Both the position numbers and the translations under genes were made by a program. A stretch of 64,000 nt of DNA, taken from positions 3,104,501 through 3,168,500 of the forward strand of contig NZ_CP040396.1 of assembly GCF_005577435.1 (NCBI RefSeq), in the 5' to 3' direction. Below are positions 1 through 64,000 of this stretch, in pieces. The stretch is from Paenibacillus algicola. Its GTDB lineage: Bacteria > Bacillota > Bacilli > Paenibacillales > Paenibacillaceae. Below the pieces are notes generated by a model, which was not told the DNA's origin, did not search any database, and saw only the letters and a program-made list of their open reading frames with translations. Positions within the stretch are counted from its first letter, which is position 1, and the number at the start of each line of letters is the position of its first letter.

Positions 1-1379
1 CTGCTCGGTCCGCCTACGAGAACATCAGGATTCTTTGCTTTAACCGCTGCTGCTACCTTGTTGTGGAACTCAGACAAATAGCCCCATGCCTTGTCCGGCT
101 CGGATTGAAGGAACCACCACTCCTGCGGAATTGTGGATTCATTCTTCACTTCAACATATTTCGGCCCCAGGCCATCCAATCGAGTATCAATGCTCTTGAT
201 CAGCTGGGCCGAAGCCTCAGCAGCAGCATCAAAATGCTCGTATCCCGGGGTACCAAAATGCTCGGATTGTCCGGATTCCGGATTTTCCCACATCCATTTC
301 GGCCACCCATCCATCGTAAGCACGTAATCTTTCCCGATCGAAGGATAAAGACTTTCGAATTTATGAATGGCCGGCTGGCTTTTGGTATAGATCTTGTTGA
401 CCTCTGTGAAATCTGCATAGCCTGGACGCGCCGGATCTTCCTTCAGCCCGGCCCAGTCCGTCAGCAGCTTATAATGGAAAGCCCCGCGTCCCGGGATAAA
501 GCCCCAATCTTTGGTGGTCTTGTGATAGGCTTCATCCAGTACCGTGAATTCTCCGCCCGCCTGCTCGATGCCGATCGGACCGCTGTTGATGTGATAACGC
601 TTGAACACGTCCTCCGGCAGCTTGTTCACACCGTTCATGCTCAGATTTGTAAGCGCATCCACTTCGACGGAAACGTCAAGAATGTCCTTATCTTCACCAA
701 GGACGGTCCACGCGGAAATGTCGAACTCCAGGGGTACCCCTTCTTCTTCCCAGTGATACACACTGCGAAGCGTACCATTGCCTTTAATCTTCATCTTATA
801 GCCTTCATACACATTCTCACCGTTGTCCTTGATCAGCCAAGGATGGGTAATCGCTTCGGAAGGGTTCGATTCCTGAAAGCCCATTTTGGTATAGTTGGTA
901 TACAGTCCCGTGAGCTTGTCTTTCCAGCCTCCGTTCTTGAATACTGTCCACTCGGTTTCCACACCATTCGGATCGATAATGTACAGCTCCATCGTCTGAG
1001 CTGCCGAGCCCTCGAACCGGACGTCACTGAACAGACGCCATATTCTGGCATCCTGGTCTGGAATGTCGATGACCTCTTCTCCATTAATTTCTAAATATTG
1101 ACCCTCCGGATATTGCAGGAAATTCATCCGCTGAATCCGGCTTTCGCCATTGATGCTGTTAAAATACGCTACTGCATCCTCCCCGAACTTAGCCTTATAG
1201 AACTCCGCGACTTCCGGAATCGTATCAAAGTCTGCTTTGTCTGTACGAATATTCTCCGGCAGCTCATCCATATTCGGCGCGGCATAGCCCGCCGGGGCAG
1301 TTGAAGCAAAGAATGAAGTAATGAGCAGTGCCGAGCAGAGCAGCCCTGAAAGGATTCCCTTCCATTTTTTTCTGTTCAA
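1..1379 (-). CDS. Secreted glycoside hydrolase, GH86-like beta-agarase/porphyranase (3' end outside window)
   Basis: The reading frame stays open from a TTG start at 1379 to the window edge, so about 459 N-terminal residues are visible. GGGAG lies 9 bases before the TTG. The N-terminus is a signal peptide (KK, a hydrophobic stretch, then an AxA-type site near residue 30). The visible C-terminal part has GPKYVEVKNES, with a Glu after Asn as in the acid/base strand of clan GH-A barrels, followed by WWF and VLVGGPS. That layout resembles GH86 agarases and porphyranases, from memory of the family. It sits downstream of an importer in a locus with a sulfatase, GH2 and GH117 genes, which fits endo-cleavage of agar outside the cell. 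Another GH-A family (GH39- or GH50-like) is possible; the nucleophile region is not visible. Confidence 0.6.
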   Translation of the reverse strand, partial: MNRKKWKGILSGLLCSALLITSFFASTAPAGYAAPNMDELPENIRTDKADFDTIPEVAEFYKAKFGEDAVAYFNSINGESRIQRMNFLQYPEGQYLEINGEEVIDIPDQDARIWRLFSDVRFEGSAAQTMELYIIDPNGVETEWTVFKNGGWKDKLTGLYTNYTKMGFQESNPSEAITHPWLIKDNGENVYEGYKMKIKGNGTLRSVYHWEEEGVPLEFDISAWTVLGEDKDILDVSVEVDALTNLSMNGVNKLPEDVFKRYHINSGPIGIEQAGGEFTVLDEAYHKTTKDWGFIPGRGAFHYKLLTDWAGLKEDPARPGYADFTEVNKIYTKSQPAIHKFESLYPSIGKDYVLTMDGWPKWMWENPESGQSEHFGTPGYEHFDAAAEASAQLIKSIDTRLDGLGPKYVEVKNESTIPQEWWFLQSEPDKAWGYLSEFHNKVAAAVKAKNPDVLVGGPS

Positions 1380-1408
1380 AATCAGTGGCTCCCTTCTATT
1401 AGAAGAAC

Positions 1409-1442
1409 TCCCGGAAACAGCGCAGCTTGCTCTGTTCCCGGG
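1409..1442 (-). terminator. Hairpin between binding-protein gene and agarase gene
   Basis: CCCGGAAACAG pairs with CTGTTCCCGGG with one bulge. It lies between the binding-protein stop and the agarase start on the minus strand, with no strong U-tract. It may act as an attenuator or mRNA 3' stabiliser rather than a full stop. Confidence 0.45.
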
Positions 1443-1451
1443 GTAACTTGA

Positions 1452-3122
1452 TTATTGTGCGCTCATAAAGCGGTCGTACGCCGTTTGGTAAATGGCAACC
1501 AGCTCATCCACCTTCATTTTTTTCAGGTTGGCCATATAGCTGTCCCATTCCTTCTCTACACCGCCTTCAAGCAGCCATTTTGCACTGGTCTGGCTAATAT
1601 AGCTGTTCAGATCGGTATCCAGCGTCTTAATCTTCTGGGATTCCTCCGCCGTGAACATCACACCCGGGAACGTTTCCGAAGTCATGTAAGGAAGATAATG
1701 TTCTTTGATGCCGTCAATCTTAATTTTATCCTTCTCTGCCAGAGCCAGGCGGGTGCCATACGTTTCTTCAAGAATGGCATAAGGCGCTTCAACCGGTGCC
1801 GTCTTGAAAACATACTGATCTGTTGTCATTCCGGCCGGCGCTTCTTTCAGTGTCAGCTGACCGTCTTTATCCTCCAGCGTTACGCCGATCGGCCCCCAGC
1901 CTGCTTCAATAGACGTATCTGTAGCGTAAGCGAGGTCCATCCACTGCATGGTCAATTCCGGATGCTCGTTCACCGCTGTCATCGAGAAGGCAAATGGATT
2001 GACACCCTGGTTATTGCCCAGTGACTTTCTCCATACCTGGTCGCCGTTCGGGCCCTTTAAGGCCGGTACTACGACATATTTAGGATCATTTTCCGCACCT
2101 ACGATGGAGAAGGCGTTCCAAGAAAAGAAGCCGCCCAGACGCTGCTCGGTACCACTGCCCTTGCCCACGAGCTGATTGCGGTCCTGAGCCAGACTTTCCT
2201 TGTCAAACAGACCGTCCTTGAAATACGTATGGAAGTAAGCGATGCCTTCTTTATATTCCTCTTCCATCGCCGAGAAAACAACTTTACCATCTTCGACAAA
2301 CATATGGTTCGCAGAATCCGCGCGTCCAAAGGCGCCGAACAGGGAACCGATTCCATTCACATTATAGTTGGCAAAATCCCATAGGAAAGAGAACGGAACC
2401 TCATCGTTCTTGCCATTGCCGTTCGGATCCTGTGTCTTGAATGCTTCCAGCACCGTCTTCAGCTCATCCGTAGTCTTCGGCACTTCCAATCCGAGCTGAT
2501 CCAGCCATTCCTTGTTCAAGTACATCATATCCGGAGAGAGCCACAGCATCAGCTCCCGGATGCTTGGAAGCGAGTATATGTGGCCATCCGGTGCCGTCAT
2601 AATGCTCTTGAATTCCGGATTTGCTTCAATCAGAGCCGTCAGATTCGGCATGGTTTCCTTGTTGATATACTCCTCCAGCGGTACCAGCATGCCTTGGCCG
2701 CCGTAATTGATCACATCATTGCCAGACAAGGCCAGTGTGCCATAGAACGCATCCGGCAAATCTCCGCTGGCCAGAATAAGATTCCGCTGCTCCTCGCATT
2801 GCGCAAACTCCAGATCTGTCCATTCAATCTGCACATTCGTTTTCTCTTCATATTGCTTGAAGAAATCCATTTCCTCGAATGGCCCGTTATTCGGATGCTT
2901 ACAGGTTGCCATCTTCAGCGTGACTTTCTCGCTAAGTGGAAATACGCCCTCATTGTCTCCATTCGGTGCCTCCGGGTCTTTGGAAGTGTCTGTGTTGCTG
3001 GTGCTCTCGGATGTCTTCGAATCGGATCCGCTGCCGTCTCCCGAGCAGCCGGCTAACAGGGAAAGACTCATCACCATGACCATAAACAAAATGAACCATT
3101 GTTTCCAATTTCTCAAATTCAT
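1452..3122 (-). CDS. ABC-transporter substrate-binding lipoprotein (Lpl/YtcQ type)
   Basis: This is a 556-residue extracellular binding protein. A signal peptide ends in the lipobox LLAGC (Cys near residue 26), followed by a Ser/Asp-rich linker and a large periplasmic-binding-type fold typical of Paenibacillus LplA-like oligosaccharide receptors. AGGAGG stands only 2 bases before the ATG but 8 before an in-frame TTG two codons later, so the true start may be TTG at 3116. It is the third gene of an importer operon (two permeases upstream, no ATPase; these importers usually share one MsmX-type ATPase encoded elsewhere). The context suggests capture of agar or porphyran oligosaccharides; the ligand itself cannot be read from the sequence. 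Confidence 0.85.
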   Translation of the reverse strand: MNLRNWKQWFILFMVMVMSLSLLAGCSGDGSGSDSKTSESTSNTDTSKDPEAPNGDNEGVFPLSEKVTLKMATCKHPNNGPFEEMDFFKQYEEKTNVQIEWTDLEFAQCEEQRNLILASGDLPDAFYGTLALSGNDVINYGGQGMLVPLEEYINKETMPNLTALIEANPEFKSIMTAPDGHIYSLPSIRELMLWLSPDMMYLNKEWLDQLGLEVPKTTDELKTVLEAFKTQDPNGNGKNDEVPFSFLWDFANYNVNGIGSLFGAFGRADSANHMFVEDGKVVFSAMEEEYKEGIAYFHTYFKDGLFDKESLAQDRNQLVGKGSGTEQRLGGFFSWNAFSIVGAENDPKYVVVPALKGPNGDQVWRKSLGNNQGVNPFAFSMTAVNEHPELTMQWMDLAYATDTSIEAGWGPIGVTLEDKDGQLTLKEAPAGMTTDQYVFKTAPVEAPYAILEETYGTRLALAEKDKIKIDGIKEHYLPYMTSETFPGVMFTAEESQKIKTLDTDLNSYISQTSAKWLLEGGVEKEWDSYMANLKKMKVDELVAIYQTAYDRFMSAQ

Positions 3123-3214
3123 GACCTCCTAAAATGGTGTTTCTATGCGCTTACAGAGAGGAGTCGTTGACGCCGGGCACTCACCTCCTAACCAGCTTTA
3201 GAAGCGACATGTCA

Positions 3215-4099
3215 TTAGCCTTTGATGCTGCCGATCATGACTCCCTTAACGAAATAATTTTGCAGGAACGGATACAGAATCAGCAGCGGCAGTGCCGCAA
3301 TGATGATCATGCCGTATTTAATCAGCTCTGCTGCTCTCAGCTGATCGCCCATGGAGGATAAATCTGTCATCATGTCATTCTGGATCTGGTTCTCGATCAG
3401 GATCGAGCGAAGCACGAGCTGCAACGGATACAATTCCTGGTCTCGCAAGTAGATTAAGGCATTAAAGTAGGAGTTCCAGTGGGCTACGCCATAGAACAGA
3501 ATCATGATCGCGATCAAGGCCTGAGACAGTGGAAGCACCATCCGCCAGAAGAACATGGCATCCGAGCAGCCATCCATTTTGGCCGCCTCCAGAAGCTCAT
3601 CCGGAATGGTGGATTGAAAGAACGTCCGTGCGATAATCAGATTCCATGCGCCTACAGCGTTAGGAATAACCATCGCCCATACAGAATCCAGCATGCCAAG
3701 CTCCTTCACGGTCAGATAGGTTGGAATGAGCCCCCCGCTGAAGAACATGGTGAATGTAATGATCAGCATGATCGTGTTGCGGCCTGGCATATCCTTGCGG
3801 GACAGTGCGTATGCTGCGGGCAGCGTCAGGCCAAGATTAATGACCGTCCCCAGAATGGCGTAGATAAATGAGTTCTTGTAGCCGATCCAGAGATTCTCGC
3901 TCTCCAGAATTTTCTTGTAGCCATCCAGACTGAACTTTTCCGGCCAGAGCAGTGTTGTCTGAACCGCACCGGGATCCGTAACGGAAGCTATCACCACAAA
4001 GTACAGCGGATAAATAATGATGATAAGCCCGGTAAAAATGACAAGTAAATTGATTCGGTCGAACCAGATGTCCGCCTGACTGCGCTTGAACAATGTCAT
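3215..4099 (-). CDS. ABC sugar permease, MalG/YtcP type
   Basis: About 294 residues with six predicted membrane segments and the EAA loop (ELLEAAKMDGCSDAMFFWRMVLPLS), which contacts the ATPase. The C-terminus YFVKGVMIGSIKG is typical of the YtcP/LplC group. The frame extends further upstream, but AAGGAGG lies immediately before ATG 4099, and an in-frame TTG at 4093 has the better 7-base spacing, so translation begins at one of these. The gene follows the LplB-type permease by 13 bases and precedes the binding protein. Together they form an oligosaccharide importer. Confidence 0.88.
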   Translation of the reverse strand: MTLFKRSQADIWFDRINLLVIFTGLIIIIYPLYFVVIASVTDPGAVQTTLLWPEKFSLDGYKKILESENLWIGYKNSFIYAILGTVINLGLTLPAAYALSRKDMPGRNTIMLIITFTMFFSGGLIPTYLTVKELGMLDSVWAMVIPNAVGAWNLIIARTFFQSTIPDELLEAAKMDGCSDAMFFWRMVLPLSQALIAIMILFYGVAHWNSYFNALIYLRDQELYPLQLVLRSILIENQIQNDMMTDLSSMGDQLRAAELIKYGMIIIAALPLLILYPFLQNYFVKGVMIGSIKG

Positions 4100-4112
4100 C
4101 CCTCCTTCGTCC

Positions 4113-5078
4113 TTACCATAACGACGTGTTCGATGTTTTCTTGGCGATTTGATTGACACTGAGCAGAATTACGAAATTGATGATGGAGTTGAACAGCCCT
4201 ACTGCTGTTGAGAAGCTATATTGCGCTCCTACCAGGCCAGTTTTGTACACGTATGTAGAAATGATCTCTGAGGTGGGCAGGTTGAGCGGTGTTTGCATCA
4301 GGTACACCTTTTCAAAGCCGAGGCTCATGATGTTCCCGGTGCTCAGGATAAGCAGAATTACTGCGGTAGGCATAATGCCCGGGATGTCGATATGCACAAT
4401 ACGCTGAAATTTATTCGCTCCGTCCACCACGGCCGATTCATGAAGCTCGGGACTGATGGACGTCAGTGCAGCCAGATAGATAATGGTGCCCCATCCGGTG
4501 TTCTGCCAGATCTCGGACAAGACATAGACACTTCGGAACCAGCCCGGATCGCCCATGAAGAATACCGCTTCTCCGCCGAGCCCTTCAATCAGCTTGTTTA
4601 TGAAGCCGGTTTGGGGGGACAAGAACAGGAAGAGCATGCCCGCAATAACGACTGTGGAAATAAAATGCGGCGCATAGATGATCGTCTGAACGAATTTCTT
4701 GAATCGCTTGTGCATCAGCTGGTTCAGCATCAGTGCCAGTATGATCGGTGCCGGGAAGCCGAGGATCAGCTGCATTAGACTGAGCTGAATCGTATTCAGG
4801 ATGATCTTGGTAAACTCAAAGGAATTAAAAAAGCGCTCAAAATGCTCAAAACCGACCCAGGGACTTTCCGAAATGCCCTTAAAGGCCATGAAATTCTTGA
4901 ACGCGATCTGAACACCGTACATCGGGACATAATGAAAAACGACGTAATACAGCAAAGCCGGAAGTACGAACAGGTATAGCTGATAGCTTTTTAGCAGGCG
5001 TCCGGCTTTCTGCTTTAGCGGGGTTGTCTGCCTGTGCAGCGGAGCAGGAAGCTTCTGGACTTCATTCACTTTTTGCAT
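4113..5078 (-). CDS. ABC sugar permease, LplB type
   Basis: 321 residues. A short basic N-terminus is followed by six membrane segments (first one LYLFVLPALLYYVVFHYVPM) and an EAA motif, ELHESAVVDGANKFQRIVHIDIPGI. A start at ATG 5078 is chosen because AGAAGGAG lies 8 bases before it; an upstream extension to 5177 has no ribosome site. It is the first gene of the three-gene importer operon and is preceded by a consensus promoter, a cre box and a palindromic operator. It pairs with the MalG-type permease to form the membrane channel. Confidence 0.88.
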   Translation of the reverse strand: MQKVNEVQKLPAPLHRQTTPLKQKAGRLLKSYQLYLFVLPALLYYVVFHYVPMYGVQIAFKNFMAFKGISESPWVGFEHFERFFNSFEFTKIILNTIQLSLMQLILGFPAPIILALMLNQLMHKRFKKFVQTIIYAPHFISTVVIAGMLFLFLSPQTGFINKLIEGLGGEAVFFMGDPGWFRSVYVLSEIWQNTGWGTIIYLAALTSISPELHESAVVDGANKFQRIVHIDIPGIMPTAVILLILSTGNIMSLGFEKVYLMQTPLNLPTSEIISTYVYKTGLVGAQYSFSTAVGLFNSIINFVILLSVNQIAKKTSNTSLW

Positions 5079-5131
5079 CTCTAGCACTCCTTCTGAAATA
5101 ATCTGGATCCGAAAGCTCACCTCTCTCTTCT

Positions 5132-5145
5132 TGAAAGCGATTTCA
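5132..5145. promoter_or_regulatory. cre box (CcpA site) in the leader of the importer operon
   Basis: TGAAAGCGATTTCA fits the cre consensus TGWAANCGNTNWCA fully. It lies about 70 bases downstream of the predicted transcription start, where CcpA usually blocks elongation. This predicts catabolite repression of the importer. Confidence 0.6.
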
Positions 5146-5201
5146 ACTATTTGATAGTTTTTGAAACAAATAACCATAATTACACGTAATATTTAATTAA
5201 T

Positions 5202-5215
5202 CGAAACTTGTTTCG
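5202..5215. promoter_or_regulatory. Palindromic operator CGAAAC-N2-GTTTCG
   Basis: CGAAACTTGTTTCG is a perfect 14-base inverted repeat covering the predicted transcription start of the importer operon. The half-site CGAAAC recurs in the IclR/cycloisomerase and GH117 promoters. The binding protein is unknown; the IclR-type regulator encoded in the locus is the first candidate. Confidence 0.55.
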
Positions 5216-5220
5216 TTTTT

Positions 5221-5249
5221 ATTATAAAACCGCTATCATTTTACGTCAA
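5221..5249 (-). promoter_or_regulatory. Sigma-A promoter of the importer operon
   Basis: On the minus strand, TTGACG, 17 bases, then TATAAT. This is nearly consensus and lies 140 bases upstream of the LplB-type start. Confidence 0.75.
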
Positions 5250-5268
5250 TCCCCAATTAAAAGGAATA

Positions 5269-5323
5269 TAAGAAAAGCTGTTAATAACAGTCAGCGAAGT
5301 GCTAACTGCTCTTAACAGCTTTT
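5269..5323 (-). terminator. Rho-independent terminator after the sulfatase gene
   Basis: AAAAGCTGTTAA pairs perfectly with TTAACAGCTTTT around an inner imperfect hairpin. On the minus strand it ends in TTTTCTTAT. It separates the GH2-sulfatase operon from the importer promoter. Confidence 0.7.
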
Positions 5324-5389
5324 TAGACACATGGGTATCAAGCAGCTAAACGCCAAATTCCACCTTTACTCCGTTCAGCGTCTCCTTGC

Positions 5390-6898
5390 CTACGCCCCCG
5401 TTATGCGATAGGTATCCAGGCGATCGGTGCGGATCAGCTCTCGCAATAGCCGCTCGGTCATCTCCAAGCGCAGCTGCTGATACTGCGGCTCTGACCATAC
5501 ATTCCGTTGCTCATAAGGATCTGCGGCCAAATCAAACAGCAGCCCCTCCTCTGTGTTTGTAAACAGCGTCAGCTTATACTGCTCCATCACGAGGGAACGC
5601 AGACGGGTCGTCTCCGGGGCATACCAATCCTCATCATATTCAATCAGCGCCGGCCGAGGCTCCAGTGCTGCGCCGGATTCCACGGCAGCACGCAGGCTTC
5701 GCCCGGGAAGTCCCCAAGGCTTGGCGCTATATACCCCGCGAGTATCGAGACAAGAGGGAGCTATTCCCGCAAAATCCAGAACGGTCGGCACAAAGTCAAG
5801 CAGGCTGACGACTGCTTCTGGCTGCACGCCCTGGGCGGTGCTCCCCGGAGATTTCCACAGGAAAGGAACATTGAACAGCTCCTCCCACGGCCATTCTGCT
5901 TTCGTCAGCAATCGGTGCGACCCCAAATATTCTCCATGATCTGCCATGAAGGTAATCACCGTATTCTCATACAGCCCAAGCTGCTTCAGCTTCCCCAGCA
6001 CCTCCCCAATGCAGCTGTCCACATGCGAAATCATGCCATAGGTTTGAGACAAAATCTCTCTCAGCACCGGCTCATCAAAATCAGAGTGTCCGGGATGCAC
6101 GTCTCTCAGCCCTTTTAGAAAATCGATCGAGTCCGCCTCTGTGTCCCAGTGCTCCGGCAGCGTCAACTCTTCCGGAGGGTACATTTCACTATATGGTCGG
6201 CAGGCTGCGAACGGATGATGCGGGTCCGGGAAGGAGCACCAAAGGTAGAATGGCTGATCGGAGCGAAGGCTCTCCAGGAATGCCGAGGAGCGGCGTGCGA
6301 TCCACCGGTTGTAGTGAAGCCGCTCCGGCAGGTCTATTTTCCAATTCTGGTCATACTGTTCATTCTTGGCGTACGATCCCTCTCTCAGCAGCGCCCGGCC
6401 GCCTCCCGGCAGCTCCTGCTCCAGCCAACTTAAATAATCGCCATAGCAGTCCACATGGCCGCCGACAAGCTCAGTTGCTTCATAGCCATAGTATCCTTGA
6501 GGAAGAGACGTAATCTCTCCACGCTCCCACCGTTCCCGGCTCTCCCAAGAGAATTCCATCTCTCCGCCCTTACTTACCGAGCCAACCGGCTGATGATGCA
6601 GCTTACCGACCGCATGGGTCACATACCCGTGCTGTTTGAGTATGGCAGGCAGGGTAGGAAGCCATTCCGGCACTTTATTTCCATTGGTGAGGCACCCGTG
6701 CTGCCGAGGAGTGAGCCCTGTCAGCAGCGTCGCCCGCGAGGGCATACATACCGGATTGTTGCAGTAGGCTCTGGCAAAAGAAATCCCTTCCCGGCCCAGT
6801 TGATCCAGATTCGGCGTCTTTACATCGGGATGGCCATGCAGAGACAGGCTGCGGGCTTGCATCTGATCTACGACAAATACGACAAAATTCGGTCTCAT
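5390..6898 (-). CDS. Type I (formylglycine) sulfatase, S1 family
   Basis: 502 residues. The signature C51-M-P-S-R followed by ATLLTG is the CxPSR motif, whose Cys is oxidised to formylglycine by a maturase. Metal-binding Asp residues are visible near the N-terminus (VVDQ) and in FMADHGEY. No signal peptide is visible, so the enzyme probably works on imported oligosaccharides in the cytoplasm. It follows the GH2 gene by 18 bases, giving a GH2-sulfatase operon. In red-algal galactans the likely targets are sulfate esters on galactose units (for example 6-sulfate in porphyran); the exact position cannot be told from the sequence. Confidence 0.85.
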   Translation of the reverse strand: MRPNFVVFVVDQMQARSLSLHGHPDVKTPNLDQLGREGISFARAYCNNPVCMPSRATLLTGLTPRQHGCLTNGNKVPEWLPTLPAILKQHGYVTHAVGKLHHQPVGSVSKGGEMEFSWESRERWERGEITSLPQGYYGYEATELVGGHVDCYGDYLSWLEQELPGGGRALLREGSYAKNEQYDQNWKIDLPERLHYNRWIARRSSAFLESLRSDQPFYLWCSFPDPHHPFAACRPYSEMYPPEELTLPEHWDTEADSIDFLKGLRDVHPGHSDFDEPVLREILSQTYGMISHVDSCIGEVLGKLKQLGLYENTVITFMADHGEYLGSHRLLTKAEWPWEELFNVPFLWKSPGSTAQGVQPEAVVSLLDFVPTVLDFAGIAPSCLDTRGVYSAKPWGLPGRSLRAAVESGAALEPRPALIEYDEDWYAPETTRLRSLVMEQYKLTLFTNTEEGLLFDLAADPYEQRNVWSEPQYQQLRLEMTERLLRELIRTDRLDTYRITGA

Positions 6899-6916
6899 TC
6901 GGATTCCCCCATCCTG

Positions 6917-9379
6917 TTAAGCGTTGACTTTCACGATGCAGGTATTAGACACCAGGTGATGATCGGCGCAGCTTGCGCGGACCATCAGCGTGCCCGGCCT
7001 CAAGCCCTGAACAATCATCAGCCCCCGCCCCTGGTCGGTTACCAGGCGTGTGCTCTGAAAGGGCTGGACATTGTCTGCACTGCCGTTATCCACACCCAGA
7101 ATCCGGGCCTCTCCCTCCACCTGAAAGTGAAGACAGAGATTTTGATTTCGGATGATTGTTCCGTTCGCATCCAGCAGGTTCGCTGTCACATGAACGACTG
7201 AATCAGCGTCCACCTTCACCTGCTCCTGATCCACTTCAATTTGAATACGGTGTACCGGGCCGACCGTGCGAAGCCTTTCAACAATTTCCTGGTCTCCGCA
7301 CCGGCCGACCGCCTTCAGTTCTCCGGCAGCAAACGGCAGCACCCACTTGTAAATATGGTCCTCAAAGTCTCTAAGACGCTGTACGGAAATAAGCCTGTCA
7401 TTGTGATACAGACAAATTTCTTCACAGTTGGAATACATTTCGACGACAACCTGTTCCTCATCACAGTAATTCCAATGGGCAAACACATCATGCCAGAACC
7501 ATACGCGCTCCTGCCACCCGCCTTCAATGCGCTCTACCAGCTCTCCAGATGCGCTCATTTGATATAATGATTTCTCCAGTGTTTGGGTAGCAATGTACAG
7601 ATGAGGCTCCTCACTCCACAGACTTTTGAACATGTGATAAGAGGGCTTGTCGAACCCGGCCAGGTCCAGCAGCCCTGCCTCAGAGCCCTTAAGTGGAAAC
7701 GGCTTTCGTCTCGCTTCCCCCATATGATCAATCCCCGTCCACAAAAAGATTCCGGCAACATGCTCCCGCTCCAAAACCGCCTTCCATTCATGCCACTGGG
7801 CTACATTCTCCGTGCCCATAATCGGCTTGTCCGGGTAATACCGCTTCCCGTAGTCATAGATGACCCTTCTGTAGCTGTAGCCAGCCAGATCAAGCTGATC
7901 AATATAGCCGGATTCATAGCTGGCGCTGGGCAGAATACAATTGGCGGTGACGGGCCTTGTGGTATCAAGCTCCTTCGTCCAGCGCACCAGCATGCCTGCT
8001 GTGGTATCAATGTCATACCGGTCACGGGGCATACGAGAGATTAGCTCGGATATCGTCTCCTTACTGTTCGGAGGCAATGTCCAGAAATAATTGCCCGAGG
8101 CACTCATGCCGAAATATCCGGTCGCCGCGTTATATTTCGGATAGGTCCATTCAATTTCATTGCCGATGCTCCATTGAAAAATACACGGGTGATTGCGATC
8201 TCTGCGCATCGTATCCTGCAAATCAGCTTGTGCATACTCTCGGAAAAACTCTGCATGACCCTGCGTGATGTCATCCACGCTCTGCTCATTTCCGTTATAG
8301 CGTTTATCCTTCGGATAATCCCACTCGTCAAAAAACTCTTCCTGCACGAGAAATCCCATCTCATCGCACAGATCCAAAAAATCTTCGGAGGCCGGATTGT
8401 GTGCAGTCCGGATGGCGTTGCAGCCGCACGCCTTCAGCTTCTGAAGTCTCCGCCGCCAAACATCCAGAGGTACCGCAGCGCCGACCATCCCTCCATCATG
8501 ATGAAGATTGACCCCCTTGATCTTCATGCTTCTTCCATTAAAGAAGAAGCCCTTGTCTGAATCAAAACGAAAATCCCGGAAACCGATACGTTCTTCTACC
8601 TCTTGAAGAACCTTCCCGTTATCTATGATTACGGTTACAACTTTATACAGTCTGGCATCTTCAATCTCCCACCGCTGCGGCTGGGAAATTTCCAGCTCAA
8701 ATTCAAGCTTCACCCCTTCCCCTGAAGGGATGGCTATCACTCTGGTTTGAAAAGCTGCTTGCTGTCCATCAGGACGGTAAACGGTTATTCTGATCTCCGG
8801 TATCTTCTGATCATCGGAATCATTGTTTAGCTGAATCCGGCTTAGCAGCGTGCCTTTTTCGTCATCCAGCCGGGGCGTCGTATGATAGGTGCCCCATACC
8901 GGAATATGAAGCTGTGGCAGAAGGTGAAGCGCCACTTTCCGGTAAATGCCCGAGCCTGTGTACCAGCGGCTGTCGGCATACCGGGTCCGGTCTACCTTGA
9001 CGGCAATAACATTCTCCTCGCCGGCTCCGTTCAACTGATCGGTAATTTCAATCAGGCATGGGGAGTAGCCGAAGGGATGAAAGCGAACAAGGCTGCCATT
9101 GCAATAGATGCTTGCCCGGTTATAGATGCCATCAAAGTTAAGAAACACCTTCTGTCCCGTCATCTCCGGCGAAGTTATAAAGCGCTTTCTATACCAGCCG
9201 GTACCGCCCGGAAGATAACCTGTAGACGCCTCAAGTTCCGGATCAAACGGAAATTCCACGCTCCAGTCATGCGGCAGCTGCACCGTACGCCAGGTAGAAT
9301 CATCAGTATGTAAAAGATGCGGAGCCTCGGGCTCCTCCAGTGTAAAACGCCAATCCTCATTCCAAGGTATGCCTCTCAT
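6917..9379 (-). CDS. Glycoside hydrolase family 2 (beta-galactosidase-like), 820 aa
   Basis: This is a GH2 enzyme with an N-terminal jelly-roll (WRTVQLPHDWS, GTGWYRKRF), an immunoglobulin-like domain, a TIM barrel and a C-terminal Ig-like tail typical of the shorter GH2 group. The acid/base Glu is in WSIGNEIEW (about residue 407) and the nucleophile Glu in IMGTENVAQW (about residue 524). No signal peptide is seen, so it is cytoplasmic. AAAGGAG precedes the ATG. It starts about 100 bases after the hairpin that ends the dehydrogenase transcript and leads into the sulfatase gene. Such enzymes remove the non-reducing galactose from agaro-oligosaccharides in known agar loci; beta-glucuronidase-like activity is the main alternative. 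Confidence 0.82.
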   Translation of the reverse strand: MRGIPWNEDWRFTLEEPEAPHLLHTDDSTWRTVQLPHDWSVEFPFDPELEASTGYLPGGTGWYRKRFITSPEMTGQKVFLNFDGIYNRASIYCNGSLVRFHPFGYSPCLIEITDQLNGAGEENVIAVKVDRTRYADSRWYTGSGIYRKVALHLLPQLHIPVWGTYHTTPRLDDEKGTLLSRIQLNNDSDDQKIPEIRITVYRPDGQQAAFQTRVIAIPSGEGVKLEFELEISQPQRWEIEDARLYKVVTVIIDNGKVLQEVEERIGFRDFRFDSDKGFFFNGRSMKIKGVNLHHDGGMVGAAVPLDVWRRRLQKLKACGCNAIRTAHNPASEDFLDLCDEMGFLVQEEFFDEWDYPKDKRYNGNEQSVDDITQGHAEFFREYAQADLQDTMRRDRNHPCIFQWSIGNEIEWTYPKYNAATGYFGMSASGNYFWTLPPNSKETISELISRMPRDRYDIDTTAGMLVRWTKELDTTRPVTANCILPSASYESGYIDQLDLAGYSYRRVIYDYGKRYYPDKPIMGTENVAQWHEWKAVLEREHVAGIFLWTGIDHMGEARRKPFPLKGSEAGLLDLAGFDKPSYHMFKSLWSEEPHLYIATQTLEKSLYQMSASGELVERIEGGWQERVWFWHDVFAHWNYCDEEQVVVEMYSNCEEICLYHNDRLISVQRLRDFEDHIYKWVLPFAAGELKAVGRCGDQEIVERLRTVGPVHRIQIEVDQEQVKVDADSVVHVTANLLDANGTIIRNQNLCLHFQVEGEARILGVDNGSADNVQPFQSTRLVTDQGRGLMIVQGLRPGTLMVRASCADHHLVSNTCIVKVNA

Positions 9380-9444
9380 TCATTGATCTCCTTTCTTTGA
9401 TTGCAGCCTGAATACTCACTGTTTAGACCCTACTTCAGGTAAAT

Positions 9445-9478
9445 CATCGGCCTGTGATGAAATAATCACAGGCCGATG
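9445..9478 (-). terminator. Hairpin after the aldehyde dehydrogenase gene
   Basis: CATCGGCCTGTGAT pairs perfectly over 14 bases with its complement around a 6-base loop. It lies just past the dehydrogenase stop codon. The following U-tract is weak (ATTTACC), so termination may be partial, with readthrough into the GH2 gene. Confidence 0.65.
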
Positions 9479-9486
9479 AAGGTGTA

Positions 9487-10953
9487 CTATAAATAATTCA
9501 TGTAAATGGTCCGCTTCTGCAGGTACCCTTCAAGACCATACTCGCCGTCTTCTCCACCGAGTCCGCTCAGCTTGTGACCGCTATGGTAGCCCTGCATGCA
9601 GCCGGACATGCCCTGATTCAGGAATACGGTTCCGACCTGAAGCACATCCGTACCGTGCATCATTTTCTTCATATCATTCGTGAACAGGTAAGCCGACAAG
9701 CCCAGCTCGCTGGCATTGACGATGTCAATTGCCTCTTCGAAGCTGGAGATCCGAACGATCGGAAGCACCGGTCCAAAGATTTCTTTTTGCGCTGCAGCCA
9801 TATCCGGCTTCACATCCACCAGAATGGTCGGCTCATACCAGTAACCTTTGTCAAAAATACCGCCGCTCGGGCGTTTGCCGCCCCACGCGATGGAAGCGCC
9901 CTGGGCTACCGTTTCCTGCACAATGTCGTCAATCTTGATCAGGTCATTGCCGTTCGCTTTCGGTCCCATCGTGACCGACGGATCAAACGGATCCCCGACC
10001 TTGATGGATTTCATATGCTCCAGCAGCTTCGCGGTAAATTCATCGGCCACCTTCTCATGGACCAGCACCATCTCACTGCACACGCAAACCTGACCGCAGT
10101 TCGCGAATCGTGCAGATACCGCCGCTTCCGCTGCTTTATCAATATCTGCATCCTCCAGCACGATGAACGGAGCCTTGCCTCCCAGCTCCAGAGATAATGC
10201 GGTAATATTGTCGGAAGCGGCCTTATAAATCTGCTGCCCTGCACGGACGCTGCCGGTAACCGTAACCAGCTTGGTGATCGGGCTGCTGACCAGCAGCTGT
10301 CCCACCTCGGCGCCGGTGCCGGTCACGAAATTGGCAACGCCAGGCGGAAACCCTGCTTCGTGAATTAAATTGAAAAATTCAGCTGAGGCAATCGGCGTCA
10401 ATTCGTGCGGCTTAATGATCATCGTATTGCCAGTGACGAGCGCTGGTCCAAGCTTTCTGCCAAGCAAGGCAAGCGGATAGTTCCAGGCACACAAGCCAAT
10501 CGTCACGCCGTAAGGAACCTTGCGGATTTGGAGGATCTCTCCTTCCCGGTTCGAAGGCAGAATGTCGCCTTTGATCTTGTTCGCAGACTCGGCAGCATAC
10601 ATCATGTAGGCCATGGTGTCGTCCACCTCGCCCAGCGCCTCGCCATAGGTCTTGCCCTGCTCCAGCACCAGCAGCCTGGCGAGAAAATCCCGCTTCTCCT
10701 TCACCTTCTCTACCAGCTTGACGAGATAGGCAGCACGTTTGACAGCTGGAAGCCGCTGCCACTGCAGCTGTGCTTTCTCCGAGGATTCCAGCGCCTTCTG
10801 TACATCTGATGCCGCAGCGTCGCTGACCCGCCCGATAACTTCCTCATTAGCGGGATTCTGCACCTCGATCAGCTTGGCGGATGAGGAGTCTACCCACTGA
10901 CCGTCAATGTACAAGCGGTAGTATTCTTGACCATTATGTTCTGCTTTCATCAT
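9487..10953 (-). CDS. NAD(P)-dependent aldehyde dehydrogenase, candidate 3,6-anhydro-L-galactose dehydrogenase
   Basis: 488 residues, the full length of the family. Visible catalytic residues are Asn157 (WNYP), Glu256 (LELGG) and the nucleophile Cys290 (NCGQVC). The Rossmann region has TGSVRAG. The family oxidises aldehydes to acids. The neighbourhood also encodes a cycloisomerase, a zinc 5-dehydrogenase and a KduD-like reductase, the order of enzymes in the published 3,6-anhydro-L-galactose pathway, so this enzyme is inferred to make 3,6-anhydro-L-galactonate. By family alone it could equally be a lactaldehyde or succinate-semialdehyde dehydrogenase. It is monocistronic, with its own promoter about 120 bases upstream. 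Confidence 0.82.
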   Translation of the reverse strand: MMKAEHNGQEYYRLYIDGQWVDSSSAKLIEVQNPANEEVIGRVSDAAASDVQKALESSEKAQLQWQRLPAVKRAAYLVKLVEKVKEKRDFLARLLVLEQGKTYGEALGEVDDTMAYMMYAAESANKIKGDILPSNREGEILQIRKVPYGVTIGLCAWNYPLALLGRKLGPALVTGNTMIIKPHELTPIASAEFFNLIHEAGFPPGVANFVTGTGAEVGQLLVSSPITKLVTVTGSVRAGQQIYKAASDNITALSLELGGKAPFIVLEDADIDKAAEAAVSARFANCGQVCVCSEMVLVHEKVADEFTAKLLEHMKSIKVGDPFDPSVTMGPKANGNDLIKIDDIVQETVAQGASIAWGGKRPSGGIFDKGYWYEPTILVDVKPDMAAAQKEIFGPVLPIVRISSFEEAIDIVNASELGLSAYLFTNDMKKMMHGTDVLQVGTVFLNQGMSGCMQGYHSGHKLSGLGGEDGEYGLEGYLQKRTIYMNYL

Positions 10954-11073
10954 TTCCTACACATCTCCTTTGGCGTTCAATATGCGTCAATCAGTAAGTT
11001 TAAAATAACAGAACAAATACCATTAATAAAATAATGATTTATATTTTCGATATATAGTTCCAATTTATAAATG

Positions 11074-11102
11074 ATTATACAGTTGATGAATGTGAGTGGC
11101 AA
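11074..11102 (-). promoter_or_regulatory. Sigma-A promoter of the aldehyde dehydrogenase gene
   Basis: On the minus strand, TTGCCA, 17 bases, TATAAT. Just downstream is TTGGAACTATATATCG, whose TTGGAA word also occurs near the IclR/cycloisomerase and GH117 promoters and may be a regulator site. Confidence 0.65.
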
Positions 11103-11142
11103 CCTTATTTTACAAAGTAAACCGGGGCCGAAGTACAGTCAG

Positions 11143-14205
<3,063 letters not shown>

Positions 14206-14235
14206 TCACCTTCACTCCTTATTCTTTGACAAGAA

Positions 14236-14267
14236 GAGCACTCGTTCCCTGTGGAATTCGAGTGCTC
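14236..14267 (-). terminator. Terminator after the SDR gene
   Basis: GAGCACTCG and CGAGTGCTC form a perfect 9-base stem. On the minus strand it is followed by TTCTTGT. It closes the cycloisomerase operon. Confidence 0.6.
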
Positions 14268-14291
14268 TCCTCGGCACATCTTCAGCTTCTA

Positions 14292-15062
14292 TTATCGACC
14301 CATCCAGCCGCCGTCTACCGTTACAATGGTGCCGGTTACATAATTTGAGGCTGGCGAGGCCAGATAGATCACGGCTCCGTTGAGGTCCTCCGGTCTGCCC
14401 CAGCGGCCGGCAGGAATTCGGCTCAGAATTGCTTCATACCGGTCCTTGTCATTGCGAAGCTGCTCGGTATTGTCTGTTTCGATATACCCCGGTGCAATCG
14501 CATTGACCTGAACACCCCGGGAAGACCATTCATTCGCCAATGCCTTCGTCAGCTGCCCGATTCCGCCTTTACTGGCGGCATAGCCCGGAACGCTAATGCC
14601 CCCCTGGAATGTGAGCAATGAGGCCGTAAAGATAATTTTGCCGCTGCCTTGCTCCAGCATGCCCTGCCCGATTTCTCTGGCCAGTATAAACTGTGAGTTC
14701 AAATTGACCTCGATCACATGATCCCAATAGTCATCCGGATGCTCTGCAGCGGGCTTGCGCATGATGGTTCCAGCATTGTTTACCAGAATGTCCACCTGCC
14801 CATGCTCTTCCTTCACCCTGGCTGCAAAGGCAACCAAAGCTGCACGGTCACTGAAATCACAGGCATAGCCGGAAAAAGAACGACCGGTGCGAAGAACCTC
14901 CTGCTCAATCTCGCTTCCCGATTCCTCCAGTGTCGCACTGACTCCGATCACATCGGCCCCGGCCTGTGCCAGTGCGAGCGCCATAGATTTGCCAATCCCG
15001 CGCTTGCAGCCTGTCACAAGTGCCTTCTTCCCTTCCAGTCCGAACCATTGCTGAATACTCAT
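14292..15062 (-). CDS. SDR oxidoreductase, KduD-like (2-keto-3-deoxygluconate/diketo-deoxy acid reductase)
   Basis: 256 residues when started at ATG 15062, chosen because AAGGG lies about 11 bases before it while an ATG six codons upstream has no ribosome site. Classical SDR features: TGCKRGIG nucleotide loop, NNAG, Ser148, and Tyr161-x3-Lys165 (YAASK). The sequence resembles KduD/2-deoxy-D-gluconate 3-dehydrogenase. It starts 1 base after the zinc dehydrogenase stop, so the two are translationally coupled. In the anhydro-galactose route a KduD-like enzyme reduces 2,5-diketo-3-deoxy acid to KDG; the tight pairing with a 5-dehydrogenase supports that role. The exact substrate is inferred. Confidence 0.82.
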   Translation of the reverse strand: MSIQQWFGLEGKKALVTGCKRGIGKSMALALAQAGADVIGVSATLEESGSEIEQEVLRTGRSFSGYACDFSDRAALVAFAARVKEEHGQVDILVNNAGTIMRKPAAEHPDDYWDHVIEVNLNSQFILAREIGQGMLEQGSGKIIFTASLLTFQGGISVPGYAASKGGIGQLTKALANEWSSRGVQVNAIAPGYIETDNTEQLRNDKDRYEAILSRIPAGRWGRPEDLNGAVIYLASPASNYVTGTIVTVDGGWMGR

Positions 15063-15063
15063 A

Positions 15064-16104
15064 TTACTGCATCCCTTCATTGCAGCGGATCAGCACCTTC
15101 ATCGCTCCGCTGCCGGATTCCATTTGTTCAAAGCCCGCTTGAATTTCATTCAGCGGATAGACCTCACTAATAATCTGGTCCAGAGCCAGCTCTCCGCCCG
15201 CCACCAGTGCGATCGCTTTCTCAAAATCCTCATGCTCGTACACACGCGCGCCTACCAGCTTCAGCTCTCTCCAGAAGAAGCGGTGCAGATCTACCGGTAC
15301 CGGCTTGCTGAATATGCCAACGATCACAATCGTACCGCGAGCCTTGGGCAGCTTGGTCATTACCTCTGCTCCTGCAAGAGAGGAGGTCACTTCAAACACC
15401 ACATCGGCGCCACGACCGCCTGTCACTTTCTGAACGTATTCGGCCAGATCCACTTCCTTGGAGTTGCATGTATTAAGGCCCAGCTGCTGCAGCAGCGTCA
15501 GGCGGTAAGGATTAATTTCAGCGACGGTGACAATAGCGCCGGCGGCTTTCGCAACCATGGCGATTAAGGTCCCGATCGGTCCCCCGCCGATTACGACAAC
15601 CTGATCCCCCGCGGTCACATTGCCCAGCCTGACATCATGGCATGCTACCGCGAGCGGCTCAATTAGTGCGCCGTACTTCAAGCTCAGCTCCTCCGGGAGG
15701 CGATGCAGCGTCTTGGCGGGAACGGTCCAGAACGATTGAAAAGCGCCATCTGTCTCAATCCCCATAAACTTCAAATTGTGACATATATGGCTGCAGCCGT
15801 CTTGGCAAGCAGGGCATTCTCCGCAGGAGTCAAGCGGCATCACCGTCACCTTGTCACCCGGCTTGAATGCCGTAACCTGAGCCCCGATCCGCTCGACGAC
15901 GCCCGACATTTCATGTCCAATCACCTGCGGCATGGTGACGCGATGATCCATGTGCCCATGGTATATATGAAGGTCAGTACCGCAGATGCCAGCATAACCG
16001 ACCCGAATCTCAACCTCCTGTGGTCCCGGCTCCCGGCGTGCAATGGTGCCTACAGTGATGCTCTTGTTCCCTTTATAAAATGCTGCTTGAATATCCATCT
16101 TCAT
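15064..16104 (-). CDS. Zinc-dependent MDR dehydrogenase, candidate 2-keto-3-deoxy-L-galactonate 5-dehydrogenase
   Basis: 346 residues, threonine/sorbitol dehydrogenase-like. Catalytic zinc ligands are Cys41 and His64-Glu65 (GHE). Structural zinc ligands are Cys94, Cys97, Cys100 and Cys108. The NAD fold has VVIGGGPIGTL. It lies between the cycloisomerase and the KduD-like gene in one operon, the position expected for the enzyme that oxidises the C5 hydroxyl of 2-keto-3-deoxy-L-galactonate. L-threonine dehydrogenase-type activity is the alternative by homology alone. Confidence 0.82.
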   Translation of the reverse strand: MKMDIQAAFYKGNKSITVGTIARREPGPQEVEIRVGYAGICGTDLHIYHGHMDHRVTMPQVIGHEMSGVVERIGAQVTAFKPGDKVTVMPLDSCGECPACQDGCSHICHNLKFMGIETDGAFQSFWTVPAKTLHRLPEELSLKYGALIEPLAVACHDVRLGNVTAGDQVVVIGGGPIGTLIAMVAKAAGAIVTVAEINPYRLTLLQQLGLNTCNSKEVDLAEYVQKVTGGRGADVVFEVTSSLAGAEVMTKLPKARGTIVIVGIFSKPVPVDLHRFFWRELKLVGARVYEHEDFEKAIALVAGGELALDQIISEVYPLNEIQAGFEQMESGSGAMKVLIRCNEGMQ

Positions 16105-16135
16105 TGACTCCTCTCATGAATATTAAATTTCGAAC

Positions 16136-17239
16136 TTAGAATGTCTCCTGATAAGGCTTTAGCAATTCCCAGTCAAATTCGACGCCCGTACCAGGCTTAT
16201 CCGGCGCGATCGCCCGCCCGTCACGAATGACCAGCGGCCGCTTCGTATATTGATCAATCGGAAAGCTGTGAACCTCCAGATACGAGGCATTTGGCATCGC
16301 AGCCATCAGACTGACATGAAGCTCCTGCATGCCATGGGTACACACTGGCAGGTTATAGGCATAGGCGAGGTTAGCCACCTTCAGCCACCCGGTAATTCCG
16401 CCGATATTGGAGGCGTCCGGCTGCGGGAAATCAATCTGTCCGCGGGTAATCATATTGACGAATTCATAGACCGTGTGAAAATTTTCCCCCGCCGCAAGCG
16501 GGAGCCCGCCTTCGCTGCCAATTCGGCGAAAGCCGTCATAGTCATCCGGAATGGTCGGCTCCTCCAGCCAATAGATGTTATAGGGTTGCATTAGCCTTGC
16601 AGCCTTGACGGCCGTCTCAACGGTCCATTTCATGTTCGCATCCACCATGAATACGCATTCAGGTCCGATCAGCTCCCGGACTGCCGCTACGCGTTCAATG
16701 TCCTCGGCAAGCCGCTCTTGACCAAGCTTGATCTTGACCGCATGAAATCCTTTGTCCAAATAGCCCTGGACGTTTCTGAGCAGCTTCTCTTCCGAGAAAT
16801 TTAAGTCAATTCCCCCAGCGTAAGCCTTGGTCGAGGAGGCATTTCCGCCGAGCAGCTTCCACAGCGGCTCATCAAAGCTCCGGCCCCGCAGATCCCAAAG
16901 GGCAATGTCAATCGCCGAAATTGCAAAGGAAGCGATTCCACCCCGGCCCACATAATGAATCTTCCAGACCATATCCTCCCACAGCTTCTCGATACAGCTG
17001 GCTTCCTTTCCCAGCAGACAAGGCTTCAGATCATGCTCAATCATATGACAGATTGCCCGGCCGCCAATCCCGCCCGTGTACGTGTAGCCAACCCCCTGCT
17101 GACCGTTCTGCTGAACAATCGTGACCGTTACCAGTTCAAAATGTGAATGAATGCCGTGTCTGGCATCGCCGAGCTGTTCCGATAAGGGAACATGAAAATA
17201 TTGTGTTTGAATATCAGTAATCTGTTTTCCATTAGCCAT
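16136..17239 (-). CDS. Enolase-superfamily enzyme, candidate 3,6-anhydro-L-galactonate cycloisomerase
   Basis: 367 residues from ATG 17239 (GAGGGT 8 bases upstream). It is of the mandelate racemase/muconate lactonising group: KxK pair K169/K171, metal ligands D200 (VDANMKW), E226 (WLEEP) and E252 (AAGEN), and general base His302 (CTHG). These enzymes abstract the proton alpha to a carboxylate. The first place in an operon with a zinc dehydrogenase and KduD-like SDR, next to GH117 and an aldehyde dehydrogenase, matches the enzyme that opens the anhydro ring of 3,6-anhydro-L-galactonate to a 2-keto-3-deoxy acid. A sugar-acid dehydratase role is the alternative. Confidence 0.8.
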   Translation of the reverse strand: MANGKQITDIQTQYFHVPLSEQLGDARHGIHSHFELVTVTIVQQNGQQGVGYTYTGGIGGRAICHMIEHDLKPCLLGKEASCIEKLWEDMVWKIHYVGRGGIASFAISAIDIALWDLRGRSFDEPLWKLLGGNASSTKAYAGGIDLNFSEEKLLRNVQGYLDKGFHAVKIKLGQERLAEDIERVAAVRELIGPECVFMVDANMKWTVETAVKAARLMQPYNIYWLEEPTIPDDYDGFRRIGSEGGLPLAAGENFHTVYEFVNMITRGQIDFPQPDASNIGGITGWLKVANLAYAYNLPVCTHGMQELHVSLMAAMPNASYLEVHSFPIDQYTKRPLVIRDGRAIAPDKPGTGVEFDWELLKPYQETF

Positions 17240-17305
17240 ATCTTCACCCTCTATGATCATTCATCGAAACGCTCATATTCCAAATCACTCGTTCCAATTA
17301 ATCAA

Positions 17306-17334
17306 ATACTATTACAAATATTTGAGATGGTCAA
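17306..17334 (-). promoter_or_regulatory. Sigma-A promoter of the cycloisomerase operon
   Basis: On the minus strand, TTGACC, 17 bases, TAGTAT. Downstream, toward the gene, are TTGGAACGAGTG, TTGGAATATGAG and the word CGTTTCG, candidate sites for the divergently encoded IclR regulator. Confidence 0.6.
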
Positions 17335-17371
17335 TACTAAAACGGAACACTATATCAATTTAATTATGAGA

Positions 17372-17400
17372 TTGACTACTTTCGAAACGTTATTTAAAAT
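17372..17400 (+). promoter_or_regulatory. Sigma-A promoter of the IclR gene with CGAAACG in its spacer
   Basis: TTGACT, 17 bases, TAAAAT. CGAAACG sits at 17383-17389 between the two hexamers, the position for autorepression. Confidence 0.65.
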
Positions 17401-17435
17401 AATGGAATAAGAGAACTTCGAAAGCAGGTGCACTA

Positions 17436-18230
17436 TTGATGATGGACGGGAATAAAACGAACTCCACATTAGAACGCGCATTATTTCTTCTGGAGCAGCT
17501 TGCCCTGAACAAGGGCGGCGCTGGAATTGGTGAGCTGGCCGAGGCGACACAGCTTCCTAAGAGCACTACCCATCGTATATTGGAGACGTTAATGAAAGCA
17601 GGCTTCGTTATGCAGGAGCCGTCCACGGAGAAGTATTTTGTCGGGTTGAAGTCGATTGAAATTGGAATGGCCGGACTGCATAATATTGACCTGGTGGAGG
17701 CCGCAATTCCCCATTTGCAGGATCTTGCAACCCAGACCGGCCAAACCGCCTTCCTGGCTGTATATAACGAGGGTGAAGTCATCTACATTTATAAGGTGGA
17801 TGGCAGCGCATCCGTCATTATGAATGCCATTCTCGGCTCCAGAAATCCGGTGCACTGCACGGGTCTGGGGAAAGCCATTATGGCTTACTTCTCGCTGGAG
17901 ACGGTCGATAACATCGTCAGTGACAAAGGACTGCGTCAATACACACCAACGACGATTACCGATCGTCAGCAATTCCTGGAGGAACTCAGCCGAATTCGTC
18001 AGAGCGGCATCTCGGTGAACCGGGAGGAATATGATGATGGCCTTAGCTCCATTGCTGGCCCGGTGTTCAACTATACCGGCAAGGTCATCGCGGCAATCAG
18101 CGTTGCAGGCCCAACGGCCAGAATTTTTGACAAGCAGGAGCAGCTCGAGGCGCTCGTCAAGGAGAAGTCCTCGCTCATTTCCAAACGGCTCGGCTTCGTC
18201 CCGGCTATGCGCTCCGTATACCTCTCCTGA
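17436..18230 (+). CDS. IclR-family transcriptional regulator
   Basis: About 264 residues. An N-terminal winged helix-turn-helix (residues 10-65, with ELAEATQLPKSTTHRILETL) is followed by an IclR effector domain (GSRNPVHCTGLGKAIMAYF, SVNREEYDDGLSSIAGPVFN). The start may be TTG 17436, ATG 17439 or ATG 17442; AGCAGGTG spaces best with the TTG. It is divergent from the cycloisomerase operon with a 196-base shared promoter region. IclR proteins often control sugar-acid catabolism (KdgR type), so an anhydro-galactonate or KDG-like intermediate is a reasonable inducer. Not shown by the sequence. Confidence 0.88.
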   Translation: MMMDGNKTNSTLERALFLLEQLALNKGGAGIGELAEATQLPKSTTHRILETLMKAGFVMQEPSTEKYFVGLKSIEIGMAGLHNIDLVEAAIPHLQDLATQTGQTAFLAVYNEGEVIYIYKVDGSASVIMNAILGSRNPVHCTGLGKAIMAYFSLETVDNIVSDKGLRQYTPTTITDRQQFLEELSRIRQSGISVNREEYDDGLSSIAGPVFNYTGKVIAAISVAGPTARIFDKQEQLEALVKEKSSLISKRLGFVPAMRSVYLS

Positions 18231-18243
18231 AGCCTGCATGCAT

Positions 18244-18272
18244 ACCGGCGTCCTTATGGGCGCCGGTTTTTT
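18244..18272 (+). terminator. Terminator of the IclR gene
   Basis: ACCGGCG and CGCCGGT form a GC-rich stem with a 10-base loop, followed by six T residues. Confidence 0.8.
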
Positions 18273-18307
18273 CATGCCGGGCGGATCGTGATCTTAGGAC
18301 AAAAGCA

Positions 18308-18338
18308 AAGGCCGAGCTTGCGTGAGCGCCCGGCCTTG
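18308..18338 (-). terminator. Terminator of the GH117 gene
   Basis: On the minus strand AAGGCCGGGC pairs imperfectly with GCTCGGCCTT, followed by TGCTTTTGTC. It lies just past the GH117 stop, opposite the IclR terminator. Confidence 0.65.
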
Positions 18339-18344
18339 CTTGTC

Positions 18345-19439
18345 TTAGTCCTGATGCTTTGCTTTTTTGCCTAACCACAGCACTTCAGGGTTTACCTTGT
18401 TGGCATAGTGATGCTTATAATCCTCCACCGTACGGAATTTCAAAATATAATTCCACTTGGAATGCACGTTATGACACAAGCCCCAACGGATTCCCTCCAG
18501 CGGCCCCCGGTCCGTTTCGTCTGTGCGGTAAGGTCCTGCTGCCTCCGGCGGATTCTTGATTACGGCCTCAATCTCGAAGTTAATGCCGTCATGCGCATAT
18601 TGAATCGTGTTCTTCTCCGGTCCATCTGTAGAGAGCAGGCCAGCCATACCTCCCCGGTAATGCCAGAGCAGGGTTTCATGGCCGCTGTTCGTTACCGGGT
18701 TGTACTCTGATTTCACATAAGGCCCCTCCGGATGGTCTGCAATCGCGACACCCCACTTGGTCGTGCGTCCGCCGAAGGTCATTTCTTCCCCCTTCTGCTC
18801 CCCCTTGTAGTACAGCCAGAACTGATGGTTGTAATGGAACAGCACCGGGTCATGCACCTTCAAACTGTCGAAATCGCCCTTATGCTTCACCGTCAGACGA
18901 TTGTCGTCATCTCCGAACCATTCACCGTTCATGGCCGGGCGCAGGATCGGCGCATCCAGCTTCCGCCATGGTCCTTCCGGCGACTCTGCCACCGCCATTG
19001 CGATATTCTCGTATTTGCGGAGCAAATACTGACCCTCGATTACTTGATACACGAGATAGAATTTGTCCCCGTGATGCAAAATTTCCGGCGTAAACACGCT
19101 GCGGTCATCAAAGGAGCCCTTCGGTCCGCGTCCAACGGCCAGTCCCTGTTCCTTCCAATGGGTTCCGTCCGGGGAGACAGCATACCAGACCTCAGACTGA
19201 TCCCATGGAAACACCTTCGCCTCCGGATCTCCGGTCCCGAAGCCGACCGCTTCGCCTACGGATCTGGTATACCAGACATAGTACTGATCCTGAACCTTGA
19301 TTACACTGCTGGGGTCTCTCCGGTGAACTCCTTCCTCGTATTCCAGACCGGTGATAGGCTCATACGCAAAATCACAAAACCAGTCCGCATTTTTGGTATA
19401 TTGCCGGGCTCTAATCGTTGCAGCGCTTTCTTTTTTCAT
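18345..19439 (-). CDS. GH117 alpha-1,3-(3,6-anhydro)-L-galactosidase (neoagaro-oligosaccharide hydrolase)
   Basis: 364 residues, the length of the family, with repeating beta-propeller strands (YYVWYTRS, FYLVYQV, FWLYYKG). The N-terminal RRDPSSVIKV and later KVHDPVLF and NSGHETLLWH are GH117 hallmarks. Candidate catalytic residues are Asp42, Asp197 and His254-Glu255; the 155-residue gap between the two Asp matches the spacing I recall for Zobellia AhgA. The enzyme removes the non-reducing 3,6-anhydro-L-galactose from neoagaro-oligosaccharides. No signal peptide is visible, so cleavage is cytoplasmic. This is the most specific marker that the locus targets agarose or porphyran. Confidence 0.85.
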   Translation of the reverse strand: MKKESAATIRARQYTKNADWFCDFAYEPITGLEYEEGVHRRDPSSVIKVQDQYYVWYTRSVGEAVGFGTGDPEAKVFPWDQSEVWYAVSPDGTHWKEQGLAVGRGPKGSFDDRSVFTPEILHHGDKFYLVYQVIEGQYLLRKYENIAMAVAESPEGPWRKLDAPILRPAMNGEWFGDDDNRLTVKHKGDFDSLKVHDPVLFHYNHQFWLYYKGEQKGEEMTFGGRTTKWGVAIADHPEGPYVKSEYNPVTNSGHETLLWHYRGGMAGLLSTDGPEKNTIQYAHDGINFEIEAVIKNPPEAAGPYRTDETDRGPLEGIRWGLCHNVHSKWNYILKFRTVEDYKHHYANKVNPEVLWLGKKAKHQD

Positions 19440-19464
19440 GATTTCTGGCTCCTCTGCTTATTAA

Positions 19465-19499
19465 CGAAACGTTTTACCAATAAAATTTATTAAAATCAA
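19465..19499 (-). promoter_or_regulatory. Promoter and CGAAACG element of the GH117 gene
   Basis: On the minus strand TTGATT, 17 bases, TAAAAC. CGAAACG at 19465-19471 overlaps the end of the -10 box. A second copy of the half-site (GTTTCGTT) lies about 45 bases upstream. Same word as in the importer and IclR promoters. Confidence 0.5.
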
Positions 19500-19603
19500 T
19501 TTTATTGGAATTAGTTTCGTTTTTATAGTTAAGTAAATTATACTCTGAGAGCCCTTCGCCGTCAATCGCGATCTATTCCATCCCCAAGAAACAAGCCACA
19601 TAA

Positions 19604-19662
19604 AAAACCGCTCTTCCTTAGAACGGAAGTCACTAAGCCACCATCTAATCAAGAGCGGTTTC
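19604..19662 (-). terminator. Terminator of the PhyH gene
   Basis: AAACCGCTCTT pairs with AAGAGCGGTTT around a structured loop. On the minus strand the stem is followed by a T-rich tract. Confidence 0.65.
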
Positions 19663-19671
19663 ATTTGTTCA

Positions 19672-20502
19672 TTACATGCCTTTCTTATATACAATCGGGT
19701 TCAGCTTGCTTGCCGCCAGATCCCCTGGCGACAGCTCTGGCAGCCAGCGCTTCAGATCAGACTTACGGGCATTGGAATCCGGCTCCAGTACCTTGGCATC
19801 ATCGGCATAGTAAATGATCGTCATCACTTCTCTCATCGTGCTTGTCGGATTACCCGGTGCGCTGTGCAGTGTCCAGCCATAATGCCAGGTCGCATCTCCT
19901 GCTTCCAGTGCGCCGTAGTTCTCGACCTCCAGCCCTTTTGCCTCAATGTACTGACCCAGTGTCTTCTGGGACTCATCAGAAATAGCAAGCTTGCTAATAT
20001 ATCCATACTTATGAGAGCCGCTGGCAAAATTCATGGAGCCTACATCCTGAGATACCGGTACAAGCGGCATCCACATGGTCACAAAATTATCGGTATCCAC
20101 CGGCCAGTATATCTGGTCCTGATGCCAAGGTGTAATGCCCCCGCCCGGCTCCTTGAACAGGGCCTGGTCATGATATATCCGTACGCCATCCACACCGAGC
20201 AGGTCGGCTGCGATCTTCGCAAACCGGCGGGCAAACACAAAGCGCTGAATCTCCGCTGATTTCTCCCAAATATTCGAAATCTGAATGAAGGCTTTGCCGT
20301 ACGTATCCCGCTCTTCCACGGGCTTGTCGTGGTAGTTCAGCTCCTTCACTTTTTCACCAATCAACTCTCTATATACAGCGACTTCCTCTTGGCTTGCCAC
20401 ACCCGTCAGCTTCAGATGTCCCTTCTCTTGAAATTGCTTAATTTGTTCTTGACTCAGGGAATATTCGCTGGACAGCTCTGGAAGATTACTCAAATCCGAC
20501 AT
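19672..20502 (-). CDS. Phytanoyl-CoA dioxygenase (PhyH)-family iron/2-oxoglutarate oxygenase
   Basis: 276 residues from ATG 20502, chosen because GAAGGAG lies 9 bases upstream; an ATG six codons earlier lacks a site. The iron facial triad is visible as HQD in TPWHQDQIYWP and a distal His in WTLHSAPGN, followed by an Arg (STMREVM) that would bind 2-oxoglutarate. It has its own terminator and lies between GH117 and a divergent AraC gene. Its substrate is not evident. One possibility is processing of a methylated or otherwise modified agar sugar, but nothing in the sequence shows this. Confidence 0.8.
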   Translation of the reverse strand: MSDLSNLPELSSEYSLSQEQIKQFQEKGHLKLTGVASQEEVAVYRELIGEKVKELNYHDKPVEERDTYGKAFIQISNIWEKSAEIQRFVFARRFAKIAADLLGVDGVRIYHDQALFKEPGGGITPWHQDQIYWPVDTDNFVTMWMPLVPVSQDVGSMNFASGSHKYGYISKLAISDESQKTLGQYIEAKGLEVENYGALEAGDATWHYGWTLHSAPGNPTSTMREVMTIIYYADDAKVLEPDSNARKSDLKRWLPELSPGDLAASKLNPIVYKKGM

Positions 20503-20636
20503 CCTTCTCATCTCCTTCATAAATGATTTAACTCTTGATAATCCTTATGTTATCATGGTTTTAAACCACTGTATTTGAACAATCGAGGCTAGATATTGGA
20601 CATTACCGACTTATACATCTTAGGAGGCGATCTCAT

Positions 20637-21518
20637 TTGCAAGCGCCCATGTTACCCCCGTTGAATCCTGTTGTGCACTGGGCACAGCAGCATCGTCAAG
20701 CCAAGGAACGAGTCATACAGCGGCGAATCCGCGATTTTGAAATATTGCTGCTGGAGCACGGAGAGGTGGAGGTTGAAATACAAGGAAGAGAGCCCTTTCT
20801 CGTTCAATCCGGTCAATTCTTCCTGCTGCCCGCAGAGCTCAAGCACCGGGTACAGGTTCTCTCCCAGCCTGACGCCCTGTTTCTTGGAGTCCATTTTGAT
20901 TTCTACAATGAGCTGCTGATCGCCAAGGATGAAGACATTATCGTGTACGGAGATCCCGATGAACCGGTTCACTACTGCAGCATGCCGCAGAGCCCTGAGT
21001 TTCAGGAGTGGCTCTCCCCCGGCAGCCTGCATGCGACTCCTGAGATGTATAGCCTGCTGAGCACGATTATCCATGAATTCACCCAGCGACCAGCCGGCTA
21101 TATGATGTGCTGCCAGGGCCTGCTGCTGCAGCTGTTCGCTCAGATGTCGAGAGCTATTCACCAGCATCATCGGACAGGAGCCAGCGCCGGCATGCAGCTG
21201 GCGATCACGCGTCTGGCCGCAGCCATCGAACAGAATGTCGCCGAACACTGGTGTAACGAGAAGATGGCCGACCTGCTGAATATTAATGTGGATTATATGG
21301 GACGGTTATTTAAGAAGTGCACGGGACTTAGCCCCAATAAATTCGTCCAGCAAATCCGCCACGCTGAAGCCAAGCGCCTGCTGCGGGAAACCAGCGACAC
21401 GATTGAAGCCGTCGGCTATGCCGTGGGCTATAAGGATGTTCATTATTTCGTACGTATTTTTCATAAATGGGAGGGCATGCCTCCTGGAGAGTATCGTAAA
21501 TTCTGCCGCCTGCTATAG
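20637..21518 (+). CDS. AraC-family transcriptional regulator
   Basis: 293 residues. Translation most likely begins at TTG 20637: AGGAGG is 9 bases upstream, while the next ATG is 21 bases away. The N-terminal half is a cupin-like sugar-sensing domain (PFLVQSGQFFLLPAELKHRVQ). The C-terminal 100 residues hold two helix-turn-helix motifs ending in DVHYFVRIFHKWEGMPPGEYRK. It is divergent from the PhyH gene and convergent with the MalFG importer. It probably activates one of these in response to a sugar. Confidence 0.88.
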   Translation: MQAPMLPPLNPVVHWAQQHRQAKERVIQRRIRDFEILLLEHGEVEVEIQGREPFLVQSGQFFLLPAELKHRVQVLSQPDALFLGVHFDFYNELLIAKDEDIIVYGDPDEPVHYCSMPQSPEFQEWLSPGSLHATPEMYSLLSTIIHEFTQRPAGYMMCCQGLLLQLFAQMSRAIHQHHRTGASAGMQLAITRLAAAIEQNVAEHWCNEKMADLLNINVDYMGRLFKKCTGLSPNKFVQQIRHAEAKRLLRETSDTIEAVGYAVGYKDVHYFVRIFHKWEGMPPGEYRKFCRLL

Positions 21519-21626
21519 CCATGCCTACAGCGGAGGAGGAGTTCTTTCATTCCCCGAAGGCTTTCGTACAGCGTCTGGCTCCGTGACATGTGATCCCGGT
21601 TCACCGGATGCTCCTATTCAACCAAC

Positions 21627-21673
21627 AAAAGGACGTTCCCCAAACGATCCTTCGACCTTGAGAAACGTCCTTT
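21627..21673. terminator. Bidirectional terminator between AraC and importer genes
   Basis: AAAGGACGTT pairs perfectly with AACGTCCTTT between two convergent genes. Only short A/T runs flank it. Confidence 0.55.
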
Positions 21674-21685
21674 ATGCTTAGGCGA

Positions 21686-22999
21686 TCAGCCTTTCACCCC
21701 CGAGAAGGAAACTCCCTTCTCAATGTATTTCTGCGCGAACAGAAAGATCAGCAGCAGCGGAATCATGGACACCAGAGCGCTCGCCATCAGCATGTTCTGC
21801 AGCACGCTAGGCTGGTTCTGAAGATCATTCAGCGCAACGGTAAACGTCCAGTATTTCGGAGAGCTATTCACGACGAGCGGCCACAGAAATTCGTTCCACA
21901 CAGGAATGAAGGTCATCACCGCCACCGTAGTGAAGATTGGAATTGAAAGCGGCGTTACAATCTGAATAAAGGTTCTCCACTCTGTGGCTCCATCGACTCT
22001 GGCAGCCTGCAGCAGCTCCTTCGAGATCTGCTCGAAAAATCCTTTGAACAGGAAAATGACAATCCCCCAGGCTGTATGCGGCAAAATGACGGCAAGCAGG
22101 GAGTTAACCAGGCCCAAATCCTTCATAAGCAGGTACAGCGGCAGCAGGAGTGAGATATCCGGAATCATAATTGTCGCGAGAAAGAACATCACCCAGAAGA
22201 ACTTCCACCGCTTGCTCTCGATCAGGTGAGCCAGTGCATATCCGGCCAATCCACCGAGCACAAGCTGGACAAGCACGCTGGACACCGTAATAATCGTGCT
22301 GTTCAGGAAATACTGTGCAAATCCGAGAGGCCCTGCTGTATCCTGTGCGACTTTGTTCAAGGCCAGATAGCTGCTGAATACGGAAATCCAGCTGTCGTCC
22401 TCTTGAATCGACACCACTTGTCCCTTCACCAGCTCATTGGACTGATAAAAGGTTGAGAAGCGGCTCGCCAGATCGGTTTCCGCGATGGCCGCCGTAGCTT
22501 TCACCGCTCCCCCCTCTTCCCCCTTCCATTGAAACTCTGACAGCTTCTGCTCGCGAATCACAGGCAGCTTCCGGTCCATCATCGTCTCATTAAAAATCGT
22601 GGTCGGCACAACCTTCGGCTGACCGACAAGAAACATGGAGGATACCGTCTCAGCAGTATAGATAACCTTGCCGTCCTTAATGCCCGTGACCTGAACATCC
22701 CCGATGCTCTCGCGGATGTTCTTCATCCACGGATACCACATGGCCCGCATGGCATCCTTCTCATAGAACTCCGGATCACTTTCAGTCGTGCCGGTATAGT
22801 CAATGGTGACGTCGATTGACTGAGGAATACTCGGCAGCCATTTGGGTGGATAGGAGTTAATATCCTTCTCCGTTTTCAGAGAGGAGGCAAACATCCACAG
22901 CGTCGGAATCAGTGCGAAGATGACGAAGGTGATCGTGACGACATACGCCGTAATTTTCAGCGACCGCCCTCCTTTTTCCTTGATTGTGGTCGGTTCCAT
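21686..22999 (-). CDS. ABC sugar permease, MalG type with a large extracytoplasmic insert
   Basis: 437 residues from ATG 22999 (AAAGGA 8 bases upstream). The first membrane segment is near residues 17-38. A hydrophilic stretch of about 160 residues follows before the remaining membrane helices, which carry the EAA loop (ELLQAARVDGATEWRTFIQIVTPLS). Usual MalG permeases are about 280 residues, so the insert is unusual and resembles the P2 loop of MalF in position. The gene follows the partner permease by 4 bases. It belongs to a second importer in the agar region. Confidence 0.85.
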   Translation of the reverse strand: MEPTTIKEKGGRSLKITAYVVTITFVIFALIPTLWMFASSLKTEKDINSYPPKWLPSIPQSIDVTIDYTGTTESDPEFYEKDAMRAMWYPWMKNIRESIGDVQVTGIKDGKVIYTAETVSSMFLVGQPKVVPTTIFNETMMDRKLPVIREQKLSEFQWKGEEGGAVKATAAIAETDLASRFSTFYQSNELVKGQVVSIQEDDSWISVFSSYLALNKVAQDTAGPLGFAQYFLNSTIITVSSVLVQLVLGGLAGYALAHLIESKRWKFFWVMFFLATIMIPDISLLLPLYLLMKDLGLVNSLLAVILPHTAWGIVIFLFKGFFEQISKELLQAARVDGATEWRTFIQIVTPLSIPIFTTVAVMTFIPVWNEFLWPLVVNSSPKYWTFTVALNDLQNQPSVLQNMLMASALVSMIPLLLIFLFAQKYIEKGVSFSGVKG

Positions 23000-23003
23000 A
23001 AGA

Positions 23004-23873
23004 TCAATCCTTTTCTGCAGAAATTTTATTCTGTACAATGGTCAGCAGCGCAATCACGAAGAACATAAATACGGAAATGGCACCGGAGATGCCAAACCGG
23101 GACTGCTGAAAGGCGGAATTGACGACGAGCATGGATACGACCGTTGTGCTTCCGGCCGGCCCGCCCTGTGTCATAATATAAATATTATCGTAAGCAAGCA
23201 GTACACTGGACATGAACGCAATGAACTGGATGATAATAATGAACCGGATGCTTGGCAGCAGCATCGTCCACATTCTTCTCCAGGGCCCGGCGCCGTCCAT
23301 TTTGGCCGCTTCCAGAATTTCCGTAGGAACCGATTTCAAGGCCGAGTAATACAGCAGCAGTGAAATCCCGTTGCCCGCAAACACCGCAGGCAGTACAATA
23401 GCAAGCTTGGTCATGCTGGCATCATTCAGCCATAGATAAGGACCCAGTCCGAAGAATTCAAGCCAGTAATTCAGCAATCCGAAATCCGGATTGTACATCC
23501 ATTTCCAGACCAGCACTCCGCCGACAAGCGGCATAATAACCGGCAGCTGATACATAAACCGGAAGAACGCATTCCCTTTGCGAATATCCATCAGAAACAA
23601 AGCCTGAACAATCGGAATCCAGAACGTAAGCCCCAGGTACAGCACGAAGAACACGAAGGTGTTCGACATCGCCTGCCAGAAGGTCGTGGATTTCAAGAAC
23701 TCGGCATAGTTAGCGAGCCCCACAAATTTGCCCGGCGGGTTTACGATGTTATAGTCAAACAAGCTCAAGTACGCCATGTTTACCAGCGGATAATATTTAA
23801 ACAGCACATAGCATATGATGGAAGGCAGCAAGAACAGTACAGGCACCCAGCGAATGTTTAATTTACGCAGCAT
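23004..23873 (-). CDS. ABC sugar permease, MalF type
   Basis: 289 residues, six membrane helices and an EAA loop (EILEAAKMDGAGPWRRMWTMLLPSI). It sits between the binding protein gene and the MalG-type gene. A strong hairpin separates it from the binding protein gene, which commonly gives lower permease than receptor expression. Confidence 0.88.
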   Translation of the reverse strand: MLRKLNIRWVPVLFLLPSIICYVLFKYYPLVNMAYLSLFDYNIVNPPGKFVGLANYAEFLKSTTFWQAMSNTFVFFVLYLGLTFWIPIVQALFLMDIRKGNAFFRFMYQLPVIMPLVGGVLVWKWMYNPDFGLLNYWLEFFGLGPYLWLNDASMTKLAIVLPAVFAGNGISLLLYYSALKSVPTEILEAAKMDGAGPWRRMWTMLLPSIRFIIIIQFIAFMSSVLLAYDNIYIMTQGGPAGSTTVVSMLVVNSAFQQSRFGISGAISVFMFFVIALLTIVQNKISAEKD

Positions 23874-23903
23874 AAGTCTCCCTCATCCCCAAAACGGCGT
23901 TCA

Positions 23904-23927
23904 GGATTCCCCCGAAAGGGGGAATCC
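23904..23927 (-). terminator. Attenuator hairpin between binding protein and permease genes
   Basis: GGATTCCCCC and GGGGGAATCC form a perfect 10-base stem with a GAAA-type tetraloop. No long U-tract follows, so it is likely a partial terminator or mRNA stabiliser. Confidence 0.6.
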
Positions 23928-23936
23928 CTGGCGCTA

Positions 23937-25334
23937 TTATTTTTTGATTTCTTTGTTGTACTTGTCGACGACTTCGCGTTGAGCCAAATCCTGAGCCTCC
24001 TGCATAACCTTCATCGGGTCAGCACTCTCATCCATCAGCACTTGCTGTACAGCCTTGACCACATAAGGGCTCAAGCGAGCCTTCAGGAAGTACTCCAGAC
24101 GCCCTTCCTGAGCAGCATTCTGGACATTCTGGATCAGCTCTTCCGGCATCCCTTCAACGAACTGGGAAGCGTCCACATCACTGCGTACATTCAGCAGGTT
24201 CGGGAAAATACCGTTATCCATCTGATACTGCAGCAAACCGTCCTGAACTTCCTTCGATACGATGTAAGTCGCGTACGTGAACGCCGCTTGCTGCTTCTCC
24301 GGAGTCGCTTTCGGGTTAAAGATCATGACTGCACCGCCAACCTGTGCAGGGGAAGAACCTCCAGGTCCCGGCGGAAGCGCAGAGAAGCCAATGTTCTCGA
24401 TATCCATACCGGCAGATACCATACCGCCGAACCAGTTGGATGCCGCAATCATGGAAGCCGCACGATTCTGATAGAAATCATCGGAGTTTTCGTCCAGGCT
24501 TTGCACGACATTTTTCTGAGTTGCATTATACTTGAATTTTAGATCCTGATAATACTGCAGTGCCTGCACCGCCGGCTCGGAGGTAAAGGTCAGCTTGACA
24601 CTTCCATCCTCCTGCCGCTCTGTCAAATCTCCGCCGGCCTGCCAGACATAGTATTCAAAGAACCAGTCCGCCCAGTCCATTCCAAGCAGTGCATATCCAT
24701 ATTGATTCTTGGAAGGATCAGACAGCTTCTGAGCCGCTTCACCAAACGATTCCCAATCCTTTAATGCTTCCTTCGGATCCAGGCCTGCATCCGCAAACAT
24801 CTGCTTGTTATAGGCAAGACCGGTCACGTACATGAGGTTCGGAATGCCGTAAATTTTGCCATCGCGGGTTGCGGCCTGCATAGCTGAAGGCAAAATTTGG
24901 TCCTTCTCTGCGTAGTTATTCCACAGTTCTGTAATATCTGCAGCAATGCCTTGATCAATATAGGACTCCATATCCGGGAACGCGTTCGCGTACAAATCCG
25001 GCTGCTTCCCGCCAACCACGGCTGTCATGAACTGCTCTCTTTCCTTGGTCAGCGTCTGCATAACATGCTCTACCTTAATGTTCGGATGCTTCTCGGCAAA
25101 ATCCTTGAATACCTGCTCCCAGTATGGCTTGGCAGGATCACCGTCCTGCGGCATATCCCATGCTACAATCTCTACAACCTCGCCCGATGCCTGCGGCGTT
25201 GCCTCTTGACCATCCGCCCCGCTGCTGGAATCGCTTCCAGTAGTGCCCGTGCCATTGCCGGAGCATGCCGATACGAACATGGATGTCAGCAGCGTCAGGG
25301 TAAGAAGCGCTTTAGATCTGATCTTTCTCTTCAT
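23937..25334 (-). CDS. ABC sugar-binding lipoprotein (MalE-type), paralogue 1
   Basis: 465 residues from ATG 25334 (GGGGGA 7 bases upstream; an ATG five codons earlier is less likely). The lipobox is VSACS, followed by a Gly/Ser/Asp-rich linker and a family 1 extracellular binding fold (EIVAWDMP, GKQPDLYANAFPDMESYIDQGIAADITELW). It is the receptor of the MalFG importer downstream. It is closely related to the next binding protein gene upstream, so a duplication is likely. Confidence 0.88.
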   Translation of the reverse strand: MKRKIRSKALLTLTLLTSMFVSACSGNGTGTTGSDSSSGADGQEATPQASGEVVEIVAWDMPQDGDPAKPYWEQVFKDFAEKHPNIKVEHVMQTLTKEREQFMTAVVGGKQPDLYANAFPDMESYIDQGIAADITELWNNYAEKDQILPSAMQAATRDGKIYGIPNLMYVTGLAYNKQMFADAGLDPKEALKDWESFGEAAQKLSDPSKNQYGYALLGMDWADWFFEYYVWQAGGDLTERQEDGSVKLTFTSEPAVQALQYYQDLKFKYNATQKNVVQSLDENSDDFYQNRAASMIAASNWFGGMVSAGMDIENIGFSALPPGPGGSSPAQVGGAVMIFNPKATPEKQQAAFTYATYIVSKEVQDGLLQYQMDNGIFPNLLNVRSDVDASQFVEGMPEELIQNVQNAAQEGRLEYFLKARLSPYVVKAVQQVLMDESADPMKVMQEAQDLAQREVVDKYNKEIKK

Positions 25335-25470
25335 CGTTGAATCCCCCATTCATGAGATGTCTTTACTCTTTCAATTGTAAAGAACACCTTAAGGAGGCAC
25401 GTACGAATATATTAAGCAGCGGCTACGAAAATCTTAATCATTCCTTCCTTTGAAATAGTGAAATCCAAAA

Positions 25471-25513
25471 AGCGCCGCCCGAAACAGGCTCCTTCTCCTG
25501 TTCGGGCGGCGCT
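25471..25513 (-). terminator. Strong terminator after the second binding-protein gene
   Basis: AGCGCCGCCCGAACAGG pairs with its complement with one bulge. On the minus strand it is followed by CTTTTTGG. It separates the sensor-regulator-binding protein unit from the importer unit. Confidence 0.8.
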
Positions 25514-25518
25514 CACGC

Positions 25519-26871
25519 TCACCGGATGTCTTCATTATACTGCTGAACCACTTCCTTCTCCGCCTGTTCCTGCGCTCTTGTGAGCAGCTCGTAAGGGTCT
25601 GCCTCCTCGTGCAGCAATGCTTCCTGCACGGCCTTTGAGACATATGGGCTCAATCTTGATTTCAAAAAATACTCCAGCCTGCTCTGCTCAGCCGCCTGCT
25701 GAATGCTTCGGACCAACTCCCCCGGCATACCCTCAGCATAGATCGCCGGGTTCACATCATCCCGGTAGGACAGCAGATTAGGCAGCTTCCCCTGCTCCTG
25801 CTGAAAGCGCAGCATTTCCTCGTGGGCATACTTGGAGGTCATGAAGGTCGCATACGTGAAGGCGGCCTGCTGCTTCTCACTGGAAGCCTTCGGATTAAAG
25901 ATCCAGATGCCCCCGCCAACCTGGGACAGCGATACGCCGGCAGGCCCCGCAGGAAACATAGCAATTCCGATATCCTCCAGATGTACCCCCGACTCCCGCA
26001 TCTCTCCAAACCAGTTCGAGGCCACAATCATTGTCGCAGCACGACCGAAGTAGAAATCCTTTTTGCTGTCATCCAAGCTCTGAAGCACATCGGGCTGTAT
26101 CGCATCATATTGAAATCTCAGATCCTGGTAGTATTCCAGTGCTCTGACCGCCGCCTCGGAATTAAACGTTAGCTCCACACTTCCGTCCGCATGCCGCCGG
26201 GTCAGATCGCCTCCGGCCTGCCACACATAATACTCATAGAACCAGTCGGCCCACTCTGTGCCCAGAATGGCATAGCCGTAACGATCCTTTGAAGCATCCT
26301 TCAGGTCCCGGGCCGCCTTGGCGAAGGTATCCCAGTCCTGCAGCACCTCCTCCGGCTGAAGCTGCTGCTCCTGAAAGATCCGCTTGTTATAGGCAAGAGC
26401 AGTCACATACATCAGGTTCGGAATGCCGTACACCCTGCCCCGCTGGGATGCCGTATCCATAGCAATCGGCGAGTAATGAATACGGTCCGGATACGCCTCC
26501 CACAGCTCTGTGATATCTGCTGGAATGCCCTGGTCGATATACGTTTCCATATCCGGAAAGGCAGCATTATACAAATCCGGCTGCTCACCGCCGGCCACTG
26601 CCGTCATAAACTGCTCACGTTCCTTTTGGTAGGCAGCTTCCATGTGAATGACCCGAATATGGGGATACAGCCTCTCGAACTCATGAAACATCAAATCATA
26701 GTACGGCTTGTCCGCCGAGCCTGCAAATGGCTTATCCCAGACGACAATCTCGACCACTTGCTCTGTCACGCCGCCCTCCAGCTTCAAGGGCTTGCTGCCT
26801 GTACAGGAGGCAAGCAGAGGAAGAGCGAGCGTTAGGAGCAGCATTTTTTTCAAAACGGAGCCCTTCTTCAT
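25519..26871 (-). CDS. Sugar-binding lipoprotein, paralogue 2, in operon with a YesMN two-component system
   Basis: 450 residues with lipobox LLASC and the same fold as its neighbour: REQFMTAVAGGEQPDLYNAAFPDMETYIDQ is nearly shared, so the two arose by duplication. It starts 12 bases after the response-regulator stop and ends at a strong terminator, so it is co-transcribed with the kinase and regulator, not with the permeases. It may present ligand to the sensor kinase, or serve as a second receptor for the same importer. The sequence does not decide. Confidence 0.82.
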   Translation of the reverse strand: MKKGSVLKKMLLLTLALPLLASCTGSKPLKLEGGVTEQVVEIVVWDKPFAGSADKPYYDLMFHEFERLYPHIRVIHMEAAYQKEREQFMTAVAGGEQPDLYNAAFPDMETYIDQGIPADITELWEAYPDRIHYSPIAMDTASQRGRVYGIPNLMYVTALAYNKRIFQEQQLQPEEVLQDWDTFAKAARDLKDASKDRYGYAILGTEWADWFYEYYVWQAGGDLTRRHADGSVELTFNSEAAVRALEYYQDLRFQYDAIQPDVLQSLDDSKKDFYFGRAATMIVASNWFGEMRESGVHLEDIGIAMFPAGPAGVSLSQVGGGIWIFNPKASSEKQQAAFTYATFMTSKYAHEEMLRFQQEQGKLPNLLSYRDDVNPAIYAEGMPGELVRSIQQAAEQSRLEYFLKSRLSPYVSKAVQEALLHEEADPYELLTRAQEQAEKEVVQQYNEDIR

Positions 26872-26883
26872 GCCGTTCCCCCC

Positions 26884-28506
26884 TTAGGTCTGATCGGAGC
26901 TCTGCTCCCGGTATTGTCCCGGTGTCATCTTGAACCGCTTGCGGAACACACTGCCGAAGTAGGCAGCATCCTCAAATCCCACCCGCTCGCTGATTTCCCG
27001 GATTTTGAGGTCTGTTTCCACCAGCAGCCGGGCGGCCTCCTTCATCCGCAATCCATTCAAGTAATCGACAAAGGATTCACCGTACTTCTCCTTAAACCGC
27101 TTGGAGAAATAATTCGGATGGATGAAAAAACGCTCTGCAATGACCGAAAGCTGAATCGGCTCGGCATAATGCTGCTCCAAATACACACGCACTGCCTCCA
27201 TAATCTCCTTGCCATCCAAATTGCTGGTGTGGGAGAGCAGCCCGATCATATTCGTAACGAGCTTGTTCATCATATCTACAATGTCCTGCCACGCCGTCGT
27301 CTGCTCCAGCTCGCGCTGCAGATCCGTCAGCTCCCCAATCGCCCACTTGGAGTTGTCGGCATGGACCAGCCAGTATTTGTTCAGGAACAGGTACAGATCA
27401 ACACAGAACCACTCGACCATGACATAGCTGGAGGACGGCTCCTGCACAATGGCGCCCAGGCGGCGTTCAATCCATTTATGGATTTTGTCTCTTTCCCATT
27501 TGCCCAGCCAGTCCTCCAGCAGCCTGATATCCTCTTGACTGATAAAGGATTTGCGCTGAGCCTCCTTCCCGGTAGAGGTGATCGTCGGGGTCTGATAGAT
27601 TCGGCTGCTTCCGTGCAAAATCGAATTACGAGCGATCTGCTTCGCCTCCCGGTAGCTTTCCTGCACGCGCGTAATCTGCTCCTGATAAGGCCCTACACCA
27701 ATGGTCGCTTCAAGGCGCAAATACTTGCGAATGCCGAAAGAGATGGATTCCAGCGCAGAGGTTACGCCCGCCTTATCCTGTCCTTTTCGCAGACCCAGAA
27801 CGTAAACCAGCTCAAAGCGCCGCAGCGAGTGATGCACCAGAATGCCCTGGATGCTGTTGGAAAGAAACCGCTCTGTGACAATATTCTTGATTGCAAACCA
27901 GAGCAGACTCTCCTCCTGGGACCCGAAGGACTGATGCGGCACCTTGAACGACTCCAGCTGAATGACAACGGCTGTAAAATAGGCTCCATGCCTCGCAAGC
28001 TCCTCCAGCTCCGCGGTGGCTGTCACGAAATCCTCCTCCTGCAGAAACTGCGTCAGCGCCTGTTGCCGGAACGCCTCCTGGCTGGTCTCCGCTACGCTTC
28101 GAAGCTCCTGGATCATCTGCACCGTCTGGTGTTCCGCTTCCTTGCGCTCCAGCAGACTCGACAGCGTGGCGTACAGCTCCTCTTCCTCCAGCGGCTTCAC
28201 CATGTAATTGGCTACCCCGTACTTGATCGCCTGCTTCGCATAGTCAAAGTTATCGAAGCCCGTAATAATGACGACCTGGACCTCGCTGTCGAGCAGCCGG
28301 GCCTGCCGAATAAATTCCAGTCCGTCGATGCCCGGCATGTGAATATCTGTCAGGATCAGGTCCGGCTTGACACTTTTCATCAGCTGAAGCCCCTGTACAC
28401 CGTCTCCCGCTTCCGCAATCACCGTGACCGGCAGACCGGTCTGGGTAATCTTGTGAATAATGCCCTGGCGTATGATCGGCTCGTCATCCAATACCATGAT
28501 GTTCAT
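26884..28506 (-). CDS. YesN-type response regulator with AraC DNA-binding domain
   Basis: 540 residues. Receiver domain at residues 1-120 with DDE near the start, phosphoacceptor Asp in LILTDIHMPGIDG and the Lys in VKPLEEEE. A middle region of unknown fold follows. The C-terminal AraC domain has FFIHPNYFSKRFKEKYGESF and FEDAAYFGSVFRKRFKMTPGQYR. It starts 4 bases after the kinase stop. It is expected to activate the binding-protein gene and the nearby importer. Confidence 0.9.
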   Translation of the reverse strand: MNIMVLDDEPIIRQGIIHKITQTGLPVTVIAEAGDGVQGLQLMKSVKPDLILTDIHMPGIDGLEFIRQARLLDSEVQVVIITGFDNFDYAKQAIKYGVANYMVKPLEEEELYATLSSLLERKEAEHQTVQMIQELRSVAETSQEAFRQQALTQFLQEEDFVTATAELEELARHGAYFTAVVIQLESFKVPHQSFGSQEESLLWFAIKNIVTERFLSNSIQGILVHHSLRRFELVYVLGLRKGQDKAGVTSALESISFGIRKYLRLEATIGVGPYQEQITRVQESYREAKQIARNSILHGSSRIYQTPTITSTGKEAQRKSFISQEDIRLLEDWLGKWERDKIHKWIERRLGAIVQEPSSSYVMVEWFCVDLYLFLNKYWLVHADNSKWAIGELTDLQRELEQTTAWQDIVDMMNKLVTNMIGLLSHTSNLDGKEIMEAVRVYLEQHYAEPIQLSVIAERFFIHPNYFSKRFKEKYGESFVDYLNGLRMKEAARLLVETDLKIREISERVGFEDAAYFGSVFRKRFKMTPGQYREQSSDQT

Positions 28507-28510
28507 GCTC

Positions 28511-30325
28511 TCATCCCTCCTGATCCGGCAAACAGGTCTTGATCCTCAAGGTAAACGTTGTCCCGTATTCCGCATCACTGCTAAACGTAATGCCGCATTG
28601 ACGACCGTACAGCATCTGAATGCGGGACTGCACATTGCTTAAACCTATGGAGGAGGAGGCACCTCTTGGTGCCCCGCCATCCTCCTGGCTGGCGTCCTGC
28701 AAAAGACCGCTCAGCCACTCCTGCCGCTCGGCGTCAATGGGAAGACCATTGTTCCATATTTTTACCTGCACCTCGTCCTCTTCGCCGGAAATAGCTTCCA
28801 GACGGACGATGCCCCCTTCCAGGCTGCGGCTGATGCCATGATTCACACTGTTTTCCACCAGCGGCTGAAACAGCAGCTTCGGGATCGGCACCTGCTCCAG
28901 ACCGGGCTCCAGATAGATGGAATAATCCAGGCGGTGGTCAAAGCGGATCTTCTGAATGGCCAGGTACAGTCGAATCTGCTCGAATTCGGCATCCAGGCTT
29001 GAAATATCATCCCCGCTGATGTTATAGCGAAACATCTTGGCGAGCGACCTGCTAATAAAGGAAACCCGGTCATCTCCCTGCATGGAGGCAATGCTGTCAA
29101 TGACACCCAAGGTGTTGTACAAAAAATGAGGGTTGATCTGAGATTGCAGCGATTTGATCTCCGCATTCTTTTTCACAATTTCAGCCTCGTACACCTTGCT
29201 GATCAAGCGATTAATTTCCCGGGTCATCCGGTTAAAGGAAGCGCTTAAATATCCAACCTCGTCCTCGGTACGAACCGGAAGCTCCACGGAGTAATTTCCC
29301 TTCTCGATGGATTTCATTCCCTTGCTGAGCAGCTTGAGCGGATTAATCGTGCGAGAGGATATGAATCCCGCCAGCAGCATAGAGATGAGCAGCGTAAAGG
29401 CCCCGATCCAGATCGTCCTCGTCGTAAAATCATCAATGGACAGCGTCAGCTGCCGGGACGGAATTTCCGAGACGACCGCCCAGCCCGTCTGGCCCAGATT
29501 CTCAAAGACAATCAGCTGGCCGCCGGAGTTCTGCTCTCTGAAATAGTGTCCCTTCAGCTGGCCTTGCTGCAGCGCGATTTCCTCCGCCGGCACAATCACT
29601 GCGCCGCGCTCCTCCATCTCCCGCGAATAGACAATAGTCCCCTGCTGCTTATCCACGAGATATGTGCGGCTGCCTACGGACGACTCACTCTCACTGAGCC
29701 ACTGCGCAAGCGCTTCCGGAGATAGCGTGAACACCATCACCCCGATGACCCGGCCCGGGGAAGTTAAGGAAATGTTGCGGATCGCTTGCACATAGGACAG
29801 CGTATAGCCCGGCGGCTCCCCTGCTGTATTCGGATTGTACATATCGGTAGGCAGCCACAGCCCTTTGCCTTCCGCCTCTATCGCGGCGTCAGTCAGACGC
29901 TGCATCTCATTCTGGGCAATGGTCGTCGATACCAGTCCACCCACCCGGAGAGAGAAGCCATCCTGCTGCAGGATCACGACATTGGTCACAATGGGATGAT
30001 TGTACACAAAGTTGGAGATTTTGCCGCGATACGAGCTTTGCCCTTCCGGATCGGTCCCCATACCCATCACAAACTGATGAAAGTCAAAATCCCCGAAATA
30101 GTTCCAGGCAAAGCTTTTGACGTTCGTCAGATTGGCATTCAGCGTCGAAGCGGCCTGCTGTGTCATGCGAACCTGATGATCCACGGCCTGGGTCCTCAAG
30201 TCCTCTGCGGTCCGGAAGTAGAAATCAAATACGAGTACGAATACGATACACAGGACAATAAGCAGGTAAGACAGTAAAATTTTGCGATAAAGCGATTTGC
30301 CGATATAACGGCTCACCGAAGACAT
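28511..30325 (-). CDS. YesM-type sensor histidine kinase
   Basis: About 604 residues from ATG 30325; GTG 30337 with AAGGGGG 8 bases upstream is an equally good start. Two membrane helices flank an extracellular sensor domain of about 270 residues. A HAMP linker, the His_kinase motif INPHFLYNTLG (phosphorylated His) and a HATPase_c domain (PLVENSVNHGIS, IGLSNVQSRIQMLYG) follow. It forms a pair with the downstream YesN-type regulator. These systems typically sense extracellular polysaccharide breakdown products. Confidence 0.9.
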   Translation of the reverse strand: MSSVSRYIGKSLYRKILLSYLLIVLCIVFVLVFDFYFRTAEDLRTQAVDHQVRMTQQAASTLNANLTNVKSFAWNYFGDFDFHQFVMGMGTDPEGQSSYRGKISNFVYNHPIVTNVVILQQDGFSLRVGGLVSTTIAQNEMQRLTDAAIEAEGKGLWLPTDMYNPNTAGEPPGYTLSYVQAIRNISLTSPGRVIGVMVFTLSPEALAQWLSESESSVGSRTYLVDKQQGTIVYSREMEERGAVIVPAEEIALQQGQLKGHYFREQNSGGQLIVFENLGQTGWAVVSEIPSRQLTLSIDDFTTRTIWIGAFTLLISMLLAGFISSRTINPLKLLSKGMKSIEKGNYSVELPVRTEDEVGYLSASFNRMTREINRLISKVYEAEIVKKNAEIKSLQSQINPHFLYNTLGVIDSIASMQGDDRVSFISRSLAKMFRYNISGDDISSLDAEFEQIRLYLAIQKIRFDHRLDYSIYLEPGLEQVPIPKLLFQPLVENSVNHGISRSLEGGIVRLEAISGEEDEVQVKIWNNGLPIDAERQEWLSGLLQDASQEDGGAPRGASSSIGLSNVQSRIQMLYGRQCGITFSSDAEYGTTFTLRIKTCLPDQEG

Positions 30326-30619
30326 GAAGCCTCGCACATCCCTGCCCCCTTCCTGTCGATCTGTCCCATGGTGCCCGTTGCGAAGCACTTTATAATGTCC
30401 ATTGTAAAGGCTGAAGTAGAAACGGAAAAGAGCACCTTTTTCCAGAGAAGCCAAGTGCTTCAGTCAGGCGCTAAACACTTAGCTTCACTGGTGAAATGAG
30501 ATGCCGTTGAAGAGGATAATGTCTTGAATATAAGGCGTGTCCAGGAAGGGGAGGTATGAATATCTTCACGAATATCTATAAAAATCACAAGCTTTATGCC
30601 AAGCGGCAAAGCCCGCTGC
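30326..30619. other. Intergenic stretch upstream of the kinase gene
   Basis: About 290 bases between the kinase start and the next gene's stop. It must hold the promoter of the kinase-regulator-binding protein unit, but I see no clear -35/-10 pair or hairpin I would defend. Confidence 0.4.
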
Positions 30620-30958
30620 TCAAAAGCCCAGGCTGCGCATGATGTATTCTCCTACGGCCTTGTCCACCATCTCCTGAAAGGAATCGAACGGCGTCACCAT
30701 CCTTGCATGCTGATCCAGCGCTGTTTGCGGCAGAGCCTCAAAGTCCTCATCCTTCTCGACGACAAACCCTCCATCTTCGAAAAAGGCTTCAATAGAAGCA
30801 AACCGTGTATGCCGGCCCATGAAGGCCGGATTCAGAATTTGCTCAATCGGCACACTCCGGTTGCTTTCGAGCTCTTTCGCTCTTTGCTCCAGCTGCTCCG
30901 CATCCGGGGCTTGCATCTGCTGCAGGCTCTTTTGTATGCTGTTCATCTCGAAATCCAT
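30620..30958 (-). CDS. Small hypothetical protein, 112 aa
   Basis: Start at ATG 30958, where GGAG lies 8 bases upstream. Soluble, acidic and mostly helical, with a predicted N-terminal coiled stretch (QKSLQQMQAPDAEQLEQRAKELE). No membrane segment, signal or metal motif is visible. I do not recognise the family. It is monocistronic between the agar region and the SEC-C gene. Its codon use looks like its neighbours, so it is probably a real gene. Confidence 0.6.
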   Translation of the reverse strand: MDFEMNSIQKSLQQMQAPDAEQLEQRAKELESNRSVPIEQILNPAFMGRHTRFASIEAFFEDGGFVVEKDEDFEALPQTALDQHARMVTPFDSFQEMVDKAVGEYIMRSLGF

Positions 30959-31177
30959 CTTCACCGCTCCAATCCAATTGTATTCAATTCACCAGTGGCG
31001 AATGCTCAAACGACCAATGTCTACCATTTTATCATAGTTTCCTAGGCCTGGCATTCCTCCGCCTCTCTCCCCTCCTCTATCAAAAAAATCCTTGAGGAAT
31101 CAGGTATTTATGCGAAAAAGGGTGACAGGATTCAGCCCGTAAGTAGGTATATTTTACTGCCAGCTCCCTTAAACATG

Positions 31178-31206
31178 TGGTCAAACCTCGCATAATCTTT
31201 TATGAT
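31178..31206 (+). promoter_or_regulatory. Possible sigma-A promoter of the SEC-C gene
   Basis: TGGTCA, 17 bases, TATGAT, about 50 bases before the start codon. The -35 match is modest. Confidence 0.4.
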
Positions 31207-31254
31207 AGACATATAGATTTACTAACTAACTCTTAACCCCAATCCGAGGAGTGA

Positions 31255-31773
31255 ATGTTTTTGGAAAAGATAGGTAGAAATGATGCCTGTCACTGCGGCA
31301 GCGGCAAAAAATATAAAAAATGCTGTATGGAGAAAGATCGCCGTTCAGGTGGACCCCGGCGTCATGTCGAACCTTCACAGGAAGAGAAGCTGGCCATGCT
31401 CAACGCTCCTTCCAGCCTGGATGAGCTAACAGCCCGGATCGGCCAGATGAAGTGGGACCAGAATTCCTATCGGGAGCTGGCTGAAGAATTGTTCCCTCAG
31501 CTGTTCCACGATTACGAATATAATGAGCCGGAGAAGCTGTTCTATCTTTATAACGCGCTGATCATCTGGAACGGCTTTTGCCGCAAGGAAGCTCCGAAGT
31601 TCCGCAAAGCGGGCGGCTTCAAGGCCGCGCTGGACCAGCTGTGCACGAAGGCGCTCGATATCCCGGCAACGCAGAATGAGCTCGCAGCCAAGCATGATGT
31701 AGCGGCCACAACGCTTGCCAAATGCTCGACTCAGCTGCAGCAATTCATGGGACAGCTTGGACAAGCGGGTTAA
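31255..31773 (+). CDS. SEC-C motif protein
   Basis: 172 residues. The N-terminal CHCGSGKKYKKCC is a SEC-C zinc-binding motif, found at the end of SecA and in many small adaptor-like proteins. The rest is helical with no catalytic motif seen. GAGGAG spaces better with the in-frame TTG at 31261 than with ATG 31255, so the protein may start as MEKIGRND. It lies 40 bases before the sulfurtransferase gene and could be co-transcribed with it. Its role is unknown. Confidence 0.75.
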   Translation: MFLEKIGRNDACHCGSGKKYKKCCMEKDRRSGGPRRHVEPSQEEKLAMLNAPSSLDELTARIGQMKWDQNSYRELAEELFPQLFHDYEYNEPEKLFYLYNALIIWNGFCRKEAPKFRKAGGFKAALDQLCTKALDIPATQNELAAKHDVAATTLAKCSTQLQQFMGQLGQAG

Positions 31774-31813
31774 CATACATGCTTCCATATCAAAGTGAAG
31801 GGTGGTGCTCCTA

Positions 31814-32650
31814 ATGAGCTTCAGAGTGAAGAAGCAATGGCTCCTTGCCCGGCTGTATGAGCCGGATCTTGTCATTGTGGATTGTCGATTTGCATTGGGG
31901 AAGGCCGATGCTGGCCGGCATGCTTACGAGGAGTCCCATATTCCACGGGCCGTTTATTTGGATCTGGAAAGGAATTTGTCTGCTCCGGTGACAGACCACG
32001 GCGGCAGACACCCTCTGCCAGATGCGGAGCACATGGCGAAGGTATTCGGCCAGGCCGGAATAAGTCGTGACAGCCGCGTCGTCATTTACGATGACCAGAA
32101 CGGCATGGTCGCAAGCCGCCTTTGGTGGATGCTGCGATTCACAGGTCATCAACAGACCTATGTGCTGGAGGAAGGCTTTACCGCCTGGAGTCAGGCTGGG
32201 TACCCGGTCACGGCCGATCTGCCGGTCGTCATACCGGCGACCTATGACGTGGAGCTTCAGGGTGAGATGGTGGCTGACGTGGAGCAGGTCCGTAAGGCCT
32301 CCCTCACCGGCAGCGCCACCCTGATCGATTCCCGCGAGCCGAGCCGCTATCTCGGCCTGGAAGAGCCCATTGATGCAGCAGCCGGCCACATTCCAGGAGC
32401 CGTCAACTACTTCTGGAAAGACCTGCTCACGCAGCAGGGCTCCTGGAAGAGCCCGGAGGAGTGGTCCAACCACTTCCAGGAGCTCCCGAAGGACCAGGAG
32501 CTTATCATCTACTGCGGCTCCGGCGTATCCGCCTGCCCCAACGTCCTGGCCCTCCTGGAATCCGGCTTCACCCACGTGAAGCTGTATCCGGGAAGCTGGA
32601 GCGACTGGATTAGCTATGCGGGGAATACGGTGGCTACGGGAGAGGAATAG
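31814..32650 (+). CDS. Two-domain rhodanese sulfurtransferase (SseA-like)
   Basis: 278 residues from ATG 31814 (AAGGGTGG upstream). The N-terminal rhodanese domain is inactive-like (no Cys in the loop). The C-terminal domain has the active-site loop YCGSGVSAC, with Cys as the persulfide carrier; CGSGV resembles thiosulfate/3-mercaptopyruvate sulfurtransferases. It ends with GSWSDWISYAGNTVATGEE. Those last 19 codons and the stop lie in a 130-base segment repeated at 43031, beyond a 10.3-kb accessory island. The gene therefore marks the insertion point of the island and is itself intact. Confidence 0.85.
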   Translation: MSFRVKKQWLLARLYEPDLVIVDCRFALGKADAGRHAYEESHIPRAVYLDLERNLSAPVTDHGGRHPLPDAEHMAKVFGQAGISRDSRVVIYDDQNGMVASRLWWMLRFTGHQQTYVLEEGFTAWSQAGYPVTADLPVVIPATYDVELQGEMVADVEQVRKASLTGSATLIDSREPSRYLGLEEPIDAAAGHIPGAVNYFWKDLLTQQGSWKSPEEWSNHFQELPKDQELIIYCGSGVSACPNVLALLESGFTHVKLYPGSWSDWISYAGNTVATGEE

Positions 32651-32723
32651 TTTGAAGCGTAAGCTGGAATGTAGCATTGATTTCGAAGTACATCGCTCAT
32701 GTGACGATGTACTTCTTTGTGCT
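32594..32723. repeat. Left copy of the 130-bp direct repeat flanking the island
   Basis: It begins inside the sulfurtransferase gene (AGCTGGAGCGACTGG) and ends at TTCTTTGTGCT. Aligned by eye with 43031-43160 it has 126 identities in 130 bases, no gaps. The two copies are 10,437 bases apart. It contains the gene's stop codon and a hairpin. Confidence 0.92.
32685..32719 (+). terminator. Terminator-like hairpin after the sulfurtransferase gene
   Basis: GAAGTACATCG and CGATGTACTTC form a perfect 11-base stem with a 9-base loop, followed by TTTGT. The copy at the other end of the island has one mismatch in the stem. Confidence 0.65.
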
Positions 32724-33013
32724 GGGCTCAGAGGCTCTTGAGCCAACACGGAGTCAACTCTCGCGCTCTGTAAACGTTTGCGCGCTGTCTTCGGACCCGG
32801 CGCGGACCAACCTTCTGCTCGGCTTTGCTCGATACATCGTACAACCCCAACGTGCACCAAGATCCTTGACGCTGTACGCACACAAAGAAGGCCGATCAGC
32901 CTTCCTCTTGAGAGTGCTGTGGCCGGCCCTTAATTTTGCGCAGAGTCAAACTTGAAAAGTCAGCATTTCAAACGGTTAAGATATTAATCTAACATGAAAT
33001 CAACAAATGCCCA

Positions 33014-33979
33014 TCAACGTGTATGAGAAGATATATCTAGCAATTTATCGTCAATCAATCGATCAATTTCAGGGAATATGGTTTTCTGAATGTTTTTGGC
33101 TGCTTGAACTTGTCCTTTTATAGATCGAAGCTTTTTTATCCTCTTACTTATTTCACGCGGATTGTATGTATATAATCTTTCTTTCTCAGCCATAGATCCT
33201 GTATATATTTTTTCTCGAAGCCTGTTAGGAACAGTTAATGCGTGTTCTTTTGTTATGACTACACCTGTAACTAACTTGAAGTCTTCTTTGGAAAAATATT
33301 TAACTTTTTTATATTTTGGTCTGTGACCATATTTTCTTAACACAATATCGACTTCATTAGCTAATGCTTTTGGATTAAAGGATGTTTTGCTGGAAAAAGT
33401 CATATCATCTACATACAAAGTAAATATAGAGTTAAATCGTTGGGAAATTTCTTTGAGTTCCGTAAACATATCAAAATAGGCGTAATAGGCAAGCATTTGG
33501 CTAGTGGGGCAACCAGTGGGGATTTTGTTATCGAAAGTGATAATATCAGTTAGTATACAAGCAACATCTTTTGAGGTCTGTAGCATTTTTATGAAAAAAT
33601 TGTATACATACTCTCTTTTGCAGTTATCATAAAACTTTCGAATATCGATTGTTAGAAAGTAATCGGAGTGTTGGTGGGTCAAGGCGTTATTTAAATAACT
33701 TTTTCCTTTTTCTCCAGAGATGAGATAGTCAGGACGCTTTACTTTTTCTAGGAGCCTAAGAATTCTTTTTTGAAGCTTTTTAAGTTCCGCTTTTGGTGCT
33801 GTTATTAATCTTGGATCACCATCGTTTTTTTGTAGAGAGAATGAATGATATAGGGTGATGTTAGAGATGGTTTTCAGTTTTTCATAATCAATCTTTAAAT
33901 AATATGCTAACTTTCGTTTACTTTTACATTTGTATAAAGCACATTGGTCAAGTTCATGTTTCTTCCTTATTTGTGTCAT
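33014..33979 (-). CDS. Retron reverse transcriptase
   Basis: 321 residues from ATG 33979 (GAGAGGG 7 bases upstream; an ATG two codons earlier abuts the site). Retron hallmarks are visible: NALTH (the NAxxH motif, near residue 98), LTIDIRKFYDN (motif A Asp), PTGCPTSQ, the catalytic YVDD near residue 190 (YVDD instead of the usual YADD) and LVTGVVI (the VTG motif, near residue 238). There is no maturase or endonuclease domain, so it is not a group II intron protein. The gene overlaps the XRE gene by 26 bases. It should make msDNA from the structured RNA encoded upstream. Confidence 0.88.
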   Translation of the reverse strand: MTQIRKKHELDQCALYKCKSKRKLAYYLKIDYEKLKTISNITLYHSFSLQKNDGDPRLITAPKAELKKLQKRILRLLEKVKRPDYLISGEKGKSYLNNALTHQHSDYFLTIDIRKFYDNCKREYVYNFFIKMLQTSKDVACILTDIITFDNKIPTGCPTSQMLAYYAYFDMFTELKEISQRFNSIFTLYVDDMTFSSKTSFNPKALANEVDIVLRKYGHRPKYKKVKYFSKEDFKLVTGVVITKEHALTVPNRLREKIYTGSMAEKERLYTYNPREISKRIKKLRSIKGQVQAAKNIQKTIFPEIDRLIDDKLLDISSHTR

Positions 33980-34271
33980 CGTCATCCCTCTCTTTAGACA
34001 TAAAGTTAATAAAACGCATCATAAGTTTTTTGACAAATTCTTGAGAATTACTGGTTTTTGATGCATCATTATAATCTTCACTTAAGAGTATGAGAGAAGA
34101 AAGTTTTATTCCATAAATATCTGAATATTTTTGAAGTATTTCAAGAGAAGGTTGTTTTTTATTATTTTCAATTTCAGATAAATAACTTTTGGAAATACCC
34201 AATTTTAGACTCATCTCAGTTGCGTTGTATCCATATATTGTTCGCGTCCGTTTGAGCACTTCTCCAATCAT
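33954..34271 (-). CDS. XRE-family helix-turn-helix protein of the retron operon
   Basis: 105 residues from ATG 34271 (AAAGGA upstream). An N-terminal HTH (TEMSLKLGISKSYLSEIENNKKQPS) fills residues 10-60. The C-terminal tail is helical and acidic. It lies between a small hydrophobic peptide gene and the reverse transcriptase gene, overlapping the latter, so it is part of the retron unit. As I recall, one described retron class (type VI) pairs the RT with an HTH protein; whether this belongs to that class needs a profile search. It could repress the operon or act as antitoxin. Confidence 0.8.
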   Translation of the reverse strand: MIGEVLKRTRTIYGYNATEMSLKLGISKSYLSEIENNKKQPSLEILQKYSDIYGIKLSSLILLSEDYNDASKTSNSQEFVKKLMMRFINFMSKERDDDDTNKEET

Positions 34272-34336
34272 TTTTATTACATCCTTTCGGGTGAAACTAA
34301 AGTAAATTAGGTAGGCTTCCCGCACGCCAGTACTTA

Positions 34337-34519
34337 TCATTTCTTAAAGAATTCAAGGATAATGTGCGCAATCTTGAGTAAAACAAGAATGAGTTCCAAC
34401 GCCTTCATAACAAAGCGGAATGTTTTACGGCGCATAAAAGCACGTATCTTTGAGAGAACTCTTTTAAAAACTTTAAGTACCTTCGGGATGTCCTGCGTGA
34501 ACAACGATTTTTTGCACAT
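34337..34519 (-). CDS. Small cationic hydrophobic peptide (60 aa), candidate retron toxin
   Basis: Start at ATG 34519 with AAAGGAG exactly 7 bases upstream. The first 37 residues are strongly basic (KVFKRVLSKIRAFMRRKTFR). The C-terminal half is a hydrophobic or amphipathic helix (LELILVLLKIAHIILEFF) ending in KK. This is the shape of membrane-acting type I toxins. It is first in the retron operon, between the candidate msr-msd RNA and the XRE gene. I recognise no family. It could be the effector held in check by the RT-msDNA complex, or a leader peptide. Function is inference only. Confidence 0.6.
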   Translation of the reverse strand: MCKKSLFTQDIPKVLKVFKRVLSKIRAFMRRKTFRFVMKALELILVLLKIAHIILEFFKK

Positions 34520-34597
34520 GTGCATTCTCCTTTTAAGAACTAAGAAGATTTTTGGCTTAGTTCTCTCCCTAAAAAGAAGATGGTGCACACAGGACGC

Positions 34598-34782
34598 CTA
34601 CCTAATTCATTCTGCACCGCGCGCAGCTCCCAGCGCGCGGTGGGGAAGAACGGGTGTCACCACACGCCTGCCCTATTTTGGTAGAATACTTTAAAAGTAT
34701 TCCTCGAGTGTAAACACTCCAGTTGGTGGGAAATGACCTGTTGACTCTATTAAAAATAGTCAACGACTCGCTGTATTAGTAG
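34598..34782 (-). ncRNA. Candidate retron msr-msd RNA
   Basis: About 185 bases between the promoter and the peptide gene hold four hairpins on the transcribed strand: GTTGACTAT/ATAGAGTCAAC (34740-34764), GAGTG/CACTC (34706-34719), GAATACT/AGTATTC (34684-34702) and a perfect 10-base GC stem CACCGCGCGC/GCGCGCGGTG (34615-34642), which is the best msd candidate. CTACTAAT at the 5' end can pair with ATTAGGTAG at the 3' end with one bulge, as a1/a2 repeats do, and AGC follows the 5' arm, as at known priming guanosines. Exact ends and the branching G are uncertain. Confidence 0.6.
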
Positions 34783-34809
34783 AATACTATTGTTCACGAT
34801 TAAAGTCAA
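34781..34809 (-). promoter_or_regulatory. Sigma-A promoter of the retron RNA/operon
   Basis: On the minus strand TTGACT, 17 bases, TATTCT. It places the transcription start near the 5' arm of the candidate msr-msd RNA. Confidence 0.65.
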
Positions 34810-34884
34810 TAGTTCGCAAATAGCGAATTAGTATAATCATGGTACTTCTACAAGGATCTGTTTCTTCACCGACTTTGTAGTCTA

Positions 34885-35150
34885 TTAGTCTATCCCGTAC
34901 GTATGGCTGTAGCGATCCAAAGTGATAACAACACTTGAATGTCCCAATCACTCCGATTCAACCTTTGGATGTACGCTTCTGTTGGAGCAGCAAACTGGCA
35001 TGTGTATGGCGGAGATCATGAAACCGAATTGTAGGAAGCTCTGACTTGCGAAGCAAGTCTAGCCAAAGTGTTTCAAAGTAGTAGGTGCTTACAGGGCAAC
35101 CGAGTTTGGCTAATATAACCAAAACATGATCGGTGTAACTGACCTGGCAC
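34885..35150 (-). pseudogene. Remnant of a tyrosine recombinase (phage-type integrase)
   Basis: No intact frame exists, but the minus strand reads LPTIRFHDLRHTHASLLLQQ (box with the catalytic Arg), then after frameshifts and an in-frame stop LGHSSVVITLDRYSH (box with the catalytic His and Tyr) and a stop. This is the C-terminal part of a Tn916/phage-type integrase. The N-terminal half is missing; it may have been removed when the IS3 element arrived about 180 bases away. It offers an agent for the island's original integration, though it is now dead. Confidence 0.8.
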
Positions 35151-35411
35151 CAGCAGCGAGTTTGTCCTGCGCAATGAGGATTTTTCTCGCTAAGTGCATT
35201 GATTGTGATCCAAGTCAGTTTTATTGTCCGGATGATGGCTTTCGTATTAGGCTCTTGAATAATATGCCCTTACTCCCCCGTGTGTATGATTGTAAGACAG
35301 TGATTGCGGTTAAACACCCTTATTATGGACACTGCACCTCTTATTCGATCTAGACCAAAGTATTGCTTTAAAACTCTTCCATTTACTCATAAATGCGCAC
35401 TTTGAGCCGCG

Positions 35412-36254
35412 TTAGACTTTAACTTGCTTTGGTTTTACTGTCCCATCCTTGACCGCCTTCATATATTCATATGGAGAGAAGTCGTAGATGCTGCCATGTA
35501 GACGAATTTGGTTGTAATCTTGAATAAACTGAATAACCATTTCATAAGCCTGCGGATAGGTATCGAATTCATTGCGACGATAGCATTCTAGTTCGATGAT
35601 GGCATGATAGGACTCGATGTGAGCATTTTTGTTCGGCGTTTTAGGTGGAATACGCTCGTGGACCATACCAAACTCCGTACAGACCTCTGCAAACCGGTTG
35701 CTGATAAACTGCGGACCCTTATCGGAACGTATGACAGGTTTATCTGCTTGATCAAAGAGCTGGCGCTTCATAAGCGCTTCTTGCGTGATTTGAACGAGAT
35801 GCTTGGCCTCACAGGTCAGTCCGATATGATAGGTGACAATGGCACGATCAAACACATCTATGATACTCATAAGTAGAAAGAAAAATCGCTGCTCTCCATG
35901 AATCCATCCATATTTAATATCGACTTCCCACAACTGATTTGAGGCGGTTATTACGCGATTGTTCGCAAGTCGCTTGGGGTATTTGAGGATGATTTTGCGC
36001 TGTGGGCGAAGTACATCCATGAGCTTGCAAAGGCGGTATACTTTCTTTTTGTTAATCCTCAGCTTGTAGCGTCTTCGAAGAAGCACCGTAAGCTTACGAT
36101 AACCATACGCTGCGCCTTCTCCTGCCAAGAACTCCGTAATCCATTCACTGATCTGTTCATCGCTAACGTGCTTGCCGTCTTGTGTGTATGAGTAACCAGG
36201 TGCGGGGCGACCGACCCTGTGGATCGATTTGGCTTCTTGCTGGATTCTATTCAC
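35412..36254 (-). CDS. IS3-family transposase OrfB (DDE integrase domain)
   Basis: 280 residues from ATG 36254, but the frame is open up to the A8 slippery run near 36370 and reads IEIAQKYIGQGHN-like sequence there, so OrfB is normally made by frameshifting from OrfA. The HTH_21 region (AYGYRKLTVLLRRR) is followed by an rve domain with Asp in LWEVDIKYG, Asp in IRSDKGPQF and Glu in AHIESYHAI. The DDE triad is complete. Confidence 0.85.
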   Translation of the reverse strand: MNRIQQEAKSIHRVGRPAPGYSYTQDGKHVSDEQISEWITEFLAGEGAAYGYRKLTVLLRRRYKLRINKKKVYRLCKLMDVLRPQRKIILKYPKRLANNRVITASNQLWEVDIKYGWIHGEQRFFFLLMSIIDVFDRAIVTYHIGLTCEAKHLVQITQEALMKRQLFDQADKPVIRSDKGPQFISNRFAEVCTEFGMVHERIPPKTPNKNAHIESYHAIIELECYRRNEFDTYPQAYEMVIQFIQDYNQIRLHGSIYDFSPYEYMKAVKDGTVKPKQVKV

Positions 36255-36343
36255 ATGTGCATAATACGTAGAACGTTCGACCTCTAATACACGCAGTACA
36301 AAGTTGATGTTATGCCCTTGTCCAATGTATTTCTGGGCAATCT

Positions 36344-36677
36344 CTATTTTATCCGCAAGTGCGGGTTCGTTTTTTTTAGTAGGTCTTTGAGAATATCCCT
36401 CTCTAAGGCTTGCTCCGCAAAGAGCTTCTTCAGTTTTTCATTTTCTTATTCCAACTGTGCATAATCTTCAGCAGTAGGAATGAATTTCGCTTGCTTAACA
36501 CTGTTCCCGTCTAACTGATCCAGATCCCCAGATCCTTACGGTTAGCTCTCTGGCCCATCTGAGAACCATCTTAGGATCGAGCTCATGTTGACGAGCTACC
36601 GCCGTCATATTACCAATCTCTTTTCCCTTGGCTACCACCATTTTCTTGAAGTTTAAGTCGTATTGTTTCTTTTTCAT
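36344..36677 (-). pseudogene. IS3-family OrfA, broken by a frameshift and a stop codon
   Basis: The start MKKKQYDLNFKKMVV with an HTH (TAVARQHELDPKMVLRWAREL) is normal. A frameshift near 36540 and a TAA at 36446-36448 interrupt it before the leucine-zipper end, which is still readable as ENEKLKKLFAEQALERD. The A8 slippery run (36370-36377) follows. The element therefore probably cannot move on its own. Confidence 0.75.
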
Positions 36678-36761
36678 CTCTCGTTCCCCTCCACTTGATT
36701 TCATTGTATCTATGTAAGGGGTGTACTGTCCAAGTCTAAATAGGGCTTGCTGAACGATTCT

Positions 36762-38348
36762 TTATCCAGCCTTCAGAGCTAGGCGTCCACGAGACTGCAT
36801 CGTGAAAATGAGGAAAAAAAGAACGCGGAGCCTACGTTCCAAGTTCATCACCAGAAGCTGTAGCGTAATCACCGATTCACTTGTCTTTGCAAGGCGTGCG
36901 CGAATACAGCCAAGTCCATACTTGCGCTTGCCTTCTCCAAACTTGCCTTCAATCGCGTTTCGTTCGCCGGTGTCCTGTTTGAGAACTTGCTTTTCTTCGC
37001 TTGTCGGTCCATTTTTCGGCTTGCGCCCCAATGCTGGTCCACGGAGTCGGATTCCATGTTGCTTGCAGAAGCTCCGGTTTTCGCGCGTGCGATAGATTTG
37101 ATCGGCTTGGACGACAGCCGGATAGAATCCCATACGCTTGCGGTACTTCTCGATCACGTCAATAAGCGTCGTGCTCTCGTTGAAGTTATCCCAGGACAAC
37201 CGATCCAGGAACGCATAGCCTTTGGTCATGCTTACTGCGATCTTGGCTCCGAACTCGACGCGTGCCTTGGCTTTCCCTCGTACAATCGGCCGGATATGCG
37301 GCTGATGAATGCTGACGATCCGATCTTCCATCTGGTGAGAACGTGCATTGTACATGTGTAACTGCTGACGGTAAAGTTCATGAATGACCAGCAAGTCTCG
37401 GTAGGCTTTGCGGCTAAGCAGCGTGAGCTCCTGCACCTCGGCTTGTTCGGCGATGATGGCAAGGTTCCGTCCAACGTAACCGAGTTGAAGTCTGATGGCT
37501 TTGCGAATCACTTTTGGTCCCGGCCTTCGTTGCTTGGAGACGGCAAGAAATGGTTTGCGCGCCTTTTCCCGGTACGTACGTGGTTTCGCCGTTTGTCCGA
37601 TGAACGGTTCATGCAACGTATCGATGATCGCTTCGAGCTTCTCCCGCGCTTCATTCAGCAGGTTCAGATCTGTGGGATATGATACATCCGCTGGCGCGCA
37701 AGTGGCATCTACCAGCATGGTCCCTTGATTTTGCAAAGCTGTCGCTTCTGATGCTGTCGATACCAGATGCGCTTCAGAAACAAACGTTGTCGCTTCAGGA
37801 CTCTCTGGCATTGCGGCCGTCTGGGGTGGTCCTGCTTTTGACGATTCATCCGCCGCCTCCACAAACATCGTCTGCTGTTCGGCTTGAACGGCAAGGACTT
37901 CCTTCTTCGAGCGCTTTACTTTTCCTTGAGCACCGCCGCTTGCGTCATTGCTGTCTTCATCGTCTTTTGTTTCCTTCGCGCCCGTGGAGGCGACGAGCTC
38001 GTTCAGTTCAGCCAGCACTTCCGTCAAGCGCTTTCGGAAATGCGTCATCATGGAATGATGGAACGGCTGCTTCATCGCGAATCCGGGCAGACCGATGAAG
38101 TATTGCATATAGGGATTTTCACGAATCGATTCCAGGGTTTCTCTGTCCGTCAACTGCATACGCTCTTGAATGATTAATGCACCAAGCCCCATCCGCAAAC
38201 GGATCGTTTGTTGACCGCGGAGCGTGTCTTTGAAAAACTGTCCGTACTTTTTCTCGGCTTCCACCCAAGGCACCAACCGCGCCAACTGAACCCAGCGATT
38301 TTCTTCGTTCAGTTTCCCTCCGAAAGGGAGAAAGAAATCGCCTGGCAT
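36762..38348 (-). CDS. IS1182/IS5-type transposase
   Basis: About 528 residues starting at MPGDFFLPFGGKLNEENRW (38348); a longer start at 38423 is possible but no ribosome site is clear. The N-terminal DUF772-like part (RWVQLARLVPW, LRMGLGALIIQE) is followed by a Lys/Glu/Ala-rich linker, VDATCAPADVSYPTD with the first Asp, and a late conserved ERNAIEGKFGEGKRKYGL with the last Glu. The start codon is only about 40 bases from that of the divergent ISL3 transposase, leaving no room for terminal repeats of both elements, so at least one has lost its 5' end. Confidence 0.8.
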   Translation of the reverse strand: MPGDFFLPFGGKLNEENRWVQLARLVPWVEAEKKYGQFFKDTLRGQQTIRLRMGLGALIIQERMQLTDRETLESIRENPYMQYFIGLPGFAMKQPFHHSMMTHFRKRLTEVLAELNELVASTGAKETKDDEDSNDASGGAQGKVKRSKKEVLAVQAEQQTMFVEAADESSKAGPPQTAAMPESPEATTFVSEAHLVSTASEATALQNQGTMLVDATCAPADVSYPTDLNLLNEAREKLEAIIDTLHEPFIGQTAKPRTYREKARKPFLAVSKQRRPGPKVIRKAIRLQLGYVGRNLAIIAEQAEVQELTLLSRKAYRDLLVIHELYRQQLHMYNARSHQMEDRIVSIHQPHIRPIVRGKAKARVEFGAKIAVSMTKGYAFLDRLSWDNFNESTTLIDVIEKYRKRMGFYPAVVQADQIYRTRENRSFCKQHGIRLRGPALGRKPKNGPTSEEKQVLKQDTGERNAIEGKFGEGKRKYGLGCIRARLAKTSESVITLQLLVMNLERRLRVLFFLIFTMQSRGRLALKAG

Positions 38349-38388
38349 GATCCATTGATTTTCGAGATACGAAATGTTTCGAGTTGCA

Positions 38389-39582
38389 ATGGCGCTTGAG
38401 AAACCATGGGAACTCACGCACATTGAATATGATGATCAGGATGAAGCCTGGCATTTGTTTGTCGATTTCGAGAAAGGCGCTGAGTTCGCTTGTCCCAACT
38501 GCGGGGCATCAAGCAAGGTTCATGATACTGCCCAGAAACATTGGCGGCATCTTGATTTCTGGAATTGGAAAACCTATATCCATGCCAGAGTACCAAGAAC
38601 AGAGTGCGCGAATTGCGGTAAAATATTGCTTCTCCCTGTTGCATGGTCACGTCCGAAGTCACACTTTACGCTGTATTTTGAAGCCTGGGCCATGCGTCTC
38701 ATGGCAGAAATGCCTGTGAATGCTGCCGCCCGTGAGCTTCGAGAGCATGATACCCGCATGTGGCGGATCTTTCGTTACTACGTGAATACAGCGATGACAG
38801 CATTGGATTTGTCGAAAGTGAAGCGAGTTGCCGTGGATGAGACTTCTGCACGCCGTGGCCATCGTTATATTACGTTGTTTGTAGATGTCGATACCAAGTT
38901 AGTGCTGTACGCGACGGAAGGCAAAGGGAAAGTTACCCTTGTACGCTTTCACAACCATTTGCTGGATCAAGGCGTAGAACCCGCGCAGATACAGGAGTTT
39001 TGCAGCGACATGTCGGTCTCTTTTATAAGCGGGATTGAAGAGCAGTTTCCCACAGCAGCATTGACTTTCGATAAATTTCATGTGATGAAGTTGGTCAATG
39101 AAGCCGTTGACGATGTGCGTAAATCGGAACAAAAAGAAGCTCCGCAACTCAAGAAAACAAAGTATCTCTGGTTAAAGAATGAAGCCAATCTAAAGACGGA
39201 GCAGAAGGAAGAACTGCAAAGTCTCAAAGACAGCAACTTGAAGACGGGCAGAGCATATCGCTTAAAGCTCGCGATGCAGGACTTATGGACGACGCCTCAT
39301 CTACTTGCTGATGTGTATCTTCGTGAATGGGTCGGCTGGGCGAGACGATCTCAACTGGAGCCCATGATGAAACTTGCTAAAACCATTAAAACGCATGAAG
39401 AAGGCATACTTCGATGGTTTCATAGTAAGATGACAAACGGATTGCTTGAGGGTATTAATGGACTTGTTCAAGCTTCTAAACGCAAAGCTCGCGGATACCG
39501 AAACGTGAATAATTTGATTGCTATGGTTTACATGACTGCTAACAAAACACGACTTCCAGCCCTCGCTGCACGAAGGAGCTGA
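38389..39582 (+). CDS. ISL3-family transposase
   Basis: About 397 residues starting at MALEKPWELTHIEY (38389), the usual ISL3 beginning; an ATG at 38374 is also in frame. A zinc finger (CPNCGASS, ECANCGK) is followed by the DDE domain with VAVDETSARRGHRY (first Asp), LTFDKFHVMKLVNEAV (second Asp) and GLLEGINGLVQASKRKARGYR (Glu). Full-length and apparently intact. Confidence 0.88.
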   Translation: MALEKPWELTHIEYDDQDEAWHLFVDFEKGAEFACPNCGASSKVHDTAQKHWRHLDFWNWKTYIHARVPRTECANCGKILLLPVAWSRPKSHFTLYFEAWAMRLMAEMPVNAAARELREHDTRMWRIFRYYVNTAMTALDLSKVKRVAVDETSARRGHRYITLFVDVDTKLVLYATEGKGKVTLVRFHNHLLDQGVEPAQIQEFCSDMSVSFISGIEEQFPTAALTFDKFHVMKLVNEAVDDVRKSEQKEAPQLKKTKYLWLKNEANLKTEQKEELQSLKDSNLKTGRAYRLKLAMQDLWTTPHLLADVYLREWVGWARRSQLEPMMKLAKTIKTHEEGILRWFHSKMTNGLLEGINGLVQASKRKARGYRNVNNLIAMVYMTANKTRLPALAARRS

Positions 39583-39680
39583 ACTCGTCAGTTCCCTCTT
39601 TCCCTTTATACCAGATTTTAAAGAAACTCTCAGATCTAAGCGATCCTATGAATCTACAGAATTCGGTGTTAGCCACTCAA

Positions 39681-39694
39681 TCCAGCGAAGAGCC
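39681..39694. repeat. Right terminal inverted repeat of the ISL3 element
   Basis: TCCAGCGAAGAGCC reads on the minus strand as GGCTCTTCGCTGGA, the typical ISL3 end. The matching left repeat is not found upstream of 38374, so the left end is lost. The 230 bases from here to the nitrilase gene hold no gene I can support. Confidence 0.65.
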
Positions 39695-39926
39695 TAATTT
39701 TATTTGTCAGTTACGGTTCAACTTAATACTTAAAAGTAGTATAAGTTAAAGCTTAGGTATTTAGCAGGTTTCTTTAAAAGATGACTAGAATTAATATCCC
39801 AATATAGAATTTTTCTTGTTGATTCCATTTGGTAGATTTAGAGGATTTTGATGATCATTGTCGAAGATAAAATTTAGAAGTGCTGCTGGAAGCAGTAAGG
39901 AATGGTTTGGGAGCGGAGCGATAGTG

Positions 39927-41456
39927 ATGAAGGTAACGTTAGACCAATTCAAGAAGTGTTTATTCCATAGAAATCTTGAAGTGATGAACTTCGAAGATCT
40001 TTCCTGTAGAATCCGAGGATTGCATAAAGATGAAGAAATTTGTAAATCGGATACTCAGGAGACATTCGATTCGTTGTTGGAGCTATATGCCCACTTCTAT
40101 AGCATAATGGAGGCCAATCTGCACATTCTTGGAACTGCATTGAACTTTCAGGAGGACTTGCGAAAGCGTCGGGTTGAGTGTGAGTCAAGCGTGGAGCGCA
40201 AGTGGATAAGGCATCTGACAGAATACGCCTATATTTCAGTCGAAGATTTCCATCCAGAGTCATTAAGCTTGATCCAGGGGGATTTCCAGGATGCTTCAAC
40301 GCGGGAGCAGCTTTTACTGCTGCTTTATGTATGGGTGAGGCGTCTGGATTTATTTTTGGGTTACATGGATTACCGCTCTACAGCCACGCAAGGACTTTTT
40401 CCTTATGAGGTCAGTCGGGGCCGGTTAATAAAAAAATATCGAAACACCTTAGGTCTTCATGTGCAGGAACAGACGCATAAATCATTAACCGATCCCAACT
40501 ACTTGGACTTGCGGAATGATATTAGCTCGGTGTTTCTCATTCCCCGAACGTCAGATAGCTACAAGGTCAAGCCGGTTTCCGTGAGTGACGCCCAGCACAT
40601 CCAGATGGTCAATTTAACTAAGGATTGGGACCATGTCCGGTTCGGTTTTTTTCCTGGGCTACTGGAGAGCTTCGATGAGTATGATTGGCATTCGGAAGAC
40701 CGCGGCCACGGAGAGACTCTGTTTCATTTTAAAGAGGTTCAGCGGGAGTCCTACCGGGAATCTGTACTGCAGGCAGTTCAAGCTCTTGCGGAGCGGATGC
40801 CCCATTTTATAATGCTGCCAGAACTAACGACGCCCTTTGGGTTACAAGACCAAATAGGACAACTATTCTCTTCCGGCAAAGCGGACGGGTTAGTGATGCC
40901 TGGAAGTTTCCATGTCTCCGGAGAAGAACTAGGAGATGGACATGAACCTGGAAGGGTCTACAATTACTCGCAGGTATGGTCTAAAAATGGGCGTAAGTTG
41001 GTAGGCGTCTACAAGATGAATCGGTTTGAATTCACCGCTAAAGAGCCTTGCTGCGAATCCCTGAAGCCATACTTAAAAAGCAAAGGTGTGGAACAAATTG
41101 ATTATACGCACAGGACCCTTCAATTGATAGAGACACCTATGGGGCTTGTGGCGGTACTTATCTGTGTGGATGCCATCGTGGATCAGGTGGAGCAAATTTT
41201 AAAGGATTACCATGTTGCATTGGTGTTCGTAATGGCCATGACTGGTAACCCTGGAGGAAGCCACTTTGAGGAGAAAATGAAGCGGTTGGGCAAGTGCAAC
41301 CAAGCGGTGACTGTTGTATGTAATAACCCACTGGGGCTTCAGCTTACCGGCAAAAGTCATACTGTTGTAGTGTACTTCCCGTTACCAAATAAGGTCTATA
41401 CTGATGAGAGACGGGATTTTATCATCGATGTCGGTGAAATGTACAGAAACGGTTGA
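39927..41456 (+). CDS. Nitrilase-superfamily protein with a large helical N-terminal domain (509 aa)
   Basis: Start at ATG 39927, with GGAG 8 bases upstream; a longer frame from 39858 lacks a site. Residues 1-230 are mainly helical and unrecognised (LLELYAHFYSIMEANLHILG, QLLLLLYVWVRRLDLFLGYM). The C-terminal 270 residues carry a nitrilase (carbon-nitrogen hydrolase) fold with the full triad: Glu299 in MLPELT, Lys363 in YKMNRF and Cys413 in LICVDAI. Such enzymes hydrolyse nitriles or amides. Fused to a helical domain in a defence-rich island it could be an effector or signal-processing enzyme. I do not know a named system with this arrangement; a nitrilase domain does occur fused to RTs in the DRT1 defence system. 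Confidence 0.72.
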   Translation: MKVTLDQFKKCLFHRNLEVMNFEDLSCRIRGLHKDEEICKSDTQETFDSLLELYAHFYSIMEANLHILGTALNFQEDLRKRRVECESSVERKWIRHLTEYAYISVEDFHPESLSLIQGDFQDASTREQLLLLLYVWVRRLDLFLGYMDYRSTATQGLFPYEVSRGRLIKKYRNTLGLHVQEQTHKSLTDPNYLDLRNDISSVFLIPRTSDSYKVKPVSVSDAQHIQMVNLTKDWDHVRFGFFPGLLESFDEYDWHSEDRGHGETLFHFKEVQRESYRESVLQAVQALAERMPHFIMLPELTTPFGLQDQIGQLFSSGKADGLVMPGSFHVSGEELGDGHEPGRVYNYSQVWSKNGRKLVGVYKMNRFEFTAKEPCCESLKPYLKSKGVEQIDYTHRTLQLIETPMGLVAVLICVDAIVDQVEQILKDYHVALVFVMAMTGNPGGSHFEEKMKRLGKCNQAVTVVCNNPLGLQLTGKSHTVVVYFPLPNKVYTDERRDFIIDVGEMYRNG

Positions 41457-41554
41457 TAAAACGTAATTTATTGCATAGAATAAAGGAGAAGTGAAGTATC
41501 GGTGTAATGAATAAAGGGTAACATGTAATAATAGTGAAGTGGGGGTGTTGGAAA

Positions 41555-42364
41555 GTGAAGTTACTGGAGCATGCACTGCGTGATTTGAATACGGATTTAT
41601 CAGCGGATAATCCCCTATTGGATAGAAGGTTAACGACAGTACAAGATTATATTTGCCATTATGTGAACGCCCGCGATTATGATCGGTTGGTGGAGATTCG
41701 GGAGAGCTTGCTAGAGCTTGTTCAAGAATTGAATCATAAGGATCTACTGAACTTCCGTCTGGGGAGAATCTCCGCGTTGACTGAGGTAATCTGGGGGATT
41801 ACAGCGGATCATCGACTTATGAGCGATGCTTCCGTGTTGGCGCCGAAGGAGCAAGCTTTTATCAGCAGTCTTCACCAACACAAGGAAATGACCAATTCCG
41901 AATTATCCAAACTATTCTATATGGAGCCTAATCATACTAGCAATGTATTGGCCAAGTTACGCAAGCTAGATTTTGTATTCGTCAGACCCTCCGGCAAAGA
42001 ACGATGGTACTCCTTGACGCCGATCGGTGAGAATGTAGCCCGTAAGTTGGATGAAGAACAGCAGCGTCAACAGCGAAAAAAAGTGGAGATAATAGCCGAA
42101 GATGACAATGCGCACGAGGTAATCCGACCAGAGCAGATGATGTTGTATGAAGAGGAAAAGTCGTATTTCAGGGAGCAAGGAACTTATCAAGACTCAGTCG
42201 TGTTAATGAATACATGGGGAGGGGAGGGAAGGAATTATGTCAAACCAAGAATGCATGGAAAAGGTAAACCAATGGTTCAGATCATTGGAAATGCCGCTTC
42301 AAGAGCTAGTGATTGCGAAGATCGGTTCTGGCAAAGAATCGATTTTGAACTATGTAGAGAGTAA
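41555..42364 (+). CDS. Winged-helix protein of the nitrilase operon
   Basis: About 269 residues from GTG 41555 (GGGGGTG 8 bases upstream). An N-terminal helical region is followed by a MarR-like winged helix at residues 92-160 (APKEQAFISSLHQHKEMTNSELS, HTSNVLAKLRKLDFV, RWYSLTPIGENVARKL). The tail is charged. The last 43 codons overlap the next gene in another frame for 128 bases, an unusually long overlap that could mean the C-terminus has been extended by a frameshift. A regulator of this operon, or a DNA-binding subunit of a three-part system. Confidence 0.65.
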   Translation: MKLLEHALRDLNTDLSADNPLLDRRLTTVQDYICHYVNARDYDRLVEIRESLLELVQELNHKDLLNFRLGRISALTEVIWGITADHRLMSDASVLAPKEQAFISSLHQHKEMTNSELSKLFYMEPNHTSNVLAKLRKLDFVFVRPSGKERWYSLTPIGENVARKLDEEQQRQQRKKVEIIAEDDNAHEVIRPEQMMLYEEEKSYFREQGTYQDSVVLMNTWGGEGRNYVKPRMHGKGKPMVQIIGNAASRASDCEDRFWQRIDFELCRE

Positions 42365-42926
42365 GTTTCCAGATATTCTGGAGCCACTCCGGACGGTTTT
42401 GTCAGATCTGGAGTCTCGCTCTAAACATAAAAATTCCTTGGAGTTAGCAGAGGAATTGGAGAAAGAGGGTTTTCAGGAACGACTGTTTCTCAACAAGTTG
42501 TTAGAAATGACTGGTATCCTTTTGAAGCCCTACAAGGATGCAAGCTATCTGCGTAGTCTGGAGGTGTCTGAATACCGAAGGTTCATCCGAACCGTCATTA
42601 CGGACGTATATGTAGACCGAAAGTATATCACCCCCAAGAGGTTGATTCAGGAGTACACGACGGACCAACCGGAAGAATGTAAGCGGGCGTATGCCGTTAT
42701 CCGGTTCATCTTAAATTCCTTCTACAGACATAATTCCTCTTTTGAAATTGTGGAGAATTATATGAGTAAGCGGCTGGATTTGCCAATGGATAAGGTTGAA
42801 GATTTCATTCGGGAGATGGAAAAAAACCGGGATGGGCTGGAGCGATACTTCCTGCTCGAGCAGCTATCCAAGTTGAACGACACTCTCAACGAACTTGCCG
42901 CTGGAGTGGAAGACGATGATGAATAA
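42237..42926 (+). CDS. Hypothetical helical protein of the nitrilase operon (229 aa)
   Basis: It has a strong ribosome site (GGGAGGGAAGGA) just before ATG 42237. The protein is almost entirely helical, charged, with no signal or membrane segment and no recognised motif; it ends in acidic VEDDDE. It follows the winged-helix gene with overlap and is closed by a terminator at 42946, so the three genes form one transcript. Its function is unknown; a structural or adaptor role is only a guess. Confidence 0.65.
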   Translation: MSNQECMEKVNQWFRSLEMPLQELVIAKIGSGKESILNYVESKFPDILEPLRTVLSDLESRSKHKNSLELAEELEKEGFQERLFLNKLLEMTGILLKPYKDASYLRSLEVSEYRRFIRTVITDVYVDRKYITPKRLIQEYTTDQPEECKRAYAVIRFILNSFYRHNSSFEIVENYMSKRLDLPMDKVEDFIREMEKNRDGLERYFLLEQLSKLNDTLNELAAGVEDDDE

Positions 42927-42945
42927 ATAATACGGAAACGTGAAG

Positions 42946-42973
42946 CGGTTGAGCAAAAGCTTAACCGTTTTTT
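42946..42973 (+). terminator. Terminator of the nitrilase operon
   Basis: CGGTTGAGC and GCTTAACCG (one G-U pair) around AAAA, followed by six T residues. Confidence 0.85.
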
Positions 42974-43030
42974 AATGATTCTTGTAGCAGCAAGGCATTC
43001 TGCCTTAAACAATTTCAGGGCAGAATCGAC

Positions 43031-43160
43031 AGCTGGAGCGACTGGATTAGCTATGAGGGGAATGCGGTGGCTACGGGAGAGGAATAGTTTGAAGCGTAAG
43101 CTGGAATGTAGCATTGATTTCGAAGTACATCGCTCATGTGGCGTTGTACTTCTTTGTGCT
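43031..43160. repeat. Right copy of the 130-bp direct repeat
   Basis: Matches 32594-32723 with four substitutions. It carries an orphan copy of the last 19 codons and the stop of the sulfurtransferase gene, without the gene. The island ends here. Confidence 0.92.
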
Positions 43161-43307
43161 TGTTACCGGAACCATGATGGGGCCAGCCCCGTGATTCCAC
43201 TCATTCAGTATGACCAGCTACCGATCTTCCATAATAGCTTGAGCTAATGTTAGCTTCTACATTTGTCAAAGATTTAGATACAAATACACGTTCCTACTCT
43301 TACATAT

Positions 43308-43318
43308 TATGCTATAAT
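43308..43318 (+). promoter_or_regulatory. Extended -10 promoter of the toxin gene
   Basis: TATGCTATAAT fits the extended -10 form (TRTGNTATAAT). No convincing -35 is present. Confidence 0.55.
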
Positions 43319-43384
43319 TAACTAGGCATGTGGAACGACTTGCAAGGGTGGTCGGCTACCTCTCTATAGAAGGGAGGGATGCTC

Positions 43385-43492
43385 ATGGAGGTTAAGGATG
43401 CACTGACATTGATGATTAGTTTTGGTGCGCTCATTGTAGCGCTGCTTACGCTGGTCGTCGCCATTGTCACTGCATTGAACCAAAAGAAATAG
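43385..43492 (+). CDS. Holin-like toxin peptide (35 aa), type I toxin-antitoxin type
   Basis: The frame from ATG 43385 encodes MEVKDALTLMISFGALIV, a long hydrophobic run and a tail of QKK, the pattern of the putative holin-like toxin family in Bacillus and Paenibacillus. One membrane helix is predicted. GGGAGGG lies upstream. Two hairpins with GACCGC/GCGGTC stems follow, as in loci with an antisense RNA antitoxin. The peptide probably damages the membrane when the RNA is lost. Confidence 0.72.
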   Translation: MEVKDALTLMISFGALIVALLTLVVAIVTALNQKK

Positions 43493-43605
43493 ACCGCCCC
43501 CCTGCAAGGTAGCGGTCTATTACTGATCGTTTCACCGAAGCCGACCGCCTTTGAAGCGGTCTATCGTGCCAAGGAGTCGTGTTCGCGCACGGCTCCTTCT
43601 TTAGT
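43491..43605. ncRNA. Hairpin region downstream of the toxin, probable antitoxin RNA/terminators
   Basis: AGACCGC/GCGGTCT (43491-43518) and GACCGC/GCGGTC (43543-43561) repeat the same stem. GGAGTCGTG/CACGGCTCC followed by TTCTTTAGTTTT (43573-43605) ends the toxin mRNA. On the minus strand the first stem is followed by ATTTCTTTT, which could end an antisense RNA running toward the toxin gene. The antitoxin promoter was not located. Confidence 0.45.
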
Positions 43606-43734
43606 TTTATTATAACGACCTCTGTTTATACGTGCAATAAGGAGATGGGAAATTGGGTCCCCCATATAGAAAATGAACAAGAAGACATAAAATTTATACA
43701 AGAAGTAACGAACGTATTCCTTATAATTCATAAT

Positions 43735-43748
43735 TGTAAGCGCTTTAA
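43735..43748. promoter_or_regulatory. cre box upstream of the beta-helix gene
   Basis: TGTAAGCGCTTTAA has one mismatch to the cre consensus. It lies 8 bases after a TATAAT at 43722-43727, so CcpA would block transcription start. Confidence 0.6.
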
Positions 43749-43827
43749 TTCAAGAGGATTAGGAGGGTTGCATTCACGGATTGGGTAACCGCACCACATT
43801 ATTTTACTCAGAAAGGGAAGTGATGTC

Positions 43828-44817
43828 ATGTTTAATCTTCAACGCGCTTTACCCCCATTACGAAAGTCTGTACTCTATGCAGTGATGCTCTCGCTCACCT
43901 TGTTTACCGCTCCAACGGTCTCTCAGGCCGCATCGGTCACATGCAGTACGGCATCATGCCTCACCTCAGCCCTTGCGAATGCACAGCCTGGCGATGTGAT
44001 CACTCTTGCTGCAGGAGTCACGTTTACAGGTAACTTCGTCGCCGCGAAGAACGGCACAGCCTCTGCCAAAATCACCATTAAAGGCGCCAGCTCCACCAAC
44101 AAACCCATCCTTAACGGCGGCACGACCTCCAGCGGTTATGCGCTGTATATTACCGGAGATCATTACGATATCCGCAATGTGAAGGTGACCAATGCCAAAA
44201 AAGGCATCATGCTCGATCATGCCAACTACACCTGGATGGAATATGTGGATGTGTACAGCATTGGCGAGGAAGGCGTGCATTACCGGGACGGCAGCTCTAA
44301 TAATACCATTAAGAATTCGACTGTATCCGATACCGGAAAGCTGAACCCTGAGTATGGTGAAGGCGTTTATGTCGGTTCGGACGTTGGCAAGTGGGGCAGC
44401 TACATTAAAGAAACGAAAAACAACCGGATTTCATCCGTTACTTTCGGGCCTAATGTCCGGGCTGAGCATGTTGATATCAAGGAAGGATCTTCTGGAACTA
44501 CGGTTGAGAACTGTACTTTTAACGGGACAGGCATCGCCGGTGCCAATTATGCAGACAGCTTTATTGATGTAAAGGGCAATAATGATGTTATCAAAAATAA
44601 CGTCGGCTACCGAAACGGCAACAGCAAGATTGTAGACGCCTTCCAGGTGCACGAGCGCGTCAGCGGATGGGGACAAAATGCGAGCTTCACCGGGAACACC
44701 TTGTATCTGGATAATGCTACACCTTACGTGGTCAATACTGACACCGGCGCTACCGCAACAGCTTCAAACAATACCCGCAGCCCTTCCGGCAACATGTATA
44801 AGGGAAGCGTCAACTAA
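43828..44817 (+). CDS. Secreted right-handed beta-helix protein (polysaccharide-lyase-like)
   Basis: 329 residues. A signal peptide ends near VSQA-A (residue 34). The mature part shows repeated beta-helix rungs (ITIKGASSTNKPILNGG, YDIRNVKVTNAKKGIML, NTIKNSTVSDTG, TTVENCTFNG, VIKNNVGYRNGNS), a fold shared by pectate lyases and other polysaccharide lyases. Two Cys near the N-terminus (VTCSTASC) may form a disulfide. I cannot assign a lyase family or catalytic residues. A cre box upstream suggests carbon-regulated expression. It is monocistronic and ends at a strong terminator. Confidence 0.78.
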   Translation: MFNLQRALPPLRKSVLYAVMLSLTLFTAPTVSQAASVTCSTASCLTSALANAQPGDVITLAAGVTFTGNFVAAKNGTASAKITIKGASSTNKPILNGGTTSSGYALYITGDHYDIRNVKVTNAKKGIMLDHANYTWMEYVDVYSIGEEGVHYRDGSSNNTIKNSTVSDTGKLNPEYGEGVYVGSDVGKWGSYIKETKNNRISSVTFGPNVRAEHVDIKEGSSGTTVENCTFNGTGIAGANYADSFIDVKGNNDVIKNNVGYRNGNSKIVDAFQVHERVSGWGQNASFTGNTLYLDNATPYVVNTDTGATATASNNTRSPSGNMYKGSVN

Positions 44818-44818
44818 T

Positions 44819-44864
44819 CCCCCTCCCTCTCTTCTGCAAGAAATTGCCGTTGAGGGGGTTTTTT
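44819..44864 (+). terminator. Terminator of the beta-helix gene
   Basis: CCCCCTC pairs with GAGGGGG, followed by six T residues. Confidence 0.8.
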
Positions 44865-44890
44865 AATGATTTTGCTGTGTGGGTTGAGGC

Positions 44891-45577
44891 TTAAACGAGA
44901 TCCGGATGCTGAATCACACCGATATATTCATAGGAGGTTACCCTCCCGGATATCCCTTTGCCTAATGATCTCAATCTACCTTTATCCACCAGCAATTTGC
45001 AATATTTGATCACGGTGGTGGTGTGCAGCTCCAGTTCTCTCGCGGCAACGTACGGACGAAGCACCCGGTCGTGACGAATGGCTGCTCGCATGAGATCGCG
45101 CTCTATTTTGGAATACATCCGTTGCTCTGGCAATGCTTTGGCGGGCTGCCAAGCAAACAGGTAGGGAAACAAAATCGCTCGAAGGGTTGTCTGCAAAAAC
45201 GATGCATCTTCCTTTAACTGATCCAGCGAGACATAAAGCACCGTGCAGTCTTGAGATTGAAGAAACAGTCCACGATTTAAATCCATTCTATATTTTGTAC
45301 AATCCGTGCCGTGTGATCCGTAGTCCATGATCTCTATAGCAATTCGCGAGCCGCCAATTTCCCATAACAGATCTACATAATAGGACCTGCCGCGCCAGTC
45401 CCGAACCTCATACTCGGGATGAAGTCCGTCAAAATGCCCCGCAAGCGGCCACCAAACCCGTTCGACAAACAGACGATTCCCGTAGCCATGCCCTCTTTTT
45501 AGGGCGTCTAGCCGCTCCCCCTTTCTACGTTTGAGATGATCGTTCAACCACTCATCATGCTCCGCCTCATATCCCAC
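44891..45577 (-). CDS. Possible PD-(D/E)xK-like nuclease with C-terminal winged helix
   Basis: 228 residues from GTG 45577 (GAGGG 7 bases upstream). The middle has YYVDLLWEIGGSRIAIEIMDYG, which resembles the D-x(n)-E strand pair of restriction-endonuclease folds found in DUF559/DUF2726-like proteins, although the usual Lys after the Glu is absent. Residues 155-225 look like a winged helix (RPYVAARELELHTTTVIKYCKLLVDKGRL). It is a single gene between the beta-helix gene and the first repeat array. A DNA-binding regulator or an inactive nuclease fold is possible. I do not recognise a named family. Confidence 0.6.
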   Translation of the reverse strand: MGYEAEHDEWLNDHLKRRKGERLDALKRGHGYGNRLFVERVWWPLAGHFDGLHPEYEVRDWRGRSYYVDLLWEIGGSRIAIEIMDYGSHGTDCTKYRMDLNRGLFLQSQDCTVLYVSLDQLKEDASFLQTTLRAILFPYLFAWQPAKALPEQRMYSKIERDLMRAAIRHDRVLRPYVAARELELHTTTVIKYCKLLVDKGRLRSLGKGISGRVTSYEYIGVIQHPDLV

Positions 45578-45615
45578 ACTTCATCCCTCGCTTTATTGGT
45601 TATGCCCATAAACAT

Positions 45616-45660
45616 GTAAAAAGCCCCGCCCTTTCTCTCTCTCGAGAAAAAAGACGGGGC
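45616..45660 (-). terminator. Terminator at the left edge of repeat array 1
   Basis: On the minus strand GCCCCGTC...GGCGGGGC followed by TTTTT. No annotated gene ends into it, so it would stop a transcript coming through the repeat array. Confidence 0.65.
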
Positions 45661-45793
45661 ATGCTTTGCCTCGTTGTATCTATGCTCGCAGCATCCATCA
45701 CACATGAATTAACATTAGCGTATTTAGAGCTTAATACAACTGAGCCAACTTGTAAATGGGTATTATTTTTTTGAATCCACGACGTGGTGTCTG

Positions 45794-46140
45794 TGGCTGC
45801 AACGAGCTCGGTTTTTCGCGTTCGTTGGGCGCGGGGGCGGCTTGCGGACGCATCGTGTTCAGTTTTTCGTACTCGTTTGGCGCGGGGGCGGCTTGCGGGC
45901 GCATCCAGTTCGGTTTTTCGCGTTCGTTCGGCGCAGGGGCGGCCTACGGGCGCATCCAGTTCGGTTTTTCGCGTTCGTTCGGCGCAGGGGCGGCCTGCGG
46001 GCGCATCCAGTTCGGTTTTTCGCGTTCGTTTGGCGCGGGGGCGGCCTGCGGGCGCATCCAGTTCGGTTTTTCGCGTTCGTTGGGCGCGTGCGCAGCCTGT
46101 GGCTGCAACGAGCTCAGTTTTTCGCGTTCGTTTGCTCCGC
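45794..46140. repeat. Tandem 51-bp repeat array 1 (about 7 copies)
   Basis: The unit has a conserved part GGCGCGGGGGCGGCTTGCG, then a variable GGGCGCATCCAG, the core TTCGGTTTTT and a variable CGCGTTCGTT. The period is 51 bases. At least five of six frames are free of stops through it, giving spurious long frames on both strands. It lies between two terminators, downstream of the amidase gene. I see no start with a ribosome site and do not call a protein. Confidence 0.9.
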
Positions 46141-46170
46141 ATCCGCCCACAGCGTCGATTACAACACACC

Positions 46171-46205
46171 AAAAACCGGCACCTGGAAAGCTCCAAGTAC
46201 CGGTT
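46171..46205 (-). terminator. Terminator of the amidase gene
   Basis: On the minus strand AACCGGTACTTGG pairs with CCAGGTGCCGGTT, followed by TTT. Confidence 0.8.
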
Positions 46206-46212
46206 ACATAGG

Positions 46213-49200
46213 TTAGCGCTGTAAGACTCTAGTGACCATGGTGGCAAATTCGGCTCTAGTAATTGCTTTTGTAGGGCGGAAGGTGCCGTCTGTGTAGCCT
46301 GTTACAATGTTGTTGGCAGAAAGTGCATGAATGTAACCAGCTGACCAGGAGTCGGCTTGTACGTCCGGGAAGGACGTCGAACTATTACCGCCAAGCTGGA
46401 AGGCTCTAACTACCAACGCCGCCATTTCTGCACGGTTCAATTGATCATTCGGACGGAATTTGCCGTCTGTATACCCCGTCATCAGGCCAGCTTGCTGAGC
46501 TGCACCGATATAACCGGCGGCCCAGTGAGTGCTCGGCACGTCCTTAAAGCTGCCCCCTTGCTGATTCAGTCCCAGCTCCATAACCAACACTTTTAATGCT
46601 TCGGCACGGGTAATGCTGAGGTTTGGCCGGAAAGTTTCATCCGGATAGCCGGAGATCAGCCCTCTTTGGATCAGGAACTGAATGCTGCTGTTTGCCCAGT
46701 GTCCTTGTGTGTCTGCAAAAGTTTTCAGCTCCGGTGTCGGCGTAACCGGCACTTCTGGTTCTCCTCCTGGTAATTCCGGAGTTGTCGGAGTCTCCGTACC
46801 ACCTCCATTTACAGGTGGTGTAGTCGGTGCCGGTGTAGTTGGTGCGTCACCGCCACTACCGTTTCCTGGTGGCGTGGTTGGCGTCTCATCTCCGCCATTT
46901 CCTGGTGTTGTCGTTGGCGGCACGTAGCTCAAAGCAGGGGCAAACGTGGTTACACTTTGAGCCATGCTTTGCTGCTCCAGCGCATATCCCATAGCGAGCA
47001 CATTCGCATCATCCCATGCTTTACCAACCAGCTGCATGGAGATGGAGTATCCATTAGGACTTGTGCCTACAGGAACTACTACCGTCGGCAAACCGACGCT
47101 AGAGGTCAACACTCCGGTTCCTCGGTCAGAACTCAACTGCGCCGCTTGAGCATCATTGTTGTACATATCGCTAATAAAACCGGCGTAAACCACACTGTCT
47201 ACTTCATATTCGTCCATCCAGCCTGCGATAATATTTTTGTAGTTCGTTCTGTAATCAATATATTTCTGTACTTCTTCCTCTGACATTCGAGTTCTATTTT
47301 GGTTGGCTCTTTGGTTATACAGCAGTACTTTCTCGGAAGCGAGCAGTTCATTCGCTGAAGCATAAGGGAAGTTGGCATGAGGCTCTAGGTACCTTGCCCA
47401 GCCTTCTGCACCTGGATTGCCCTCAGTTTTTTCCCCTCCTCCAGGTGGGGTGGCCATCTCAACCATAATAGCTCCTGCATCTTCCAAATGCTTGAATTGA
47501 TCTATGATTGCCTGACCTGTGCCATCATCTGCAAAAGAAGAGTTAAACGATGATGGAATATAGCCAATTCGTTTCCCTTGAAGGGCATTGGTATTCAGGG
47601 CTGCAGTCCAGTCTGCCGGTCTTTTGGCATCTGCTTCTACAGTCAGTATATCTGAGGGATCCGTGCCTGTTGTGGCATTAAGCAAATAAGCAAGATCTGT
47701 AACTGTACGGGCCATCGGACCTGCATAATCCTGTCCCCAAGTCAGCGGCATCACGCCACTCACGCTTGCCATTCCATCTGTCCCGCGGAATGTGGTCAAG
47801 CTTGCTCCAACCGTAGGCGCGTACAAGGAAACGCCAGTTTGTGTGCCCATTGCAGCGGCTGCAAAACCTGCTCCGACAGCTACTGCAGAACCACCGCTAG
47901 AACCGAATGAGGTTTTGGAAGGATAAAGTGCATTCCAGGTTTGCATCCAGCCGCTTTCACTAAAGCTGCCACTATTTGCAAATTCGGATGTATTCGTCTT
48001 ACCAATGATTACAGCTCCCGCTTCTCTCAGCTTTTGAACCTGATAGGCATCAGAGCTTGGCTGCCAGCCTTCCAGTGCTCTGGACCCGCCGGTAGTCGGC
48101 ATATCCTTCGTGTCATAAATGTCCTTGATCGCAATCGGTATGCCTAGCAGTCCTCCCCGCTGACCCCCACGGCGAGCCTGATCTGCTTCAATGGCCTGCT
48201 GAATTGCCGTTTCCGACACATGGAGGAAGGAATGGAAGCCGAGCTGACCCATGTCATAGGCCGCAATGCGGTCTAGATATGCACGAGTTATAGCCTCCGA
48301 GGTGGTGACGCCAAGTTCCATGTCTCGCTGCATTTGAACAATGCTTTTGTTGAACACATCGTAGTTGGAGGTTGTCACCAGCGGTGCTGAGGCCGGCGCG
48401 GCAGGAATGTTTAGTCGTGTAGGCGCTGCACAGGCTGAAGCATCAAACTGGTCCAAGCTCGACAGGTCCCAGTTACTGATGGTACATACCTCTTCAGCGG
48501 TCAACTCAGTCAGATCCGGATTCATCACCAGTTGATTCAGTGAATCCGCAGCTTGAGTTAACCCGTCTGTTCCCGTCTCCCCTGCCACGACAAATCGTGC
48601 AAGCGACTGAGTCTCGCCGGGCTCGATCGTCAAGCTGTGGATGAAGCCGTAGAAGTTGGAATCATTGCCGTATGTGGCCAAAGGAACCGTAAACGGATCC
48701 TGCTGCTGATTCCCCGTCCCCTGCAGTGCTCCTGCAAACGGAGCGGCGGATCCCAGGACTACGCCAATCGGTCGATCAGATGACCTGGAATTTGCAATTA
48801 AAGCCCATGCATCATCGGATTCGATGGACGCATCTCCACTGGAAGTCATTTTCACCACGCCTTGGTAGTTGCCCGTTCCATAACCCAGCGAGCCCCCGAA
48901 CGAGACATCAACGGTTACCGGAGAGCTTGTTGTATTCGTAAAAGTATCAAAATAACGCACACGGTTGTTTGCACTGTTGAAGTAAATATCACGTGTAATA
49001 TGTACATCCCCCAGATTTACCGCTTGAGTTGTTGCAAATTCATCCTCACCGTCATATACCAGCCCAAAGCCTCTCATCATTTGACCATTCATCCGAGGCT
49101 CCGGTGAAGTCGAAACCTGAACAAAAATATTGCCGAAGCCCTGAATCGGCGTATTGACCGCTCTGCGAATGCTGCCTGTGTCAAGGTTAGGTGCGTAGGA

Positions 49201-49416
49201 ATCGTGAACCTCCCACTCTGTACCGCTTGTTGATGTAACCTTAGTTAACGCATTGACGCTGTTGAACGGTACAACTCCTGCAAAAACCATACTGAGTGCT
49301 AGAGTTGCGGCAAAAGCTGACTTCTTGCTCTTGCTTCTCTTCCTCCTTCTGGGGTCTAACGGATCTTTAGCGGACTGTTTCTTCTCGGACACTGACGTAT
49401 TCTGGATGTTAAACAT
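46213..49416 (-). CDS. Secreted amidase-signature enzyme with C-terminal SLH anchors (1067 aa)
   Basis: A long basic N-terminus and a hydrophobic stretch ending near residue 57 form the export signal. Residues 60-335 are a beta-rich domain of unknown family. The amidase-signature domain spans about 370-850, with catalytic Lys near 431 (IPIAIKD), cis-Ser near 506 (GSSGGS) and nucleophile Ser near 530 (TQTGVSLYAP). A Pro/Thr/Gly-rich linker leads to three SLH repeats from about 896 (TRAEALKVLV, NRAEMAALVV, TRAEFATMVT), which bind the cell-wall polymer. It would hydrolyse an amide at the cell surface; the substrate is unknown. GGAGG precedes the ATG. Its gene is flanked on both sides by 51-bp repeat arrays. 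Confidence 0.88.
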   Translation of the reverse strand: MFNIQNTSVSEKKQSAKDPLDPRRRKRSKSKKSAFAATLALSMVFAGVVPFNSVNALTKVTSTSGTEWEVHDSYAPNLDTGSIRRAVNTPIQGFGNIFVQVSTSPEPRMNGQMMRGFGLVYDGEDEFATTQAVNLGDVHITRDIYFNSANNRVRYFDTFTNTTSSPVTVDVSFGGSLGYGTGNYQGVVKMTSSGDASIESDDAWALIANSRSSDRPIGVVLGSAAPFAGALQGTGNQQQDPFTVPLATYGNDSNFYGFIHSLTIEPGETQSLARFVVAGETGTDGLTQAADSLNQLVMNPDLTELTAEEVCTISNWDLSSLDQFDASACAAPTRLNIPAAPASAPLVTTSNYDVFNKSIVQMQRDMELGVTTSEAITRAYLDRIAAYDMGQLGFHSFLHVSETAIQQAIEADQARRGGQRGGLLGIPIAIKDIYDTKDMPTTGGSRALEGWQPSSDAYQVQKLREAGAVIIGKTNTSEFANSGSFSESGWMQTWNALYPSKTSFGSSGGSAVAVGAGFAAAAMGTQTGVSLYAPTVGASLTTFRGTDGMASVSGVMPLTWGQDYAGPMARTVTDLAYLLNATTGTDPSDILTVEADAKRPADWTAALNTNALQGKRIGYIPSSFNSSFADDGTGQAIIDQFKHLEDAGAIMVEMATPPGGGEKTEGNPGAEGWARYLEPHANFPYASANELLASEKVLLYNQRANQNRTRMSEEEVQKYIDYRTNYKNIIAGWMDEYEVDSVVYAGFISDMYNNDAQAAQLSSDRGTGVLTSSVGLPTVVVPVGTSPNGYSISMQLVGKAWDDANVLAMGYALEQQSMAQSVTTFAPALSYVPPTTTPGNGGDETPTTPPGNGSGGDAPTTPAPTTPPVNGGGTETPTTPELPGGEPEVPVTPTPELKTFADTQGHWANSSIQFLIQRGLISGYPDETFRPNLSITRAEALKVLVMELGLNQQGGSFKDVPSTHWAAGYIGAAQQAGLMTGYTDGKFRPNDQLNRAEMAALVVRAFQLGGNSSTSFPDVQADSWSAGYIHALSANNIVTGYTDGTFRPTKAITRAEFATMVTRVLQR

Positions 49417-49449
49417 GGTCCTCCAACTCCTTCTAGCGGTTTTGAAGTG

Positions 49450-49479
49450 ATTCTATCACCAATAATTTGCATACGTCAA
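49450..49479 (-). promoter_or_regulatory. Sigma-A promoter of the amidase gene
   Basis: On the minus strand TTGACG, 18 bases, TAGAAT, about 35 bases before the start. The flanking 49480-49668 is AT-rich with a TTATA-TTTTA-TATAA-like inverted repeat but no gene. Confidence 0.6.
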
Positions 49480-49668
49480 GTAATTTACTAAATTGATGTT
49501 ATATTTTATAACATATAAATATCAGATATAGGTGATATCGAGAGGATTAGTAGGAGTTTAGTAGATTTTAGAGCGGATTTAGTAACTCTATAGAGAGTTT
49601 AAGATAACTAAATATGACATATAGCGTTATTACTATGTGATTTATTATGTTGATCATGAATCGCCAAA

Positions 49669-51030
49669 TCGGCGCAACGAGTTCGGTTTTTGGTGTTCAT
49701 TTGGCGCGGGGGCAGCATGCGAGCGCATCGAGTTCGGTTTTTGATGTTCGTTAGGCGCGGGGGCGGCTTGCGAGCGCATCGAGTTCGGTTTTTCGCACTC
49801 GTTTGGCGCAAAGGCGGCTTGCGAGCGCATCGAGTTCGGTTTTTGGTGTTCGTTAGGCGCGAGGGCGGCTTGCGAGCGCAACGAGTTCGGTTTTTCGCAC
49901 TCGTTTGGCGCGGGGGCGGCTTGCGAGCGCATCGAGTTCGGTTTTTCGCACTCGTTTGGCGCGAGGGCGACTTGCGAGCGCAACGAGATCGGTTTTCCGC
50001 ACTCGTTTGGCGCGGGGCAGCGTGCGGGCGCAACGAGTTCGGTTTTTGGTGTTCGTTAGGCGCGGGGGCGACTTGCGAGCGCAACGAGTTCGATTTATGG
50101 TGTTCATTTGGCGCGAGGGCGACTTGCGGACGCATCGTGTTCGGTTTTTAATGTTCGTTTGGCGCGGGGGCGGCTGGCGGGCGCATCGAGTTCGGTTTTT
50201 CGCGTTCGTTGGGCGCGGGGGCGGCTTGCGAGCGCAACGAGTTCGGTTTTTCGCACTCGTTTGGCGCGGGGGCGGCTTGCGAGCGCATCGTGTTCGGTTT
50301 TTCGCACTCGTTTGGCGCGAGGGCGACTTGCGAGCGCATCGTGTTCGGTTTTTCGCACTCGTTTGGCGCGAGGGCGACTTGCGAGCGCATCGAGTTCGGT
50401 TTTTGGTGTTCGTTAGGCGCGAGGGCGGCTTGCGAGCGCATCGTGTTCGGTTTTTGGTGTTCATTTGGCGCCAAGGCGAATTGCGAGCGCATCGTGTTCG
50501 GTTTTTTGCACTCGTTTGGCGCGGGGGCAGCATTCGAGCGCATCGAGTTCGGTTTTTCGCACTCGTTTGGCACGGGGGCGGCTTGCGGGCGCAACGAGTT
50601 CGATTTATGGTGTTCATTTGGCGCGGGGGCGGCTTGCGAGCGCATCGAGTTCGGTTTTTCGCACTCGTTTGGCGCGGGGGCGACTTGCGAGCGCAACGAG
50701 TTCGGTTTTTCGCACTCGTTTGGCGCCAAGGCGGCTTGCGAGCGCATCGAGTTCGGTTTTTCGCACTCGTTTGGCGCGAGGGCGGCTTGCGGACGCATCG
50801 TGTTCGATTTATGGTGTTCGTTTGGCGCCAAGACAGCTTGCGAGCGCAACGAGTTCGGTTTTTCGCACTCGTTTGGCGTGGGGGCGGCTTGCGGACGCAA
50901 CGAGCTCGGCTTTTCGCACTCGTTTGGCGCCAAGGCGACTTGCGGCTGCATCGAGTTTGGTTTTTCGCATTCGTTCTGCGCCAAAACAGCATACGTCCGC
51001 ATCGAGTCCAGTTCTTCACGTTCGTGCGGC
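49669..51030. repeat. Tandem 51-bp repeat array 2 (about 27 copies)
   Basis: Same unit family as array 1. The core GTTCGGTTTTT recurs every 51 bases (49681, 49732, 49783 and onward); one unit near 50010 is a base short and shifts the phase. Units differ by a few exchangeable blocks: CGCACTCG or GGTGTTCG after the T-run, GCGCGGGG, GCGCGAGG or GCGCCAAG, and CATCGAG, CAACGAG or CATCGTG. No unique spacers occur, so it is not CRISPR. It fills the gap between the importer operon's terminator and the amidase gene. Most frames on both strands are open, but none starts from a ribosome site. Confidence 0.92.
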
Positions 51031-51053
51031 GTGCATCCACGCCACTAAACAAA

Positions 51054-51081
51054 GGGAGTACAGCAGAATCGCTGTACTCCC
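51054..51081. terminator. Terminator of the second Lpl-type importer operon
   Basis: GGGAGTACAGC and GCTGTACTCCC form a perfect 11-base stem with a 6-base loop. On the minus strand it is followed by TTTGTTTAG. Confidence 0.8.
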
Positions 51082-51097
51082 TCATGTTTCATCCGCC

Positions 51098-52621
51098 TTA
51101 CTGATTGTTAGCTTTCCACTCATCGAATTGCTTCTGGGCTTCAGCAATGACTCTGTCCATGCCAGCGTCTTTGAATTTCTGCTGTGCCTTTGGCAAGTAT
51201 ACCGCTGCGTCCACAGAGCCCGTGTACAGAGCCGAAATAAATTCTTTTGACACGTTGGAAATGGCAGCTACCTCGGTTTTTACAGGAGACGTATCAAAGT
51301 TAAAGCCGAAGGTGGGTGCGGTAGTAGCCGAGCTGTTAAACTCATCGAACGCTTCCCACTTGTCTGCCGGCTCACCTTCATGCAGATAAGTCAGGTACAT
51401 GTTACCCAAGGCAAATCCAGGCATGGAGTAGTTGTCCTTCATCGCTGGCAGATCCTCGATATATGGCGCATCCAGCTTCGTGTAATGCGTGTCTTCAATG
51501 CCGTATTGGATCATGTTGCGAAGCTTTTCATCGGTGTTCAGCAGGTTCAGGAACATCATGGCCCGCTCCGGATTTTTGGAGTACGAGGAGATCGCCATCA
51601 TAGAGCCTGCTGCAGAGCCTGTGTAAATGATCGGATCCTGCATTGGACGCGTGACAATGTCGTAGCCAGCACTGCGGGACCAGCCGAGCTCCGCATAAGG
51701 CTGTGTAATTTCACGGTCTACGAGCCATTTGCCTGTCTTCATATTGTCAATGCCGTCCAGGGTAGCAATATCCTCCCGAACATATCCTGCCTTGTAGTAT
51801 TTGCGCATCGTATCCAGAGCGCTCTTCAGCTCCGGGGACTCCAGGATGTTAACGAATTTGAAATCCTTGGTGTCGATGTACATCCCGATTGGAATTTCAT
51901 CACCCAGCACGAAATCAAATGGCATGTATGGCTTGAAGCCCTTCGCCACCGCTAATGGCGTAACATCTGCCGGCTCGTTCTCTTTAATCGTCTTCAGCAG
52001 CGGCTCCAGATCTTCAAGTGTGGTCACGTTGGAAATGTCCAGATTGTATTTGTCCAAATATTTCTTGTTAAAACGCCATACAAATTGCTGTGCCAGTTCT
52101 TTGTTCGCAGGGATTCCGTAGTTCACGCCGTTGACCTTCGTTCCTTCCAGGAAGCGAGGATCCAGCACGTCAATGATACCTTGACCGTACTGCTCCAGCA
52201 GCTCATTCAGCGGCTTGAAGGCCCCCTTTGCTGCATTCGGCAAGTAATCAAATGCCCAGGAGCTGGTGAATGCAATATCGTAGTTTTCACCGGAGCTGGT
52301 GATTACCTGCATTCTTTGGCTGTAATCGCCCCAGTCAATCATGCTCAGCTCCAGCGTCGCATTGATCTTCTCCGTCAAATATTTATTGATCTCTTCCTGC
52401 ACCAGCGGTAAGTCCTTTTGGTTCGGTCCGATCATGAACATTTTCAGCTTAACGGGCTCCAGCTTGGATGAATCTACCGTGCCATCGCTCTGTACAGCTG
52501 CGCCCTCGGATGAAGTGCCAGCCGCTCCGGTACCGCTGTCCTTGCTGCCGCATGCGGCCAGGAACACCGACAGCACCATGATGAGGGATAGCGATAATAG
52601 TGAAAGCTTTTTCTTAAACAT
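51098..52621 (-). CDS. ABC-transporter substrate-binding lipoprotein
   Basis: 507 residues. Lipobox LAACG near residue 24, a Ser/Gly/Ala linker, then a large extracellular binding domain (PVKLKMFMIGPNQKDLPLVQEEINKYL) of the type used by Paenibacillus Lpl-like importers. It follows two permease genes on the same strand and ends at a strong terminator. The ligand is unknown; the linked YesMN pair suggests a plant or algal oligosaccharide. Confidence 0.86.
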   Translation of the reverse strand: MFKKKLSLLSLSLIMVLSVFLAACGSKDSGTGAAGTSSEGAAVQSDGTVDSSKLEPVKLKMFMIGPNQKDLPLVQEEINKYLTEKINATLELSMIDWGDYSQRMQVITSSGENYDIAFTSSWAFDYLPNAAKGAFKPLNELLEQYGQGIIDVLDPRFLEGTKVNGVNYGIPANKELAQQFVWRFNKKYLDKYNLDISNVTTLEDLEPLLKTIKENEPADVTPLAVAKGFKPYMPFDFVLGDEIPIGMYIDTKDFKFVNILESPELKSALDTMRKYYKAGYVREDIATLDGIDNMKTGKWLVDREITQPYAELGWSRSAGYDIVTRPMQDPIIYTGSAAGSMMAISSYSKNPERAMMFLNLLNTDEKLRNMIQYGIEDTHYTKLDAPYIEDLPAMKDNYSMPGFALGNMYLTYLHEGEPADKWEAFDEFNSSATTAPTFGFNFDTSPVKTEVAAISNVSKEFISALYTGSVDAAVYLPKAQQKFKDAGMDRVIAEAQKQFDEWKANNQ

Positions 52622-52758
52622 GTGTTTGCCCCCTTAAGGTATTTAATGAGCTTGCTATCTATTGATACCGCTTACAACCCGTTCCCGAAAGAAGCAGGAG
52701 CACCTGCCTCTTCATCTAAGAACGTATTTTGTTCACGGGGTCAATCTTACCTTGTCTG

Positions 52759-53706
52759 TTATCCTTTCACGGAGCCTACGGTTAGGCCCTGGACAAAATA
52801 CCGCTGGAAGAACGGATACGCCATAATAATCGGCAGTGTAGCCAGCACCACCATCGCCATACGAACCGTTTCCGTCGGGATTCCGGCTGCCGCATCGAAT
52901 GAGCCGAGATTCTGGGCATTCTGCGTCAGAAAATCCATGTTTTTCTCAATCTGCATCAGCAGATATTGCAGCGGCGGTGTTTTTTGCGGATCGTTGTAGT
53001 ACAGCAGCGCATTAAACCAGTCATTCCAGTAGCCTAGCGAGCTGAACAAGCCAATTGTTGCAATGCCCGGCAGCGAGACCGGAAGCACAATCCGCACAAA
53101 GGTCGTAAATTCGCCGGCTCCGTCAATACGGGCAGATTCGATAATTTCATCCGGCACCGTCGTCTGGAAAAATGTCCGCATCACAATGATTGAGAAAGCG
53201 CTGAGTGAGAGCGGAAGAATCAGAGACCAGATCGTATTTTGCAGGTGCAGGAACTGGGTCATGACGATGTAGCCGGGAACCATTCCACCTGAGAACAGCA
53301 TGGTGAAGAACGCAACGAAGCTGAAAAATCCCCGGAATTCAAAGCTGCGGCGCGACAACGCATAAGCGTAGGTTGTGACCAGCGTCAGGTTAATCAGCGT
53401 GCCCAGCACCGTAATGAGCAGCGTCAGACTGAAGGAGGACAGCAATTCTCCCCCGGTTTGAAAAATATACGAGTACGCCGCGGTGCTGAACTGGCTGGGC
53501 CACAGGCTGAAGCCCTCCATGGCCAGTGTCTGCTCATCTGTCAAAGAGATCATAATAACAAACAAGAACGGGAAAATACAAGAGAAGGCGAACACCCCAA
53601 TAATAATATTGAAGATCACATTCCAAAATGGCGAGATCGCATTATAGTCTCTTTTACTCCGGGCTTGCGGCGCCGGATCATGTCCGGCTGTTGGGTACTG
53701 CGGCAT
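52759..53706 (-). CDS. ABC sugar permease, MalG/YtcP type
   Basis: 315 residues from ATG 53706 (GGAGGTG 6 bases upstream). Six membrane helices and an EAA loop (EIIESARIDGAGEFTTFVRIVLPVSLPG). The C-terminus YFVQGLTVGSVKG matches this permease group. It is the second gene of the operon, 17 bases after the LplB-type gene. Confidence 0.88.
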   Translation of the reverse strand: MPQYPTAGHDPAPQARSKRDYNAISPFWNVIFNIIIGVFAFSCIFPFLFVIMISLTDEQTLAMEGFSLWPSQFSTAAYSYIFQTGGELLSSFSLTLLITVLGTLINLTLVTTYAYALSRRSFEFRGFFSFVAFFTMLFSGGMVPGYIVMTQFLHLQNTIWSLILPLSLSAFSIIVMRTFFQTTVPDEIIESARIDGAGEFTTFVRIVLPVSLPGIATIGLFSSLGYWNDWFNALLYYNDPQKTPPLQYLLMQIEKNMDFLTQNAQNLGSFDAAAGIPTETVRMAMVVLATLPIIMAYPFFQRYFVQGLTVGSVKG

Positions 53707-53723
53707 CTTGTTCACCTCCATGC

Positions 53724-54653
53724 TTAGAAAAGAGCGTGGTCTTTTTCAATTTTCCGGACAATGTAATTGGACAGCAGGATCAGGACCAGACCAACCATCG
53801 ACTGATACAGCCCTGCAGCGGTGCTCATCCCGATGTCTCCCATATTGACCAGGCCTCTGTATACAAAGGTGTCAATAACGTTCGTAACCGGGTACAATGC
53901 ACCGGAATCCTTCGGCAGCTGATAGAACAGACCAAAGTCCGAGCGGAAAATTCCGCCAATAGCCAGGATGGTCAGGATAATCATCAACGGCTTCAGCAGC
54001 GGCAGGGTAATGTAGCGCGCCTGCTTCCATTTGCTCGCCCCGTCAATGACAGCGGCCTCATAATAGGATTTATCAATTCCCGTGATCGCCGCCAGATAGA
54101 TCACACTGTTATACCCGACGCCCTTCCAGATCCCGACGAAAACGAGGATGTACGGCCAATACTTTCCTTCGGAATACCAGCTGACCGGATCCCCTCCGAA
54201 AAAGGTAATGATCTGGTTCAGCGTCCCCTTATCCACACTCAAAAAGGTGAATGCGAAGTAGCTGATAATAATCCAGGAGAGAAAATGCGGAAGAAACATG
54301 CCGGTCTGATAGATCTTGGCCAGCCGCTTGTTCAGCAGCTCATTCAGCAGCATCGCGAACCCTACCGCAACCACCAGACCGAGAATGATAAAAGCCATAT
54401 TGTACAGGATGGTATTTCGCGTAATGATGTACGCATCATTCGTCGTAAACAGATACTCAAAGTTCTTGAAGCTGACCCATTCGCTGTTGAAAACGCTGGC
54501 AAAAAATCCGTCAGGACTAATTCTGAAATCCTTAAAAGCCAACACGGTGCCAAACATCGGCAGGTACGCAAAAATCAAAAACCAGATGGTTCCTGGCAAA
54601 ATCATCAGCAGCATAAACCGGTTGCGGATTATCTTCTTGATGAATGCCGACAT
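53724..54653 (-). CDS. ABC sugar permease, LplB type
   Basis: 309 residues with AAGGGGG before the ATG. Six membrane helices and the EAA loop (YYEAAVIDGASKWKQARYITLPLL). It is the first gene of the importer operon. A cre box about 190 bases upstream suggests catabolite repression. The response regulator of the adjacent pair is the probable activator. Confidence 0.88.
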   Translation of the reverse strand: MSAFIKKIIRNRFMLLMILPGTIWFLIFAYLPMFGTVLAFKDFRISPDGFFASVFNSEWVSFKNFEYLFTTNDAYIITRNTILYNMAFIILGLVVAVGFAMLLNELLNKRLAKIYQTGMFLPHFLSWIIISYFAFTFLSVDKGTLNQIITFFGGDPVSWYSEGKYWPYILVFVGIWKGVGYNSVIYLAAITGIDKSYYEAAVIDGASKWKQARYITLPLLKPLMIILTILAIGGIFRSDFGLFYQLPKDSGALYPVTNVIDTFVYRGLVNMGDIGMSTAAGLYQSMVGLVLILLSNYIVRKIEKDHALF

Positions 54654-54842
54654 AGGCAGTCCCCCTTACTGAGCGCACGAATGTTAATCAGGCTGCCTCA
54701 AGACCTATTGGCAAGCAGGAGGCTGTCCCGATGGTCCATAGCCTTGCAGCACGTGCTTTTTGTACTCTTATTGTGTCAAGAAAGCGCTATCTCGCTCAAG
54801 TTGAAAAAACCAAGAATCAGCTGTACAAATTAAAGATTATTC

Positions 54843-54856
54843 CGAAAACGCTTTCG
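54843..54856. promoter_or_regulatory. cre-like box upstream of the importer operon
   Basis: CGAAAACGCTTTCG is a perfect 14-base palindrome close to the cre consensus. A weaker one, AGAAAGCGCTATCT, lies at about 54779. The 54654-54948 gap holds no gene. Confidence 0.5.
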
Positions 54857-54913
54857 TAAAATGCAAAGATGTACCTGCCGGCTCACCAAAGAGAGCCTTG
54901 CAGGGCACGAAAA

Positions 54914-54936
54914 AGCCGCGGTTCGCTGCCGCGGCT
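54914..54936 (-). terminator. Terminator of the response regulator gene
   Basis: AGCCGCGG and CCGCGGCT with a 7-base loop. On the minus strand it is followed by TTTTTCG. Confidence 0.8.
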
Positions 54937-54948
54937 CCATGCACGATG

Positions 54949-56484
54949 TTACACCCGGGCGAAGCGCGTTCGCATTTCCGTCGGAGAAACGCCGGTGTAT
55001 TTTTTGAACTGCCGATAGAAATAGGAGCTGTCGAGATAGCCTACACGAAGCGCGATGTCCGAGGTCTTCTGATCCGTGTACAGCAGCAGCTGTGTCGCTT
55101 TTTCAATCCGAAACTGATTAAGATAATCCGAGAAGGTGACGCCCACCTCCTGCTGAAACAGATGGCCCAAATAATTGGGATGCAGCCCCATCCTATGGCT
55201 CAAGGTCTTGAGTGAAAGCTCCTCTCCATAGTGATGCTGCACCTGGGCCGTCAGGAAGGAAACGTGAGGACTGTACCCCTCTTCCTGCTCCTGCTGCTTC
55301 AAAAGGGTGCTCTCCACAATGCACCGCACATGCTCCTGAAGCTGCTTCAAGGTGTGAATGTCCTGCAGCGGAATGAACACCTCACTGTAATCCGGGTTCT
55401 TCTCCAGTTCCTTGACAGCAAGCATCAGCTGGACTGCGGCATTCCAGTAGCTCTCCCGGGATACCAAGGACACACCTGCCTCCACCCGCAGCGCCTCCCG
55501 AATATGATCTTGAATGACCTCCAGGTCGCCCTCAATAATGACCTTCTTAAAAAGCTCCAGCCCTCCTTCCGGCGCAGGCGGCAGTTCCTGAAGCCCAGTG
55601 CACTGTGACGGTGCCTCTGCCGCAAGCAGTGCCTGCTCCAGCTGACGCTTACCCTCTTCATAGCTTGCAGCCACCTCGGACAATCCTTCCCTGCAGACCC
55701 TCCTGCCCAGCGTGCACCACAGTCTCAGCCCGTGCTGCTGCTGCAGCACGTGAAGCTCCGGCAGCAGCGACTGGCACCTGCTCTCCTCGTGTCGGCATTG
55801 CTGCCAGATATGAATCACGACGAGGTCTTCATGGTCGGAAAAAGCAATCGCCTGCCTGCCTTCGTCCGCCCGCTCCAGCAGCATGGCCTGAAGTTCATCC
55901 GCAAGCCGGGAGATCGGACAGGCCTCCCCCTCTTCGACCCACGTCCGGATGACCTGGACCTGATAGCAGCTGCCTTCGAGCGGCAGGGCGAGCAGCTCGG
56001 CTCGCTGACGCAGCTCGGCCAGATCTATACTGCCGTGCACCCAGCGCTGCAGCACATGGCTTTGCAGCACCTTCCAGTCTTCCTCCAGCTGGAAACGGCG
56101 CTCACCCTCGCGCTCCCACTCCTGCACGATATGGCTTACCGTAGATTCCAGCTCCTCCAGATTGATCGGCTTCAGGATATAATTATGAATGCCAAGCGTA
56201 ATACCGGTCTTTACGTACTCAAACTCCTCGTAGCCGCTTAACACAATACATTTGGTGCCGGGGTGCCGCTCCTTGACACGCCGGATCAGTTCCAGGCCGT
56301 TCAACCTTGGCATCATAATGTCTGTGATCAGCAGATCCACCGGCTGCTCCAGCAGCTCCGTCAGAGCTTCTTCGCCATTTCGCGCTGTTCCCGCGACCTC
56401 CAGCCCGTATTTCCCCCAATCCAGAATTGCCTTCAGGCCTTGAACAATGAGCGGCTCATCATCTGCAAAATATACCTTTCTCAT
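54949..56484 (-). CDS. YesN-type response regulator with AraC domain
   Basis: 511 residues from ATG 56484 (GAGGGGAG upstream); the frame continues further but overlaps the kinase coding end. Receiver domain with DDE near residue 9, phosphoacceptor Asp in LLITDIMMPRLNG and Lys in LKPINLEE. The C-terminal AraC domain has MGLHPNYLGHLFQQEVGVTF and YLDSSYFYRQFKKYTGVSPTEMR. It overlaps the kinase stop by 4 bases (ATGA). It is predicted to control the adjacent importer. Confidence 0.9.
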   Translation of the reverse strand: MRKVYFADDEPLIVQGLKAILDWGKYGLEVAGTARNGEEALTELLEQPVDLLITDIMMPRLNGLELIRRVKERHPGTKCIVLSGYEEFEYVKTGITLGIHNYILKPINLEELESTVSHIVQEWEREGERRFQLEEDWKVLQSHVLQRWVHGSIDLAELRQRAELLALPLEGSCYQVQVIRTWVEEGEACPISRLADELQAMLLERADEGRQAIAFSDHEDLVVIHIWQQCRHEESRCQSLLPELHVLQQQHGLRLWCTLGRRVCREGLSEVAASYEEGKRQLEQALLAAEAPSQCTGLQELPPAPEGGLELFKKVIIEGDLEVIQDHIREALRVEAGVSLVSRESYWNAAVQLMLAVKELEKNPDYSEVFIPLQDIHTLKQLQEHVRCIVESTLLKQQEQEEGYSPHVSFLTAQVQHHYGEELSLKTLSHRMGLHPNYLGHLFQQEVGVTFSDYLNQFRIEKATQLLLYTDQKTSDIALRVGYLDSSYFYRQFKKYTGVSPTEMRTRFARV

Positions 56485-58286
56485 GCTGTCTCCCCTCTTG
56501 CCATCATCGGTATTTTTAATATGACCCTGGTGCCCTGACCTTCTGTGCTGTGAATGCTGACCCCGCATGCCGAGCCATAGTTGATCTGAATCCGGTCATG
56601 AACATTTTTCAGCCCGATAGAGGCATAGTCCTTGTCCATAGGAGCAACAGGACCTTCCAGCGAATGAGTAATCTCCTCCAGACGCTCCATAGGGATGCCG
56701 GTGCCGTTATCCTCTACCGTAAGAAGAATATAGCTCCCGTCTTGCTCCACGCTGATTCCGATCCAGTTCTCGTCTTCCGCCGGGCGGAAGCCATGGACGA
56801 AGTAATTCTCCACGATCGGCTGGAGCAGCAGTTTGATGATGGAGCAGCCAAGCAGCTGCGGGTCGGCCTCCAGTGTGTGGCGCAGCTGACCTTCATAACG
56901 CTTTTCGAACAAATTCAGATACACCTTACAGAGCTCCAGCTCTTCGGAGAGGGTAACCACAGTGCTTTTCTTAGCCATGCTCTTGAACATGACAGAAAGA
57001 CTGTAAATCATATCCCCCACCTCCCGCGCTCCCTGAACGTAAGCCTTCATGCGAATCGACTCCAGCGTATTGTATAAAAAATGCGGGTTAATCTGTGCTT
57101 GCAGCGCCACCAGCTCCGCCTGCTTCTGCTTGAGCTCTGTGGTATAGATCTTGTCAATATATTGCTCCAGCCGATCGCCCATGTCATTAAACCGGGTTGA
57201 AATCTGCTGCAGCTCATCCTCCCCCGGCATCTGAATACGGGTGGATAAATCTCCCTCCCCGATCCGGTTCATGGACCGGATGATCCGCTGGACCTTTTTC
57301 GAATATTTAGAAATGATCGTGAACGTAATGGCAAAGCTCGCCATGATAAAAGCCAGTGTGATGATCAGCAAGCCGTCTCTCAGATTCTTCGTGCCCGACT
57401 CAATGGAGGATCTCGAAACGAGCCCCACCACGGACAGCCCCGAGCTGCCAAGCTGTAGCACTCTCGCCTTCGACGGCTCATCCAGCATCACCCATTCGTC
57501 CCCGGGGCTTCGGCTCAGCCCGTACGGATACACCTGACCACCATACACGCCTTTCGAATCATACAAAACGCCACCCTGCGAGGTCATTACCAGCAGCCTG
57601 CCTTTTACCGAGGCCTGGCTATCGAGCCATGCCTCAATATGCCGGTGGTCAAACTTCACGCTGATGCCCCCTGCCTGCTTCAATGTCCATGGATCCCGAA
57701 GCTCCCGTGAGTACACATAGACATCCTCTTCCCGGTTAAAGCTCCAGCCCTGCGGATTACGCTGCTGATGACTGGTCCGAGATTCACCGGAAGCGTTTTC
57801 ATTCATGAGCTCCTGATTTTTGCGGCTGAAGTTCATGACGAAGTGGTTCACGCTGCTGGATATGGACACCTCGCGGATACCATGATCCTGCTCCAGGTAA
57901 TTTTTGAGCAAAGTTGTAAAGGAACGGAGCCGCTGCTCGCCGTTCTTGTAATAGAGATCGAGCCGGTAATTTAAATAATTCTCGTATTCGTTGTTCAGGA
58001 AATAGATCAATTCATCACTTAGCGTCGCATCTCCGTAAATCTGCTGAAACATACCAAGGACGCCTTCGTACTGACGGGTCAGATACACGCTGAGCACTTG
58101 TGCCGATTTCAGGTTGGCCTCCGTATGCTCCTGTAAAATACGCTGGGTCTGATACTGATACACCAGCACTGCCGCCACCCCGAACAGCACGATCATTACA
58201 GTAGAGTACAGCACGACGATTTTGTTAAACATCTTCCTCTTTAAATGATTAGAATAAAAACGGCGAAGCTTCCAGATGATGACCAC
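56481..58286 (-). CDS. YesM-type sensor histidine kinase
   Basis: 601 residues from GTG 58286; ATG 58232 is a possible shorter start. A basic N-terminus, a first membrane helix (VLYSTVMIVLFGVAAVLV), an extracellular domain of about 240 residues, a second membrane helix (LLIITLAFIMASFAI), HAMP, the phosphorylated His in INPHFLYNTLESIRM and a HATPase_c domain (PIVENYFVHGF, IGLKNVHDRIQINYG). It is paired with the YesN-type regulator. Confidence 0.9.
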   Translation of the reverse strand: MVIIWKLRRFYSNHLKRKMFNKIVVLYSTVMIVLFGVAAVLVYQYQTQRILQEHTEANLKSAQVLSVYLTRQYEGVLGMFQQIYGDATLSDELIYFLNNEYENYLNYRLDLYYKNGEQRLRSFTTLLKNYLEQDHGIREVSISSSVNHFVMNFSRKNQELMNENASGESRTSHQQRNPQGWSFNREEDVYVYSRELRDPWTLKQAGGISVKFDHRHIEAWLDSQASVKGRLLVMTSQGGVLYDSKGVYGGQVYPYGLSRSPGDEWVMLDEPSKARVLQLGSSGLSVVGLVSRSSIESGTKNLRDGLLIITLAFIMASFAITFTIISKYSKKVQRIIRSMNRIGEGDLSTRIQMPGEDELQQISTRFNDMGDRLEQYIDKIYTTELKQKQAELVALQAQINPHFLYNTLESIRMKAYVQGAREVGDMIYSLSVMFKSMAKKSTVVTLSEELELCKVYLNLFEKRYEGQLRHTLEADPQLLGCSIIKLLLQPIVENYFVHGFRPAEDENWIGISVEQDGSYILLTVEDNGTGIPMERLEEITHSLEGPVAPMDKDYASIGLKNVHDRIQINYGSACGVSIHSTEGQGTRVILKIPMMARGETA

Positions 58287-58761
58287 ACCCTGTCTTTAGC
58301 TCATGCTTTTGGCACTCAGTGTACCACCATCGCGGCCGAAGTAGCAACGCTTCAATGGGCCCAATTGAATGAGGATGATTCTCCCTGTCTTCTCCATGTC
58401 GAATCCCCTCATCCCGGCACGATTCATGCCGGCAAGCAAGGGAGAGCGTAATTTTTTTCATTTTTTTTGAGAAGGACTTCCATTTGGAAGAATATAACCG
58501 CTTACATCCTTAGAAGTACTAGGGAGTCTGCGGTTTTCATCCATTTATATTGTAAGCGCTTTATATAGCTTGTTTTCTTGTGTTATGATTTGTCACACGG
58601 TTGACCCTTTTCTTTGTCCTATGTTACGGTTTTAGTAGTTGCACGGAGCGTTTTCATCACTTTTACATGATTTTTCACATCGAATACGTCACCTAATCTA
58701 ACAGAGACAAATGAGTACGAGGGAACAAACAGATACGAAATTTGAACAGGAGGGTTATCGG
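58287..58761. other. Intergenic region between the kinase and HAD genes
   Basis: 475 bases between divergent genes. It contains a cre box at 58551-58564 and a TTGACC near 58602 with no convincing -10 at the right distance. No gene or strong hairpin seen. Confidence 0.5.
58551..58564. promoter_or_regulatory. cre box upstream of the HAD-mtlD operon
   Basis: TGTAAGCGCTTTAT, close to the cre consensus with changes only in the last two positions. Confidence 0.55.
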
Positions 58762-59430
58762 ATGATTAAAGCGATGATTTTTGACTTTGACGGAACGATT
58801 ATTGATACGGAGACAGCGTGGTACAGCGCATTTCGCGATGCCTACCAGAAGCATGGTGTGGAGCTGACATTGGAAATGTATTCCCAATGCATCGGCACCA
58901 GCCTTAAGACCTTTAATCCTTACGAATATTTAATGACGGAGCTGAACCTGCCGCTCGATAAGGAGGCTTTCCGCGAAGCCATTCAGCTGAAGCATGCCGC
59001 CCTGATGAATCAGGAGCAGGTACGTCCCGGCATTCTTCATTATTTAGAGCAGGCCAAGGAGCAGGGACTGAAAATCGGACTCGCGACAAGCTCGACCCGC
59101 TCTTGGGTAGAGCAGCATCTGGAGCAGCTGGGCCTGCTTGACTATTTCGAGGTGATCCGCACGGCGGACGATGTCGCAAATGTAAAGCCGGATCCTGAGC
59201 TGTATACGCAAGCTCTTGAAGGCTTGGGTGTGACTGCTGATGAAGCTGTGGCTATTGAGGATTCACCTAATGGAGCCCGGGCGGCGGCAGCGGCCGGCAT
59301 ACATTGTGTCGTCATCCCGAACACGATTACCGGTACACTGGAGTTTGATATGCCGCACCAGCGCCTCTCTTGCCTGACTGAGCTGGAATTCAACGATTTG
59401 CTAACCAAGCCGCTCGCTAACACCGTATAA
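58762..59430 (+). CDS. HAD-family phosphatase (beta-phosphoglucomutase-like)
   Basis: 222 residues from ATG 58762, with AGGAGG exactly 8 bases upstream; a longer start at 58711 lacks a site. HAD motifs: DFDGTIIDTE (nucleophile and acid Asp), ATSSTRSW (motif II), KPDPELY (motif III Lys) and EDSPNGARAA (motif IV). The cap is the helical subclass I type. It precedes mtlD by 48 bases, so the two are co-transcribed. It could dephosphorylate mannitol-1-phosphate or another sugar phosphate; the exact substrate cannot be read. Confidence 0.83.
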   Translation: MIKAMIFDFDGTIIDTETAWYSAFRDAYQKHGVELTLEMYSQCIGTSLKTFNPYEYLMTELNLPLDKEAFREAIQLKHAALMNQEQVRPGILHYLEQAKEQGLKIGLATSSTRSWVEQHLEQLGLLDYFEVIRTADDVANVKPDPELYTQALEGLGVTADEAVAIEDSPNGARAAAAAGIHCVVIPNTITGTLEFDMPHQRLSCLTELEFNDLLTKPLANTV

Positions 59431-59478
59431 ATGAAACTGACATCCAACAGATCTGATCATTCAAGGGGGAATTCATAG

Positions 59479-60654
59479 ATGAAAGCCGTACACTTTGGTG
59501 CGGGCAATATCGGCCGCGGGTTTATCGGCCATATGTTGTCCGCCTCGGATTATGAGGTTTGTTTTGTCGCCAGAAATCAGAAACAGATTGCCCTGCTGCA
59601 GAAGCGGCAGGAGTACCCGATCACGCTGGCCAACGACGAGCAGGATACTACACTGGTCAGCAATGTTACCGCGATTAGCATTCATGAAGAAGAGCATGTC
59701 GCTGCCGAGATCGCTTCGGCCGCAATCATTACAACCGCTGTGGGCGTCAATGCCCTGAAGGATATCGCCCGTTCCATAGCGCAAGGCATCTCGCTGCGGC
59801 TGCAGCAGAAAGTGTCTCAGCCTCTGCACATTATCGCCTGTGAGAATGCGATCGCCGGAAGTACCCGGCTGAAGAAGCATGTGTATCCGCTATTAAGTGA
59901 AGCAGAACGCCAGCAAGCCGATACATGCATCTCTTTTCCTAACGCTGCTGTTGACCGGATTGTCCCGCTGCAGAAGCATCAGGACCCGCTGCAGGTTACG
60001 GTTGAGCCCTTCTTTGAATGGGTAATTCACCGTCCGGCCCTGCTGGAGGGCTTCCGGGAGATCAAGGGCGTGCATTATGTGGACTCGCTGGAGCCCTACA
60101 TCGAGCGAAAAATGTTTACCGTGAACACCGGGCATTGCTGCGCCGCGTATCTGGGCTCTCTTCAGGGCTTCACCACGATCCGCCAGGCCATGAAAGATCC
60201 CCAGCTTGTGTCACAGGTCCGCCAGGTGATGAACGAAACCGGACAGCTGATTACGACCAAGCACGGCTTCAACGCGAAGCAGCATCAGCAATATATAGAT
60301 GCCATTCTGGCGCGTTTCGCCAATCCGCATCTCAGTGATAAGGTGACTCGCGTCGGACGTTCACCGCTGCGCAAGCTCTCACCGAACGATCGTCTCGTTC
60401 GACCTCTTCTGCAGGCCTATGATGCCGGTATTGAAACGCCGGGACTTCAAGCTGCGATTGCAGCAGCCCTGATGTTCCATGACCCTGCCGATAAGGAAGC
60501 GGTAGCGCTGCAGCAGCGGATTGCAGAGCATGGCGTCTCGAAGGTGATCCATGAGCATATGGGCATCCATCCGGATCACCCTGTGCACAAGCAGCTGCTT
60601 GCTGCCTACGAGGAGCTAAAATCGCACACGGCGGACGAGATCATCGCAACGTAA
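59479..60654 (+). CDS. mtlD: Mannitol-1-phosphate 5-dehydrogenase
   Basis: 391 residues, the usual length. The NAD-binding N-terminus HFGAGNIGRGFIG and the catalytic-domain stretch KMFTVNTGHCCAAYLG are characteristic of MtlD. It interconverts mannitol-1-phosphate and fructose-6-phosphate with NAD. No mannitol PTS gene is nearby; instead a HAD phosphatase lies directly upstream. It ends 11 bases from the convergent response-regulator gene with no hairpin visible between. Confidence 0.92.
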   Translation: MKAVHFGAGNIGRGFIGHMLSASDYEVCFVARNQKQIALLQKRQEYPITLANDEQDTTLVSNVTAISIHEEEHVAAEIASAAIITTAVGVNALKDIARSIAQGISLRLQQKVSQPLHIIACENAIAGSTRLKKHVYPLLSEAERQQADTCISFPNAAVDRIVPLQKHQDPLQVTVEPFFEWVIHRPALLEGFREIKGVHYVDSLEPYIERKMFTVNTGHCCAAYLGSLQGFTTIRQAMKDPQLVSQVRQVMNETGQLITTKHGFNAKQHQQYIDAILARFANPHLSDKVTRVGRSPLRKLSPNDRLVRPLLQAYDAGIETPGLQAAIAAALMFHDPADKEAVALQQRIAEHGVSKVIHEHMGIHPDHPVHKQLLAAYEELKSHTADEIIAT

Positions 60655-60665
60655 GCCCAGGCGGC

Positions 60666-61364
60666 TCAGCGCTTCAGAAATCGGTAGCCGATCCCCCTTA
60701 CCGTTTCAATGTATCGGACTTCGCTCTCTTCAATTCTGCGGCGAAGATGATGGATATGCACCATCACGGTTCGGTGATCGCTGCCGCTTTCAAGCCCCCA
60801 GATGGAATCGAACAGCTGCTCGACACTGAACACCCTTCCGGGATGAGCCGCCAGCTGCAGCAGAAGCTGCAGCTCTTTACTCGGCAGATTCAATACCTCC
60901 CCCTGCAGCCGTACCTCCCAGCGTTCGAAGAAAATCTGCAGGCGTCCATCACTCCATACTTTTTCAGTTGGCTCTGTATTCCCTTGCGGAATGCCGGGCC
61001 TTCTTAATCGTGCCCTCACTCTCGCTACCATAACATCCGGATCAAACGGTTTAGTAATATAGTCCTCACTCAGCTCCAGCCCTTCAACAATATCCTCGGT
61101 CTCGTTACGGCTGCTTAGAAATATTACTGGAATGTCTCGGCTGCTCTTCCACTCCCTGACCCATTCCGTCCCATTGCCATCTGGCAGCATAATATCGCAA
61201 ATGATGAGATGAAAGCTTGAAGATTGCAGCCAAATGGATGCTTCGGTAACTGTGGATGCGATCCTGGTGCTGAATTGCTGATTGCGTAAGTAAATAGACA
61301 CCAGGTCGGATATGTCCGCGTCATCCTCCACAATGAGGATCTGCTTCTGCTCCTCATAGCTCAT
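60666..61364 (-). CDS. OmpR/PhoB-family response regulator
   Basis: 232 residues. Receiver domain with EDD near residue 15, phosphoacceptor Asp in LIICDIMLPDGNG and ITKPF with the conserved Lys. The C-terminal winged helix (LNLPSKELQLLLQLAAHPGRVFSVEQLFDSIW, RTVMVHIHHLRRRIEE, RGIGYRFLKR) is typical of the OmpR class. It overlaps the kinase stop by one base (TAATG), so the two are coupled. Its targets are unknown. Confidence 0.92.
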   Translation of the reverse strand: MSYEEQKQILIVEDDADISDLVSIYLRNQQFSTRIASTVTEASIWLQSSSFHLIICDIMLPDGNGTEWVREWKSSRDIPVIFLSSRNETEDIVEGLELSEDYITKPFDPDVMVARVRARLRRPGIPQGNTEPTEKVWSDGRLQIFFERWEVRLQGEVLNLPSKELQLLLQLAAHPGRVFSVEQLFDSIWGLESGSDHRTVMVHIHHLRRRIEESEVRYIETVRGIGYRFLKR

Positions 61365-63538
61365 TATTTACTGTGCACCTCCCCTTGTTGTGCAAGCTTC
61401 AATGGCAGCTCCAAGCAAAAAGCACTGCCTTTTCCCGGATCGCTCCTGACCTTGATCTCTCCATGATGGTAATGAACAATCTCTTTGCAGATCGCCAGCC
61501 CCAATCCGGAGCCTTGAGCTTTGGATGAAGGCTGTCTCGCCTGGGCGAACCGTTCAAAAATGTGCTGATGAAGCTCGGGCTCAATTCCGATCCCGGTATC
61601 CTCTACAGTCACCAGCGCCGCAGGTCTGTTTCCTTCGATGCCACCCAGCACAAGACGCAGTGTAATACAGCCCCCCGGCTCGGTAAACCTGAGTGCATTG
61701 GAAATCAGATTAGACAGCACCTGCTCCAGGCGGAGCGGATCACCCGAAAGAACCCAGGGCAGCGCAGGCTCTGCCGGAACGAGGATAACGCATTGAATGC
61801 CTTTGTCTTCGATCTCCCACTCATACTTCTGAAACAGCTCCTTGAAAAAAACAACGGGGGCAAGCTCCTCCATCTGGAACGTGATCTGATTTGTCTCCAG
61901 CTTGCTCAGCTCGATGAGATCATGGATCATCCGCTCCATTAGAATAGAGCGCTCATAGATCCGGTTGGCATATTTAGGCGCATCAGCCGTTATGATTCCA
62001 TCCCGCAGCGCCTTGGCAAAGCCCTTGATCGACGTAATCGGTGTGCCAAGCTCATGCGAGATGTTGGACAGCAGCCGGACGCGGAATTTCTCCAAATCTG
62101 CCATCTTGTGATTGGCCTCTTGAAGACTGGCATTACTCTGCTGCAGAGAATACGTCCTCTCTGCCACCGTCCGCTCCAGGGAACGGTTACTTTGCCAAAG
62201 CTGCTCGGCCAGCTGCTCCTTCTCCGCAATCGCCCGGGAGAAGCGCGCGGATAAATTCAACGCCTGCGTGATCAGAAAGCCTAGCAGACCGATGGACAGC
62301 AGATCATCGGTTGCCAGCAGGCCGGTGTAAAACAGCATGTCATTGAGTGCAAATAGCGTGAAGAACAGAAATCCGAGCGCCGTCGTGAGTGAGCCTCTTC
62401 TGCGCCTCACGGCAGAGAGGATATAAACAAACAGCGTGTACATCAGAACCGGAAACAGCAGACCCCAAATAAACAGCGACAAATAGTGGGTGTAGATCCG
62501 GGCAGGGGTCAGCAGAAAGAACAGGATAAAGCCGGCAAGCACAATCCCCGCTGTACGAGGCGCCCAGGACACTGACTCCTGCGGATACTCCCGGTTCACG
62601 AAGAAAATAAGCGTGAGCGCAACCATTGATATCGAGATGTACTCCGCCTTGACCGCCCACTCCCAAGACAGTCCCGGCAGAAAGTAGAGTGCTGTGGATT
62701 CACCCAATACGATGGTCCGGATACCCACGGATAGACAGAGACCGCCAAACAGGAGCACAGAAACCTCTTTTCTCCGGTTGAAATACACAAAGAAATAATA
62801 CATTGACATCATGAAAAAAATCCCGATCACAAAAATTTGGGCCGCCACCCGGGACGTCCGCAGCCTGGAGATCGACTCCGAGGTACCGAGCTCCATTCCC
62901 TGCCAGATTCCGCTGTTGCGCTGATGAAAGTTCGCAACCTGAATCACAATATCATTCCAGCCCGTTACAGGTTCGAAATAAATCGTATCGGGATAGCTTT
63001 TGGGATGGGTGTCCTCCCGCTCGGTTCCCACCGTTCCGTTGCCGCCCCTCAGCGAGCCATTAATCCAGATCTCATATGCCGAAGCAATGCTCTTCGGGTA
63101 AATGCCGAGCGTCTGGCGGGGGGCGGTCCAGGCTTTAGGCAGCAGCACTTGCAGTCGGTATGTAGCATAGCCTTCGTGAGGCAGAGGTTGTCCATTCATG
63201 ATGTATTCCGTCCACGGCATTGGCACCTGAACCCATAGCGGATCCAGATTGGAAGGCTCATTCGAAGCAAAGTCCGCCGGCTCCAGCAGCTGATCCCAAT
63301 AAAATTCCCATTCCCCATCCAGCAAAAGAGTCCCTTGACTGCCGGGGTTCCATGCCGACAAGTCGGCATAGCCCTGCTTTGGTGCCACGATGATCGTTGA
63401 AGTGTCCGGGCTTTCCATGTCTTTGAACTTTGGATTTAATTGTGCGGCAAGAATGATAATAGCGCCCAACATTACAGCAGCGAGGCCGTACATGACAAGC
63501 CGCCGTCTGTCCTTTCGCTCGAACTGGACAAGCCTCAT
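61364..63538 (-). CDS. 7TM sensor histidine kinase (7TMR-DISM type)
   Basis: 724 residues. An N-terminal membrane helix is followed by an extracellular jelly-roll of 7TMR-DISMED2 type (GSQGTLLLDGEWEFYWDQLL, VPMPWTEY, YATYRLQVLLP), seven membrane helices (about residues 235-430), a coiled segment (LAEQLWQSNRSLERTVAERTYSLQQSNASLQEANHKM), HisKA (LLSNISHELGTPITSIKGF, phospho-His) and HATPase_c (DTGIGIEPELHQHIFERF, GSGLGLAICKEIV). The jelly-roll often binds carbohydrates in this class. It is paired with the OmpR-type regulator. Confidence 0.9.
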   Translation of the reverse strand: MRLVQFERKDRRRLVMYGLAAVMLGAIIILAAQLNPKFKDMESPDTSTIIVAPKQGYADLSAWNPGSQGTLLLDGEWEFYWDQLLEPADFASNEPSNLDPLWVQVPMPWTEYIMNGQPLPHEGYATYRLQVLLPKAWTAPRQTLGIYPKSIASAYEIWINGSLRGGNGTVGTEREDTHPKSYPDTIYFEPVTGWNDIVIQVANFHQRNSGIWQGMELGTSESISRLRTSRVAAQIFVIGIFFMMSMYYFFVYFNRRKEVSVLLFGGLCLSVGIRTIVLGESTALYFLPGLSWEWAVKAEYISISMVALTLIFFVNREYPQESVSWAPRTAGIVLAGFILFFLLTPARIYTHYLSLFIWGLLFPVLMYTLFVYILSAVRRRRGSLTTALGFLFFTLFALNDMLFYTGLLATDDLLSIGLLGFLITQALNLSARFSRAIAEKEQLAEQLWQSNRSLERTVAERTYSLQQSNASLQEANHKMADLEKFRVRLLSNISHELGTPITSIKGFAKALRDGIITADAPKYANRIYERSILMERMIHDLIELSKLETNQITFQMEELAPVVFFKELFQKYEWEIEDKGIQCVILVPAEPALPWVLSGDPLRLEQVLSNLISNALRFTEPGGCITLRLVLGGIEGNRPAALVTVEDTGIGIEPELHQHIFERFAQARQPSSKAQGSGLGLAICKEIVHYHHGEIKVRSDPGKGSAFCLELPLKLAQQGEVHSK

Positions 63539-63731
63539 AGCAGGTAACCTCCGGTTACAGAAACTAAATTAGTTATATTATATCAGGGGACTCTCATCGA
63601 TGCTGACAGAAAGCATCATTTTTTGCCATTACTTAAACAAAACTTAAACATCTATAGGTACTATGGATTACAGGAAAGCTACAACCGGGCATAAAGAACG
63701 AAAAGCTAGGAAAATAGTAGGGGGTTCCATC

Positions 63732-64000
63732 ATGAATGGTTATTTCACGGTCTGCTGTACCGAAAGATCCCAGCACCATTATATCGACTTTCTGCTAAGC
63801 CGCTATGAGGATCTGAATTTAAAATATAGCTTCTCCGCAGCCCTGGGCTACCTCGCCAGTCCCCTTCTGATGGCAGGTACAGCCATGCTGTGCTATGACG
63901 AGGAGGATCAGATATGCGGAGCATTCAGTTATATTCACGGAACCGGGGAGCACGATTATCAGGACCGTCATATGATCCAGATTCAAGCCGCCTATTTGGA
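63732..64000 (+). CDS. Unknown protein, 5' part only
   Basis: ATG 63732 with AGGGGG 8 bases upstream; the frame runs off the window after about 89 codons. The visible part (MNGYFTVCCTERSQHHYIDF and onward, with CYDEEDQICGAFSYIHGTGE) looks like a soluble alpha/beta protein. I do not recognise the family; an acetyltransferase-like fold is only a guess. It is divergent from the 7TM kinase gene across a 193-base gap. Confidence 0.6.
   Translation, partial: MNGYFTVCCTERSQHHYIDFLLSRYEDLNLKYSFSAALGYLASPLLMAGTAMLCYDEEDQICGAFSYIHGTGEHDYQDRHMIQIQAAYL

What the first reader, a model, noticed from the sequence alone, without database searches (positions are those of the whole stretch)
33014..34809. A retron operon: candidate msr-msd RNA, basic peptide, XRE protein and RT with YVDD
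The RT has NAxxH and VTG motifs that separate retrons from other RTs, but YVDD rather than YADD. The upstream 185-base RNA has its own promoter, four hairpins and a possible a1/a2 pairing. Known retrons are RT-RNA-effector defence systems. Here the effector is not one of the well-known ones; an XRE protein and a 60-residue cationic peptide take its place.
Basis: partly seen in the sequence, partly recalled or inferred. Interest (0 to 1): 0.8.

Follow-up and report, generated by a model that had tools for sequence, protein, structure and literature searches.

The report
Type VI retron with toxin-mRNA pairing
This is a known class of bacterial reverse-transcriptase element (a type VI retron) whose RNA also forms the front end of a small membrane-peptide gene's message, and the part of the RNA that should be copied into DNA first can instead base-pair with that message, which suggests that DNA synthesis and toxin production are linked by one RNA switch.

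Summary
On the minus strand lie an operator, a promoter, a structured RNA, a 60-aa cationic/hydrophobic peptide, an XRE protein and a reverse transcriptase (RT).

The arrangement is a type VI retron, a published class: RT_VI 1e-88 and HTH_VI 9.5e-31, within a supported type VI RT group. XRE plus a small protein is the class norm. YVDD is usual here, though my collection scans favoured it.

What appears new is in the RNA. The 3' arm of msd and the a2 segment are complementary to the toxin message at two places. Segment C pairs with toxin codons 7-10. Segment M pairs with an element D just after the toxin stop codon. In 21 Firmicute loci these helices are 96-98% paired, and 14 of 22 pairs show double changes. 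In an 11-locus proteobacterial/phage set all 8 C:ORF pairs do.

The window RNA alone is predicted to form a1:a2; with the toxin ORF present, C:ORF and M:D instead. A conserved operator, TTCGC-N5-GCGAA, is intact in 31 of 61 loci.

I propose that the retron RNA holds the toxin message closed. Toxicity, msDNA and direction of control are untested.

The parts
34813..34827 (-). Probable operator of the XRE protein, TTCGCTATTTGCGAA, just upstream of the -35 box
   Evidence: TTCGC-N5-GCGAA is perfect in 31 of 61 non-redundant type VI loci, 0.0 expected from shuffles; 46 of 61 with up to 2 mismatches, 5.1 expected. The own genome has 5 such sites, against 4 for the control pattern, so the pattern alone is at chance genome-wide; this is the only one with this spacer. 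That the XRE protein binds it is inference.
34781..34809 (-). Promoter TTGACT-17-TATTCT
   Evidence: position conserved in homologues by eye
34585..34776 (-). Retron RNA (msr-msd): a1 34771-34776, SL1 34740-34764, SL2 34706-34720, SL3 34684-34702, msd hairpin 34616-34641, a2 34587-34592
   Evidence: folds z -4.24; SL2 and SL3 conserved with compensatory changes; coordinates
34596..34608 (-). Element M, 3' arm of msd, GAAUUAGGUAGGC; pairs with D
   Evidence: 13 pairs, 98.5% of cells paired, 7 pairs with double changes in 21 loci; window duplex score 47.0, 0 of 100 shuffles
34586..34594 (-). Element C (overlaps a2), UCCUGUGUG; pairs with toxin codons 7-10
   Evidence: 9 pairs, 96.3% paired, 7 with double changes; independent set 8 of 8
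34527..34579 (-). Leader hairpin that sequesters the toxin SD
   Evidence: SD predicted 0.01 unpaired in the window and 0.12 on average in 21 loci
34337..34519 (-). 60-aa peptide gene (probable membrane-acting toxin), MCKKSLFTQD...LLKIAHIILEFFKK, net charge +13
   Evidence: a small cationic/hydrophobic ORF at the same place was picked by hand in 67 of 102 loci with an RT hit; 61 representatives: 31-87 aa, median charge +7, 59 of 61 at least +2. The window peptide has no match in Pfam (E up to 1), PADLOC (0.01) or PHROGs (0.1), nor the 21-row profile in the PDB (E up to 1). NCBIfam was not searched.
34491..34499 (-). ORF contact site, CACGCAGGA, complementary to C
34304..34316 (-). Element D, GCCUACCUAAUUU, between toxin stop and XRE start, complementary to M
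33954..34271 (-). XRE-type helix-turn-helix protein (HTH_VI), 105 aa
   Evidence: PADLOC HTH_VI 9.5e-31 over 1-91 of 92; Pfam HTH_3 1.4e-12
33014..33985 (-). Type VI retron reverse transcriptase, 323 aa
   Evidence: PADLOC RT_VI 1e-88, next family 1.1e-42; type VI group 99/94; the 12 PDB sequences matched at E up to 1e-5 are named retron enzymes or RNA-directed DNA polymerases, best Ec86 2.4e-16

Best explanation
The locus is a type VI retron. One promoter, controlled by the XRE protein through the TTCGC-N5-GCGAA operator, makes a transcript that begins with the retron RNA and runs on through a small cationic membrane-peptide toxin, the XRE gene and the RT gene. The 3' arm of msd (M) and the a2/C segment have two alternative partners. 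When the RNA ends after a2, a2 pairs with a1 and the RNA is a template for RT, which should copy M first. When transcription goes on, C pairs with toxin codons 7-10 and M with D behind the toxin stop codon, giving a closed, translationally silent toxin message with its SD also hidden in a hairpin. Reverse transcription and the closed toxin message thus compete for the same RNA segment, so events that change RT or msDNA (for example phage infection) would change toxin output. Shown by sequence: the parts, the operator conservation and the covarying pairings. Predicted: the fold switch. Inferred: one transcript, operator binding, toxicity of the peptide, translational silencing, and that reverse transcription acts on the lock.
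For: Type. Peptide, HTH and RT in the same order in Bacillota, Actinomycetota, Pseudomonadota and Bdellovibrionota loci (HTH beside RT in 97 of 102 loci with an RT hit). Pairing, covariation: (45 double-change cells against 10.7 shuffled, 0 of 500; slid registers 24-47% paired against 97.6%). RNAalifold, given no structure, returned both helices. Pairing, position: the M:D best duplex lies 60-90 nt before the start codon in 41 of 61 loci against 6.6 if uniform; 28 of the 29 loci in which at most 5 of 100 shuffles do as well lie there. C:ORF: 25 of 61 loci have at most 10 of 200 shuffles as good; the best duplex is at the expected place on both sides in 33 of 61 against 4.2 expected. Own partner in the top 10% of foreign partners: C:ORF 19/21, 5/5, 28/34; M:D 18/21, 5/5, 14/34 (L065 left out). 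A third segment pair tested the same way was mostly negative (0/21, 3/5, 0/34), so the test is not trivially positive. G-U pairs in the helices favour RNA pairing over a DNA repeat. Window fold: a1:a2 probability 0.98 for the short RNA, 0.00 in the long one, where C:ORF is 0.91 and M:D 0.98; long RNA z -7.14. Operator.
Against: Blocking C and M in the fold calculation does not open the toxin SD (mean unpaired 0.12 to 0.15; 0.26 if the 5' part is removed), so freeing C and M alone may not start translation. M:D is weak outside the main group (8 of 40 loci pass shuffles; 14 of 34). a1:a2 is only 6 bp in the main group, and outside it an automatic search found no consistent a1:a2. The switch is predicted in only part of the 21 loci: mean a1:a2 probability 0.44 for the short RNA (20 loci with a1 aligned), and C:ORF under 0.2 in 10 of 21 long RNAs. 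For 35 of 102 loci no peptide was chosen, and the peptides were picked by hand. No test of msDNA, toxicity or defence was possible. Pairing could also act in trans.
Confidence: 0.55

Rival explanations
1. Conventional retron logic: the RT-msDNA complex, perhaps with the XRE protein, binds the cationic peptide itself and keeps it harmless until a phage disturbs msDNA. The RNA pairings are a minor extra brake.
For: The start of the abstract of PMC12548924 (listing) gives as typical that the RT, RNA and RT-DNA complex sequesters the toxic effector. The peptide's N-terminal half is basic and could bind nucleic acid.
Against: It does not explain two covarying pairings with the toxin gene, kept from Bacillota to Pseudomonadota with different sequences.
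Confidence: 0.2
2. The pairings serve to keep RT off message-length transcripts: D and the ORF site cover the start point of reverse transcription, so that only short, processed retron RNA is copied and the operon message is not destroyed by RNase H.
For: C overlaps a2 and M lies next to it, where copying should begin; C:ORF and a1:a2 use the same bases.
Against: The C site lies in the toxin coding region rather than in any convenient spacer, which suggests a role in toxin translation.
Confidence: 0.2
3. M/D and C/ORF-site are inverted DNA repeats bound by the XRE protein, not RNA pairs.
For: Inverted repeats and an XRE protein in one locus.
Against: The likely XRE operator is a different, near-constant sequence, while M, C and partners differ from clade to clade; 8 of 21 loci have U-G at one M:D pair and 17 of 21 G-U at another, which a DNA repeat would not favour.
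Confidence: 0.03
4. The locus is a degraded or non-defensive element: the RT makes msDNA for another purpose and the peptide is not toxic.
For: It sits in a 10.4-kb island beside IS-type genes; one relative (L008/L082) has a broken RT frame.
Against: In the window all three genes are open and the RNA elements described are present; the peptide, operator and pairings recur over several phyla.
Confidence: 0.07

Closest known systems
Type VI retrons (Mestre et al. 2020 classification; PADLOC RT_VI and HTH_VI)
   Same: RT clade, XRE partner overlapping the RT start, small protein gene upstream, retron RNA in front
   Different: Nothing in gene content. The pairing of msd/a2 with the toxin gene and the shared operator were not seen in the listings and passages I could view; the Mestre paper itself was not held.
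Retron Ec86 (Retron-Eco1), best solved RT match
   Same: RT family; a1 followed by an AGC-type branch region (Ec86 RNA recalled)
   Different: Ec86 has a different effector protein (recalled); here a 60-aa peptide; a1:a2 here is only 6 bp
Type I toxin-antitoxin systems such as hok/sok and aapA1 (recalled, no call)
   Same: Small cationic/hydrophobic peptide, SD hidden in a hairpin, long-range pairing between 5' and 3' parts of the toxin message
   Different: Here the 5' partner is the copying start of a retron template, and a reverse transcriptase and an XRE protein belong to the operon
Retroelement of Shewanella phage MuM16-1 and P2-like phages (passages of PMC8541194)
   Same: RT, regulator, and in the P2-like phages a short protein upstream; the authors suggest type VI
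   Different: Phage-borne; no RNA analysis in the passages read

Membership tests
Type VI retron | RT of the type VI clade | tested here: met
   RT_VI 1e-88 against 1.1e-42 for the next family; 23 type VI RTs form one group, 99/94, in a 44-row tree (rows L080 and L133 are partial)
Type VI retron | XRE/HTH partner gene of the HTH_VI family next to the RT | tested here: met
   HTH_VI 9.5e-31; its 3' end overlaps the RT start
Type VI retron | Small auxiliary protein gene upstream | tested here: met
   60-aa ORF with SD; counterparts picked by hand in 67 of 102 loci with an RT hit
Type VI retron | msr-msd RNA with a1:a2 stem | tested here: met
   structure and conservation; a1:a2 itself moderate in the main group and not consistent outside it
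Type VI retron | Production of msDNA (2'-5' branched) | not testable with these tools
   needs nucleic acid extraction
Type VI retron | Anti-phage defence | not testable with these tools
   no experiment possible; the passages read in four papers report none for a system named type VI
Type I toxin-antitoxin system | Small toxic membrane peptide | tested here: inconclusive
   composition fits (charge +13, hydropathy 2.09 over 17 residues); toxicity untested
Type I toxin-antitoxin system | Antitoxin is an antisense RNA to the toxin mRNA | tested here: inconclusive
   C and M are complementary to the toxin message with covariation, but they appear to lie on the same transcript; action in trans untested
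Type I toxin-antitoxin system | Toxin SD hidden and long-range 5'-3' pairing | tested here: met
   prediction plus covariation

The most novel reading that the evidence does not exclude
Type VI retrons are RNA/DNA toggles: the retron RNA is itself the lock on the toxin message, and reverse transcription, by turning C and M into DNA and letting RNase H remove the RNA, or by msDNA invading C and M of other transcripts, is the act that changes toxin synthesis. msDNA would then be a translational switch rather than a decoy that holds an effector protein, in a class that spans several phyla.
Probability: 0.3. Interest if true: 0.9.

Novelty: new variant of a known kind. Interest (0 to 1): 0.72.

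Why it matters
How type VI retrons work, and why they carry a DNA-binding protein and a tiny peptide instead of an enzyme effector, had no answer in what I could see of the open literature. The covarying pairings give a directly testable answer: the retron template and the toxin message share one RNA segment. If right, it joins retrons to type I toxin-antitoxin systems and gives msDNA synthesis a regulatory role.

Tried and rejected
1. Third long-range contact (msr 5' part with the leader hairpin): suggested by eye, not supported (own partner in the top 10% in 0/21, 3/5, 0/34). 2. A U-tract behind D as a terminator: seen by eye in many Firmicute loci but not in several proteobacterial ones; not counted. 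3. M/D as DNA sites of the XRE protein: see rivals. 4. SD opening by freeing C and M: not supported by the fold calculation. 5. Automatic search for a1:a2 outside the main group: best partners differ from locus to locus; GAGAT:AUCUC-like pairs are seen in a few. 6. Rfam at gathering scores: one hit in the window, BsrG elsewhere, no retron family. 7. Peptide families; four PHROGs each match one of 21 members at 0.033-0.075, taken as chance. 9. First genome-contig scan with the single protein found no relative. 10. One search timed out; redone with a faster score. 11. The proteobacterial alignment A4 aligns poorly and was not folded; the smaller A5 was used, in which row L134 is out of register at the ORF site and counts as mostly unpaired. 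12. HTH_VI search of 398 genomes rings in 325 at 1e-12 because XRE proteins are common; only the best six were looked at, of which L031 and L032 have no RT seen. 13. RT_VI search of 392 genomes of the order at 1e-30 gave 25, but only the window, G282 and G377 show the peptide-HTH_VI-RT order, or for G377 HTH_VI and RT with a leader like the window's, on the stretches fetched; a stricter search of 200 relatives gave 4, three of them the HTH-less sister group. 14. Rows dropped before counts: 17 of 119 loci gave no RT hit with my ORF caller; 35 of 102 had no peptide chosen, several of them near-copies and some with a plausible peptide on a looser search; 61 of 67 remain after removing near-copies; L065 was left out because its upstream DNA looked unrelated.

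Literature: ten searches of the held library (open-licence PMC papers) showed no description of this pairing; most papers were seen only as listings with the start of the abstract. Passages were read in PMC8541194, PMC12548924, PMC8934634 and PMC9122126. Mestre et al. 2020 was not held. A type VI mechanism paper may exist unseen.

Full report
What is there. On the minus strand, from 34827 down to 33014, lie an operator-like palindrome, a sigma-70-type promoter, a structured RNA, a 60-aa peptide gene, an XRE-type gene and an RT gene. The genome is held as one contig of 4.48 Mb and appears to belong to the Paenibacillaceae: the same-family genome G282 has a contig of the same length and the same cassette as a P. 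taichungensis record. The RT occurs once in the genome.

What class it is. PADLOC gives RT_VI at 1e-88, with the next family at 1.1e-42, and HTH_VI at 9.5e-31. In a 44-row tree of RTs the 23 type VI rows form one group with support 99/94, and the window RT sits with Firmicute type VI RTs. The 12 PDB sequences matched at E up to 1e-5 are named as retron enzymes or RNA-directed DNA polymerases, Ec86 best. A paper of 2021 describes type VI retrons as RT plus DNA-binding protein plus small auxiliary protein (passages of PMC8541194). So gene content is ordinary for type VI.

Relatives. Scans with an alignment of seven RTs gave 80 loci in genome contigs (143 relatives found, 80 kept) and 31 in viral contigs; tblastn found 29 plasmid and 14 phage records, of which I fetched four. 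Of 119 loci examined, 102 gave an RT hit with my ORF caller and 97 of these have an HTH gene beside the RT. I picked a small upstream ORF in 67 of the 102 by hand from the candidates; 61 remained after near-copies were removed. These peptides have 31-87 residues (median 57), median net charge +7, 59 of 61 at least +2, and a hydrophobic stretch, mostly near the C-terminus by eye. The libraries searched do not know the peptide (NCBIfam not searched).

Operator. TTCGC-N5-GCGAA stands upstream of the promoter without mismatch in 31 of 61 loci, where shuffles give 0.0, and with up to two mismatches in 46 of 61, where shuffles give 5.1. The same TTCGCTATTTGCGAA occurs in the window, in Clostridia, in a Pseudomonas and in an Oligoflexia bacterium (with titles). 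In the own genome the bare pattern is at chance level, 5 sites against 4 for its control. Binding by the XRE protein and autoregulation are inference.

The pairings. Reading the leaders side by side showed that a segment M at the 3' end of msd is complementary to a segment D between the peptide stop codon and the XRE start. Over 61 loci, 29 have a duplex that is matched by at most 5 of 100 shuffles, and 28 of these 29 lie 60-90 nt before the peptide start; the best duplex lies there in 41 of 61 loci, 6.6 expected if uniform. All 21 loci of the main Firmicute group pass, 8 of the other 40 do. The window has the strongest (score 47.0, 0 of 100). An alignment of 21 Firmicute loci (A2) given to RNAalifold returned M:D and a second helix that I had not looked for: segment C, which overlaps a2, with toxin codons 7-10. 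Counted with controls, the two helices are 97.6% paired, 14 of 22 pairs have double changes (shuffled 4.7), 45 cells have double changes (10.7), 0 of 500 shuffles reach either; sliding the register drops pairing to 24-47%. Relatedness inflates such counts, so I tested other clades. In 11 proteobacterial or phage loci all 8 pairs of C:ORF have double changes and 90.9% of cells pair. Over all 61 loci, C:ORF is matched by at most 10 of 200 shuffles in 25, and the best leader:ORF duplex lies at the expected place on both sides in 33, 4.2 expected. Against foreign partners, C:ORF is in the top 10% in 19/21, 5/5 and 28/34 loci of the three groups, M:D in 18/21, 5/5 and 14/34. A third candidate contact, tested the same way, failed.

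What the pairings should do. In the window the short RNA (34585-34776) folds with a1:a2 closed (probability 0.98). Once the ORF contact is present a1:a2 falls to 0.01 and C:ORF rises to 0.83; in the full leader plus gene C:ORF is 0.91 and M:D 0.98 (energies). Over 21 loci (20 for a1:a2) the means are 0.44 for a1:a2 in the short RNA and 0.01 in the long one; C:ORF is 0.60 in the RNA that ends in the ORF and 0.41 in the long one; M:D is 0.91 in the long one. So M:D is a firm prediction, while the a1:a2 to C:ORF switch is clear in the window and in part of the family. The toxin SD is hidden in its own hairpin in either state (mean unpaired 0.12, or 0.15 with C and M blocked): freeing C and M is not enough on paper to start translation. 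I therefore commit to 'closed toxin message' as the likely function (0.55) and leave open what opens it. Because retron RTs copy from next to a2 (established knowledge of retrons), M would be the first part turned into DNA; in the main group C overlaps a2. In a few proteobacterial loci an a1:a2-like GAGAT:AUCUC pair lies 3' of C, so that C too would be copied there (by eye; L060, L153 and L157), but the automatic search gave other best partners in most loci of that set. Reverse transcription and toxin silencing would then compete for one segment. The direction of that effect is not known.

Membership and novelty. The locus meets the type VI features that can be tested from sequence. It resembles type I toxin-antitoxin messages in layout (hok and aapA1 recalled), but the antisense role in trans and toxicity are untested, so I do not file it there. 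I saw no description of these pairings in ten searches of the open library, mostly as listings; the founding classification paper and subscription papers were not available, so priority is unsettled.

Surroundings. The retron has 33% GC against about 48-58% on the left flank and lies in a 10.4-kb island between two 130-nt repeats, 97% identical, the first of which spans the 3' end of a sulfurtransferase-like gene; this looks like insertion of a mobile element, inferred. The names sulfurtransferase and IS transposase are by eye, not from a family search.

Noticed in passing
window 32594-32723 and 43031-43160: 130-nt direct repeat, 97% identical, duplicating the 3' end of a sulfurtransferase-like gene (31802-32650) and its downstream region; it bounds a 10.4-kb island with the retron, IS-type transposase genes and other ORFs. 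Another genome carries several copies of the same gene end a few kb apart (G357), as in an integration hotspot.
   Followed up: partly
window 43326-43595 (+): Rfam BsrG hit (56 bits, cut-off 55): a second, type I toxin-antitoxin-like locus just outside the right repeat; an ORF near 43386 encodes a small hydrophobic peptide (read).
   Followed up: no
L004 (G118), L005 (G288), L006 (G251): Sister group of the type VI RTs (100/99) with a small membrane-type protein directly before the RT and no HTH gene seen on the stretches fetched: a possible further retron type.
   Followed up: no
L008/L082 (Fontibacillus panacisegetis): Close relative with leader and HTH present but the RT frame interrupted.
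   Followed up: no
L031 (G460): HTH_VI-like gene (6.8e-26) in phage-like surroundings without an RT next to it.
   Followed up: no
L089, L090, L094, L096, L097 leaders: 5' segment CCATCC-AGAAGA complementary to the anti-SD arm of the toxin leader (TTTCTTGGATGG); in the foreign-partner test only 3 of 5 reached the top 10%.
   Followed up: partly
window 39858-42926: Three ORFs inside the same island (532, 276 and 229 aa) without a PADLOC system assignment; the second has weak CARF/Csa3-like matches (1.8e-4 and 7.1e-4).
   Followed up: no
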